DNA from: Citrus sinensis
Lineage: Eukaryota > Streptophyta > Magnoliopsida > Sapindales > Rutaceae
Reading direction: 5' to 3'
Length of the DNA stretch: 64,000 nt
Assembly (NCBI RefSeq): GCF_022201045.2
Contig: NC_068561.1
Coordinates: 20,648,501 to 20,712,500 of the forward strand
Under the pieces are notes generated by a model that worked only from the letters and a program-made list of their open reading frames with translations, was not told the DNA's origin and made no database searches. The stretch's first letter is position 1. Every line of letters begins with the position of its first letter. Below, in pieces: positions 1 to 64,000 of this stretch. Position numbers and translations under genes: made by a program.

Positions 1-608
1 TGTGGCGTTTTTATTAAATATAAATAGACTGAATAAAATTTCTAAATTATATTTTTAAAAAAAAATATCTTTGTCTAATTAAACTAAGTAATGATACTCA
101 CCATATGGCTAAAACCCACTTGAGTCCCACTGAAGTCAAAATAATTTGTTTTAAAGTATAAATAATTAGCATAAATGGGGTTCAAGTAAAGTTGAATTTG
201 TTGGTAGAGGGAGTATCGTTTGTCAATTATTTTAGTCAGGTCCATTATTTTCCCCTAAGTTAAACACAAATTGATTTGATTATTGCAACAGATGTAAATG
301 TCAAGGAATCGATTCCCTTCACACCAATCACCAATCTTGGAAAAGGCATTTCTTCTGTTTGCATGAATGGGTTTGGGTAGGGTTATGGTGTGTTAAAAAA
401 AGTATATATGACGTCTTCCTCTCCTATTACTTTAATCAAATAATTTTTATTTGTATTAATTCTTTATTCTTAATAAAAATAAAAATGAGATATATTATTC
501 TTTCTTATAATAGTGTTTACTGTTTATATGGTGGCTCTAACCATTAAAATTTAGATTTCGATAACATCCCTTAATTTTGAGTATATTTATTGAAATTATC
601 ATTTTTTT
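1..608. other. AT-rich intergenic DNA
   Basis: No convincing gene is seen. The short open frames are low-complexity, and there is no recognisable protein motif or structured repeat. Confidence 0.5.
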
Positions 609-807
609 CAGAAAATTCTTTGGCACTGAATCAGGGTATTCTGGAAGAACAGGTTGTTCCGACTCGATACCGTCAAGAGTTTCTGATTATTGCGTGGGAA
701 CAGGTTCATCTTCGAAGTATTTTTCCCCACCAATATTTTTCTATTGGGGTTTCTCTCATTCCTTTTATCGAGCATAATGATGCGAATCGAGCTTTAATGA
801 GTTCTAA
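609..807 (+). pseudogene. rpoB: Nuclear copy of a chloroplast rpoB fragment (NUPT)
   Basis: The + frame reads through a piece of the plastid RNA polymerase beta subunit. Recognisable stretches are [32 protein letters not shown] and [18 protein letters not shown]. The last is the bacterial-type beta-subunit motif (E. coli has SLIPFLEHDDANRALM). Similarity starts abruptly within the codons before NSLALNQ and stops just before the expected NMQRQAVP, so only about 65 codons of a protein of roughly 1,070 residues are present. A few residues differ from the usual plastid sequence (for example HQYFSIGVS where FQYFSIGAS is expected), which fits nuclear decay. It is very unlikely to be expressed. The alternative of an organelle contig is ruled out by the spliced nuclear genes around it. 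Confidence 0.88.
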
Positions 808-1367
808 AAGCTATATTGTCATTTGATCAAACCAGCTCACTTCTTCACTTACCTAATTTTCTTTTACCTGGTGTCATCAAATTTCCCCAAACAATTATAA
901 AGCAACGCAGGTCAAAAAGAGCCACCCATACAAATAATCGGAAGAATTCAACGACCTAATTAATGGCTGGCCTCTCTGCACTATGGTGGAAGTCGCTTTC
1001 ATGTGCAGTGTTTAAACACGAGTCAAACAAAGCCAGCCATATGTTACGTCGCACGACATGCCCCATAAAGGTAATATTTCACAAATATACTCAACAACAG
1101 TTTTGGTATTTTAGTTCAAATCGCAAAAAATGACAATGAAGATTATTAAGAGGACTGATATCCGGATAAAAAAATCAGATAAGATGGCTGTAAATCATTA
1201 AGAGGACTGTCGATTTAGTTAGGTTTATTCATTTAAGTTATAATAAAATAATATTGATCATATTTTAAACTGTCGCCATCTTATCGCTCTTGCGTCCATT
1301 TATCATTTTTCAATTGCAAAGTTTCCCCTGAGATTTTAAAAAATTAATTAGAAAGTTCTTAGTTTTC
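808..1367. other. Intergenic/promoter region of the first SDR gene
   Basis: No coding signal is seen. An imperfect short repeat (ATTAAGAGGACTG) occurs twice around 1145-1210. The region leads into a TATA box and should contain the upstream control sequences of the first SDR gene. Confidence 0.4.
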
Positions 1368-1375
1368 TATAAATA
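1368..1375 (+). promoter_or_regulatory. TATA box of SDR gene 1
   Basis: TATAAATA lies about 108 bases before the ATG at 1476. The equivalent TATAAAT boxes in SDR copies 2 and 3 sit at similar distances upstream of their first exons, which supports a promoter shared by duplication. Confidence 0.6.
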
Positions 1376-1475
1376 CCACATAAAGAATCGAGGAATTACC
1401 CCATAAGCCATACCTAGTTTCTTGTTTCTAACCCCTTCTCTGCTTTTAATTAGTTTCAGGTTTTTGAAGAAAAAA

Positions 1476-2461
1476 ATGAACGGCCCTTCCTCTGCAGCTC
1501 CCTTCAAAAGGTAATTGGCTACCACTTCCAGGATTTTGTACCCTGCAAAAAAAATACTAAAACAGCATTTGCGTTCTTTTTTCTTTTTTTTTTTTTCTTT
1601 TTTGGTTCTTGCTATCAAAAAAATGGTTGTCACTCAATCTTTTACAACATTTTGCAATTGTAATATTCCAATTTTAGGTTAGAAGGCAAAGTGGCAATCA
1701 TCACCGGAGGAGCAAGCGGCATCGGAGCAACGGCGGTTGAACTCTTCCATGAAAATGGCGCCAAACTTGTTATTGCCGATGTCCAGGATAAGCTTGGCGA
1801 AGAACTTGCTGATAAGCTGGGCCAAGATGTTTGCTACATCCATTGTGATATCTCAAATGAAGATGAAGTCATCAATCTCGTTGATACCGCCGTTTCTAAA
1901 TTTGGAAAGCTCGATATCATGTACAACAATGCAGGAATTCTTGACCGCAGCTTTGGGAGCATTTTGGACACTCCAAAGTCTGATCTAGAACGCTTAATTA
2001 ATGTAAACACTATAGGTGGTTTCTTAGGAGCCAAGCATGCTGCAAGAGTCATGGTGCCACAGCAAAAAGGTTGCATACTGTTTACAGCTAGTGCTTGTAC
2101 AGAAATTGCAGGGCTTGGCTCCCCTGCTTATACAATATCCAAATATGGGATTTTAGGACTAGTAAAGTGCTTGGCAGCAGAGCTTGGACAGTATGGAATA
2201 AGAGTAAATTGCGTCTCGCCTTATGGTTTGGCGACAGGAATGTCGATGAAAGGTGGGGTCGATCCGGCTCTAATAGAATCATCAATGAGCCAGATGGGTA
2301 ATCTAAAAGGGGAATTTCTAAAAACTGATGGCATTGCAAATGCTGCCCTCTATTTGGCTAGTGATGAATCAAGTTATGTGAGCGGGCAAAATCTTGTTGT
2401 GGATGGAGGATTCAGCGTGGTGAATCCTACAGTTATGAGGGCTTACGGTCTTATCAAGTAA
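1476..2461 (+). CDS. Short-chain dehydrogenase, secoisolariciresinol dehydrogenase-like (SDR copy 1)
   Basis: Model: exons 1476-1510 and 1678-2461, 272 aa. The 35-nt first exon encodes MNGPSSAAPFK. The split codon AG|G gives R before LEGKVAIIT. This is a classical NAD(P)-dependent SDR with a Rossmann fold. TGGASGIG (residues 21-28) is the dinucleotide loop. Asp46 (VIADVQD) at the end of beta-2 predicts NAD preference. NNAG is at 95-98, the catalytic Ser at about 150, and YxxxK is Tyr163/Lys167. The C-terminal VDGGFSVVNPT is typical of plant secoisolariciresinol, xanthoxin (ABA2) and related terpenoid dehydrogenases (SDR110C group). The substrate cannot be read from the sequence. No transit peptide is obvious, so it is probably cytosolic. 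It is the first of three direct tandem copies. Confidence 0.9.
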
Positions 2462-3493
2462 TCAATTGGAGCTTTAATTTGTAGATAATGGGGGATGCCG
2501 TACTCTGCTGCGTACGTGTAAGAATGCATTCATTTTGAAAAATAATTCACAAATTTGCTTCCAATTATCATATTTGAAACCACATTTACAATAGTTCAGT
2601 TTCTGGCAAATCCATTACTACTTCAGCTAGTTTGGTCTACTATTATGAAAAGAGCTCTATTTTGTTATGTGTATGTCTATTGGAAATCTTATTTGAAGAT
2701 ATCACGGACTCTCTGTGCACTAATACTTCTTGCCATTTGTCAGTAGGCCTATGGTTTGGCCACATGTTTTGACATTAGTTTGCAACGGAGTGCATGCACG
2801 TATTTTTTAAAAAAATTTGGTATTCTACCATTGTATTATTTTCTATTGGAGATGAAATAAAATTTATGTTTTAACGACTAAGAAAATAAAAACCACGCAA
2901 AACAGCAAGAATCTTTGTTCATAAAAGAAAGACCTTGTTGTATCCTGACCCTGCTATAAGCAGGACTAAAAGTGTATTTGTATGAAATTCCAACTTCTTT
3001 TTTTTTTTTCAATAGTTTGGCAACCCAAATTTCTCCCCCAGGAATCTCAAAATTCTAGTTAGATTTTAGTATTTGTACCGACTAAATTAACTAGACTTGG
3101 TACTTTAAAAATTAAAAATACACTTTTTAAGGCAAATTTCTAAATTATAATATGAGTAAACGAAAACAGTAATCGTGCATTTCTACGAAAATATATATAA
3201 GTAAAAGAGATATAATTAATAACAAAATTAAATTAGAATATCATTGTGTTGGAAGCAAGTAAACAACTTCCCAGACCACGTGTATATCCCTTAAAGCATT
3301 CAATCTCTGAATTAGTCAAGCCAACTTATCGTTTGGTTCCATGATTCAACCTTCAATCAATTCAATTTCTGTATTTTAGTCTTCTACGAAATTTCTAGGA
3401 AATTTCCCTACCGACAAGCTGCGGTCTTCGTCATCCACCAATCTCAAAGTCCTCAGATTGACAAAAAGTCAGTATATTCATTTTTTTTTCCCC
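2462..3493. other. Intergenic region between SDR copies 1 and 2
   Basis: AT-rich with short poly-T runs. No gene, transposon ends or structured repeat are visible. The last few hundred bases form the promoter side of SDR copy 2. Confidence 0.4.
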
Positions 3494-3500
3494 TATAAAT
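3494..3500 (+). promoter_or_regulatory. TATA box of SDR copy 2
   Basis: TATAAAT sits at the same place relative to the first-exon relic as the boxes of copies 1 and 3. The promoter core therefore survived although the start codon of this copy did not. Confidence 0.45.
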
Positions 3501-3761
3501 TCAGGACAAGAGTGAAGGAAATAATCACACTGCCAAGAGAAGGAAATAATCACAAGCCAAACCTTGTATTTTAACAATCTTGATTGAGTTTCAGGTTTTT
3601 GAGGAAATTTTTTCACACAGGCTTGTAGTACTACTGCAGCAGCACCCTGCGAAAGGTGTCAACTCAGCATTCGGTAAGAATTTACTTCAGCTTTGTTTAA
3701 TTCCCCCCCCTGTTTGTTTGTCTGTCTATTGCGCTACTGCTGTATATCTGGAGAATCAAAA

Positions 3762-4529
3762 ATGGTTTTCAAATGTTTGTCCCTCAAAATAGACAATAAT
3801 ATATTGCCAACATTGTCATCCTACTATAGGTTACAAGGCAGAGTGGCAATCATTACTGGCGGAGCAAGCGGGATCGGAGCATCTGCGGCTCAGCTTTTCC
3901 ACAAAAATGGAGCCAAAGTTGTCATAGCCGATGTGCAAGATAATCTTGGCCAAGCCCTAGCCGATAAGCTAGGCAACCAGGATGTCTGCTACATCCATTG
4001 TGATGTATCAAATGAAAGGGAAGTCATCAATCTTGTTGATACCACCGTTGCTAAATTCGGAAAGCTCGACATCCTGGTCAATACCGGATGCAATCTTGAG
4101 TATCGTGGTTTCGTGAGCATTTTGGACACCCCAAAGTCTGATCTAGAACATTTACTGGCTGTGAACACAATTGGTGGTTTCTTAGTAGCCAAGCATGCTG
4201 CAAGAGTCATGGTGCCACGCCGCAGAGGTTGCATATTGTATACAACGGGTACGGGCACTACTGCTTGTGCGGAAATTGAAGGTTTCTGCAATATTCCAGC
4301 TAATTATTATGGAGTGTCAAAATTTGGTATCTTGGGACTTGTCAAGGGCTTAGCGGCAGAGCTTGGACGGTATGGAATAAGAGTAGATTGCGTATCGCAT
4401 ACTTATGGCTTGGCAATGACTGAAGCGATAGCATCAATAGCAAACGCTGCGCTTTACAATATGGCTAAAGATGATGATACAAGTTATGTGGGTAAGCAAA
4501 ATCTTCTTGTCAATGGAGGATTCAGATGA
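3762..4529 (+). pseudogene. Decaying SDR copy 2 (start codon lost, internal deletion)
   Basis: The homologue of the large exon begins at 3830 (acceptor TATAG) and stays open to a stop at 4527-4529. The relic of the short first exon ends at 3655 (GAAAG|GT) and joins in frame, but it has no ATG: copies 1 and 3 have it where this copy has a T-run. The nearest in-frame ATG is 3762, inside the former intron, and it would give a 255-aa unspliced product. TGGASGIG, the NAD-type Asp and Y-GVSK are kept. NNAG has become a VNTG-type sequence, about 25-30 residues of the substrate-loop region after VDCVS are missing, and the frame ends right after NGGF. DNA matching the VVNPT codons still follows in another frame. 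It is most likely a pseudogene. A novel truncated protein from 3762 cannot be excluded. Confidence 0.75.
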
Positions 4530-4748
4530 GAGTTGTGAATCCTACCCTCTAAGAGAGCTTTCAATCGATGAAAAAAATTTCTGAGTTTTTTAGCTTCATT
4601 TTTCTCATATGTCAATTCAAAATTATGTGAGAATTGAATGATATAATTTTGTAACTCAATCTCTGTTTTTTTTTTTTTTTTGGGTTTAAGTAGCATTATT
4701 AGTTTGGTAAGTTGGGTAATTGCATTTATTAGAAAAGTTAGTGAGTGA

Positions 4749-4972
4749 CCAATAAAGTGTTGGCTCCACTGGCAATGGAGTCCCCTTAAGTGGCTTGACT
4801 GGGTTTGCTCCCCAGTTCGAGTCGCAGGGAAGTCGCCTTTGTTGGGAGAACCTGTGCCTCCCGGTTCGAGCGGGGACTTCTAGTCTGGGTTGTGGTACGG
4901 GCTTAAAGGTGCCTCCCACAGTTGGGGCCCTTCCCAGGATACCTCGTGGATAAGACAAAAAAAAAAAAAAAA
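4749..4972 (+). mobile_element. tRNA-derived SINE with perfect 18-bp target duplication
   Basis: The body runs from just after the first AGAAAAGTTAGTGAGTGA (4731-4748) to an A-tail of about 17 bases, and is followed by the same 18 bases at 4973-4990. Pol III-like boxes are visible near the 5' end: an A-box-like TGGCTCCACTGG at about 4763 and a B-box-like GTTCGAGTC at about 4813. A second B-like GGTTCGAGC lies near 4863. The intact target duplication and long A-tail suggest a fairly recent insertion. A full copy in the opposite orientation and a partial one lie at 17.3-17.8 kb. Confidence 0.9.
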
Positions 4973-4990
4973 AGAAAAGTTAGTGAGTGA

Positions 4991-6445
4991 AGCTCTTAAT
5001 TTCTAACACACGTTTTAATTTAAAAAATGAAAAAAAAAATACAATGAAATCCCACTTTTTATATTTGTTGCTCTCCCTGAATGAAAATTACAAAAAAATA
5101 ATGATAGTAAAGAAGAACCAAAGAATCTTCATTTAATATCATAAAAAAACTAAAAAAAATTGTAAACATAATTTTTTCACAATAAAGTTTTAATTATTAA
5201 ATAATTTATTGTTTCATTATTTGATTATTAGGAGTTTAATTGAAGATATTAAAGTTTATGATTTTCCAGTGTAAAGAAATGTTATTTTGGTTAAATGTTT
5301 GTCCTTTTATATAATTTCTTATATTAGAACCATCGCTATAAAACTGTGGTTTTATGAGAATATTGAAGGCGTGGGAAAAGCACTACTGACAGATTTTAAA
5401 TGCATTAAAAAAACTGTAGTATTAGAAGGTTTCATGTACCTTACATAACAATGCAAGGTACAGCCCTTTAAAATTGGATGCCTGAGAGTACAGTACAGCC
5501 CTTCTTAAACACCATTAGTAGTTTAGTACCCCACTTGTTCCTTGACTAAATGCGTTCCTAAAATTATTTAAAAAATACTGAGACACAATGTAGCATGCTA
5601 AGCTGTATTTTGATAAATTCTGTATGCCATTTTGATTCCCTCCCTCCTCCAAACCTATATTATGCCCTTGTTATGTCGAAATATCATTTCTTTTTTAAAA
5701 GAAAAGAAACAAAATTGAAATTCTAGATGAATTTTAAGTTTTAATTCTATCAACAACATGGATAATCAATCAAGCTGCTGGTTTTGAAGAGAATGGAAAA
5801 AAGAGACAGTGAACAGTTTGTGTGATCTGGGCTTACTGTTGTTATTGTTAAGAAAAAAGAAAATAGTAAGCAAATCAATTTTAGGCATACAATAGCTAAT
5901 GGGCTTGTAGCCCACTGATAACCCATATTTTAAGCGTATGAATTTGATTTTAACGTGTTGAAATTCTATTTATTTCTCAATTTTAAAAATTAACTAAAGG
6001 TAGATCTCTTTCTCACTAACGTGAATAGTGGATTAGATTCCTTTGGGATTTTATACGAGGGTGAAAATTTAGGTTGTGAATTAGAAAGATATGTTCCAAA
6101 TATCTGTGCGAAATATAATTATATTTTATTCACCTCGGCTGGTTTGATTCAATTGAAATGAATGTAAGCAGACTCCATCAGGGAATATGATTATTTCTTG
6201 ATTTAAGCTCTACTGAGTTTTTAAAGATTTTCTTCTATGTGTCTTTTAGTGGTAGTGTATGAGTAAGATTTAATTTCTTTTATTTTTTTATTTATTAACA
6301 ATCAATCAGCAATTGAATTATTTACTCAGGACATAATTAGATCAGGACAGAATCTTGATCCCTCCATCAGATGATATGACTTATGAGGCATTTGACTTTT
6401 ATTTTTAAATTCCTATTTGAATTTCTAATTCATTTCTCTTAACGC
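4991..6445. other. Intergenic region between SDR copies 2 and 3
   Basis: AT-rich, with no gene seen on either strand and no transposon termini recognised. The 3' end is the SDR3 promoter. Confidence 0.4.
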
Positions 6446-6452
6446 TATAAAT
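6446..6452 (+). promoter_or_regulatory. TATA box of SDR gene 3
   Basis: TATAAAT lies about 93 bases upstream of the ATG at 6539, in the same arrangement as the other tandem copies. Confidence 0.55.
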
Positions 6453-6538
6453 CCATACAAGAATGAAGGGAGAAGGCAGCCCTTACCCCAGCTTTTACTT
6501 CACTCTCAAACTTTCACCTTTGGGTTTTTGAGGAAAAT

Positions 6539-7485
6539 ATGGACAATGTACTCTCCGCGGCACCCCCTGGAATGTAACTAATTAGTATTCCTTTACAGTT
6601 TATGGTCTAAGACCTCAAATAATCCTGAGAGAAATCAATCCGGGTCTCTGGTTCTTAAGAATGATTTGGTCTTGTTAATTGTCATTCGATTTCAGGTTAG
6701 AAGGCAAGGTGGCAATAATCACCTGTGGGGCAAGTGGAATTGGAGCAACGACGGTTCAACTTTTCCACGAAAATGGAGCCAAAGTTGTTATAGCAGATGT
6801 CCAAGATAGCCTCGGCCAAGCCCTTGCTGATAAGCTAGGCGACAGTGTTTGTTACATCCATTGCGATGTACCAAAGGAAGATGAGATCACCAATCTTGTT
6901 GACGCAACAGTGGCTAAATACGGAAAGCTCGATATCATGTACAACAATGCAGGCATCGTTGACCGTGCTTTTGGGAGCATTTTGGACACTCCAAAGTCTG
7001 ATCTAGAGCGCGTACTGGCCGTTAACACAACTGGTGCTTTCTTAGGAGCCAAACATGCTGCGAGAGTCATGGTGCCGCAGCACAAAGGTTGCATACTGTT
7101 TACAGCTAGTTCTTGTACAGAAACTGCAGGGCTTGGCTCCCCTGCTTATGCAGTGTCCAAATATGGGATTGTAGGACTAGTAAAGTGCTTGGCGGCAGAG
7201 CTTGGACAGCATGGAATTAGAGTAAACTGTATCTCACCACATGCCGTGGTGACTCGAATCTCAGATCTCTTTGGCCGAGTGGATCCAACAGTGATGGAGG
7301 CACAATTGAGGGAGATGGGCAATTTAAAAGGGCAGGTTCTGAAAACTGAGGGCATTGCGAACGCTGCTATCTACCTGGCTAGTGATGAAGCAAATTATGT
7401 GAATGGGATTAACCTTGTGGTGGATGGAGGATATAGTGTTGTCAATCCTACCATTATGAATATGTTGAATGATGCCAATAAGTAA
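6539..7485 (+). CDS. Short-chain dehydrogenase, secoisolariciresinol dehydrogenase-like (SDR copy 3)
   Basis: Model: exons 6539-6573 and 6696-7485, 274 aa. Exon 1 is 35 nt, exactly as in copy 1, and encodes MDNVLSAAPPG. The split codon AT|G supplies Met before LEGKVAIIT. NNAG, the catalytic Ser region (FTASSCTE) and YAVSK are present, and VDGGYSVVNPT closes the protein. The NAD-type Asp follows VVIAD. It is the closest relative of copy 1. One oddity stands out: the dinucleotide-binding motif reads TCGASGIG, so the first Gly of TGxxxGxG is Cys (residue 22). This could weaken cofactor binding or be tolerated. Otherwise the gene looks intact and starts behind its own TATA box. Confidence 0.88.
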
Positions 7486-7578
7486 TTGTGGTCTAAACCT
7501 TGCAGCCGGTTAAGTTGGCTTTGCTCTGTAATTTTATCAATTTGACCCAGGAAGGATTAATTTTAAACTTAAAGGACA

Positions 7579-7725
7579 CTTTTTTTTTTTAGATAACAAA
7601 GCAGATGTATAAAAAGTATAAATATGCACACGTGGCAAGAGGAGAGCAGCGACTGATGTGGCGAGTCAGAACCTGAGCCCATGCACTCGTGAATTGTGCC
7701 GATGAGCTCTTAGCCCATTGACATG
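7579..7725 (-). mobile_element. Probable SINE remnant
   Basis: Read on the - strand there is an A-box-like segment (GGGCTAAGAGCTCA), a B-box-like GGTTCTGACTC about 45 bases later, and an A-run tail (the T-run at 7580-7590 on the + strand). No target duplication was found, so the limits are approximate. Confidence 0.35.
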
Positions 7726-7977
7726 TTTGTTCAATACTTCAATAAAGGTGAAGATGAGTAAATATCTCCACTGGCTTGAAAATCTTCTCCAATTTTTATT
7801 TTTTAGAATTTTACCAACCTGAGGAGCTGTTCATTTTCATAAAGGTTATGTACGTTATAAGGATATATGTTTGCTATTAAATGCATGCGGTTCATTAATC
7901 AAATTATCATGAGGGTAAAGGGCTCATGCCGGAAGTTCAAAATGGGCAGTATCAGGTTAGTGGGTGTGTTCTTCCAT

Positions 7978-8672
7978 TAAGGATGGCAATGGGACGGGGT
8001 GGGGGTGGGGGTGGGGATACCTATCCCATTTCTCACCCTATTAAAAATTTTTGCCTCTATTCTCTATCATATTCCCCAATAAATATAGTGGGTTGTGGAT
8101 GAGGATTTCCCACGTGGGGAATAATTTTTCCATCTCTACTCCATTCCCCATTTATTTATTTTATAGTAGATATAAAATTATGATTTCAATAAATTAAAAA
8201 TTATAGACTTAAAATAAAATCATCACCATATTATAAAGTATTTAAATTTTTTTAAATATCTAAAAGTTTGAAACAATATCTTGAACTGATATTAAAAATA
8301 AAAAATATTTAAAGAGAGCAGCACCTTAAAAGAGAAAAGAAAATATAATAATATTTTAAAGTTAAAAAATATTGTAGGGTTTTCTTTTACTCATATCATG
8401 TTTATATTACATAAAAATTAAAAAAATTATTAATTGACATTATAGTTCATAAAATAAAATTATTGAATAAAAAATAAAAATATATTTATATATAATGGAG
8501 ATTGGGGTGGGGGTGGGGTGCGGAGTGCAATACCAAACCCCACCCCATTAACAATTTGAGGATTACTTTCCTCCCACTTCCCACTCCATTCCCTAAAAAT
8601 TATTAAAAATTTTCCACATTTGGGGTGGATCTCAATGGGGCTCTAAATCCGTAGAGGATTTTGCCATTCCTA
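7978..8672. mobile_element. Non-autonomous hAT-like element
   Basis: The 695-bp segment is flanked by an 8-bp direct repeat TCTTCCAT (7970-7977 and 8673-8680). Its ends are imperfect inverted repeats: TAAGGATGGCAATGGG at the left, and TAGGAATGGCAAAATCC at the right when read on the other strand. G-rich (GGGGTGGG) subterminal repeats occur at the left, around 8500 and at the right. There is no open frame. An 8-bp duplication and TAGGNNTGGCA-type ends are the hallmarks of hAT elements. Confidence 0.7.
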
Positions 8673-8680
8673 TCTTCCAT

Positions 8681-9184
8681 ATTCAAGCATCATAATTGAT
8701 TATTAGTATGTTATATCTTAAAATAAATTATAATTATCTTATTCAACATAATGATAGTGCATTATTAAAATTTTGCGAATAATGTAGACTAAATAATAAT
8801 AATTTAAACATTATAGGTATGTACCGCATTTTTGGATAATTTTGTGAACAAATAAATAAGTTTTTTTAGTCAATATACATTATCTATTAAATGATGATGA
8901 TGATGATTTATGTCTTAAGAAGTAGATAAATTTGTCCAGTTTATGAATTATGCTTCAATCATTCAATTTATCAAATTTTTAAAAATAATAATAATAAATG
9001 GGGTTCACTCTTTCTTTTTTATTTTACTGCAAATATGACTGCACATTAAATAGGTTGGTGTTCATTAAATCCACCCTCAATGCTTCACAAAGTCATTAGT
9101 CCACCCAACGGTTAGATTTTGTGTTCAACTTAACTATTAACCACTTCAACAATATAAAAATATAATAATATTTTTATTAATAAA
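8681..9184. other. AT-rich intergenic DNA
   Basis: No gene or repeat structure beyond short simple-sequence runs (GAT, AAT) was noticed. Confidence 0.4.
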
Positions 9185-9376
9185 GAGTAATGTTACACAT
9201 CCCAAATTTTTTATCCCAAAAAATTGTCTCAAATGTTGTTTTATTTATCAATTGGTTGGTGAGATAATACAATTAATTTACTTAGATCTTATAAAGAATT
9301 ATCAACCACTAAATTAATGACACATCATTTGGGATAACTTTTTAAGATAAAAAATTTGGGATGTGTAGCACTACTC
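9185..9376. mobile_element. MITE with 31-bp terminal inverted repeats
   Basis: The left end GAGTAATGTTACACATCCC and the inverse of the right end GAGTAGTGCTACACATCCC continue identically to base 31, with two mismatches in all. The 192-bp element has no coding capacity and is flanked by ATAAA on both sides (9180-9184 and 9377-9381), a possible 5-bp target duplication in AT-rich DNA. The superfamily is uncertain. Confidence 0.8.
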
Positions 9377-9600
9377 ATAAAAAATGACAAAAATTTTAAC
9401 CCACATAATATGGATTATTTTGATACAATGTTGATTAAAATCTTATTACACATATATAACATAAAAATATATAATTAAAATATTTTTAATTATATATATA
9501 CATAGTTAGTAACTGAAATACATATATATATATATATATATATACTATTTTACCATCTCAATTCTTTAATTACAAAGTAACTTAAAACAAGAGAAATTAA

Positions 9601-9823
9601 TTTATTATTATTATTATTATTATTTATCAATTGGGGCTCAATTAAAGCTAAAGAACAACTGAGCGAGAAGTCGCAATCCCGTAAGAGTCATACAAAAGAA
9701 AGGGATCTAACCCCCAGCGGAGGACTAGGGTATACTATAAGGCCAAGAGGCAAAGAACAAGTAAGGTTTGCCATAAAATCAGCAGCACAGTTCACCTCTC
9801 TGTACACATGAGAGTATTACGGT
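9601..9823 (-). mobile_element. 3' end of a LINE (RNase H C-terminus plus TAA tail)
   Basis: On the - strand a frame reads SHVYREVNCAADFMANL, then SLPLG and a stop at 9688-9690. This is the C-terminal signature of the RNase H domain (HVYRExNxxADxLA) of plant LINEs. Downstream come about 85 bases of 3' sequence and a (TAA)n-type tail, seen as (TTA)n at 9601-9622 on the + strand, which is how many plant LINEs end. The element is strongly 5'-truncated. A host RNase H-like gene fragment is the alternative, but the simple-sequence tail favours a LINE. Confidence 0.7.
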
Positions 9824-10061
9824 GAGATTTTTTTTTATCATTTTCCCCCCAAGTATTACGGCGTTAAGATCACAACTAGCAATCAAACTCAACGTTTCGT
9901 TTTGGAATAAATTACTTTCTAATGAGTCTAGGAATGAAAAAAACTTGTTCAATTTTGTTTCATTCGAGATCAAGGATCAAATATGAACTTGATATTTGAA
10001 CAGAGTTTTTTTTTTTCCCCACTCAAATGGGAAAAAACCTTGATGAAATTAACTAACTCGA

Positions 10062-11509
10062 TCAAGAATCTGGGTACTGAAACATTCCGAGGGAGGGATT
10101 GACAATAGTGAAACCTCCGTCAATGAAAAGATTGTGTCCACTCACGTACTTCGCCTCATCACTCGCTAGATAAAGAGCTGCATATGCAATATCTTCGGTC
10201 CTTAAAGTCACACCCTTAAGGTTAGCCGCTGAATTCATAAAACCTTCTAGATCCTCATCGGTAATCCCAACAAAACTGGTAGCCAAAGGTGTTGCAAGAG
10301 CATAAGGTGACAAGCAATTCACCCTAATCCCAAATTGGCCTAGCTCAACAGCAGCATTTTTGGTGAGTCCTAAAACAGCATGTTTTGCACAACAGTATGC
10401 ATGTGAGGCAGCAGCACCAACCCTTGAGCTAACGCTAGCAGTTGAAAGAATGCTGCCACTGCGAGCCGGAATCATGACACGAGCAGCATGCTTGATGCCC
10501 AAGAAAACTCCGGTGACATTTACACTCAGGACACGCTCGAAATCGGCCTTTTCATTGTCGATTATGCGGGTCTTGTTAGGGCCGCCTATGCCGGCGTTGT
10601 TGAACATTATGTCCAGCTTGCCATGAGTTGCAACGGTTTGGTCGATTGCATTTTTAATGTGGGATTCGTTTGTGACATCGCAATGGACATAGGATGAGTT
10701 TGATGTGCCTATGGATTCAACAACTGAATGGCCTAATTCTTCCTGAATATCCGCAATGACAACTTTGGCACCCTGTTGGGCAAAGACTTTTGCAGTGCAT
10801 GCACCAATTCCACTAGCCCCTCCGGTAATAAAGGCCACCTTGCCCTCTAGCCTACACAATCCAGATGCAAACCTTGAAATGTTATATTTTTTTCGAGGGT
10901 TTTACATACTAACTTACTTATTGATCTTTGTGCAGGTAGATTCCAATCCAATGAATTATCACTAAAAAAAAAGAAAAAAAGCGAATCAATTCTGGGAGGA
11001 AAAAAAGGCGTTGAAAGTAGGAGAATCTTTTTAATAGTAAAGGGATTGTAATTGAATCTGAAATATGAGGGAGAAAAAACCATAACAATTTTGAAATCTT
11101 GAAAGATATTTCTGTCTATTTTCTAATTGACTGGAAAAGAGCCTTTCTCTGTAATTTCGAGTCAACGCAGTAGATCTGAAAATCTAAGCCATTAATTATG
11201 TACAATCCTGTAACATTAATGTTTTAAAGTGAAGTATACACAAAAATTGTTACTGTAAACTTAGGATAGAAAAAGAGTGCAGATAGCTCGAGTACTTGCT
11301 TTGAATAGAAAGATATTGGTGATGAATAAATCATTTGTGTATGTTTTCTGAATTAGTACTAAATAAGTGTCATAAGCATGAGATGAGTAGCTGTTGGATC
11401 AGTTGATTAAAAAAAAAAAAAAAAACACTGAAGATGAAAGCAAAAACTTGATTTGGTTTGTCGTGACTTACCTTCTGGTGATTGCAGAAAGAACCCCTGA
11501 GCTAGCCAT
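10062..11509 (-). CDS. Short-chain dehydrogenase, xanthoxin/secoisolariciresinol dehydrogenase-like (SDR copy 4)
   Basis: Model on the - strand: exon 1 11472-11509 (MASSGVLSAITR), intron 11471-10852, exon 2 10851-10062, 275 aa. The split codon AG|G restores R before LEGKVAFIT. TGGASGIG, the Asp of VVIADIQ, NNAG, the Ser region (STASVSS) and YCCAK (Tyr/Lys) are all present, so it should be an active NAD-dependent SDR. It lies opposite to the tandem trio and is clearly more diverged (IDGGFTIVNPS, NLKGVTLRTED), so it is an older paralogue. The first exon is again tiny, so the exon layout predates the cluster. The 5' leader carries a GA microsatellite. The substrate is unknown; ABA, lignan and terpenoid dehydrogenases are all possible relatives. 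Confidence 0.9.
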
Positions 11510-11524
11510 TTTGCAGTGAGGGTC

Positions 11525-11547
11525 AGAGAGAGAGAGAGAGAGAGAGG
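11525..11547 (-). repeat. GA/CT microsatellite in the SDR4 5' leader
   Basis: About 11 AG units lie 16-38 bases upstream of the SDR4 ATG, so CT repeats sit in the 5' UTR or core promoter. Plant leaders often carry such GA/CT tracts. Confidence 0.7.
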
Positions 11548-12496
11548 GAACTAAAGAGTTGATTTCTCACCCGTGTATTATATTATAGAAAAATTAAACG
11601 GTTGCTAAAGATTATGATACTGTTTTATTTAATGGGTGGGGTTATTTTTAACTTCAATTCTTCACTGAAAATTTTGATATAAATTTTGAGCAATTCAATG
11701 ATAATCGTTAAATACTATCTTGACTTTCAATATCTATTATTAGATTATATGAAATTAATAATTTAAAATTTATGTTAAAATTTAAATAAAAATAAATTAA
11801 TCTTTATTTTAATTATTATAAATTTAATTCCTTTTCATGATTGTTCTCTTTTCCATCTCTTATTTATTATTGTTGCTAATTTACAAAGTCATATAACTTA
11901 CAAACCCTCATCAATATAAAAGTAATACCCGATAACAAAAATAAAAATAAAAATTGACAATTAAATTATGGGTTACATGAATACGATGCGTATTGTAACA
12001 AGTCTTTTATTTTAATGCATCGTTGGAGTTTCGTCACTATTTGATACAAACAAATCCACTGGACAAGCATCTTTAATCCTTTGACTTTTTTTCGCATCTA
12101 ATTTGGGGGCAAAACTTCCGACCACTCATTAATCGTTTGGTAGTTCAATGTGGTCCTGTGGATATGTCTGATCTGAAATTACAAGGATTGACTAATAAAT
12201 GCAATAAACGGGTCAATGCAAAGTAAGGGCTCCTACTATATAACACCCCTCACTTGCACGAAAATACAGTAATAACTTATAAATAAAAAAAACACAGTAA
12301 TAAGGTTTTTAAGAAAATAATGGTAATACTTAAAATTTAAGTTTTCTAGACTTTTTATATAGCCGCAGTGTTAGAACCTTTTTAGTGCACTTTAACTTAC
12401 CAATAAGTTTCTTGTGCACCTATCATAATTTTATAATAATAATTTTAAAAAAATAAATTGAAATAGTAATGACATAATAAATAAATCAACAATATG

Positions 12497-12531
<35 letters not shown>

Positions 12532-12558
12532 CTAACCCCAAGGCCAATAAAATTACAG
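11548..12558. other. Intergenic DNA upstream of SDR copy 4
   Basis: TATTATATTATA near 11577-11588 may serve as the SDR4 core promoter. The rest is AT-rich and includes a (TA)n tract around 12497-12528. No gene was recognised. Confidence 0.4.
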
Positions 12559-13279
12559 TGTTCTTAAAACAAATTTGCCACATTCACAATGACGCTTGAA
12601 TTTTGTTTGGGGGAAAAATAAGAAAGATAGTAAAACACCACGTGTCGACGAATGAAATAACTTCAGTACAATTCGAGATACCCGACATGATTAAAGGTAC
12701 GCCGTACGATTAGAGATATTTGTCATGATTTGAGGTACCCGGCATGATTAGAGGTACCCGGCACAGTCAAAGGTATCACGCATAACTCCAGAGTAACTCC
12801 AGATACCCCGCATAGATTGGGGTACCCCGAATTATATAGGCTTCTATCTCTCAGGATACAACTGGTTCGAAATAGTATTAGCAGTACAATCTCACTATTC
12901 CCATGAACCTCAAACAAATATGTCAATTCTATCGCATTAAAGTCTAAAGCTAGAGAGAATTTGCTTAAAAGAGAAGAGACGAAAATCACTTGGATTTTTT
13001 GTGTTTTTCAATTAAACACTGAGGCCAATATATATAAGTTTCAAAAGGGGCATCAGTTAACTTAAAAATCCTATGGGATCTTTCTTTATTTTTTTACGCT
13101 AGTGGATGCTCCTTGAGAGCCAATTTCTCATTCACCCAAGCACTAATTTGACCATTTTATGATTCGTTGCGAAGATCTCGTAGAGAAGATCTAAATTATC
13201 CATGTACATATATTTTTTCGATATTTATTTTGCTCAAAACTGGCCTTAAAATAGGCGCTTTATGCTATTTTTTCTAACA
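12559..13279 (-). mobile_element. Possible solo-LTR-like fossil
   Basis: The segment has TG...CA ends with a short inverted TGTT/AACA terminus. Read on the - strand it carries TATA-like sequences at about two-fifths of its length, as an LTR promoter would. It contains a 19-bp minisatellite. No 5-bp target duplication was found and no internal region is attached, so the call is tentative. The family cannot be named. Confidence 0.25.
12675..12788. repeat. 19-bp minisatellite, six units
   Basis: Six consecutive units of exactly 19 bp start at 12675, 12694, 12713, 12732, 12751 and 12770. The consensus is near GAGGTACCCGGCATGATTA, with central KpnI-like GGTACC cores. Further, less regular GGTACCCC and ATACCCCGCAT pieces continue to about 12830. 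Confidence 0.85.
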
Positions 13280-14451
13280 CAACTAATTGCATAATATATG
13301 CAGCAAATGGTTCTGTTATTATTATTATTATTATATTTTGGAAAATGAATTTCATAAATTAGAACCAAACATTAATAGTATAGCTAGAAAGTCTTCCAGT
13401 CAAATTACAAAATCTGGACGGTTAACAATCATCTATTACAAATTTCTCTAAGATCTTGAATCAGCTTGTGAATGTCTTAAATCATCCATTCAATTAATTT
13501 TTTTTTTAATTTTAAATTGTTGATCCGTCAAGATATACAAAATTACACACACACCACAATTACCGATCCCGGACTATAGAGAAATCAAATAAACATGGTT
13601 AATATTTACATTTTAGTCACATAGAATTTACCGATATACCATTACAATACCTATTTGCCCTTTGTATTTACAACCATTAGATTGGAATGCCTTAAATCCG
13701 ACGACTGATTTACAACAAGACAAAATACTAGTGTCAGTACCTCAAACACAACATAGCTACCCTTAGATTAATCGTAAGACCAGAAATATTCATATTCAAT
13801 TGAGCCGGCAGCACATATCATCAGATTATCGATTCAATTTTTTTTATCCTATTTTAAAAACTATCTGTACATAATACATCCCCCAATGCAAAACAAAAGC
13901 GTATGGGCGGCTCGGAATCCCTCCAACCATTCAATGGAATCATTCATTTGTTTAGTTTACTTCGGAGTTAAAATATAGATAATCATAGTCATCCGTTTGT
14001 TGTACCTTTTTTTTTTTTTCTCTCAATGAGATTCGTTGTACTTTTTAAATACAATAGAATTTATTTTTTAAATACAATAGAACTTTATGGAATTTTTTGA
14101 ATCACCTATACGGCACCATTGTTTGAAAATATAAAACAAATTGGATTTCCTATAAATATTAAAAAATATATATGAAAACTCGCAAATACACACGGAATAA
14201 CTCCAGCCACTCCCTCAATTCCCACGTAAGAAACAAGGAAATTGATTCGGCATTGAGCCATTTTGGGCTTAATGGACTTGGACTATGATGGCCCATCTTA
14301 TTTACAATTGGATTGACTTTGTGGCTGATGAATGAGGTCAAAACGGCCTACAGATTGTTTAATTACCAAAACTGGAAATAAAAACCCCACGTTGTACAAT
14401 TTCAAAAACTAGCAAGTAAATCTGTCAATAGATATATCAAAATATCCGCCA
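13280..14451. other. Intergenic/promoter region of the first ILR1-like gene
   Basis: AT-rich, with a short ATT microsatellite at 13316-13334. No gene or element termini were recognised. Confidence 0.4.
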
Positions 14452-16960
<2,509 letters not shown>

Positions 16961-17122
16961 GAAACCTGGTATCTTCAAAAGGGACGGTTATTGTATTTAT
17001 AAATACTTGTATTTTTTCCATTTTTAATTCGCGCTGCGCACCCACTCAAGCTAGAGTCCAGGACCTTAGCCTAAGAAGGCTGATCCTTACCGCTAGCGTT
17101 GATCCTAGACTTCAAAATACTT

Positions 17123-17711
17123 CGCTCTAAATCTTCCTTACTATACAATAAAAGCCTTCTTGAAATGAAAATTATTAATAAATAATCACCAGATATACAA
17201 TTCTAAGATTTTAGACATACCAGCTTTGCAGGAGTTGAAATTTCAATGATCTGAGATTAATGAGAGTATGAGACTTATAAGTTACTGCAATCTGCCTTTT
17301 TTTTTTCTTTAATTATTTTTTTTTCTTTTTTTTTATTTTGACCACGAGGTATCTTGGGGAGGGTCCCAACCGTGGAAGGCACCTTTAAGCCCGTACCACA
17401 ATTCAGACTAGAAGTTCCCGCTCTAAATCTTCCTTACTATACAAAAAAAGCCTTCTTGAAATGAAAATTATTAATAAATAATCACTAGATATACAATTCT
17501 AAGATTTTAGACATACCAACTTTGCAGGAGTTGAAATTTCAATGATCCGAGATTAATGAGAGTATGAGGCTTATAGGTTACTGCAATCTGCCTTTTTTTT
17601 TTCTTTAATTATTATTTTTTTTATTTTGACCACGAGGTATCCTGGGGAGGGCCCCAACCGTGGGAGGCACCTTTAAGCTCGTACCACAATCCAGACTAGA
17701 AGTCCCCGCTC
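17123..17711. repeat. Tandem duplication of about 290 bp
   Basis: Two head-to-tail units start at 17123 and 17419 (spacing 296 and then 288). Each contains the same 3'-flank sequence of the upstream hydrolase gene followed by the tail half of an inverted SINE. The units begin and end at the pentamer CGCTC (17123, 17419 and 17707). The units differ at only a few positions, so the duplication is relatively young. Confidence 0.88.
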
Positions 17712-17828
17712 GAACCGAGAGGCACAGGTTCTTCCAACAAAGGTGACTTCCCTGTGACTCGAACTAGGGAACAAACTCAATCAAATCACTTAAGGAGACT
17801 CTATTGTCAGTGGAACCAACACTTTGTC
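17620..17828 (-). mobile_element. tRNA-derived SINE, inverted copy of the family at 4749
   Basis: The reverse complement matches the 4749-4972 element throughout, including AAAGTGTTGG at its start, GTTCGAGTC, GGTTCGAGCGGGG and CCTCGTGG before the A-rich tail. A partial copy (its 3' half) lies at about 17333-17423 within the first duplication unit. TTTCTTTAATTATTTT occurs after the element (about 17830-17845) and before the first unit's T-run, and is the likely target duplication. Confidence 0.85.
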
Positions 17829-18055
17829 AGTTTCTTTAATTATTTTATGAGGGTTTACAATAAAAACAGAATTTTAAATGCATCCATTCGATGTAATGAC
17901 ACGCGTACATGGGTCTCCAAGGAACATATCAGAGTTGGGTCGGCCCATAGCCCCATATAATTGATAATTGGCATTCGGCTTCCAGCTAAACACGAGTTCT
18001 ATGACAAAACCGACGCTGGAGAGTGTAGCGTACAGAACTGAGAAAATTTTAATTT
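17829..18055 (+). other. Upstream region of ILR1-like copy 2
   Basis: No open frame of note. It represents the promoter side of the downstream hydrolase. Confidence 0.35.
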
Positions 18056-18063
18056 TATAAATA
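18056..18063 (+). promoter_or_regulatory. TATA box of ILR1-like copy 2
   Basis: TATAAATA lies 39 bases before the chosen ATG at 18102. If used, the 5' leader would be only about ten bases long, so transcription may also start elsewhere. Confidence 0.4.
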
Positions 18064-18101
18064 GAAATTCAAGCTATTTTGTACCGCAAATTTTTCACAA
18101 A

Positions 18102-19572
18102 ATGTATCTAATGCTATTGGCTCGTCTCTGTCTTTTGATTATCGTATCAACGATATTTACATGCAATCCCACATGGGCCAAGAAGGAAACTCAGTCGGGA
18201 TCGGAGCAGCTGAGTTCGTTGACTCGGGAGCTGTTGGACTCAGCGAGGGAGCCCGAGTTCTTTGAGTGGATGAGGAGGATGAGGAGGAGAATACACGAGA
18301 ATCCGGAGTTGGGTTTTGAAGAGTACGAGACGAGCCAACTCGTAAGATCGGAGCTTGACTCGCTTGGGATTGAGTACACGTGGCCGGTTGCCAAGACTGG
18401 GATCGTGGCTTCAGTGGGTTCAGGGGGTGAACCCTGGTTCGGTCTTAGAGCTGAGATGGACGCCCTGCCTCTTCAGGTTTCACTTTCAGACAAACATTTT
18501 GACTTCTGTTCGAAAAAAAGGAAAAAAGAAAAAAAAATGTCGTAATATAAAATGCTGATCCTCTTTCTTGTGTATTAGTGGCGCTATCTTTAGTCTTTTA
18601 TTGCTAAACAAAAACTCTTATGTAATCTTATTCAACATTCACTATTTGAAAAGGAAATGGTAGAGTGGGAGCATAAGAGCAAGAACAATGGTAAAATGCA
18701 TGCTTGTGGCCACGATTTTCACACAACCATACTGCTTGGGGCAGCTAGGCTACTCAAACACAGAATAGACAGATTAAAGGTAAATTCATAATCACGCACG
18801 CTTCTTATAGAACAAATGTGATACAATTCTCAAACAGTTTGTTGTTGACTGAATCACCTTGCAATCATTTCACCGCACAGGGCACGGTTAAGCTTGTTTT
18901 CCAACCTGGGGAAGAAGGTTATGGTGGCGCATACTATATGATAAAAGAAGGTGCTGTTGATAAGTTTCAGGGCATGTTTGGAATACATATTTCCCCAGTA
19001 CTGCCCACTGGTACAATTGGCTCAAGACCTGGTCCTTTACTAGCTGGTTCTGGGAGGTTTACAGCCGTGATTAAAGGAAAAGGTGGACATGCCGCCATGC
19101 CCCAAGATACCAGAGATCCTGTTCTTGCAGCATCCTTTGCAATCCTCACACTCCAACATATAGTTTCAAGAGAGACAGATCCCCTTGAGGCCAGGGTAAT
19201 ATTCGTTCCAATTTCATCTGCCAGCTTGACTATCAGCATTCTGTAAGTTTGTGATATTATCCTCTTATAAGCAAATTTATATGCCTACACAGGTAGTCAC
19301 AGTTGGGTTTATTGTTGCGGGCCAAGCAGGAAATATAATCCCTGAGATCGTGAGATTTGGAGGCACTTTCCGTAGCTTGACTACAGAAGGTCTGTTATAT
19401 CTTGAGCAAAGAATCAAAGAGGTAAAATTATTTGAGGTTGCATATCAATGATACAATGTATTTCTTAGCAGTATTTGCATAATATAATTCATCAAATTCG
19501 CATGAGCTCTAAATAATAATGATTTGCTTCAAATGTAGCTGAAAGAGTAGACTCCCTTTCAAGGCTGTGATC

Positions 19573-19603
<31 letters not shown>

Positions 19604-20190
19604 TATATTTATTACATAAGATTATTGCTCAAGAGTACAACTCATATTACATGAGATTACAACTGATATTTACAAATCAAACTATTACTAGAATTAGTAA
19701 GCCTGCCCAGATTTTTACTCTCTCTAATATTCGAGGGACGTTTACTCCACTCACAGAAGAAAACTGCCTTAACTCAAATTGAGGTCATAGAAATAGCACT
19801 TATTGTTATCAGGTCATAGAAATGCAAGCAGCAGTTCATCAGTGTAGTGCAACAATAGACTTCATGGAGGAAAAAATGAGGCATTATCCGGCAACTGTAA
19901 ATGATGAAAAAATGTATGAACACGGCAAGAGGGTCGGCGCATCCATGGTTGGAGAGCCAAACGTGCATCTTACTCCAGTTGAGATGGGAGCAGAGGACTT
20001 CAGCTTCTACACTCAGAGGATGCCAGCTGCACATTTTTATGTCGGTACAAGGAATGAAACGCTTAAGCCATTCATCCGACTGCACTCCCCGTACTTAGTT
20101 GTTGATGAGGATGCCCTTCCTATTGGAGCAGCTCTTCATGCTGCAGTAGCCATCTCTTACTTGGACAACCTTGAAGTTGAAGTACAATAG
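18102..20190 (+). CDS. IAA-amino acid hydrolase, ILR1-like (copy 2)
   Basis: Model: exons 18102-18476, 18654-18779, 18881-19195, 19293-19421 and 19813-20190, all phase 0, 440 aa. Exons 2-5 have exactly the same lengths as in copy 1 (126, 315, 129 and 378 nt). The signal peptide covers about residues 1-26. HACGHD, QPGEE, the GIH histidine and RLHSPY metal-ligand regions are all kept. Two changes stand out at otherwise fixed places: LRAEMDALP has Glu where copy 1 has Asp, and [10 protein letters not shown] has Phe after the HACGHD block. These may alter substrate choice or activity. Introns are shorter than in copy 1, except the last, which has gained repeat DNA. It is a recent tandem duplicate, and subfunctionalisation is possible. 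Confidence 0.95.
19573..19740 (-). repeat. (TA)n tract and dispersed repeat in the last intron of ILR1-like copy 2
   Basis: A TA microsatellite (about 19573-19610) is followed by a segment whose ATTGCTCA...ACAACTCATATTA...CTATTACTA core also occurs at about 40335-40400 in the S28 peptidase intron. It is therefore a dispersed, probably SINE-derived repeat. No ends were defined. Confidence 0.5.
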
Positions 20191-20734
20191 GAATGGTGTG
20201 TCTTCGTAAGAGAGTTTTATTTTTGAACTAGTAAAAAAGAATTGTATATTTAAATCCAGTGGTATTTCAATGCCGTCCTTGTAATAATAAACCATCTGGA
20301 AATGAAAATTATTAATTAACACCAAAAAAAAAAAAATTCAACCGCACACATGCTTTTACTTTTTGAGATTGGGGTAAAGAAAGACAGTCATTGCACATTT
20401 GCACTCACCTTAATTTATCGTGAATTTATGATGAAGAGGCTCTAGCATAACATTAACCAATCCGTTGAAACTGAATAGAAACATGCCAAGAACATCAACG
20501 GAAAACCAAAAAGAATTGCATGATTGCTCCTGTTTATAGAGGAAGTAAATACATGATGAGGCGCTACAAGAATAAAGAAACAGAAAGATGTGATCAACTG
20601 ATCTTACAGATTGACAGGATATCCATGATCTTCAGAAAGGTTGACCTCTAAAAACTAGCAAATCAAAATGTACCTGATTTTGGGAAAGCCAACCGCAGCT
20701 GTAGAGAATATGCAAAGAATGTCAGACTTTTGAA
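20191..20734. other. Convergent intergenic region between the hydrolase and the PPR gene
   Basis: It holds the 3' ends of two converging genes. No repeat or additional gene was noticed. Confidence 0.4.
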
Positions 20735-22459
20735 CTAAAGCGAACTGCAACCAGGTATTTTTCTAAGCCCCCTCTCCTTCATTTTGCTTCTAACAAGACA
20801 GACATCCAACCACCGATCTGCAGTTGCATAGATGTTGGATAACAGCACATAACTACCAGCATTTTGTGGCTCGAGCTCAAAAAGCCGGTTTGCGACCAAT
20901 TCTCCTAACTCAATGTCTGAATATAACTTACAGGCCCCAAGGAGTGCACCCCAGGCACTTGCATGAGGCTCCACGGGCATTGAATTTAAAAGCTCATAAG
21001 CTGATTTCAAGTGTCCGGTCCGGCCAAGAAGATCAACCATACATGCATAATGCTCAGGAGAAGGAACAATAGCATACACGTTTTGCATGGCTTCAAAAAA
21101 GCGCCAACCATCCTCAACAAGTCCAACATGACTACAAGCAGTCAACACAATTGTGAAGGCCACCTCATCAGGAGTCAGCCCTTCACTTAACATTCTATCA
21201 AAGAGGGAAACAGCCTGTCTGCCATGCCCGTGTATCGACAATCCTTTTATCATGGAACAATATGATACTACGTCTCTATTAGGCATTGTTTCAAATAACT
21301 CGGCCGCTCTATCCATATTCCCACACTTAGCATTCATGTCTATAAGTGCTGCAATAACATGAGCTCGGCTAAGATCCATGTGACTTCTACTCAAATAAGA
21401 ATCCACCCAGTTGGACAAATCCAAATTGCCCACCTGAGAACACGCTGACATCAAGCTCACCAATATAAACTCATCTGGCCGGACGTTCTTTGAACACATT
21501 TCCGAAAATATCTTCACAGCCTCATTAGGCTGGCCATTCTGTGCATACCCTGATATCAAGGCTGACCATGCAACAACATCTCTATCAGGAGCTGCCTCAA
21601 ACAAAGACCTTGCTGACGTCATATCACCCACTTTCGCATATCCATCAATCATTGTGGTATACGATACCACATTCCTCTCGGGCATTTCATCAAACAACTG
21701 CCTAGCACTTCTCAAATCTCCTATCTTCACTAACCCCCCAATCAAAGCATTCCATGAAACATTACTCCTCTCCGGCATTAAATCAAAAACCGTCTTCGCT
21801 TCCACCAAATCCCCAACACTCGCATATCCAACAATCATCGCTGTCCATGAAACAACATTTCTCTCAGGCATTTCATCGAACACTTTACGGGCGCAAGAAA
21901 TCTCTTTACGTTTCCCATATAAGTCAATCAAACTAGTTCCCACAAACACATCCTCATCAACCCCCCACCTAATTACAGCAGCTTGAATCGCCGTTCCTTC
22001 CCTCACACTAAGCACATGCGAACACGCCTTAATTACCAATGGGAACGTATACTTATCAGGCACCGCTTCCTCTCTAATCAATCGAACAAAAATCGTAAAA
22101 ACCTCAATAAAACGAGAATTCTGAGAGTACCCTTTTAAGAGGGTGTTCCAAAGAAAAGTATTGGGATTGACAATGCGGTTGAAGACGGCGGTAGAGTAAG
22201 ATAAGGGAGTGGCGAGGGAGTGACACAGCGAGATGAAGTGGGCAACGAGAGAGTGATCTTGCTCGAGGCCCTTTTTGATGATGTGAGAGTGAACCTGGTG
22301 GAGGTGAGTTTGGAGTTTGCACTTCTTTATCAGGGTTAAAGCGGAAAGGAGACACGATGGTTTTGGGAAGTTGATGGGCGCTGATCGTGAGCAGTTAGGT
22401 AGCATCGAAGAGCAGGACTTGTGCTTGCATGGCGTGTTTGGTTCGTCAATTTTGGGCAT
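20735..22459 (-). CDS. Pentatricopeptide repeat protein, PLS class with truncated E domain
   Basis: Intronless, 574 aa from the first ATG at 22459; the frame upstream of it has no ATG. Degenerate 31-36-residue PPR motifs run through nearly the whole protein, for example NVVSWTAMIVGYASVGD, NVSWNALIGG, NVVSYTTMIDGYAKVGD, DVVAWSALISGYAQNGQ and DVVSYCSMIKGLSIHG. The variable spacing indicates PLS-type repeats. The C-terminus has the E-region hallmark (EHYACMVDLLGRTG, then SAWGALLGACK) and stops at GLRKIPGCSSL, so no E+ or DYW deaminase domain follows. Such proteins bind organellar RNA in mitochondria or plastids and often specify C-to-U editing sites. Without a DYW domain it would need a partner deaminase. 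A basic N-terminus could be a targeting peptide. The overall sequence resembles the At5g37570-type group, but that is from memory. Confidence 0.9.
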   Translation of the reverse strand: MPKIDEPNTPCKHKSCSSMLPNCSRSAPINFPKPSCLLSALTLIKKCKLQTHLHQVHSHIIKKGLEQDHSLVAHFISLCHSLATPLSYSTAVFNRIVNPNTFLWNTLLKGYSQNSRFIEVFTIFVRLIREEAVPDKYTFPLVIKACSHVLSVREGTAIQAAVIRWGVDEDVFVGTSLIDLYGKRKEISCARKVFDEMPERNVVSWTAMIVGYASVGDLVEAKTVFDLMPERSNVSWNALIGGLVKIGDLRSARQLFDEMPERNVVSYTTMIDGYAKVGDMTSARSLFEAAPDRDVVAWSALISGYAQNGQPNEAVKIFSEMCSKNVRPDEFILVSLMSACSQVGNLDLSNWVDSYLSRSHMDLSRAHVIAALIDMNAKCGNMDRAAELFETMPNRDVVSYCSMIKGLSIHGHGRQAVSLFDRMLSEGLTPDEVAFTIVLTACSHVGLVEDGWRFFEAMQNVYAIVPSPEHYACMVDLLGRTGHLKSAYELLNSMPVEPHASAWGALLGACKLYSDIELGELVANRLFELEPQNAGSYVLLSNIYATADRWLDVCLVRSKMKERGLRKIPGCSSL

Positions 22460-22934
22460 TGGAGTTAGCTCTCCCTCGCGGGATAGTTGCCCACTGTCCC
22501 CGCCATTGTAGCACGTGTACCGCCAGCCCAGAACAGAAGGGTGGTCTACATAATTGTAATGATTCAATGGGTGATAGTACTCGCACTTTATGGTGGGTAA
22601 CAGAATTCTATGGCTTCTATATGCTTACAATATAATAGGCAGTAATGCTCAACAAATCATCTTCATTCAAGTACAAATTTGACTTTTAGTTACCCAGCTG
22701 TAAGAATATTTCTGAAAAATTCTATAAATTTTACCCTTTAAATATTTATTTACTTACCTACATGATAAATAGAAGAGTGAAAAAATATATTATTCTTTAA
22801 AAAACTCTTTAAATAGAAATGAGTTAATATTATTTTAATTAAAATAATTATTTAAAAAAAAGTTAATAGTAATCAAAGTATCTTTCTCTTTCTTTAATAA
22901 AAAATAATAAAATATAAATTGAAGAAAAAAAAAG
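22460..22934. other. PPR upstream region and left flank of the MULE
   Basis: AT-rich. No gene seen. Confidence 0.4.
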
Positions 22935-23058
22935 AAAAATATCCACCGTCCACCTGATTTTGTCCACTTTATCAAAAATACACAAATCTTAATTTTTTTA
23001 GCTGCGCTCCACCTGAACTTAAACTTTTTTTCACATTTCCTCCTCCGTCTACAAACCG
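22935..23058 (+). repeat. MULE left terminal inverted repeat
   Basis: It starts AAAAATATCCACCGTCC and contains AGCTGCGCTCCACCTGAACT. It matches the reverse complement of 28331-28454 almost base for base over the outer 100 or so bases. Confidence 0.93.
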
Positions 23059-24008
23059 TGAAGACGTTGCTGACATCATAAGGTTAAAATGATAATTTCA
23101 CTTGGGCTTAAAAAACGACATCGTTTAAGATCTGTAATAAGCAAAAAAAAAAAAAGGAAAAGGAGGCATAGTGGTCCACCAGTACAGCAAGCAACGAAAA
23201 CAGCCATAGTTTATTCCCCACCACATGCACGAAGAAGCAACAAAATCCCGCCATTTTTCCTATAGTTTCCATGCATTTTCATCAACGAACCACGCTTAAG
23301 TTTCAAATATTTTGTTAAATCGAAGATTCAGAGGCATTGACGAAAGCGGTGAGCTGTTACGAAGTCGCGAAGTTTTGCTTTTTTAAGGGTTTGAAGCTAC
23401 AATCAAGTTTTGTTTTGTTTACTTATTTTCAGTTAATTTTTGACATGCAACAATGTTTTTGAAATAATGTCTGGTGATTGTTGTTAACACATTCATTCGC
23501 TATTACTGGAAACCCTAGAATATAGATTAGTTTGATTTGTGACATATTTGTTGGGGGTAATGATAAATTGGGGAGTAATATGGTGTTTTCGGTTGTTGAG
23601 ATGCAAATTTATGAAAGATTATGCTACTATAGTTGAATGCATGTTTATCCCCTGCCTAGTTATGTATCTTTGTCTGTGGTTTACATATAAAATTTGGGGC
23701 TTTTGAAATTTTGGTTGGTGATGTATGGGTCATGGTTTTTTGAAATATTTTAACCCCTGGCTATATTTGTATGCATATCCCTCAGCCCCCCGAGGAAGAT
23801 TTGGTTGTTGCATGTAAAATTAGAATATTTAAAAAGCTAGTTACATGCATCCATATCCAGCTAGATGTTTGTTTACATGCTTTTTCTTTAAGTGTCTGAC
23901 CTGCAATATTAATAATACATTAATAGGAAGATAGTAGAGTTACCAACAAAACTCAAGAACTGTAAACCAGTGCTGAATTTTTTATTTATTTATTTTTGGG
24001 CATTCAGG

Positions 24009-27000
24009 ATGCGACAAGTAGAGTTAGTGATATCCTTTCGAGGCATGAAAAAGAATTTAGGGTTGCTTCAACCTGATTGTACAGTTGCGAAGATTAAGGA
24101 TACTGTTGTAAGCATTACGAGTCCATATGGGTTAGATTGTGCTTCAAAAGTCATGTTATACGTTATAAATCCAGAGAATCAGGCTAAGGTTGCACTGGAT
24201 TCAGATTTTGGGCTAGATGTTTTGCTTAAAATTCATCACATTTTGGGTGTGAAGACTCTCACAGTTGAAGTTGCACCAGCACTGTACCCTCAGTTTCAAG
24301 ATTCTGCCTTACTACATGCATTATTGACTAACCTAGGAGTTGTGTTGCCTGATGAACTGATTAATCAGTTGAATGATTCTGTCGGCGAAAATGCTTCTGT
24401 TGGGGGACAAGCTAGTGTTAGAAAGGATGATGTTGTTGATGGACAAGCTGCTATTGGGGGTGGTGAATCTGACGAAGATGCATTACTATCTGACTACTCG
24501 GACAGAAATGATTGCAATGATGATGATGTTAATGCACAAGTCATGCAAGCTGAAGTTGATGGTGCTGCTGTAGGTACTCTTGTTGATGAGGACAGTGAGG
24601 GCACAACTGAAACTGACGTTGATTCTGATTCAGATGGTAGTTTATCTGGTGATAATAAGCAGGTAAAAGGGGTCGTTGATTCTTTTGATGATGATATTGA
24701 GCTTGGGACTGTCAAATTGACCAATTACATAGAACAACATGAGTATAAAGTGGGTGCTGATGGAAAAAATAGACTAAAATTAGGACATGTGTTTAGAGAT
24801 GTTGCTCATTTTAGAGAGATTTTGCATGAAGTGATGATTAGAAAAGGGTTTGCCATTAAAACAGTTTACAGTGAGCCAATAAGATTTGTAGGTACTTGTA
24901 AAGAGGCTGGTTGTCCATGGTATGTGGCTGGTGTAAAACTAAACGATGGAACTGGTTTTATATTGCGACAGTACAATAAGAAGCATAAGTGCAGACTTAC
25001 CACCAAGACAGTGAAAGTGTCTTCTTCTTGGGTAGCCAGCAAAATAAAAAGTCAGGTTGCCATTGACCCGAATGTGAAAATTGATCTTTTGAAGAATTTT
25101 ATGCAAGAGATGTATGGTTTGAAGATTCAAAATTTGACATTGTATCGGGCTAGAGCAAAGGCAAGAACAGAGGTTTTTGGGGATCATTCGCTTGGATATC
25201 AGAAACTGTTTGAGTATGCTGCAGCTATTCACAAAGCTGATCCGGGTGCAATATGTAAGGTGTTGTGTGATAGTATTTCTATACCCGATAAGGTATTATT
25301 CCAAAGATTTTTTGTTTCATTTCCAGCACAAAGAAATGCATTTTTTAATGGCTGTAGGCCTTTCATCGGGGTAGATGGATGTCACTTAAAGGGTAAATAT
25401 GGGGGAGTACTGTTAGCTGCTGTTGGCATGGATGGTAATAATGGGATTGTCCTATTGGCTATATGTGTTTGTGAGATTGAGAATACAGAGACATGGGGAT
25501 GGTTTATGGAGCACTTGCATAGTTATCTAGAGGATGGGAGGCAAGTGACTTTTGTTAGTGATAGACAAAAAGGCCTGATTAATGCAATTTCAAACACATG
25601 GCCTACTGCTTATCATAGGGCATGTTCTAGGCATGTGTATGCTAATTTTTCTAAGTCATTTGCTGGTGCACAGTTGAAACAATTATTTTGGAAAGCTACT
25701 AAGAGTTGTAACAAGCATGACTTTGATGAGGCAATGGCAGAGATAAAAGCTGTAAAACAGGCTGCATTTGAATGGCTGAAAGAGAGCTAAATGATTATAG
25801 TTGGTCGATGCACACATTTGATAGAAATTGCATGGTAGACCGGACTGACAACAATACGTCAGAGTGCTTCAACAGCTGGATATTAGCTTACCGAGACAGG
25901 CCTTGCTTGACAATGCTTGAAGAAATCAGATGTCGGCTTATGAAACGGTTTACAAAGAGGAGACACGAGGCAGCCACTTGGAAGGGACAGTTGACACCTA
26001 AAGTTGTAAGAGAGTTGGACAAAAAAAGAAAGCTTGCACAGAAAATGATTGTACAAGCTTCTGGTGAGCTGAATTTTCAAGTCATGGATGCAGCGTATAG
26101 TCCACCTAGAAGGTTTGTGGTGAAGTTGGAGTCCAGAACATGTGATTGTGGTTATTGGGAAATTGCCGGCCTCCCTTGTCAACATGCCATGGCTGCCATT
26201 GGATATGCAAGACATGCAATTGAGGAGTATGTTCCAGCATGGTTTGCTACACAGACTTTCCTCAACACATATTCAGTGATGTTTAGCCCTCTTCCGGATC
26301 AATGTATGTGGGAGCGTATAGGAAGACCATTGATTGATCCACCAATTGTGCAGAAAAAAGGTTGGAAGGCCTAAAAAATCCAGGAAAAGAGCACAAAATG
26401 AGCCTAATAAAGAGAAAAGAAAATTCTTTGTTATTTGCTCATTCTGCGGTGGCTCCAACCATAATCTGAGGTCTTGTCCATTAAGACCATCTGTTGCAAG
26501 GGCAAATAGAGTTAAAAGTCATAACTCTCAGGTACAGACAATATACTACCATTAATTTTTAATAGTTTATTATTATACATCATATGTAGCTGTTATTATT
26601 TACTGTCATTAAATAACCAACATCATGTTTTGTAGGCATCAACTACCTCAATTCAGCCGTTAAATGTTTCACAACAAGCAACAAGAAGAAGAAAACAGGT
26701 GCTGACTTGTTTTATTTTATTTTTTTGTGGCTGTCCAATTTGTTTTATGCGTAACGCGTAACATAAGATTCATTTATGTTTGAACATAGGCATCACAGAC
26801 AACAACAGTAGCAAAATCAATTGATTCAAAAGTTACTACATCACAGACAGCAAGAAAGGTGTTTTTTTTTCTGTTTAAGTTCTTTTTGTTTTTTTTCTTG
26901 TTTAAGTTCTCAAACTAACGTACAATATATTTAGATACCAAGTGGTCCAGGACAAAGTTCCAATACTAGAGGGAGGAAAAGAAGGGCTCAAGTTGGCTCT

Positions 27001-27093
27001 GGAGATGTTGGAACAAGAGGTGAACAATCAAGTCAGGGACTGTCACAATCTGAAAATCCATATCAAGCTTCAAATGTGACAGGTTCTTTGTAA
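24009..27093 (+). pseudogene. MuDR-type transposase (mudrA-like), frame disrupted
   Basis: The ATG at 24009 follows a leader-intron acceptor (CATTCAG). The N-terminal about 90 residues look PB1-like, followed by an acidic stretch. Next come the MuDR DNA-binding region (LGHVFRDVAHFRE...GTCKEAGCPW...HKC zinc finger) and the MULE transposase core with the catalytic Asp residues of GVDGCHLKG and FVSDRQKG. The frame closes at 25790 (WLKES-stop), but homology continues in another frame (MAEREL...; TDNNTSECFNSWI) with the SWIM finger CDC...LPCQH. It closes again at 26374, while VGRPKKSRK and the zinc knuckle CSFCGGSNHNLRSC continue in the first frame. Three spliced C-terminal exons follow: 26636-26698, 26790-26858 and 26935-27093. 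The two shifts (a GA run at about 25780 and an A run at about 26352) compensate each other. It is therefore a recently broken transposase, or one with sequence errors. Confidence 0.85.
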
Positions 27094-27137
27094 TGATGAA
27101 TGCGAGAACAAACTAAAAATATTTAAACTTGCTATGT

Positions 27138-27212
27138 TGTTATTTTGGAATATCGCTGGTTATTTTAGAATATTGTTGGTTATTTTGGAATATTGCTGGT
27201 TATTTCGGAATT
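27138..27212. repeat. Four short tandem repeats of about 21 bp inside the MULE
   Basis: GTTATTTTGGAATATCGCTG-like units recur four times between the two convergent genes. Confidence 0.6.
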
Positions 27213-27427
27213 TTACTTGGCTGTATTTTCATGACATGTTTAATTGTTATTTTTGCTGTTTGTTGGATAATTAGATATGGTTGTATTTAAGCTCATTTTA
27301 CTTGGGCTGTATTTTTCATTTATTATGGTTGAAGTTATATTATTTACAATGTATTTAAGTTGACTGGCTCTAGGACAAATAGAACATAATTAATCTCATT
27401 TTATTCATGCATATTTCGTAGGATATA

Positions 27428-27805
27428 TTACATTTTAGTAAACACAATAGCACAGACAAATACTAGCATAATTATTATACATTTAAGCCTCCCTTCAATG
27501 ACCTTTAGCCTTTTCTTTATCTTTGCTACATCATCAGCTCGAAGGTGGACTGCATCCAACTCTAAATTTTGATTATCTGCTGTCTGGTCACTATTGCTAG
27601 GGTATATAAGAGTTTCAGCTGTAAACCATTGCCAAAACTTGCATTTATTGAACCTGCATGACCAAAACATTGCATTGCGATTCTGTGGTGTAGTGGAAAC
27701 CATAGCACATGCATGCACACCACACCAGCAGTGAATTGGAGTGCATTTAACTTTTCTATGTTGCTGTCCACTGGGTGCAGAACTTGAATTATAACTTGAT
27801 GCCAT
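27428..27805 (-). CDS. GRF-type zinc-finger protein with C-terminal membrane anchor, carried by the MULE
   Basis: An intronless 125-aa frame from ATG 27805 to a stop at 27428. A GRF-type zinc finger spans about residues 26-62: CWCGVHACAMVS, then NAMFWSC and CKFWQWF. A short coiled coil (DDVAKIKKRLKVIEGRLK) and one hydrophobic C-terminal helix (about 108-122) follow. It converges on the transposase gene and lies wholly between the terminal repeats, so it belongs to the element. Proteins of this shape are abundant in plant genomes, often without known roles. GRF fingers in other proteins bind single-stranded DNA. A role in transposition (a mudrB-like accessory) is inferred only from position. 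The frame is intact. Confidence 0.82.
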   Translation of the reverse strand: MASSYNSSSAPSGQQHRKVKCTPIHCWCGVHACAMVSTTPQNRNAMFWSCRFNKCKFWQWFTAETLIYPSNSDQTADNQNLELDAVHLRADDVAKIKKRLKVIEGRLKCIIIMLVFVCAIVFTKM

Positions 27806-27867
27806 TTTTTAATTGATTGGGTGGATGATGTGTTTGAAATAATGGTTAAACAAGTGATATTTGGCGA

Positions 27868-28143
27868 GTGTAGATGATGGGTTGTGTATGAGTTGGTTTA
27901 TTTGAACAAATAATTGTCAGCTGTGATTGGTTTGTGAGCAGCTGTATATTTGCTTGAATGTGTAGATGATGGGTTGTGTATGAGTAGGTTTATTTGAGCA
28001 AATGATTGTCAGCTATGGTTGGTTTGTGAGCAGCTGTATATTTGCTTCAATGTGTAGATGATGAGTTGTGTATGAGTAGGTTTATTTGAACAAATGATTC
28101 TCAGTTGTGGCTGGTTTGTGAGCAGCTGTATATTTGCTTGAAT
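27868..28143. repeat. Three 92-bp tandem repeats, subterminal in the MULE
   Basis: Units start at 27868, 27960 and 28052 (GTGTAGATGATG...GCAGCTGTATATTTGCTT). They sit directly upstream of the GRF gene start at 27805, in its promoter region. They resemble the subterminal repeats that transposases of other families bind. Confidence 0.9.
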
Positions 28144-28330
28144 GGTAGAGCTTTCATGCATTGCATATGTAACGGTTCATGGGTTTAAATACCCAAAATT
28201 GTAACCGTTGGGAGGCAACGGCTACAAAGAGCACAAAGTTAATATTTTGGCATTTATTTAGGGTAAATATGTAAATTTTTATTTTCGGGGTTAAAAAGTA
28301 ATTTCGACAAAATTCCGTTACTTTTATTGA

Positions 28331-28454
28331 CGGTTTGCAGACGGATGTGGAAATGTGAAAAAAAGTTTAAGTTCAGGTGGAGCGCAGCTAAAAAAATTAG
28401 GATTTGTGTATTTTTGATAAAGTGGACAAAATCAGGTGGACGGTGGATATTTTT
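28331..28454 (-). repeat. MULE right terminal inverted repeat
   Basis: Reverse complement of 22935-23058, sharing GTCCACTTTATCAAAAATAC and AGCTGCGCTCCACCTGAACT. It diverges near the inner edge. Confidence 0.93.
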
Positions 28455-28825
28455 TTTAAAAAAAATAACTCTCTAAATTTAAAAGGAAGAGATCAATTCT
28501 TTTTAAAAAAATTTAATTAAAATATTTTTTAAAATTTTAAATATTAATATATTTTTTTAAATAAATAATAAAATCATATTTGAAGAATTTTATGACGATG
28601 CTCTGTCCCGTACACTTGGCAAAAATCGTTAGAAATTCGACAATAAGGTAAACCATTCGTCTCGTTTTGGAGCCCAATGTGGCTGAGGCCCAAAAATTTA
28701 CTTTACTGTCGCAGTGCCGCTCGCCGAACGAACAAACAAAAAGCAGCCAAGTGACATTGCGAAGACGGCAGGCTGAAGCGAGGATTGATTAGTACAGTAA
28801 CTAGCGAGTTGCCACCAGCAGCAAA
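28455..28825. other. Right flank of the MULE and promoter of the small membrane-protein gene
   Basis: AT-rich in its first half, then more GC-rich towards the ATG at 28826. No other gene seen. Confidence 0.4.
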
Positions 28826-29014
28826 ATGGTAGTGTGGTCATACCCACCAACGCGCAAGCAACTAGCCATGTCAATCGCGTTTTTCATCACCGGCGTTTCA
28901 CTATTTACCGCCGGCGCTTACCTGTCCCTGGTCAACGTCGCCCCACAGCAAGCTCGCGCTAAAGCCCGCAAAGATTTCGTCAAGGCCCGTCTCAGAAAGC
29001 TCCTCGACGATTAG
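28826..29014 (+). CDS. Small single-pass membrane protein (62 aa), unrecognised family
   Basis: A single open frame with a good context (AGCAAAATGG). It has a short basic N-terminus (MVVWSYPPTRKQ), one hydrophobic helix at about residues 14-36 (IAFFITGVSLFTAGAYLSLV) and a charged C-terminal helix rich in Arg, Lys and Ala ending in LLDD. GC content and codon use are clearly higher than in the flanks, which supports a real gene. The shape (one membrane helix and a basic amphipathic tail) is common among small mitochondrial inner-membrane subunits, but I cannot name the family. It is divergent from the MULE and convergent with the F-box gene. Confidence 0.75.
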   Translation: MVVWSYPPTRKQLAMSIAFFITGVSLFTAGAYLSLVNVAPQQARAKARKDFVKARLRKLLDD

Positions 29015-29348
29015 CAAACTAATGTTTTTGCTTATTATCGCTCATCCACTAATGGGTATGTCCTTTGATTGTATAGTATTCTATTGTAATTGCATTACTT
29101 GTGTCGAATTGAATCATGGGTTGTGTTTGCTTGGCTAAGAATTGAATCTTGTTTATGATAATGAAAATTTTGAAATCTTCAGCAATAGATGATTGTCTCA
29201 ATTTTCTTGTTAAATGTAGAAGTTGAATGTAATGGAGAGTTGGTGTACAATGAATCAATTAGATTTTATTTGACAAATTCTTGGTTATATACACTCGGTG
29301 GATCGCTGAAACACTTGTACGTTTTGGCATAAGCTTTATCATTATTGA
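29015..29348. other. Convergent intergenic region
   Basis: It contains the 3' ends of the small membrane-protein gene and the PP2-B gene. Nothing else seen. Confidence 0.4.
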
Positions 29349-30407
29349 TCATTTAGGCCTCACTTCAATGCCTTCAATCACAAGCCCTCCTTTCAATTGG
29401 TAACCCTTTATCTCCCTTAAACTCATCTTCACTTCTTGATCACCTTCTTCGTCACCACTAAAGAACTCTCCCAATTCAATCTCCATCCAACCATCATCTC
29501 TTTCTCTAGCAAACCTTTCATCCCCTTCAATTACTCTTGACTTCGTCCTCTGAGTCCGGTTGCCGTAAAACAAACACTCCATTTGATGTTTCTTCTTGTC
29601 TTTGCAACTCAAATAGGCTGTGTTAGCAGATATTATTTGATTTCCCATTTCTAGGAATGTGTCTGACGGTAATAAATCCAACCCATGTGCACGGTGGGTG
29701 ATGTTAATCAAAAGATAAGCTCTGTACATTGTGTTTGGTGACAACATATGAGTTCTGATCTTCCCTTCAATCTCCAACCAACTAATCATTCTTAGTTCAG
29801 CCACCTCTAGGAACCTGGAAGCAAAAATGTGCATGTGTCTGTTTTACTAGTTTTGAAATGAAATAAAAATAAGCAAACATAAAGCATGCATGCATATGCA
29901 AAAAATAACCTTGATTTTAGGGAAGGTTTCCAGCTCCAATACTCTGGCCTATCACTCCATGTAATTGAAAGCTCCCTCGCAGACAATACATAGGATTTTT
30001 TGCCAGATGATTTATCCAATTTGAAGCTCTGCATTTTGTATGCTTTTGTTGTAAAATAAACAATATAGGAGAAAAGAATTTAACTCTTGGATCAAAGAGT
30101 TGTTGATTACTTAAAAAAAATACAAATATCTGGATAAAAGAGAATGGCTATAAAATTGGCGAACCTTTCTACCGCCGTCTATGAGAATGGGGTTACAAAG
30201 ATGAAGATAAAGCTCTTTCTTTGAAGAGAACTTTAGAGAAGTGATGGATCTTGATACAATATCTTGATAATCCGACGGCAAGAATTTCTCCCAAGCGACA
30301 TTAGACTCGGCCGCTGACCGGAACGCCCATGAAACCAACGTAGCCCTGCATGCATCTAATGGAGAAGTGAGCGAGAGGATGATCGAAACACAATCTTCAG
30401 GCAACAT
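29349..30407 (-). CDS. F-box protein PP2-B type (phloem lectin-like)
   Basis: Model on the - strand: exons 30165-30407, 29910-30028 and 29349-29814, 275 aa. The F-box is at the N-terminus ([33 protein letters not shown], about residues 1-35), followed by WEKFLPSDY. The PP2 lectin module starts with [24 protein letters not shown] and continues with [33 protein letters not shown] and the C-terminal [10 protein letters not shown]...[27 protein letters not shown]. The protein should join an SCF ubiquitin ligase through SKP1 and recognise glycan or other ligands through the PP2 domain. The length fits PP2-B10-like proteins. The start at 30407 is the first ATG of the frame; a short upstream exon is possible, since an acceptor-like sequence precedes it. 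Confidence 0.92.
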
Positions 30408-32210
30408 ATTCAGCTCAATACACCTGGAATATTCTTTTTGTACCAGCAAGAATCTTAAACAAAAGGAAATTTATTTGTGCGTTTTAAGTTTCCCATTGTA
30501 TATAGGTAGCATATATAAGTTGAGTTGAGTTGGAACTGTTGTTAGAGATAATAATGTTCGTGAAAATTTTGACAATTTGCACAACTTCCGCTATAACGAT
30601 TCGAGGTCATAATTCCAGTTGACGCCAACAAGATTCTTATACCGTGGATTGACTTAACATTGGTCATTTATCCGTCAAAATAATATATTTAATCCAAACA
30701 ATAGTAATAACGATTTGCACAACTTTCATTGAAACAATCGAACTCACAATCTGATAATTCCCGTTGACGCCAACCGGATTATTTGGTCAATATTGGTGTC
30801 TGCCCGTGGATTGACTTAATATTGGTCATTAAGCTTTCAAATATAAATCTTATAATGGAGCTTGCTAACTTACAGATTCTGTAAGTTACAGCTCACTCAC
30901 AAACTTGGTTGTGGGTTCCATACGGACCCATCGCCAAGCACTATTCATGATGTGAGGGCTGTACTTACAGAATCTGTAAGTTAGCCCTCCCCTCTTATAA
31001 TATATATCAAATTCAAACAACAGTAATAGATTTATAAAATTTTGGTATCCTTTATTAAAAAAAAAAAATCACAAAATATGACACTAATCATTAACAATTA
31101 TATGTTACGTAGTTAATCACTATTCATATCATCAATGTTGAATAATATGGCGATTGTGTTGCAGTAATTAATGAGAGACGTCCCAAGAGCTGGCATCTAA
31201 GGAGAACACATTTTAAATATAATTTACTTGGTGTTAGAATTGAATAATATAGTGTGCTTAAGCTGCATTTGAGTTAGGATCAAAGGTAAATAATGATTAA
31301 AATCTAAAATAACCGGGTGCAGGATTTGCATGAATGGTACCTTTTCACAGTAAAAAAATTGGCTCTGATTAAAACATTTACTTATGAGATAACTAATATA
31401 TGGCACAACACACACACGTACTGTGATATTGAAATATAAATTGAATTGGGTATTGATCGATTTCCCTAACTAATAGTTTGATTAATGATCGATTGTATGA
31501 TTACGAGAAACTAATTATTGATCACTTATTATTTCACTCCAAGTATATATCTCAACTTTGCAACTGTAGCACTGCCCTACCATATATATAATACATTAAG
31601 AAAGTTGACAAAGCGGCAATCTTCCTGCTGACATGTGGTAACATCTTAAACTTTGGCTTAACAATCATATTTTATGTTATGGAAGGTCGCATCTTCTAAA
31701 TCTCGCATATGGACTCTTGGTGCCTGAACGATGCAGACTTGCAGCTATGTTTTCTCTCTAAATTTATCAGGATTTTAGCCGAAATTTAAGAATATGATTC
31801 TTTGTTGGAAGGTAAAGGGTGTCCTGACAGGCTTACATGAACAAAGCAGGGAAGAGGAACACAGAGCAGACAGCTACCTTAGACTTCCAGCATAATTTTA
31901 GGTTATACTAGAAGTTTTTGTACAGGAGATACTTCATCCGGTTGGCACATCTCGCAACAAGAACTCCATAAACGCAAACGTTTCTACAAATTGATGAGAC
32001 AAACTGATATGCAGCGAGCAATTGCTGCAATCTTAGCGGATTTAAGGGATGGCACGCAAAGCACTAATGAAAACAAAAAGGACAATTCACAGTCTAGGCA
32101 TCTCACAATTGACTAGCCTTGCCTCTGAGCTACCCTCATCCATTTCGAATCTCTTGTTGCAAGTCGGATGGCTCAGGGGGATTGAGAAGAAAGCACAATA
32201 GAAATGCATG
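30408..32210. other. Intergenic region with a diverged tandem repeat and a MITE
   Basis: Between about 30568 and 31025 a segment containing TTGCACAACTT, GTTGACGCCAAC, GTGGATTGACTTAA and TTGGTCATT occurs twice; the second copy is interrupted by a 136-bp MITE. From 31.0 to 32.1 kb I see only AT-rich DNA and the 3' flank of the coiled-coil gene. Confidence 0.55.
30857..30992. mobile_element. 136-bp Mutator-type MITE with 9-bp target duplication
   Basis: The 30-bp inverted ends share GCTAACTTACAGATTCTGTA and differ at four outer positions. The flanking 9-mers TCTTATAAT (30848-30856 and 30993-31001) are identical. The inner part of each end is itself palindromic (CTTACAGATTCTGTAAG). A 9-bp duplication points to Mutator-like mobilisation, but the ends differ from those of the 5.5-kb MULE. 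Confidence 0.85.
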
Positions 32211-35200
32211 TCACCACCTGGATTTTCTTGCATTCTGGCTTTCACCTCTGGACTCTGATAGCCTCGACTTTGAAACACCCGCTGGCACCATAGGAGGTCG
32301 CTCATGAGCTGCATTGCCATGATCTCGCAAAGGCCGCGTCGGACTAGCATAAACCCTTGAAGCACCAATCCTAGAACTTGACAACAATTGGTCCTTAAGA
32401 CCCTTTGCTGATTTATACCCATGCATTTCATCTCCGTAACCTAATACTTGAGCTTGCTTATCTAGATCGGATTGTCTTCCCCAATGCAAGTCATCTCCCG
32501 CATTTTGGAGTCTTTCAGCTTGGCTGCCCCAATCAACTCCATCTGATATGCTTCTCTGCAGAGTAGTGCTTCTCTTGGGTAGTTTGCCAGAGGTTGACTT
32601 TCTCCCCTTGATTTCTTCTTCGTCAAATGGAACCTTTCTTGAATCAAGAGCAGCTCCAGGAGGATAAGCCCAATTGTAGATCTTGTTATTATTGTCCATA
32701 TTTAATTCAATGGAATGAAGATCACTTTCAGCCGAGTCTTCTTCATATTCTACTCCATCTTCTACTTCTCCATCAATATCATCATTCTCTTCAGTCGGAT
32801 TGGAACCAAAATGGCTTCTACTTAAATAAGCTGCAATCTCCTCACTGGTTGGTTGATTTGCAGAACTGCGTCCTTTTTCTTTTGCCTTTTTGGTTCCTAG
32901 AAAAGCTTCAAGCTGACTCCTCAATTTATCAACTGCAGCATTTTTTTCTTCAAGCTGATATTTAGCCTCTGAGAGTTTGATTTGAGCTCTCTCTTCACGC
33001 AATACATCAGCTACCTGCATCATCTCCCTTTCCTTCTCAACCTCTTCAAGATCTATGGCAGACTCTCTCTTAAGTTCTTCCACTTCAGATTTATCATCAT
33101 TGATATCCCTGGCTAACTCATCACATACTTGTTCAATTACTACTCTTGCTCTCTTCTCAGTATCAAGATCTTTCACAGCCTTCAGAAGGGAATGCTTAGT
33201 CTCAGCTAGTTCTTTCCCGAGCTTCTTGTTTAAGCTTTCAAACCTTCTCCTCAGTTTCCTTTCTACCTCAAGTTCTCCTGCAATAGATTCAATAGCAGCC
33301 TCAACCACTTCCCGCTCCTTGTTTTTCCACGCTGCCTTTTCTTCAGCAAAACACTTCATTAGATAGCTGATCTCACTTTGGTCTGAGCGCTGTTCTTGGA
33401 TAAGTTGGTTCACTTGCAGGCGAGCCCTCTCAAGCTCAGCATGTAAGGCTGAGACAAGAGACATGCTCGAAGAAGGCCGATCTTCTTGACCCCACATGCG
33501 ATTAATGATCTTGAGAAGCTCTTTAGATGTAGTCAATGCATTACTAACGTCCTTCAAACGAGTCTTAACTCCGACAGTTGATCCACTAGGAGTCTGTGCT
33601 CGGGATCTGGTCTCTACCTGCTTCATAAAATGAGGAGTTGAATAACACTTCTCAAAATCCTTAACTTTCTGACACAAGGTACATGACATCTGAAAATCTT
33701 TCCAACTTTGGATTTGGAATTATTAACACTTGAGCATCTCAGTGTGATACCTAAACAAATTTATACATACAAACTGACCGAACATCCATGAAAATGTGTG
33801 TGAGTGCGTTGCCGCTGATGCACATGCATCCAGCGTCAATGTTTGTGTGTCCAACAAAGATTAAACATGCTCTGGATGAACTAGAAAACGCAAAAATCAC
33901 TTTTAATTTTTAAAGAGTACAAGTGCCCAAATATTAAACTTAAGTGGGTGTACCTCCATTAAGCTAGCATTACTAACAGAATCCAAAACTCCCCCATTGC
34001 TTTCTGTTAGCCTAAGCCTCTGAGAAATGGATGATGATCTTCTATGGTGACTCCCTGTGCCTGATCGATCCATCCTCTGGAAATCAATAAATTTAATAAT
34101 GAAATGACCTGTTATGCTGCATCAACATCTAATTGACAATAAAGCATATCAAACAGAAGTATGATTCTGCTGCATCTGGTTGAATGCTACCTACCAGCCC
34201 TGGTAATCCTATCCCCAACAATTTGATTGATTTCCAATGGGGATCAATTCTTTAATATTTAACTAAGACAAATTGAAGCAAGATTTCAATTTCTATTTAT
34301 GTGATCATGTTAAACGACACTTATTGCGCTCTTCTAAGTTCTAAAGGATCACCGTTATTGCCTGATTACTAACAGAATATGGATTACTAACAGAATATGG
34401 ACAAATTAGAACATATATGGATCCAAAAAAATTAAAGCAAAACGAAGACATAACTCCAGCATCATATGCCGAAGCGCTAAAAATACCTCTGTGTCAACGT
34501 CAACAATCAGACAACAAACCTGAATTTAAAAATAAAACCGTTCCTCTTACCTTCAACACGGCCGAACCTACCGCAAAATAATTAAAAAAAAAAAAAAAAA
34601 CACAACAACATCACAAGCCATTGAAACAGAAGCAAAATCAACAGGTAACAAAAGTTTCAATTTCATTATGCATAACCCCACAAATTCCAAAAAATAAAAT
34701 AAAAAAATCTCAAACATATGCAAAAATTAACTCACCTCGGAAACGGGGCTGTGAGATGGATCAGACAAATGGGGAGGCAAAGAACCCGAATGAAGGGACC
34801 GGGTGACCCGTTCCCTTTCTCTTTCTCTAGCTCTAGCTTCTCTCCTAATCCTCCTCTCATCATACCCACCACCACCGCTAGTCTCTCTCAGCTTCGGCGA
34901 GGGCATCTCGTTCATCTCCCACAGCGTCGCGGCCAGCTTCCTCGCGGAAACTGGCTGCTGAGAATGCTGATGCTGTTGCTGTAGCTGTAGCTGGTGTTGT
35001 TTCGCTTTATTGACGAACCCACCATACTCACTCTGGGAGTCGATCGCACGCAATACCGAAGACGGAGTAGTCCGCATCAGCCTCCATGTGGGCACCGGCG
35101 TAGCGGATCCTCCCCCACCCCCTCTCTTGCCTATTAGAATTGCTCTTTTGAATCTGTAGTTCTGAACGATCGATGATGTTGACGAAGCTGACGATGAACA

Positions 35201-35260
35201 CCCACGTTTCCTTATCTTTCCCGGGAAAAAATTCTGGGTCTGATTCTGCTGCCTTGACAT
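32211..35260 (-). CDS. Large coiled-coil protein, plant USO1/BRANCHLESS TRICHOMES-like family
   Basis: Model on the - strand: exons 34736-35260, 33954-34076 and 32211-33689, all phase 0, 708 aa. The N-terminus is basic and Ser/Gly/Gln-rich, with a conserved core (TPVPTWRLMRTTPSS and VSARKLAATLWEMNEMP). Exon 2 carries a Ser/Arg-rich segment (HHRRSSSISQRLRL). The third exon starts with CQKVKDFEKC, and a long coiled coil runs from about residues 280 to 490 (heptad-like E/K/L-rich stretches). The tail is acidic and then Ser/Arg-rich, with PTRPLRDH. Relatives in Arabidopsis (the At1g50660/At3g20350 group) are annotated as USO1- or actin-regulatory-like, but biochemical function is not established. 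It is probably a cytoskeletal or scaffold protein. Confidence 0.88.
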
Positions 35261-37068
35261 TGTTTCATTCAACTATTATTTTTCTAGATCTGACCAAAAA
35301 AAAACAAAAACAGAAATGCAGTTTAACAAAAAAGAAGTTGCATTTATAATGTGCGAGTTTGTTATTTTAAAAAAAGGGAAAGAATTTGAAAGTGGAAGAA
35401 TAAATGCTAAGTGAATGCAGAGAGACAGAGAGAGTACCATTAGGTGATGTAATGAAGGGGAAATTGAGGGAATCAAATCATGAAAAGGGGGAGGCTTCGA
35501 TGGCTTCCGCTGCTTAACAGACTGTACACTTGAATGCTTGCGTTGTGCGTAAAAAGAGAGTAAAGCGGGACACAGAGAGAGCGAGGCGGTAGCAGTAGTG
35601 AATCACTAATCAGACAGGCTGCTGTGGTTTTGGATGGGATTAGCACGTGGCGCTACGGGACTGGCTGTTGGAGGGGGAATTAATTGATTGTTAAATTAAA
35701 AGTTACTAATGCGATATCATATTTTTGTTGGAGCAAGTAACATGAGATGAGTGAGCATGTGATTTGTGATTATAATGGCAGTGAAATTTGTGGGATTTTG
35801 GGGTTGGGCCACTTGGATTTTACTAGATTACCGCATTTTCAAGCAAAGCAATTGCGGCCTGAAAATCCAGTCAAATAGTATTAATCATTTTATCGAAGAG
35901 TAATGTTACACTTGCATGTACACTTATAGGAGCCCATGTCTGATTTAATTTATGTTATATTTTATCTTATTTTACAATTTTTATTTTTGGCTATGTTCAG
36001 CCTCTGATACGAAATTCACATGGCATTGATTTGTATCATTTTCTTTTTATTTTACAAGTTACACTCATTAAGGACAAAATTAGTTTTTAATAAGTCAACT
36101 AATCAAAGTGACGTAAATATAGTAAACTATTATTTAAAAACATTAATGTAATAAAATATTACTTTTCAATAATTCATGTAATGATATGTTATTTTGTGAT
36201 ACTTGTCATAATAAAATGATAATAATCCTAAGATTTAATTATAAATTTGGGTTTTATTTGATGAAAATATAATTTTGTCCATGTGACGTCAGTGCGATAT
36301 CATCATTAGACTAACTACACCAACGAAAAAATAGTAAAATATTATTTTAAAAAATTAATATAATTAAATATTATCTCTCAATAATTCGTGTAGTGTTTTG
36401 TTATTTCTTTATTCCTATAGTGAAAAGATAATAATAATAATAAATATATATATTAAAGGCATGTTAAACGAGTAAAATTTTAGAAAATATATTAGAAGTT
36501 TAATTAACGAATTATGACACATTTGATAATCTAATCAAATTAATATTTGAGATTTTTAACATCCTTAATAAACAATCAATTATAAATCAATTCCAACCCG
36601 ACAAAGACTCGATACCAACATAACACACTAAAACAAATGAAATCATTATCCCTACATGCGACCACATGCATGCATGATCAAAATTCGACGGAGCCAAAGT
36701 TGTCACTCAAAAGTTAGAACTTATCCGAACCTTTACGGGGACTGCTCTAAGCCACAGTATCGTCAAATATCCAGGGAATAATTCAAGCATAAGAACTGAA
36801 TAAAAGCAAAAACAAAACAAAACAAAAAAAAAAATCCTGTTAGCGATATTATCGAAATTGCTATCGTGCATTAAAATATCCTAAAATTGCACGTATCCGT
36901 CGCATCAATTGTCCCCATTTCACTTGTTCCTAGTCCAACTTACAGCTAGATATAGTCAATGATCCGAAAAAAGGTATCTCCACTAATTCTCTCACATACT
37001 GAACTGTTTCTCCAAGGGCTCAAGAGTTATAGAACCCAGAAAAAAGAGCAAAAAAAGAAAAATCAACA
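35261..37068. other. Divergent promoter region between the coiled-coil and S28 peptidase genes
   Basis: AG-rich tracts near 35420-35435 and 35573-35585 lie in the coiled-coil gene's 5' region. The middle (35.7-36.6 kb) is AT-rich. GAGTAATGTTACAC at about 35897 equals the first 14 bases of the MITE at 9185, but no matching right end was found. No gene seen. Confidence 0.4.
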
Positions 37069-40000
37069 ATGGCGACTCGGTTCATCTTTCTGTCATTTTG
37101 TCTCCTATTTTCTTCAACTTTGACCATCTCAAATGCCAAAATTTTCCCAACATTTCCTTCTTCAAGAATCACCCCAGAGAAACTCTCATCTCTTATTTCA
37201 AGTTCCAAAGATAGCCAGGGCTTGTACAAAACAAAGTATCACACTCAGATTCTCGATCACTTCAATTACAATCCTCAGAGCTATCAGACTTTCCAACAAA
37301 GATACTTAATCAATGATACTCACTGGGGTGGCTCCAAAAATAATGCTCCAATTTTTGTTTACACTGGAAACGAAGGTGACATCGAATGGTTTGCTCAAAA
37401 CACTGGGTTCATGTATGATGTGGCTCCAAAGTTCAAGGCCCTTCTTGTTTTCATTGAGGTAAATGATCAAAGAAAAACCCTCTTGCTATTTTCCTTTTAT
37501 TTTCTCGGTAAACAAACAGAAACTGATTGTGAAATATGCTAATTGCAGCATAGGTATTATGGGAAGTCCATGCCATATGGAGGTAACAAAGAGATTGCTT
37601 ATAAAAATGCAAGCACAACTGGATATTTGAGCTCAACCCAAGCATTGGCTGATTATGCTTCTTTGATCATTGATCTCAAGAAGAATTTGACTGCAACCGA
37701 TTCCCCAGTTGTTGTTTTTGGAGGTTCCTATGGAGGAAGTATGATAAAATAATTAATTTAATTCTTTATTTCTTAGTTGTCTTTTCTATTATTTTCTCTT
37801 CATTGATATCATCACCAATTCACCACGTTATATTAAAATTCTCATCACCTGTGAAAGTTAAACACATTTAAAGATGTAGGTTTCAACTAGATAACAATGT
37901 TTCCTTTACAAATTTTAGCTATAATTTAATATTGTGCACATTATAGTCGGTCACTATTGTCTGGTACGAAAGTTATATTTTTAAAGATGCAAATGTCCGT
38001 ATTAAAAAAATAACTTTAATTTTATCTTTATCATATTTGTATATAAATTAAACAACATAAAATATGCGCGATAAAGAAATTTAATTAAGTTTTTTATTGG
38101 GATTGATTAACAACGAAGTTTATTTGTTTTTGCAGTGCTGGCAGCTTGGTTTAGGTTAAAATACCCACATGTCGCCATTGGAGCCTTGGCATCTTCTGCT
38201 CCAATCCTCAATTTCGACAATATAGTATCTCCATATAGCTTTAGTAACATTATAACTCAAGACTTCAGGGTATATCTTTCTTTCTCTTTCATCAATACCA
38301 ATGCTTTACTTCCTTAGCTGTTCTATATATATACACACAATTATTTATTATATAACATAAATAGGACCATATTGAGCCTCATGCAATTAATTAACCCATA
38401 TGCATTCAGCTGCCGGCACTAAATTCCCAAAACAATAATATTAACTAACTAATTAAACAATGAATGGTACTGTCGTCAGAAGCAATTAATTCTAAATTAG
38501 CAATCTCATTTTTTTTAATTAACTTTTGTGCTTGGGAAAAATCAGAGTGTGAGCGAGAATTGTTACAAAGTGATCAAAGGGTCCTGGAAACAGATTGAAG
38601 AGACTGCGAAAAAACCCGGGGGTCTTGAAAAACTCCAGAAAGCATTTAGAATATGCAAGTAAGCTCTTGAGTGCTCACTTGTTAATATATCTCAAACACA
38701 AATTTGAAGTAATTAATTTAATTGTTTGTTTTTAATACCCTTTTTTTTGGTATAAATTTTTTTGTTAATTAATTTGGTTGTTGCAGATCAGAGAAAAATT
38801 TGGCCATCGAAAGCTGGCTTTCAACGGCCTTCGTGTATACGGCCATGACGGATTATCCAACTCCTTCAAATTTTCTGAATCCCTTGCCAGCTTTTCCTGT
38901 CAAAGAGGTGCTCGCCTTGCATAATGCATGCTCTTTTAATGTCATTTTATTGATTAAATTTTGTGATTAATTGCATTGGCCAATCAATGGCCCCAGCATA
39001 ACATTTGCAAGTGCAGGGGTATAATAGTAAATTTTATTAAGTTAATGATGGCGTGGATTTGGTTGACCGCAGATGTGCAAAGCGATTGACGATCCAAAGA
39101 CTGGAAACGACGTGTTCGCGAAGTTGTACGGTGCCGCCAGCGTCTACTATAACTACAGTGGAACTGCCAAGTGTTTCGATCTAAACGGTGATTCTGATCC
39201 TCACGGCCTCAGCGAATGGGGTTGGCAGGTTAGTGTTATTTGAGTTTATATAATATTATATTTCCCTATTTATTAAATCGCTAGTTATCATTAATTTTAT
39301 CAATTCATTATCAACCGCCAAGAGTAATAGATTTCTACAACCTAACATTTGTCATTAACCCACTTCCTAGATAATATGTTTTTTTCTTTAATCTAAATAA
39401 GAAGGCATTTATCCATCAAAAGATCTTTTTTTTTTTTTTAATTCTCCTATCTATTCTTATCTATTAATATGAGAAAGATCAAAGTCCTTATTACTTTACA
39501 TATTAATAAGCTAATAACTAAAGGCTAAATACTAACTTTCCATTGATGATGCGATTTTAATTTGTGTCCCTCAACTTTTAGGACGTTGATTCTCTGATTT
39601 AACTAAAGAACCTCCCGCTATACATTAGTTGTTGGAAAGAATAAAATTGCAATAATATTATAATAATATCTCTAACTTAAGTTAATTAGAAATGTATAGA
39701 ATTACTTTCTTGAGTCTTGATCAAGATTTTCTTTTTTTAATAGTGGATAGAGAGCCGCCCCGGAGGGGGGTTGGCGGGTGGAGGGAGGGAGTATCCAAGA
39801 AAAGCGTGCATATGTGATGTGATGATTAATCATGATTTTAGCTAAGTATTTGGAGCCTTTAAACGTGAAAATCAAATTTCCTATAAAAAAGAGTTTCAAA
39901 TAATCATTCGGGTTAGTAGTAGCATGGCCCAGCCATATTTTATTTTTTTATCAAATTAAACAAAATGTAGTCGGGAAAAGTGCTAAACTTTCACCTACTA

Positions 40001-41565
40001 GAGCCAGCGATATGATGATGATTTATATTTACATTTGGTGTTGGAAAACGTTTTCAGAGTGAAAGTGGCAATTTCAAATTTAAATTTGAAATTAAATCTA
40101 AAATCATAATCTAGAAAGGAAAGATTCATGGGGTATCTGATAAAACGTGACAAAATGTGTTTTTATTTAATAAGATACAATAACTCAGGAGCTCCAATGA
40201 TAAGTTCATAAAATAATGTAAAATGAGATGATACTACATATTTGAAAATTTTTAAAATAAGGAAATAATAATATGTCCGAATTTTTATTATGATTTTTAA
40301 AAAACTTAAGTTATAATATAAATATGATATTATTGCTCATATTACAACTCATATTAGATGAGAGTATGATTTATATTTATAAAATAAACTATTACTGAGT
40401 CTAATTGATAAAAGAGAAAACTATCTTTGCTCAATTATACACTATAATTAAAGAATGAATGAGGTTCAAACGTAAAGAATGAATGAGATTCAAATTGCTG
40501 CCCTCGTATTTGGAGGGCGGCAGCCTTGACCACTAACTTTTACGTACATTAATTTATAACATTATGGCATGTTGCTACCTAAATAAAGCTCAAGTTATCA
40601 CCTTTTTTATTGTTATTTTTTTCTTTTGGGGCAGGCATGTACAGAGATGATAATGCTAACGGGTGGTGACAACAAAGATAGCATATTTGAAGAATCTGAA
40701 GAGGACTATGATGCTAGAGCCAGATATTGCAAGGAAGCCTATGGCGTTGATCCCAGACCCAATTGGATCACAACAGAATTTGGTGGCCATGTGGGTATTC
40801 TTATTTTTTATTTTTATATTATCATCATTTTGCTTTTCTTGCTTGAACAACCAAATAATGTAACAAGATGATAAGATTTCATGCCGGCTTGTTTAGTTCT
40901 TTTAATAAATTATCGTCTATTTGTTTTTGGACAGAAAATTGGGTTAGTCTTGAAAAGATTTGCGAGCAATATTATCTTCTTCAATGGCCTAAGAGATCCT
41001 TGGAGTGGTGGAGGGTATGATCTCTATCCCTTTGCAATGCAAACGTCTCTTATTGTGGAGAAAATCTTTAGTACTTTCTGCATATGCATTTGCTTCCATT
41101 AGATTGTTTTTATATGATGAACTTCAGAACAAGAAAAAAAATACGCACGTAATCTAAATTTAATGGGCGAGAGTGTGTACACCAAAGGTCTTTTCTTAGT
41201 GTAGTCGTTGGGATTATCTTTTCTATCATTTACATTACCGTTTATGAATCTTTCAGGGTGTTGAAGAATATTTCAAAGACCGTTCTTGCACTGGTTGAAA
41301 AAGAAGGTTAGTTCATCAAAATTTCACACAAAAGTGAGAAAAATAAAAAGAAATAGATGAAATCTATTCATTTATTAGAAAATTAAAAATTAATATGTAG
41401 CCCTAATATTCGTGTGTATTGTGGCAATTTTTATCAGGGGCTCACCATGTAGACCTGAGATTTTCAACAAAAGAAGATCCACAATGGCTTAAGGATGTGC
41501 GCAGGAGAGAAGTGGAAATCATTGGCAAGTGGATCTCTCAGTACTTTCAAGACCTAGCCCAGTGA
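37069..41565 (+). CDS. Serine carboxypeptidase S28 (lysosomal Pro-X carboxypeptidase-like)
   Basis: Ten exons: 37069-37458, 37549-37738, 38136-38269, 38546-38658, 38787-38907, 39073-39228, 40635-40790, 40935-41014, 41257-41306 and 41438-41565. All junctions restore the frame, giving about 505 aa. A signal peptide covers about 1-23, followed by the propeptide-like region and [11 protein letters not shown], the family start. The catalytic triad is complete: Ser190 in GGSYGGM (split by intron 2), Asp441 in NGLRDPW and His466 in [34 protein letters not shown] and [11 protein letters not shown] are further family blocks. It should cleave after proline at C-termini in the vacuole or apoplast. Intron 6 is long (1.4 kb) and carries a repeat. 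Confidence 0.95.
40330..40548 (-). mobile_element. Probable SINE remnant in intron 6 of the S28 gene
   Basis: On the - strand, TTAGTGGTCAAGG (A-box-like) and AATTTGAATCTC (B-box-like) are followed by a segment that also occurs in the last intron of ILR1-like copy 2 (ATTGCTCA...AACTCATATTA). No target duplication was found. Confidence 0.45.
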
Positions 41566-42590
41566 AATTACATGCAGCTCATAAAGATGACAAATTTTTC
41601 CTTTTTTTTTTCTTCTTCTTTAAATTTAGTCAACTTTCGATAATCTGTTCAAGCCTCAATGCGGTACTGGAGTTATGGGATTTGAACTTCACTCAAAAGA
41701 GAATTTAAGGAAGGATTTTGTTTATTTAATTTCATATCATTTTAAAAATCCGACTCTCTTGCTAGCACCAAAACCAGAAGTAAGGATCATGTAGTGCATA
41801 ATTCACACATTTTTATCAATTACTAATTGGTTCAACTGATAAAATCTCTTACGGTGGTATAAGAGATCCGAGATTTGAACCCATTTAACATAGGTGGGAG
41901 TGAATTTGGTAACTATTATACTACTAAAAGAAATGCAATATTGAAAGAAAAAATGTTCATAATTTGCTAAAAGAGCAGATGGGCTCCCTAATTCACGTGC
42001 TGTTCTCTGGGCTAAAATCTTCTTTTCTTTGGATCAAGTTTTGGGCTCACACGTGCTGAAGGCCCAAGTTAGAAAAATTTGGATTTCGGTAGAATTTGTA
42101 CAAAACTGTTTCGGAGTTGAGAGAGGATTCATGAAACTGAATATGTTTGCTATAATAGTTTTCATGGTGACATGTGCACAAAAAGTAGCACTAAATATGA
42201 AATAACATTATTTTAGTTTTCAATTTGCTGATTTGTGTTTCCTACTCCTGCAAAGATGTATTCGAATTGAATTTTGACTTCTATTTTGGGCAAAGAGTTC
42301 ACTTTTGTCTATACAAATGAAAACATTTTCAAAGTAAATTGTCGTAAACGATGACTAACAAATCAAAGGTATATATTTATCCGATCTCATTTTTCCCGAC
42401 ACCTAAATAATATTTGTTTTATTTAGTGAATCTTTCTCATATCAAGATCGAATAACATTTTCAGCAAAAATAAGGGGAACTAGATGAAGGTAAAATTTTT
42501 AATTGTTAAAAAAAATGTATTATATATGTAATTAATATTATTTTATTACTATAGCTTGTTACTAATAATAAAGTTCATTATTATTTCTCA

Positions 42591-42630
<40 letters not shown>

Positions 42631-45056
42631 GTTATTGTTTGTTGGAAGAATAGATAGCGTAGATTTCATTACCACAACTATCAATTTGGAGGCACCTGAA
42701 CTGTGTCATCAACCTAACAGCACCTAGAGTGACATTAACACATCTTTGTTTTATTTTGAATTTATCAATCACGAGACGTATCTGAATAAACCAGCTTAAG
42801 TGTAACTACCATAAATAGTGTTCGCAATTCACAAACATCATAATCAAGGGCATGATGTTGCCAAAATAGGAGGCAAATTACGCATTTAATAATGAGTGAA
42901 ATTAGGCAGAGTAAAGACACAAGGTCTTCTTCGATTTGATTTTTTCTTTTTGCCATTTTTTCAAAGTTAGGCCATGAGTGAGACAGGCCGTTTGGTCCAT
43001 TATTCAAAAAATTTGCAAAGTCGGTTTTGTCATTGGATTTCTAGAATACAAAAGCGAGTGGGCAAATGAAGCTGACTACATGAGACACCTATTGCCCAAC
43101 ATGGAAATAAAGATGCTCATAGCATAACGTTATTCTTTCCAAAGTATGTTGTTATACCTTTTATCTACCAATTTGTGTCAATCATACCAACATCAAAATA
43201 CCTATTTTTTGAACCCCTTAAAATTTACCATATTCAAAGAATCTAATAGTAGTTTGTAGTTGAGGTACTTATAGTTTTGTCGCTTTTATGTGGATGGGAG
43301 AAAATCTTAAGATGTGCCGACACTGCCAAAATCATTATGAATATGTCATACAAATACACGTAATAAACTGCGAGCAGATAGTGTTGTACGATGTCCGCCA
43401 CTTGAGATTTTATGTGAATGAAATACGTCCACAACATTGATCCACTTTTGTTTATTTCTACAGTAACTATATATTATAATTAGGATGCCTTAATTTCAAA
43501 CCGACTTAAGCATCACTATCACCTAGTAAAACAAAAAGAATTGTTTGTTATATGCTTATAACATTTAGTTCTTTTGTTAAAGTGCTAAAGTTGTAAACTA
43601 TGGAAATTTCAAACACAAAATCCACTTTTCTTTTTTTTTGAAAAAGCAAAGATTTAAGAAGACACATTTTTTTGTCTTATTTCTTCTATTACTTGAAAAG
43701 AAGAATTGATTTAACCAAGCCGATGATCCAAAACTTTATTACTTGGATCAAATTTTGGATATATATATTTTGTAAGAAGGTTTTGTTGCTTTTCTAAGTT
43801 TGGGTGAACAAATCTGCCATTGGAGTTAGAAGTTCTGCTCAAATTCTCAAAAATTCATAACGCACGCCTTGGGTAAATTCCATAGATGGAGTTGAAGCAG
43901 GAAAAAGAATAATAAAAATGGGTAAGTTAAATAGTAACTTTTTGTAGCGTATAAAATTTGTATTAAAAAAGATATCAAAATGGAGTGGTGGATTTAATCA
44001 GTAGGACCATACTATTTCATATGGTCCTACGCCTACCACCACCACCCCTACCCCCCAATTCAAACTTTGATCCTACACCGCACAGGCCACGTGGCAGTTA
44101 CAAGTTCATCGTCATCTGATTCCCCTCTTTCTTGCCATTTGCAATCTAAGATAACAAGTGCAGCCTGGCAAACAGTAAGTGAAACCAAACCAGGCCCCAC
44201 CCCGAATAATTAATTATAAAATAAAAACTTCAAACAATATTCTTTTATCTTTTAAGCTATGTCTTAAAATAAAAATTGAAGAAATTAATTTTTTTTTTTT
44301 GTTTTTGGGGGAGAAGACGGACTTGGGTGATTAATACAACTTATGAAATTGCCAAAATAGACTTTTTTAAAAATGAAAGTTATTAAAAGAATTTGATAAT
44401 TCTAAGGAAGGATTTTGAATGAATTGGAGGGAAGTCTAACAAATTTCTTGAAACTTTTTTGTTTAGACCAATTCCAAAACACCAAAACTTGAAATTTTGG
44501 AAGAACTCAAATTTGTTAACATTTTAATTCAAAAAAAAAAATTGTTAATATTTAATACAAATAAATTGTGACCAAAAAAAAAAAAGAAAGAAAAAAGAGG
44601 AAAACCGGGGAGGTGGTCACTGATCTTGTAGGGCCCCGGAAATTCCAAAAGAAAGCTTTGATATGGTGGGGCCCGAATTGAGAGTCCCCACGGACCACAG
44701 TCCACGGCAGCCCACGCATGCTTTGCTCACTCTTGATTGATGGGAAATTGAGATCATGAGGCATTTACAGCCAAGCCACACGGCACTGATCAGCACCAGA
44801 CATGGCCTCTTCTTCTACTTATATTTGGCTTCCTTTTTTATTTTTCTGTTCAACTAATTTTCTAAGATTAAAACTTTTTTTATTCTCAGAAGCCACAACA
44901 CATGTCTTGGGAAATTGCTATTTTCTTAATTATTTATTTGTATCCTTTTATTTTTGTTGGCAGTGCCAGATACTATATGCTGTCTGTAGAGCAGCCGGTA
45001 GGCCACATAGGGGGAGGAGAAAGGAGTGGAGAAAATTGCTGTTTGTTTCTTGAGAA

Positions 45057-45093
<37 letters not shown>

Positions 45094-45462
45094 TAACGTT
45101 CTTGGGAAAATTTATTATTTGTCTGACATTTGACAGATTTTGCTGAATTTTGGTGATTTGAGGTGAAAGGAAACTTCATGAAAATTGTCAAACTTTCTAC
45201 ACTTCCTGTTTTCTCAAACAAAGAAATTTGTATGGCCAATAAAGAAATGGGAATTTAACGAATGGCAGATGTCTAAAACCGTCGTTATTAAAATGTGTTT
45301 ACGATTACAGAAATTAATATCATCAATCCGACGATAAGCTATCTAGATTTGAAATCCAATGCCTTTATTCTAGACATTTTTCATAATTTGAATTATTTAG
45401 CACTGCTAATTATATTGATGTAATATTTAAATAAAATTTCATATATATATATATATATATAT
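41566..45462. other. Gene-poor AT-rich region
   Basis: No gene is supported. It contains a SINE-like trace at about 41826-41885, an ATT microsatellite (about 42592-42631), a pyrimidine-rich CCACC tract near 44035 and an AAT microsatellite (about 45059-45093). A short + frame at 44802 has no recognisable motif and is not called. Confidence 0.45.
41826..41885 (+). mobile_element. tRNA-like SINE head, remnant
   Basis: TGGTTCAACTGATAA (A-box-like) and GAGATTTGAACCC (B-box-like) lie about 45 bases apart, as in tRNA-derived plant SINEs. Tail and target duplication are not evident. Confidence 0.4.
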
Positions 45463-45603
45463 GGATCCAGCTATGGTGCCACAGTTGTATGGTACCACAG
45501 CTGGATCCAACCATTGGATCTAGTTCTGGTGACAACTGTGGGCTAGATCCAATGATTGGATCCATCTGTGGTACCATACAACAGTGGTACCACAGATTTG
45601 TCC
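45463..45603. mobile_element. 141-bp MITE inserted in a TA repeat
   Basis: The ends are long imperfect inverted repeats ending in the shared GTTGTATGGTACCACAG. TGGTACCACAG and GGATCCA blocks alternate inside, so the whole element can fold. It sits within (TA)n on both sides, so the target duplication is not resolvable. The same family recurs at 59564-59693, where a 9-bp duplication is visible. Confidence 0.8.
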
Positions 45604-48243
45604 TATATATATATATATAGAGCAGCTGAAAGAGATCTGATTGGTTGAAAAATTAAAACAGTTAATGAAATAATTGCGTTAGAATGATGATATTTATTTG
45701 AGAAATCCATGTATGTTTGGTAAATGGAAAATTGGCAACCCAGTTTATATAAGAGTGTTTTATTTGATAATTTGTAGGTGGTAGCAGTATCATTATTCTT
45801 GAACAATAATTAAAAACTAAACTTTTAATTGTTACGCCGAAACTTGTTTAATCCGCTTTCCACTCCATAATTAATCACCAAATCTCATGAAAACCGAAAC
45901 TAATCACGTGGAAATCATCCGTGAGCTGGGTGGTCAAAGACTTGAAGTCGGAAGTCCAAACTTCATTAATTGAAATGTTGCCAAGATTACAAGTCTACAA
46001 TATCGGCTGCATAAATATTTTATGAACGAAAAATATTGTTAACATAAGACTCAATTCAAGATACGTAACTCTCACTAAGAAAAGGACTAAAAGTTTCCCA
46101 TTTGGGACCACATGAAATTAAATGGTAGTTGTTACAAAGCGAGTTTGAAAGTGATAAGCAGGGAAAAAAAAAGAAGACGAAAAATTAAACTTGAGGATTA
46201 AGACAAAAATATACAAATGTTTTTTTAATTTTAAATATTTGGGAAGCACTTTTCACCAAAAAAATTCGTCATTTTCATGGGATAAAGCTATGCATAAAAA
46301 GATTGGGAGATTAAGTTAATCTGCATCACTAATCAATAACGACAACTGAATAATAATTATTGCTGCGTGTTATCAAATGACACGTCAAATATCGAATCAA
46401 GTGAAATAAATAGTTACATATCTTGTAACCCATTATTAAATGTGGAGTTTCACAAATGATTACTTTTAAACGCATCACATAAATAAGAAAAAATAAAATA
46501 TTTCTATTATTCTACGTCGTGTATATGTTAATTTTAAATTAATGCTGACTTGTTAGGGGGGCTAGAATAACAAGCTAGTGGCCGGTTTCTTATTTGCAGA
46601 CCTCTCTAACAGTTTCATTATTAATTTTCTAACTCAAAGTTGTTACAAGGTTGTCGGATAAACAGTGAGAAACACTGGATCAATTAATAATCCAAAGCAT
46701 CTATTTGATACTTTTCACTAAATTATGTGTTACTTCTTGTAAGATTATGTTTCTAAACAACAAGCTTGCAGAGATGCGCATCAAACTTTAGATTATGGTA
46801 CATTGTTCTTGGCTCTTTGAAACAATTTGGACAGTTACACAATTTACTTTGAACTGGTACAAAATCTGAATAGGCATCCGTTTCATAAATTAATCACCAT
46901 TTAAAAATAATCGATCAATTTTCACATGTCATTATTGATGAGGACCCTTCAGCATGTTACCCTTCAGCCAACCAATTTCATGAACAGTATCAAATTCAGG
47001 GGAAAAAAAGAAGAAAAGAGTTGAATGATAATTTAAGGTTATTTGATGTTTGTATTAAGACTTGCTTTTAATGCTATTATTAGATTCTTATGTAACAGTT
47101 TAAGATCTTGATTATAGTATCTTTAACATGGTATGATACTAATGCCTTGTATTTGTACCATTAATCATAGATCATCCTAATGAAAATCATGTCAGTCATA
47201 CATTTGAAAATTTATCTCTCACCTATCCAATCCAAATAATCACTGTAATTACGAGTATATGAATCGACGATGAGAATACAATTCCACGTAAACTTTTTCC
47301 TCAAAATAATATTTCTTTTTTAAATTGGTTACAATGGGCAGATATTATAAAATGAAATATTCTACTGAAAATTTAAATACGTACATTTATAGTATGGGTA
47401 GAAATCTATTGAGACTAAAGTAGAATTTTGTCTCACCAATATTATTAAAAAAAAAAAAAAATTACTTCCACCCAGATTTATAGGAAAGAATCTCAATTAT
47501 ACTAAAAACTTGTTTCCTCAATAAGTGCTCAATTTTATTGAGGACACAAGTCCCAACAACGTGCCAAAGTAATTAGTTCACACAAATTAACCATTCCAAA
47601 TTTTTACCTTTTTAAATCCAGCTAAAATTCATTTCCCTAGAAAACAAGACTACATACATGATACATGATACATGATACATGATACATGAAAATATATATA
47701 TATATATAATAGATATGTAATTTGCGAAAAGAGACCTGTGGATTTTAGTGAGGAATTCTCACCGATTGTTCTTACAAGATTACAGGCCGGTGGGGTTTGC
47801 TTCGGAACTACCAGAAATGGAAATAAATAATTCCTGAAATCGATTACAATATCTTCACTTGTTGAGTCATCACTTTCCTTAATTAACTCTTATTCGTATT
47901 CTGGCCGTGCTTGTCTTGTTTTTTAGTCAAGTCTCTGAAATAAACAAAAAGATATTTTTCCCCGACTGCAGAAAACACTCCACGAATTGTATGACAGATT
48001 CCTCGCCCAACCTGAGTTTTCTTTGTAGTCAAGGATTCCTGTAGCTTGGTCATTATTTGTAGATATTTTAAAAATAGAGAGAGAGAGAGAATTTTTTAGT
48101 TCGAGATTTTAAAATGTGTGAAAGATCTAAGAAATTTTTAAAATTGTGAGGTTTAAAATTTTAAAACTTAAAACTTTGCATGGTTTGTGCATTTTCTCAG
48201 ACTTTTTCACACTTTAAAAATTTATATATATATATATATATAT
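45604..48243. other. Gene-poor AT-rich region
   Basis: No gene. It contains four to five ACATGAT units at about 47655-47685 and (TA)n near 47692 and 48225. Otherwise no structure was recognised. Confidence 0.45.
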
Positions 48244-48461
48244 ATTAAATGAACATTATTTAGTCTAATGACTAATATTTCTTCACATCTTTCCTGAGGT
48301 CAAGAGTTTGAATCTCCATATAAGCGTGACTTATGAAAATAAAATTTCACTTATTAAATGAACATTATTTAGTCTAATGACTAATATTTCTTCACATCTT
48401 CCCTGAGTTCAAGAATTTGAATCTCTATATAAGCGTGACTTATGAGAATAAAATTTCACTT
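48244..48461 (+). repeat. Two tandem copies of a 109-bp tRNA-like SINE fragment
   Basis: Units start at 48244 and 48353 (ATTAAATGAACATTATTTAG) and are nearly identical. Each contains an A-box-like TAGTCTAATGACTA and, about 35 bases on, a B-box-like AGAGTTTGAATCTC (GAATTTGAATCTC in the second). Confidence 0.75.
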
Positions 48462-51028
48462 ACTTACGGAATAGGCCTCTCTATTCTTGAAACAAATTTC
48501 TTGTCTCTGGATGTATTTTAGTAGATTTATAATGTAATAGTGAAAAGAAAAAATAAGAGTCTCCCTTATAAGGATTGTCATATAACACCTAAAATACCTA
48601 TTTGTTAACCGGTTGAGAGGAAATGAATGTCTTAGCTCTCTGATGCCATATTTGGTTTGACCATTGGATCAAGGGAAAGAGAGTCATCGAGTCAAATCTT
48701 TGAAGTAAGAGAGTTGGAGGGTGCATGCATGCACTTGATCCACAAAACCCTTTTTGCAAGATGAATGCAATTTGTACGATGAGTTGCTAATTTTACCCAA
48801 AAAAGAAAAGGAGAAGCTAAAAACAATTAGTAAGATGACACAAGCATCTTTGTTTCTATCACAAGTTGGAGACCTGGAGACTAATTACACCGCAAAAAAA
48901 GGCACAACGACCTGGGTTATATAAAATTAATTATGTGCCCCCAACTCCAATCCAACATGCACCTAAAAATTTTATTTTAATACAAAACAACTAGTTTCAA
49001 CTTTCAAGCCAACCTTTTTTTAGGGTTCGAAAAGGCAGCTGTGTGTCCGAATCTACCTGGAAATTAAGGCGGGTTTTGTCTGAAACGGAAAGAAACGGAC
49101 ATGTTCAATCAAATAAACAAATATTTATATAAATAGAGATGCAATATAAATTTCAACAGAGAAAGAAACACCCGGAGGCAGAAGAGAGCTAGAAAATTAA
49201 AAAAAAAAAAATAATGTGAGGAGAGAATTGAAACACGACTGAGCAAAGAGACGGTAGCTGGAGGGTGGGGTGGTTTTAGAATCCAAATGGACAAATCTTA
49301 TCTCGTTATCTTTCTCTCAGCTTATGGGAAAGGGGAAAGGGAAAGGGGAAAGGGATCTGTGGATTTTATTTCAGAGAGTCCCAATCGTTCCTTTGTTTTT
49401 TAAAAAACTAGGAATGGCCAAACATCAATAATGCTGTCATGCACGTGACAAATATACTATTCCCTCCTCAATGCAGTACAATGCTACATGGCGTAAGCCA
49501 TAATAGCCCAATAATAAAAGTAATAAACAACCGAAATTTTTTACACCTAATCAATTTAATTTCAATTCGCACTTCTAGTCTAGGAGGCCAGGACCACACC
49601 GATCCCTCTGGTAATATTCCTCACATGCGCCCACTTGTTCTCCTCGAGATTTTACTCTCCTCTCCAATCTTTTTTGAATCAGAAAAGTCTCTCTTACATG
49701 ATCATAAGAGTTTTTAGTTGAAAATGTCTACACGTTTTTAAATGTAAAATAAAATTATAGCAATGAACACATTCCAAATTCAAACTTTGGAAACAGAAAA
49801 AATTACCTCCTAGGAAAATAATTCACACATCCAGGACCACTTTCTAGTAATATTCCTTTCACCCACTTGATTTTTTCCTAAATGATTGTGTTTTTTTTTT
49901 TTACCAACTAATGTCTTGAATATGTTTATGAAAATTTCTAAACGTGGACCATTCACACGTTTTAAAATATAGAATGAAACAATTGTAACAAGTTTTAAAT
50001 TCACACGTTATAAATAAAAATTTACGCCTACCTAATTAATTTAATTTCACACTTCTTAGACCACTCTATTTCAAAGTTTACTTGATTTTTCAATTTTTTT
50101 TTTAATTATACATAGAAAAATTTTGATTTGCATAATTATGAAAATCACGTGATATGGACGTCCGCACGTTTAAAAGGATAAAATTAGACAGTAATAGCTA
50201 ATTTCAAGTTTACACATTAAAACTTCTCAAAAAAAAAAAAAAAAAGTTTACACATTAAAACATTTGTACGTTCACACTAGATAAAGACTGTACATAATTA
50301 TATCCATTGTACCACAACATTTATGTGTATATTTGACAGATGCGGGTAAGCAGACCCACGTACTTTATTATTTCCTTATCAAGGAATTATATCATGCTTG
50401 CAAAAGTCATTTACCTGAAGAGGGAAAATATAGAATACGAATAGGGGGAAAACCCAACAGTTAGGAGAGCCGTTGGATTGAGAAAGATAAACGATGATCA
50501 GAATGTCAGATAAGCTGGTCCTACCACTTGATTTGTTTCTGCACAATGGTATGGTAACAATACAGTAGAATCTCTTTCTTTCTAAGGATCCATGGAGATA
50601 TAGTTATATATAGATACACATTATATATACGCACAATACATTCAAATATAAATGTTCCGCTAAACTCAGTAAAAAAAATTTTTTTTTTTTTTTGATTATA
50701 TATCTCACATCATTTTCTTGCTAAAACTACACGGAGCCTCAATTACACTGAAATTAATGATGGAAATTTTCATCACGCAAAACCTTAAAAGTACCTCTCG
50801 TACTAACTCACACAATTCTCAATTTCTCTTCATCTTTATTTATATATATATATTTTTTTTTATTTTTTTGGTCTTTCTCTCTCTGTGTGTGTCTCTTTGT
50901 GTTTGTAATTATACCCTCTTTCTGGCAACATCAAATTATATATCCCACGGTTTCCACTTCAAAATTACTCACTCGTATCTCATTTCTTCACTTCACCAAA
51001 ACTCAAAATCCTTTCACAAAAGCAACAT
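48462..51028. other. Upstream region of the B3 gene
   Basis: AT-rich, with a GGGGAAA repeat at about 49325-49352 and TATATATA-rich sequence at about 50600-50635. CT/GT-rich stretches at about 50870-50900 probably belong to the 5' leader of the B3 gene. No other gene seen. Confidence 0.45.
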
Positions 51029-52355
51029 ATGTCAATAAATCACTTCTCCACAGACTTACAAGAAACGCCCTGGTGGCAGCAGCACCCGCAGCAGCTGCAA
51101 CAATCCATGATGGAAACAACACAAAACAGCTCCAACAATTCTTCTTCTTCAGCAACAGACCCCCAACAACAACAGCAACAACTTTCTTCTTGGTCTTCCC
51201 CTCATCATCATCAGTTCTATCACCACCACCAACAGCATCAACACCATCTTTGGCTCGACTCTTATAATAATAACAACAACAATTCTCATCACAACCCAAC
51301 TCTCAGCTTTAATCTCAACAGCCAACACGACGCCACCGAAGCACAACCAATGACAAACTTAAACTCAAACCAAGAACAAGAGCTTGAAAAAGAACCCATG
51401 TTCGAGAAACCCTTGACTCCAAGCGATGTCGGAAAACTCAACCGCCTGGTAATTCCCAAACAACACGCGGAGAAATATTTCCCGCTCGGTGGTGGTGGAG
51501 CCGACTTGGGATCATCATCATCAGACAAAGGCTTGTTGCTCAGTTTCGAGGACGAGTCGGGCAAGTGCTGGAGATTCCGCTACTCGTACTGGAACAGTAG
51601 CCAGAGCTACGTGCTGACGAAAGGCTGGAGCAGGTACGTGAAGGAGAAGAGACTAGATGCTGGCGACGTAATTCTATTCGAACGACACCGTACGGATAGC
51701 GAAAGGTTGTTTATTGGGTGGAGGCGACGTGGCGCTACGTCGGTGGCACAGGTTGCACAGGCCGGCGGTGCTGCTGCCGGTGGCTGTGGATGGCCTAGAG
51801 GGTTGTATCCAAATCACCCTTATCCTGTAGATGTTGCTCACGGCCACGGCGTTTCTGTGCCGTTATATCAACATGCAGGTATTTACTTTGTTCACATTAT
51901 AACTTTTTGGTCACTCGCATTGCTGTTCAATTTTGAAAGCACGACAGTTTATAAAAAAAATAAAAGAAAAAAAAAACAAATTTGACCCAATTTTATTGTA
52001 AATTCTGCGGGGGAATTAACCAGCAGTTTATGTACATTTTGCCTTTGGAAGATTAATATGATGATATTTGTATAATGCAATTATGAAATTTGCAGGGTCG
52101 GGGGTACAGAGCCAAACGACGTCGGTTGGGAACTCGAGGACTTTGAGGTTATTTGGGGTGAACCTCGAGTGCCAGGTTGATGATAAGTCGGAGGGATCGG
52201 AAAGTCAAGCTGAAGCTCATGGCCACCAGCAGTTTAATTACTCAGTGGAGGCTTATGATTCTAATTCTACAAACCGTCACAATCACGTGGTAGGCCAATT
52301 CAACTGTTTGTGTTATCGCCATGGTGTCATTGCTAATAAAATAATGTCTAATTAG
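51029..52355 (+). CDS. B3-domain transcription factor, NGATHA-like (RAV-related) with RLFGV repression motif
   Basis: Model: exons 51029-51878 and 52096-52355, 369 aa. The N-terminus is rich in Gln, His, Asn and Ser (residues 19-90). A single B3 DNA-binding domain spans about 125-233: [74 protein letters not shown] and RLFIGWRRR. There is no AP2 domain, so it is NGA/NGAL rather than RAV. RLFGV at 301-305 ([12 protein letters not shown]) is the known B3 repression motif that recruits TOPLESS-type corepressors. These factors restrain organ growth and leaf-margin or petal development in Arabidopsis. The C-terminal 50 residues are less certain: a GT donor near 52290 (CACGTG|GTAGG) could remove them. 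Confidence 0.93.
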
Positions 52356-54655
52356 AGGCTAAAATGCATGCTACATAAGCCGTGTGCCTGTGACTGACTG
52401 ATATTGTTGTTGCTTGTAGTGAGACAGATTAGAAAAAAAAACTATGAATTAATTAGTAAGCCCAAGATGGCTCGACTCTTCTCCAGTCTTCGCACATGGC
52501 CTAATTGCTTTCTTTCTTTCTTTTTTTTTTTTTTTTGCTTAATTAATATTAGATTAGTTTGCTCAGGAGCTAAATTAAGGGGAAAACAGAAGTAAAAGTG
52601 AAAATCATTGAAACGTCCCCGTTTTTGTTTTATTCTGTTCTTTTTCTAAGTAAGTTTCTATGTACATTAATAATAACACTAACCAGATTCCTGGATGTCA
52701 TTACCTGATGGGCTCATTCGTGGGCCCTGGAATTATTAAAAAAAAACACCTGGAGATAGTGAATTATCCTGGGATTCTCTTATCGGATTTTTTATTTTAT
52801 TTTATTTTTGTTAAATGAAAATTAAGGTTTTTAATATGCGGTTAGTTTCTAATATTGTTATTTTATCTTGTGAATGACAATGATACATGCACCCACCGAT
52901 ACTAGAATTAGCAATTATTAAATTTTAGTTTACATTAGATTGAAAAAAAAAAAAAAAAAAAAAAAACTGTGATTAAAAAAGAGTGAAGGAGTTATTGATT
53001 GTAACAGGATATCACTCTCTCCCAAGAAGATGTGAACCAGATGATGAGAAATCGCCAAGGATAAGATCTGGTGGATGTGACGTCCCTCAGATTTTGACTT
53101 CAATTCAATCGAAAACGCAACACCACTCTGAAGAAAGCTTAGTATTATTATTATTATTTAAAAAAGAGAGAAAAAAATAGAATGTCTAAATTGGAGGGGC
53201 GGGGATTGGAAAAATGGTATTATTATTATTATTATTATTATTATGAAGTAAGTAACGTTTACAAAAGAGGGTGGGGGAATCACAGTAGTGGAAATGGGGA
53301 GGGGGAGGTGGGGGCCCCGCTTGTGGGGAGGAGAAGAGGAGAGGAGCAAGGGGGAGAGATGATGAGGTCATCAGTTTTGAAAGATGGGAGCAGAGTTGTG
53401 AAATTGAATGGAATTTGTAAGAAAGAAGGAAGAGGAATCTAACTGGGGCTACTGTTGAGATTCTTTTCTGTCTGAAGTTTTTTCTTTATTTTGTAACAAC
53501 AAATAATCATAGTAGTAATGGGGTGGAACGTGGAAGGAAGAGCCTAAGAAGGTATGGTAATTGGTATGATATGGTATGGTCTCTCTCTCTCTCTCTCTCT
53601 TTCTAAATGGCTAGAGAAAAAGTGAAGAGTGAGTGAATAAGTGGGTGGGTGGAGTGAGTCTTTATTTTGACTTGACTTGTGACAGCCCAGTTGTGTTAGC
53701 CCACTCCTCTCCTTCCTCTCTGTCTCCATCTCTTGTAATTTTCTTTGTCAGAATAGAGTCCCAGCTTGGAAAATTAGATCCAACAGAGAAGCAGCAGCTT
53801 AGAAAAATCGATCCATGTTCTCAATTTGATCTTTATCATTCCTGTATTTGTTGTAATTTTTGTTCGAAGTTACAAGGATAAGTTACAAATTTACTCAATT
53901 TCCATCATCCACAACACAACAAGACGCTATTTTTTTTAATTCTTATTACAGCAAATGTTAAATGTATGATTTCATACGGGAGATGTAATCCTGTAATTGC
54001 GTGATGCCACCGAGAACTATCCCCACACCCACTAAATCATTGTAAAAATGTGATAAAACATTAAAGTACCAAAAAAAAAAAAAAAAGGGTTCCACTGTTC
54101 AGCTGCAGCCCATATCCTTTCAATTTGGCAGAAAAGGGTTGAAAATATGGACTGCAGCACAGCAGAATGCACCAAAAAGCTCCCCCGGCAGGTGTGAATG
54201 TGTGATGTTGTAAATCTTGAATGTAATCTCCTGGAAGCCGCTTCCAATTTAAGGTACCACCGAAGCTAAAGAGTACGGAAAAGTTGATGTTGAAATTTCT
54301 CACCACCCCCAGGGACGGTCAAATTTTGTAGACGTGACGCTATTATCAACAAGTTAGACGGCCTTACCTATCGTAACAACGATGGCACCGATGTTTCGTG
54401 TTTGTCGCTGAAAAACAAGTTTGTTGCATACAATGGTCATATTTTGTAATATCTTCAATTATATAATAATGTTGTATTTGTAAGAAAAACCAGGCTCTGC
54501 CGTAACCATATCCCCTATAAAACTGATAGAAAAAGTCATCCACGCACAGGACGAACCCTTCGGTTTTTCCCTGTGCCTCTTCATATTGTAACTATTAGTT
54601 TATCAATTAACTCAATATTCCATCCATCTCACGAAACTGGTCTCGAACGGTGCTT
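52356..54655. other. Downstream region of the B3 gene, microsatellites
   Basis: No additional gene is supported. A 23-base A-run lies at about 52945, (TTA)n at 53217-53243, a G-rich patch at 53290-53350 and (CT)n at 53579-53601. Part of this may be extended 3' UTR. Confidence 0.45.
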
Positions 54656-54755
54656 GGTTTTTTTTTTATCGTGAAAACACCTAGTCCCAATCAGAAAACC
54701 AGGCCTCAAACCAGCAATTAGGATACCAGAATCCTAACCATTGGCTCATTTAGGA
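54656..54755 (-). mobile_element. Probable SINE remnant
   Basis: On the - strand, GAGCCAATGGTTAGG (A-box-like) and GGTTTGAGGCC (B-box-like) are followed by an A-run tail (the T-run at 54659-54668 on the + strand). No target duplication was seen. Confidence 0.4.
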
Positions 54756-57349
54756 TTCCACTGCCTCGGTTTCTCTTTCCATGAGTGTACTGTTCCAACA
54801 CTACTAACATCAATAATGGACACAAATACTGATTACCGTAATTCAAGACACACATGAAACCATTAGGTCCCAAGAATGTTGTACTTACAGTAGCTGATAG
54901 CAACAACATATCGTCAATCAAAATCGTGCCCTTCTAACTGACAAATTGAATCAGTGGCCAACACTGGATGTGACCTATCAACAATTGATCCTCATCAACG
55001 ATGCAGAGCACCAATTATATAAAAGTTTGGTGACCTTATGATCTTAAAAAAAGCTTCAACTACTGGTCAATTTTCATAGGATAATGGCTACAGGCTCTAG
55101 CTCGTGCACACATGTTAATAAGTACCTTTCAAATGAATTAAAAGACAACAATTTAAGCAGATCAATTAAGTGGAAAAATGTGCAGATTATACACATTCCT
55201 CTGTCATTGATCAAATACAGTGCCAAGTGATTGTCAGGGCCCATAATGATTCAGCAAAGAGAGCCGCCCATTGACCTCTGCTGGTGATGGCGTCCAATGC
55301 TTAGTGGCCTCTGCAAGTGGGAGGTGCCCGTCCCCAGATATGGATTGTTATCATTTGGCCTTAAGGTAGTGGCCAATCAAAGCTTTGAAGGGCTCTTCCT
55401 GTGTAATGGGTTTGTCCTGCAATAATACTTTAAATCATGAAAGACTACGTACAGTACAAATATAGAAGCCATGTGAGTACTTCTTCATTCCACTAGGCAT
55501 TTTGTCTTATCAGGCCCTTTTTGCTTTTAGGGCTTTTGGGTCAACCTCGCCTTCACCTCCCCTTGTACCGTCCAACGAAAAAATGAACCCCTTTTCTTGA
55601 CTTTGATTCCCTGCGGAGCCAAAAAGAAACAATGATATTCCTGCCTGCCTTGCCACTATTAATACAGTCACAAAAAGAGCAAAGTATCCTAGTAGATTCT
55701 TATATTTGTTAAAATAATCAGCCTGATTAAAAAGAAATATTGAAAATTTAGGGGTAACATATCTGCATAGATTAACTCAACAGAACCTCTAAACATACGT
55801 TTGATAAGTGGAAAAGATGTGTAATATCTACAGGAGAAAATGAATCTTGAAGCTCAGTAATACAGGCTCCATGCCAATTTGCTAAGAAAATGGGTTATTA
55901 GTCTTGCAAAAACGAATCTTGAAATCAAGTTGCTAAGAAGGACTTAAAAAAGCAAGGCCCATGAGCGTGAAATGACTTGAAAATTAAATAGCGATCACAA
56001 AGAGCGCAGCTGGTATGTGGAAACCACCAGACAAAAAGAAGCCCACATAACAATCCACCAATAATAGAACTCTTCCCTAAAATAGATAAAGTGTGTGTTA
56101 GCTCAAGATAAATTTCCTCGAGATAATCAATGCAATCTAAGAACCACTGCAATTCAGTGAAAGGAACATAGCAGCCGATAGTAAGAGCCAAATTATATTC
56201 TCAAGCCTTGAGCTCTGTTCAATTTTTGCAGTATGAAAATCCCCTCCCACTACGCACAGTTATTCTCTCTTGCAGCGTCTGATGACAATTGTCAGTCACA
56301 TGCATTGTCTACACAAACTAAAATGGGCCCCCGCAATATCTGGTTCAATCATTGATAGATACTTTCACTCAAAAATCAGAGCCACTAGATTCTAAAACAT
56401 GCTGTGAAGAGGCCAAAATGATTTCCATCTGTGTAACGCAACAATAAAATTATGAACTATTAGATGAGTATCGTCCAGCAGAACCAAAAGTATATTGCTC
56501 CGTTTCCAACTTAAACAAACAGATAAAAAAGGTATACAACACAAAAGTATGAGCTGTATTCTCTAGTCATGGCTATAAATACATCTTTGATGATCATTTG
56601 CGTTCAAACAGAAAAATAAATATCGAGAATCGCCACTTTTCTTTTGCCATCATTGTATAAACTTTACCTCCCAAATGCTACTCTATTGCTTTGAGTCTGT
56701 GTCTGTTTAACTAAGAAAGAAGTGACAACGAAAAACGAAGGGAGTCGTGGAGGGTAGTGATGCAATGGAAACCAGTTACCATAAAAAGTGAAGCTAATAA
56801 CAAATTTGTCCAATAAAAGGAGTTAAAAAAATTGAGAAGCACAATCAAGCACCTAGAGCAATTGACGTCTTTTAAAATTTTGTTCCACAAGTTCCTTAGA
56901 TCATATTGCACACAGCCTGGACCACTGAACCATAGCCGGCAGCAGTTAGCAGCTACTGTAAGTATTTTACTATATAAAGGCATTGAGACTGAGCAGTGCA
57001 ATTCCAAGACAAAAACAAAGTAATTTTGACATTGACTAAACCCAAATCTTGCAATGAACCAAAGAGATGAAACTTCCTGGTAAAATTCATTTAAAAGCCA
57101 ATGATGTCGCAAGCCCAAATCAACAGAAGGGAGGGATTCAGCAAATTTAGTCTGTTGATCAAGTACACAGGAAAAATTCATTTCTATTCACATAAATAAT
57201 TTGAATTTTTGTTTACAGGATGTAGTAGAACCCTCAAACTAGATGCTTAATGGCAAAATTCTACAAAACAAGCCTCATCACAACTCTTACACAATCTCTC
57301 AAGAGTAAAGTGCTGGCGATAAACAAACATACATTGCCTATTTTGTAAA
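54756..57349. other. Gene-poor region
   Basis: Base composition is less AT-rich here than in other gaps and a 156-codon - strand frame is open at 56711-57181, but it has no recognisable domain and is Cys/Phe/Leu-rich in a way typical of chance frames. A non-coding transcript or a long 3' UTR of the downstream - strand gene is possible. No repeat structure was recognised. Confidence 0.4.
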
Positions 57350-58122
57350 CTAGACACTAGTAGAGTTTTTCGGGTCATTGCCTTCTTGCTGAGCCTGAGT
57401 CTTAGAACCGTCCTTCTTCTCCATGACTTGCTGGATCCCTTCTTGATATCCTTCAATAAAGCTTTTGAGACCGTCTCTATAAGCAGAAGCTCTAGTCATG
57501 TAGACTCGCTGCAGAGCAGGCCTTAAGGTCTCCATTCCCCCTCTCGCAGCCACCGCTAATTATTTTAATTAATTTTTGTTATAAAATAAATTATGGAATA
57601 AGCATCAGAATTTAACACAAACTCCACTTGCAATGCAATTGTAAAACAAAGTATCTAAAGACATGAATGATAACAATAATTTAATTTAGCTCACATAATC
57701 AATAATCAAAATTAAGAAAGAAATCTCACCAAGATCTTCAAGCACGGAGGGTTCCTTGGGTTTATCAGCAGTTGGTTGATTGGCATCTTCTCTCGCATTC
57801 ACATCGTCATTATCCTTCTTATAATCATTCGGCCGAAGATCCGGACCAATATCCCTCACCCAGCTTGCCCCATAAAGCCTCGATGCCTCCTTCAACACCT
57901 TTACCCCCAAAAAAAAATTTTTTTTTTTTAATTTTTTGAAAGAAGAAGATCGATGAAGAGAATGAAAAGTGGGGGGTTACTTACTAGCCAACGCTCGTGC
58001 CAAGTCAGTTTGCAGCGTTTTTTGATGTGAGGAGGATCGGGAAGCGACGATGGAAATGCAATTTCTTTTAAGTCGTATCGAATGTAATCGTACACCTTCC
58101 GACAGACTACTTTTACCTTCAT
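57350..58122 (-). CDS. Unrecognised conserved-looking protein, 170 aa (copy 1, intact)
   Basis: Model on the - strand: exons 57985-58122, 57730-57898 and 57350-57555, 170 aa. Exon 1 encodes MKVKVVCRKVYDYIRYDLKE and then PDPPHIKKRCKLTWHERWL. Exon 2 has KEASRLYGASWVRDIGPDLR followed by an acidic, Asn/Asp-rich linker. Exon 3 has GGMETLRPALQRVYMTRASA and FIEGYQEGIQQVMEKKD, and ends NSTSV. The protein is soluble, helical and charged, with no signal peptide or membrane span. I do not recognise the family. Intact splice sites, the absence of stops and the preserved protein pattern compared with the broken copy 2 argue that it is functional. Confidence 0.8.
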
Positions 58123-58238
58123 TCTCTTTCTGCGTTTCTCTTCCGCCTGCGAACCAGTGCGCGGGCACTAATACTGTTACTGATTACACTTTACACACAC
58201 TCCCTGAAACAGAAACAGAACCCCCAAACCATTGGAAT

Positions 58239-59442
58239 AGGCTAGGAAATTTAAGGGCTTGGCAAAAAGTCCAAGCTCTCTCAAAGCCCATCCAATCTGA
58301 ACGGGCCTGGGCTTCAACCAAATTTTAAATAATTTTTTAATAAAACTATAAATTTTAAAATTCTATATGGTTGCTGCAGCGTTCTCATCAATTTTTTCTG
58401 ACAATTAATCAAATATCATATAAAAAAAATTCTATATGAAATTCTTTAAATCCCTCTCTTCTTCCTTCCGGCCTATTTAATTTTTAGCCCTCTGCAATTT
58501 GCTTCTACTATCTCCATTTTTAATTGCTTTGAAATTAACAATTGCATTTATCATCATAATTTCTTTTCTAATGCATCTGAGACAGAATATGAAAGAAAGA
58601 AACACCAAGTGGATAAATAGCCACCATATCCGCTTGCAAAGCAAACAAAAAGCCAAAGGCAAGTATAAAGTCAAGATGGGAATAAATATACATTTTTTTC
58701 CCAGGTGATTCAAGAGACTTTAAGAACATCAAGCATACTCTCATTCACTTTTAAAGAAGCTGTACAAGATGTAGAATTTGAAGGCTATATAATCCCTAGA
58801 GGTTGGAAAGTGCTTCCTCACATACATCCAATGAAGGAAACTAGAAGCAGAAGGCAGTCAGTAGGTTGCAGAGAAATTAAAGCAGAACGAGAAAATTAAT
58901 TCAAATATTACGTGGTTGCTGCAGCGTCGCGCAGCTGTGCTTGTGGGTGGGGTTCGCTGCTGCGTCGTGCGGGAGATGCTGTGTGGGCCAGGTGGCTGGA
59001 CGGTGGGTTGCGCGGGAGATGCTGGCTGATGGAATCTGGATGCGCTGTTGGCTGCCGGCGGCGAGAACAGTGAGAAGCTGGCACGGTGACGGTGAGTGAG
59101 GGTGCTGACGCCGCTGACGGAAATGAGGGATTTAGATTTTAGGGATTTTGGTTTTGGGTCTTGGAACGGAGCAGTGAGAGCCTGAGAGCAGTGTTTTATT
59201 TTTCAATTTTTCAGTTTTTTTAATTTGATTTTTATAATATATTATAAAGTTTTTAATTTAAAAATATATATATTATTTATTATAAGCCCCGGGCCTAAGC
59301 CTGAGCTTTTGGGTGTAGCCCTTGACTGAGCCCATTATATATGGGCCTTCGAAATTACAAGTCCTTATCCATCATTCTAAGCCACGGGCTGGGCTTAAAA
59401 TCCGCGGGTCTGGGCCGGCCTGAGCTTTTCTGCCAATCTTAC
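58239..59442. mobile_element. Non-autonomous hAT-like element carrying a P450 gene fragment
   Basis: The 1,204-bp insert is flanked by ATTGGAAT (58231-58238) and TTTGGAAT (59443-59450), an 8-bp duplication with one change. The paralogous copy-2 locus has the uninterrupted site CTTTGGAATGCGAC, so the insertion boundaries are proven by an internal empty site. Ends are rich in GGGCTTGG, GGGCCTGGGC and GGGCTGGGC motifs in opposite orientation, and the extreme termini are only weakly inverted. It contains no transposase frame but holds a captured CYP707A exon. Confidence 0.82.
58705..58824 (+). pseudogene. Captured exon fragment of cytochrome P450 CYP707A (ABA 8'-hydroxylase)
   Basis: After an intact acceptor (TTTTTTTCCCAG) the frame reads VIQETLRTSSILSFTFKEAV, then DVEFEGYIIPRGWKVLP. 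This is the K-helix ExxR region (ETLR) and following strand of the ABA 8'-hydroxylase family CYP707A, where VIQETLR starts right after an intron in the genuine genes. Similarity ends at GWKVLP. The following residues and the upstream sequence do not match. It lies wholly inside the hAT-like element, so it is a transduplicated fragment with no heme-binding region and cannot encode an enzyme. Confidence 0.82.
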
Positions 59443-59563
59443 TTTGGAATGCGACAGCTGCGAGTGTCGATTTTGAAAAAGCTTGGGCCTCCGATTTTTG
59501 GGTGGGCTTTGTCTTAGCTAGCCCGCGCTCTTCTTTTTCCTCCTAAAGAAAAACAAATATATA

Positions 59564-59693
59564 AGGGAAAACTGTGGTACCGTGCCACAATTGCATTCAG
59601 TCATTAGATCTCAATGAACCCCACCCATTTAAGTGGATCCAACTGCTAGATGCAACTGTGGCATGATACCACAGTTGCACCGTAGCCAGACCC
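59564..59693. mobile_element. 130-bp MITE with 9-bp target duplication
   Basis: AAATATATA flanks it on both sides (59555-59563 and 59694-59702), and copy 2 has a single CAAATATATAT at the same place. The inverted ends share AACTGTGGTA and TGCCACARTTGCAT blocks. The left end seems shorter than the right. It is the same family as 45463-45603 (TGGTRCCAC-rich). Confidence 0.83.
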
Positions 59694-59708
59694 AAATATA
59701 TATTACTA

Positions 59709-59747
<39 letters not shown>

Positions 59748-60476
59748 GGGAAAATGATAAACACACCCACAAACGTTTAGGTAAAGGGACAAAAACCTCC
59801 CTTAATGTTTCAAAAAAAATATTTACACCCCAATTTATTATAATTTTACCATTATACCCTTCTAGCATATAAAAAAAATTTATTAGATTATCCAATTTGT
59901 CTATATATTGTTAATAAAATTATAAATAGACAAATTAGATATTATAAAAAAATTATAAATATACCATCATTGCTCAATTCCTCTATTTAAATTTTTATCA
60001 GTAACCAATTTTCAAAAAAGACATCTATACACCTAAAAAATTTATAAATAAATTATAATTTAAAAAATAAAATTAGTTATTAACAACTAATTTTATTTAA
60101 ACTTTAAACCTGTATATTTAACAATTCTCCACATGTCAATCATTTAAACTTGTACATTTATAACCAATTTTCTATGTTGTTTATTATGGTATTAATAACT
60201 AATTTTATTTTTAAAATTATAATTTATTTATAATTTTTTTAAGTGTATAGATGTCTTTTTTAAAAATTAATTATTAATAAAAATTTAAATAGAAGAATGA
60301 GACAATGTGGGTATATTTATAATTTTATTAACAATATATAGATAAATTGAATAATCTAATATTTTTTTATATGCTAAAAATGGTATAATAATAAAATTAT
60401 AATAAATTATGAGTGTAAATATTTTTTTTGAAATATTAGGAGAATTTTTGTCCTTGGGTGTGTTTGTCCTTTTCCC
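59748..60476. mobile_element. 729-bp foldback element, almost entirely inverted repeat
   Basis: Starts GGGAAAATGATAAACACACC and ends as its inverse (GGTGTGTTTGTCCTTTTCCC). The two arms stay similar for about 300 bases or more each (CAAAAAAAATATTTACAC, TTTAGCATATAAAAAAA, CTATATATTGTTAATAAAAT appear on both), meeting near 60110. TTA sits on each side (59745-59747 and 60477-60479) inside a TTA microsatellite, consistent with the PIF/Harbinger target preference. There is no coding frame. Confidence 0.85.
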
Positions 60477-60510
60477 TTATTATTATTAAAAAAAGATTTT
60501 ATTTTGAAAA

Positions 60511-61243
60511 CTAGACACTAGTAGAGTTTTTCGGGTCATTGCCTTCTTGCTGAGCCTGAGTCCTAGAACTGTCCTTCTTCTCCATGACTTGCTGGATCCC
60601 TTCTTGATATCCTTCAATAAAGCTTTCGAGAGCATCTCTATAAGCAGAAGCTCTAGTCATGTAGACTCGCTGCAGAGCATGCCTTAAGGTCTCCATTCCC
60701 CCTCTCGCAGCCACCACTAATTATTTTAATTAATTTTTGTTATTAAATAAATTACGGAATAAACATCAGAATTTAACACAAACTCCACTTGCAATGCAAT
60801 TGTAAAACAAAAGTAACTAAAGATATGAATGATAACAATAATTTAATTTAGCTCACATAATCGATAATCAAAATTAAGAAAGAAATCTCACCAAGATCTT
60901 CAATCACCGAGGGTTCCTTGGGTTTATTAGCAATTGGTTGATTGGCATCTTCTCTCGCATTCACATCGTCATTATCCTTCTTATAATCATTCGGCCGAAG
61001 ATCCGGACCGATATCCCTCACCCAGCTCGCCCCATAAAGCCTCGATGCCTCCTTCAACACCGTTACCCCCCAAAAAAAAAAATGGAAGGTTATTCTCAAT
61101 ATTACCAGCCAGCGCTCGTGCCAAGTCAGTTTGCGGTGTTTTTAGATGCGAGGAGGATCGGGAAGCGACGATGGAAATGCGATTTCTTTTAAGTCGTATC
61201 GAATGTAATCGTACACCTTCCTACACACTACTTTTACCTTCAT
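60511..61243 (-). pseudogene. Broken second copy of the 170-aa gene
   Basis: The exons correspond to those of copy 1 (start 61243, stop 60511). The first exon has a TAA at 61142-61144, where copy 1 has a Lys codon after PPHI. The acceptor of intron 1 has changed from AG to CG (61061-61062). Exon 2 and exon 3 frames are otherwise open and differ from copy 1 by a handful of residues (for example LESFIEG for LKSFIEG, VIEDLG for VLEDLG, QPIANK for QPTADK). This suggests a young pseudogene. A transcript starting downstream could still yield the C-terminal part. Confidence 0.85.
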
Positions 61244-61470
61244 TCTCTTACTGCGTTTCTCTTCCGCCTGCGAAACAGTGCGTGAGCACTAATATTGGTT
61301 ACTGATTACACTTTACACTCACTCCCTGAAACAGAAACAGAACCCCCAAACCTTTGGAATGCGACGGCTGCTAATGTCGATTTTTGAGAAGTTTGGGCCT
61401 CCGGTTTTCGGGTGGGCTTTGTCTTTGCTAGCCCACACTCTTCTTTTTCGTCCTCAAGGAAAGCAAATAT

Positions 61471-61485
61471 ATATTATTACTGTTA

Positions 61486-61529
<44 letters not shown>

Positions 61530-62352
61530 TAAAATAATAATAACCATTATTATTAATTTTCAGTTCACGTCTTGAGTGATGTAAAAAACACATATTTTAA
61601 ATACGTTGGATGTTGTATTTTTGTCTATTAGTGTATTAAAATTTATATTTTTTTACTCAAAATTTTACTTTAATAAAATGAGGATGTCCTCATTAAAAAA
61701 TAATTATATATATATATATGAAATTGTTTTCTTCTCTTTCTTCTTTTAATTTTAGCAACGGCATGCATATTTGTCATATGGAGAGATAATATGCATGTTT
61801 TTCCCCCTTCGAAAAGAACTTAAATAAAGAACTTTAATATACATGTTTTTCCCTCCTTCCAAAAGAACTTTAATAACCGGTTTGTTAAATGAGAAAAATA
61901 AAAAACAGTCAGCCTCTTTCATTGCATCCAAATCTAGTTCCCTTAGGATTCTATTTACATGCAACATAAATTTATATGAAATAAAACGACAGTCAAGATA
62001 ATTCTGTATAAGATAGGATTAGGTGCAAAAATATTCAAACACAAGAAACCCGTTAGTATTTCCTTGATATATCGCATCTAAAATATGTTTTATTCATCTA
62101 AATTCATAACATTCATTGCGCGTGGTACCTGTAAAGGGCTTGATTAGGCAATTGAAAACAAAAAAAGGCATGCAATTGTGTGACGATTACTCTTGATCTC
62201 CCCTATCAATCATTTAAAGAAAGGTAACTTAAAATTAGTGCCGTATTATTAGAAGGCAAAATCCACACTACAACTGTTAAAAGTTCTTCTGTTTCTCTCT
62301 CCACAACCACAAGACTCCTTCAAAGTTAAAAACTCTTCTTCTTCCTCTTCTA
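61471..62352. other. Intergenic/promoter region of the TBL gene
   Basis: A TTA/TA microsatellite lies at about 61480-61560. A duplicated stretch (ATGCATGTTTTTCCCCCTTCGAAAAGAACTT-like, then ACATGTTTTTCCCTCCTTCC) occurs twice at about 61790-61870. A pyrimidine-rich 5' leader runs just before 62353. No gene seen. Confidence 0.45.
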
Positions 62353-64000
62353 ATGGATCTTTCTTCGCCCTCTAATCAATCAAGCACATCCAAATGGAAT
62401 CTTTTCTTATTTCCAATCACTTTTAAGAGAATATTTGTATATGCAATAACTATTTTTTTACTTATGTTTGTATCTTTTTATGTTATATTCAATCTTACAA
62501 TGAGTTCTTTCAACGCTCAGTTTCTCTTTCGTTTCGGTTTCTTGTCTCAAATCTTGCCAAGCAACCAAGAAACGCCTTTACAAGTTTGTGATTACTCTTA
62601 TGGCAAATGGGTTCGTGACGAAAGCTACCCACTTCGATCATACAGCGAGAGCTGCCCGTTTCTTGATCCCGGCTTTCGTTGTCGACAAAATGGTCGAAAA
62701 GATGATGAGTATCTCAAATGGCGATGGCAACCCCACAGCTGTGATCTTCCAAGGTATGAAGATTTATTATCATGAAGCTTATAGATACATGCAGAAGCGT
62801 GCACGTCCATTTCATAATACAAAAAAGTTTTTTCTTTCGTTTCTTTGCATTTCTAGAAGAAAAAGGCAATTCAAAACTTGCGGTTGGATGGCCAAGAAAT
62901 TCATGTGAAGTTGATGAAATATGTACATCGCCTTCGTGTTAATTTTGACAATGTTATTACATTTGAAAAAAAAATAAAAAATCAATGATGTAATGATGAT
63001 TGTTTCAAATTATGGATAGTATGGATAGACCATTTATTTAGTACCCCAAATCGTGAACCTTGCTTATTCTTGTATTTTAGTAGATTATATTCCATCAGTC
63101 GTTCACCTCATAGGTTTCTTGTCAATACGCATCAATGAAACATTGCTGCATAACAAAGCAATATCTCATGAATCAACCAATGCAGCAAATGAATGTGTCA
63201 CTCAAGGATGCATCACCAATACTTTGCTGTGTTGCAAAGCAACGTCCGGAAAGAAACCTACAGATGTATTCTCTTCAATTTTCCCTTTTTCATAGTTACA
63301 ATTCATATAAAGTACTGAAGAATAAATTCCAATAAACAGAAACTTGATGATAACGTTATATATAAGAACTACAGCAGTAATTTGTACGCAATAGTCATAA
63401 TATTTTCGAATTCCTCTATGGCCATTCTCATTTGTCTATGCTCTCATCGCAGATTCAATGCTACTGATCTTTTGGAAAGGAGTCGAAATGGACGTATAGT
63501 ATACGCTGGGGATTCTATAGGGAGAAACCAATGGGAATCTCTGATATGCATGCTTGCACGGGCTGTTCCTAACCAGTCTGATATATATGAAGAAAAAGGA
63601 AAGCCAATAACCAAGCACAAGGGCTTTCTCTCCATGCGGTTTCGTGAATACAATCTCACCGTTGAATATTACAGAGCACCTTTCCTCGTGGTCATAGGCC
63701 GTCCACCGCAGAACTCACCGCATAAGATCCGAACAACTGTTCGGGTTGACGAGTTGCATTGGTTTTCCGAAAAATGGGTTGGAGCTGATGTTCTGATTTT
63801 CAATGCCGGCCATTGGTGGAATGCAGATAAAACTGTTAAGATGTACGACATCTGCTTTTCAAAACAAAAAAAAATTTTGGGGACCGGGTTGATTGAAGAG
63901 TGTTGTTCTTTTTTCAAAATTTATCTATTTATTATTATTATTATTATTTTTTTCTGTTTGTCTTCAGGGGCTGTTATTTCCAGGAGGGAGGGCAAGTGAA
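62353..64000 (+). CDS. TRICHOME BIREFRINGENCE-LIKE (TBL) polysaccharide O-acetyltransferase, 5' part
   Basis: Exons: 62353-62753, 63453-63842 and 63968 onward, cut by the window end. Junctions AG|A and AT|G restore the frame. This is a type II Golgi membrane protein with one N-terminal anchor at about residues 24-50 ([20 protein letters not shown]). The TBL domain starts at [20 protein letters not shown], and [20 protein letters not shown] and [20 protein letters not shown] follow. The last holds the GDS motif with the catalytic Ser. [23 protein letters not shown] is the block before the C-terminal DxxH, which lies outside the window. Members O-acetylate xylan, pectin or mannan in the Golgi. 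The subgroup resembles TBL8-11, but this is uncertain. Confidence 0.93.

Follow-up and report, generated by a model that had tools for sequence, protein, structure and literature searches.

The stretch of Citrus sinensis DNA analyzed here (64,000 nucleotides, referred to as the window) contains at positions 22932-28457 a MuDR-type Mutator-like element (MULE), in which a transposase gene and a convergent small gene for a GRF zinc finger protein lie between inverted ends (Table 1). A preliminary description had proposed this arrangement, which was borne out by the DNA-binding, DDE and SWIM domains of the transposase, the terminal inverted repeats (TIRs) and the convergent reading frame. It had also given the ends as near-identical 124-bp repeats and the element as complete. 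The ends are indeed inverted and long, as expected of a MULE, but span 131 nt at 95%; the layout is that of a complete element, but the transposase frame is broken twice in this copy. The window element is best explained as a two-gene MuDR-type MULE that has decayed.

Table 1. Features of the element in the window
Feature	Position	Strand	Remarks
Left TIR	22932-23062	+	131 nt
Transposase main exon	24009-26531	+	Three reading frames in the window copy
DBD_Tnp_Mut (MuDR DNA-binding domain)	24774-24947	+	Pfam PF03108, E 1.8e-9
MULE catalytic (DDE) domain	25365-25646	+	Pfam PF10551, E 1.3e-18
SWIM zinc finger of transposase	26114-26203	+	Pfam PF04434, E 2.2e-8
Three short 3' transposase exons (predicted)	26636-26698, 26790-26858, 26935-27094	+	GT/AG, phase 0, by eye
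20-bp tandem repeat	27139-27211		3.7 copies; between the ends of both genes
GRF gene	27428-27805	-	125 aa, convergent with transposase
C-terminal helix of GRF protein	27434-27577	-	Ends in hydrophobic tail (27437-27487)
GRF zinc finger	27626-27730	-	C26, C28, C50 and C55 invariant in 22/22 members
92-bp tandem repeat	27868-28149		3.1 copies; upstream of GRF start
Right TIR	28327-28457	-	131 nt; 95% complementary to left TIR

The transposase is read on the forward strand in 24009-25790 (24009 being an ATG inside a GTG-started ORF), 25772-26374 and 26334-26555; because these pieces occupy three frames, two frame breaks are present. The first frame contains the DBD_Tnp_Mut and MULE domains and the second the SWIM finger, all above Pfam cut-offs, whereas the third had only a sub-threshold zinc-knuckle match. 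The combination of PF03108 and PF04434 is that of a MuDR-like transposase. In a 98.7% identical copy on C7 (L009), which also has the catalytic domain (PF10551, E 4.8e-19), the transposase is open as a single frame of 861 codons.

At least 41 matches to the window TIR, some of them partial, were found in the genome when the best 40 of 749 candidates were scored. Ends of related copies start with GGGAAAATATCC, of which the GGG is absent from the window copy. The 8-11-bp target-site duplication (TSD) typical of MULEs is not clear in the window copy, which has only A-runs on either side, but exact 8-10-bp duplications flank all five other long copies with the same ends (best of offsets within 3 bases). 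Of 12 short same-ended copies fetched, eight have an exact 8-10-bp duplication, two have one with a single mismatch and two have none. These short copies share only the end regions with the long element, lack the transposase and gave no GRF match (0/12), which rules them out as vehicles for the GRF gene alone.

Zinc-ligand cysteines and predicted fold place the second protein in the GRF family (PF06839). The window protein itself had no Pfam match; among six homologs scanned, the Zn_ribbon_GRF cut-off (25.9 bits) was passed by L038 (31.1) and L039 (29.1), L057 (18.5) and L062 (24.0) fell below it and L045 and L054 had no match. NCBIfam gave no match for five proteins scanned. A profile of 22 family members detected the NEIL3 GRF chains in PDB (E 1.2e-5 and 1.7e-5), and a Foldseek search with the predicted model ranked NEIL3 first with a probability of 0.99, but with an E value of 0.27 and nothing at 0.001 or below. 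In the model, residues 77-124 form a helix, the initial part of which is of low confidence. A hydrophobic tail was present in all 22 members examined (Kyte-Doolittle 2.6-3.1 over 17 residues), ending 2-9 residues before the C-terminus. The finger and the C-terminal hydrophobic segment, both named in the preliminary description, are accordingly features of all 22 members examined, and the protein is probably a tail-anchored binder of single-stranded DNA, judging from its finger and tail. Its finger is similar in sequence and predicted fold to those of NEIL3 and APE2/Apex2; however, the latter are domains of larger DNA-repair enzymes, whereas here the finger belongs to a small stand-alone, tailed transposon protein.

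Pairing of GRF and transposase genes

With the window GRF protein as query (all 106 candidates scored), 83 GRF loci were found, 64 of which lie tail-to-tail with a MULE transposase within 8 kb. The gap between the convergent genes is usually about 1.05 kb (860-1480 bp in 58/64). Orientation was almost invariant, with 65 convergent pairs, one same-strand pair and no divergent pair. Random placement gave a mean of 0.19 linked GRF loci and a maximum of 3 in 1,000 trials; this randomization took C5 as a guessed 40 Mb, and a rerun with its true size gave the same picture (0.24 chance-partnered transposase loci for the same query set). Once two distant GRF queries were added (best 150 of 220 and 221 candidates scored), a convergent GRF partner was present at 99 of 140 transposase loci, compared to a chance expectation of 0.46 (maximum 5). 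As only best-ranked candidates were scored, the genome totals are lower bounds. The recurrent linkage proposed in the preliminary description as a sign of co-mobilization was therefore found, in the same convergent layout.

The pairing extends far beyond close relatives of the window element. Partnered loci amounted to 43/48 at transposase identities of at least 60%, 15/23 at 42-60% and 41/69 below 42%, and 14 of 15 loci with distant transposases (33-37% identical; best 74 of 952 candidates scored) had a convergent GRF gene. The same gene, in the same order and orientation, is found beside transposases in which about 65-73% of residues are different and only about one third are shared. Units with different ends also enclose both genes, giving three families in all. 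One such unit (L039/L042; 5,069 bp, 99.6% identical) has 10-bp TSDs at two different sites and moved recently and whole; the L038 and L041 units (6,287 and 5,804 bp) have 9-bp TSDs. In the window family, all five other long same-ended copies carry the GRF gene, and the outcome that would have spoken for a host gene captured only here was not seen. That the two genes form a unit is near certain.

GRF loci without a linked transposase accounted for 19/83 in the window-protein set, and 105/204 in a wider set (rows overlapping known loci removed by eye) had no listed transposase. Six unlinked loci were inspected: three retain the remains of a transposase at the convergent position, whereas the other three are solo GRF genes. 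Conversely, no GRF was found with the window and two distant queries at 41 of the 140 transposase loci. A wider transposase search (best 150 of 529 candidates scored, 150 of 158 matches listed) included long frames for which no GRF partner was found, either stop-free (C3:40827034, 788 aa; C6:10274348, 708 aa; C2:16900593, 611 aa) or with one stop within the match (C8:3821811, 809 aa; C1:2014534, 701 aa), suggesting that some MULE lineages in this genome do not have the gene or that it is too divergent to be seen.

Co-divergence and constraint

Divergence of the GRF gene followed that of the transposase (Spearman 0.86 over 64 pairs; Mantel 0.70, p 0.0003, 12 loci). Between subfamilies, dN/dS was 0.12-0.35 for GRF, with 22 pairs chosen from all those computed, and 0.19-0.24 for the transposase; these ratios are rough since several dS values exceed 1. 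Constraint on GRF was significant in the five pairs picked among these for Fisher tests (p 1.3e-5 to 3.3e-12), whereas close GRF pairs were mixed, with dN/dS of 0.16-0.27 in six and 0.50-1.53 in five. Purifying selection on the GRF frame, anticipated in the preliminary description, is therefore seen between subfamilies. The same description attached significance to an intact GRF gene beside a broken transposase. This carries no weight, as the GRF frame has a stop in three of six same-ended long copies; aligned to L009, stops numbered 3 in 622 GRF codons and 8 in 3,843 transposase codons (frameshifts uncounted), indicating that GRF is not preferentially spared, and the idea that it is spared as the transposase decays was rejected.

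Cargo of Pack-MULEs varies among related elements and is unconserved, which is not the case here. In this one genome, a broad set of MULE lineages has inherited GRF as a second gene and does not carry it as captured cargo.

Comparison with known elements

Maize MuDR, with mudrA and mudrB, likewise has long TIRs and a transposase gene accompanied by a gene for a second protein; in published descriptions, mudrB is a novel protein on which integration depends (PMC8224964, PMC6446971). However, the available text on MURB, compared here by description only, mentions no GRF finger or membrane tail. Plant MULEs bearing a plant mobile domain (PMD; Dupeyron et al. 2019) share with our elements an extra ORF antisense to the transposase, a SWIM or CCHC transposase and a 9-bp TSD; this antisense ORF is listed as occurring sometimes, often or mostly in groups 42 and 47-50 (PMC6446971, Table 1). 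The extra ORF in those elements, however, is the PMD, and the term GRF is absent from the main text of that paper. VANDAL/Hiun elements (vanA, vanB, vanC) are also MULEs that carry accessory genes, including one that acts for the element itself, but the proteins are different, and VANC is presented as a sequence-specific anti-silencing factor (PMC10398659). CitMule, likewise from Citrus, is a MULE flanked by 9-bp TSDs, but is portrayed in the accessible text as a non-TIR, FAR1-type element with a single 5-exon transcript containing a FAR1 domain (PMC4334395). As far as their available descriptions go, Jittery and CitMule are one-gene elements, a point that counts against an accessory role of a second protein.

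No description of GRF-MULE pairing was found among the open-access PMC papers listed, which is weak evidence of novelty; the few of these that hold both GRF and transposon terms appeared unrelated to MULE gene content, and in one of them 'MuDR' was the name of an author.

Possible roles of the GRF protein

Because the gene pair recurs in many distant relatives, the second protein probably contributes to how these elements move or survive. We slightly favor, at a little better than even chances, the explanation that the window holds a decayed two-gene MULE whose inherited GRF gene codes for an element-made accessory factor for its own transposition, in a role like that of maize MURB. In the MuDR literature consulted, TIRs act as promoters, mudrB is required for insertion and reactivated elements without mudrB still excise somatically (PMC8224964). 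By analogy, the GRF gene would be transcribed inward from the right TIR, and its finger, to judge from those of NEIL3 and APE2, would hold single-stranded or branched DNA. The helix may pair subunits, while the C-terminal tail would insert into a membrane, that of the nuclear envelope or ER being the most useful. The protein might then act on the excised end or on the gap at the target while the element re-integrates or the gap is repaired. An accessory role in transposition is likely; the exact step served is a guess. A membrane anchor is a poor fit with a soluble transpososome and counts against this role. A bolder and doubtful extension is that a major plant MULE set uses membrane-tethered transposition, in which the tail-anchored GRF protein would pin excised or gapped DNA at the nuclear envelope and guide its re-integration or repair, supplying the missing biochemical logic of the MuDR-type second gene.

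A different and rather unlikely role is anti-silencing, in which the GRF protein, like VANC of Arabidopsis VANDAL, would bind non-coding element DNA and keep methylation off it. VANC proteins are reported to bind tandem repeats within non-coding VANDAL DNA (PMC10398659), and the window family has a 92-bp array just upstream of GRF and another, with a 20-bp unit, between the genes, with 4.2 copies of each unit in copy L011. However, a scan of L042 and of positions 4200-9901 of L041 found no comparable arrays despite the GRF gene in both, and VANC-like repeat targets were rejected as a general feature. Moreover, the GRF fingers of NEIL3 are reported to bind single strands and forks, not specific sequences in duplex DNA, the word transmembrane does not occur in the VANC paper (PMC10398659), and the GRF core is conserved across element families whereas VANC systems are characterized, in the available text, as fast-diversifying (PMC10398659).

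A more doubtful reading is that the GRF protein counters a host process, such as RNA or protein quality control or nuclear import, from the ER or nuclear envelope and not at the element itself, and thereby raises element activity indirectly. The tail common to all 22 members examined would leave the finger facing the cytoplasm or the interior of the nucleus, but the solved relatives of this finger bind nucleic acids. We know of no host partner. Finally, that the GRF gene is a captured host gene or hitch-hiker without a role in the element is very improbable: capture of gene fragments is noted as frequent in MULEs (PMC6446971) and many GRF loci are unlinked, but the constancy of gene, order and orientation across diverged transposases, co-divergence and constraint, and the convergent remnants at half of the inspected unlinked loci argue against it and largely refute it in this genome.

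A recurrent second gene with a recognizable finger type and hydrophobic tail provides a concrete, testable candidate for an accessory protein. Looking beyond this genome, our data suggest that many of the small GRF genes that are listed as ordinary genes in plants may belong to transposons; in peanut, twelve GRF zinc finger genes are listed among differentially methylated protein-coding genes in the text available (PMC6293580).

Structure of the element and of copies sharing its ends

In the genome searched (299.7 Mb, 11 contigs; window at C6:20648501-20712500), we found that the second gene of these MULEs, coding for a GRF zinc-finger protein, is recurrent, convergent with the transposase gene, co-diverging with it and constrained between subfamilies, and that the units were transposed whole. 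The window element had been described as a complete two-gene MULE with near-identical 124-bp inverted ends. Both genes indeed lie convergently inside closely matching ends, which are somewhat longer than proposed (Table), and its transposase, with DBD_Tnp_Mut, MULE and SWIM domains in a Pfam scan, is broken across three frames. The C7:627539-633058 copy (98.7% identity to the window copy over 5,528 aligned columns) has a transposase open for 861 codons. The transposase 3' end is predicted to comprise three short exons, and the GRF gene ends ~330 bp from this predicted end.

Features of the window and of two MULE families with other ends
Feature	Location	Strand	Size	Remarks
MULE, window copy	window 22932-28457			inverted ends 131 nt, 95% complementary
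GRF gene	window 27428-27805	minus	125 codons	single frame
92-bp tandem array	window 27868-28149		3.1 units	upstream of GRF, non-coding
20-bp tandem array	window 27139-27211		3.7 units	between the two genes, non-coding
PPR-protein-like ORF (by eye)	window 20735-22567	minus	610 aa	start ~365 bp from left end of element
Four short-chain-dehydrogenase-like ORFs (by eye)	window 1691-10859			apparent gene cluster
L039 and L042	C2 and C9		5,069 bp each	99.6% identity; ends GGGTTATTTTTACTT
L038 and L041	C2 and C3		6,287 and 5,804 bp	ends GGGTTATTTTTCGCC

The ends of related copies start with GGGAAAATATCC. Since the outer GGG is missing from the window copy, whose flanks are A-rich, a target-site duplication was not demonstrable at its ends. 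Exact 8-10-bp duplications flanked all five other long copies, and among twelve short copies the duplication was exact in eight, had one mismatch in two and was absent from two. Copy number of the tandem arrays differs within the window family (both units 4.2 in the long copy L011). Given the position of the PPR-like ORF, the element may have inserted inside its promoter region.

Six long copies (window, C7, C3:27.81M, C1:5.35M, C4:19.25M and C3:42.61M) carried both genes, the transposase being partly deleted in some. A stop interrupted the GRF frame in three of the six, and the idea that GRF notably stays intact while the transposase is broken was thus not upheld. The twelve short copies (975-1,745 bp) had only the end regions in common with the long element and are non-autonomous passengers; none contained a GRF match. 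By internal sequence they formed the groups L014/L015/L016/L018/L019, L017/L021/L025 and L020/L022, with L023 and L024 each alone. Among the same-ended copies examined, those without GRF, which the preliminary description had considered a sign of a captured host gene, were these short copies.

In two families with different ends, both genes were transposed jointly as one unit, since other ends and duplications enclose both open genes. L039 and L042 had ~90-nt inverted repeats and lay at two different sites, each flanked by a 10-bp duplication; the GRF frame was open in both, and the transposase was open for 742 aa in L042, with no stop across the same 742 codons in L039. L038 and L041 had inverted repeats of ~115-135 nt, 9-bp duplications and open GRF frames, with a transposase frame of 813 aa in L038 and no stop in 769 aligned codons of L041. 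These two elements were otherwise 98% identical, and L041 was missing ~350 bp (L038 8753-9106) close to the transposase frame's 5' end.

Genome-wide linkage, co-divergence and selection

The window GRF protein gave 90 matches representing 83 loci in the whole genome, and a transposase query split in two gave 83 matches and the best 150 of 158 matches, merged into 140 loci. Among the matches listed, 64 of the 83 GRF loci had a convergent transposase within 8 kb (gap 860-1,480 bp in 58) and 19 had no listed transposase partner; random placement gave a mean of 0.19 linked loci and a maximum of 3. Pairs within 8 kb were convergent in 65 cases, same-strand in one and divergent in none. With two distant GRF partners as extra queries, 204 GRF loci were detected among the matches listed, and 99 of the 140 transposase loci had a convergent GRF gene (chance 0.46, at most 5), bearing out the recurrent linkage that had been taken as a mark of co-mobilisation. 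Partnered loci numbered 43/48 at transposase identities of at least 60%, 15/23 at 42-60% and 41/69 at lower identities; of the 15 loci that the first of the two transposase queries matched at 33-37%, 14 were partnered, with gaps of 1.15-2.60 kb.

The three GRF queries found no GRF beside 41 of the 140 transposase loci. Twenty-eight of these belonged to the most distant 69, and 27 of the 28 were matched by the SWIM-part query only. Several unpartnered distant loci had frames open for 600-800 aa, so that some MULE lineages seem to have no GRF gene, or one too divergent to detect. A listed transposase was absent from 105 of the 204 GRF loci, of which 86 were found by the distant GRF queries only, the transposase list coming from window-transposase queries. 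Among six unlinked GRF loci examined, three had a convergent transposase remnant and three were solo GRF genes.

Identity of GRF to the query tracked that of the linked transposase (Spearman 0.86, 64 pairs), and distances at 12 matched loci were correlated (Mantel 0.70, p 0.0003). Groupings of the two genes at these loci were broadly alike; for GRF, L036 and L035 were represented by short pieces alone, and their mutual GRF distance is meaningless. Purifying selection on the GRF frame, which the preliminary description had linked to function, was evident between subfamilies: dN/dS was 0.12-0.35 for GRF and 0.19-0.24 for the transposase, several dS values exceeding 1, and Fisher tests on five chosen pairs gave p 1.3e-5 to 3.3e-12 (L009-L035 GRF dN/dS was not computable). 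Close pairs were mixed, with GRF dN/dS of 0.16-0.27 in six and 0.50, 0.80, 0.81, 1.00 and 1.53 in five; the long copies L011, L012 and L013 versus the C7 copy (L009) gave 0.44-0.51 for GRF and 0.46-1.51 for the transposase. The close-pair values fit post-insertion drift and by themselves are no evidence for selection.

The GRF protein and its possible role

The GRF finger and probable membrane anchor attributed to the window protein were largely supported. A Pfam scan gave no match for this protein itself. In an alignment with 21 same-genome homologues it retained four cysteines and the N-F-C-C-F-W core, and a hydrophobic tail ending 2 to 9 residues before the C-terminus was present in all 22 members, as is typical of tail-anchored membrane proteins. 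Six homologues were scanned against the Zn_ribbon_GRF cut-off: two passed, two fell below and two had no match. The GRF family profile matched NEIL3 GRF chains (E 1.2e-5 and 1.7e-5). Six snake-venom metalloproteinase/disintegrin chains came next (E 0.0036 to 0.76), which we took as chance cysteine matches. Confidence in the AlphaFold model was modest overall (mean pLDDT 68.7) and reached 82-88 in the finger region; residues 77 to 124 were modelled as a helix. Foldseek with this model gave no match at E <= 0.001; its top-ranked match was NEIL3 GRF (probability 0.99, E 0.27), and Apex2 GRF stood tenth, interspersed with zinc ribbons of RNA polymerase and various other folds. Weak, sub-threshold Pfam matches of GRF partners to DUF730, a family without assigned function, occurred at L057 12-389, L038 4695-5168 and L039 4641-5165, a possible link of DUF730 to MULE GRF genes; the term was not found in the open-access literature searched.

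Like maize MuDR, the window element is a two-gene element of a known sort; as far as we have seen, the GRF class of its second gene is unreported. The extra motifs that Dupeyron et al. 2019 tabulate for MULE groups in their Table 1 include PMD, FAR1 and SET but not GRF, and the available main text has no occurrence of GRF (PMC6446971). CitMule is described as a single-transcript element of the FAR1 type (PMC4334395). A legend in the grapevine MULE paper marks ULP1-like regions, and GRF does not occur in the accessible text (PMC2528002). Among the open-access papers listed in the literature searches, none linked a GRF finger with a MULE.

The main rival reading of the GRF protein is a VANC-like anti-silencing factor (VANC: PMC10398659), which the arrays upstream of GRF and between the genes would suit; however, L042 and the scanned part of L041 contained no array of either kind. 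The GRF protein is tentatively placed at re-integration or gap repair, as the most likely step, by analogy with maize mudrB, which is described as needed for insertion, somatic excision still being possible without it (PMC8224964). Transcription would run inwards, starting at the TIRs in the way described for MuDR (PMC8224964), the finger may bind single strands or forks, as described for NEIL3 GRF fingers (PMC9266487), and the tail would insert the protein into a membrane.
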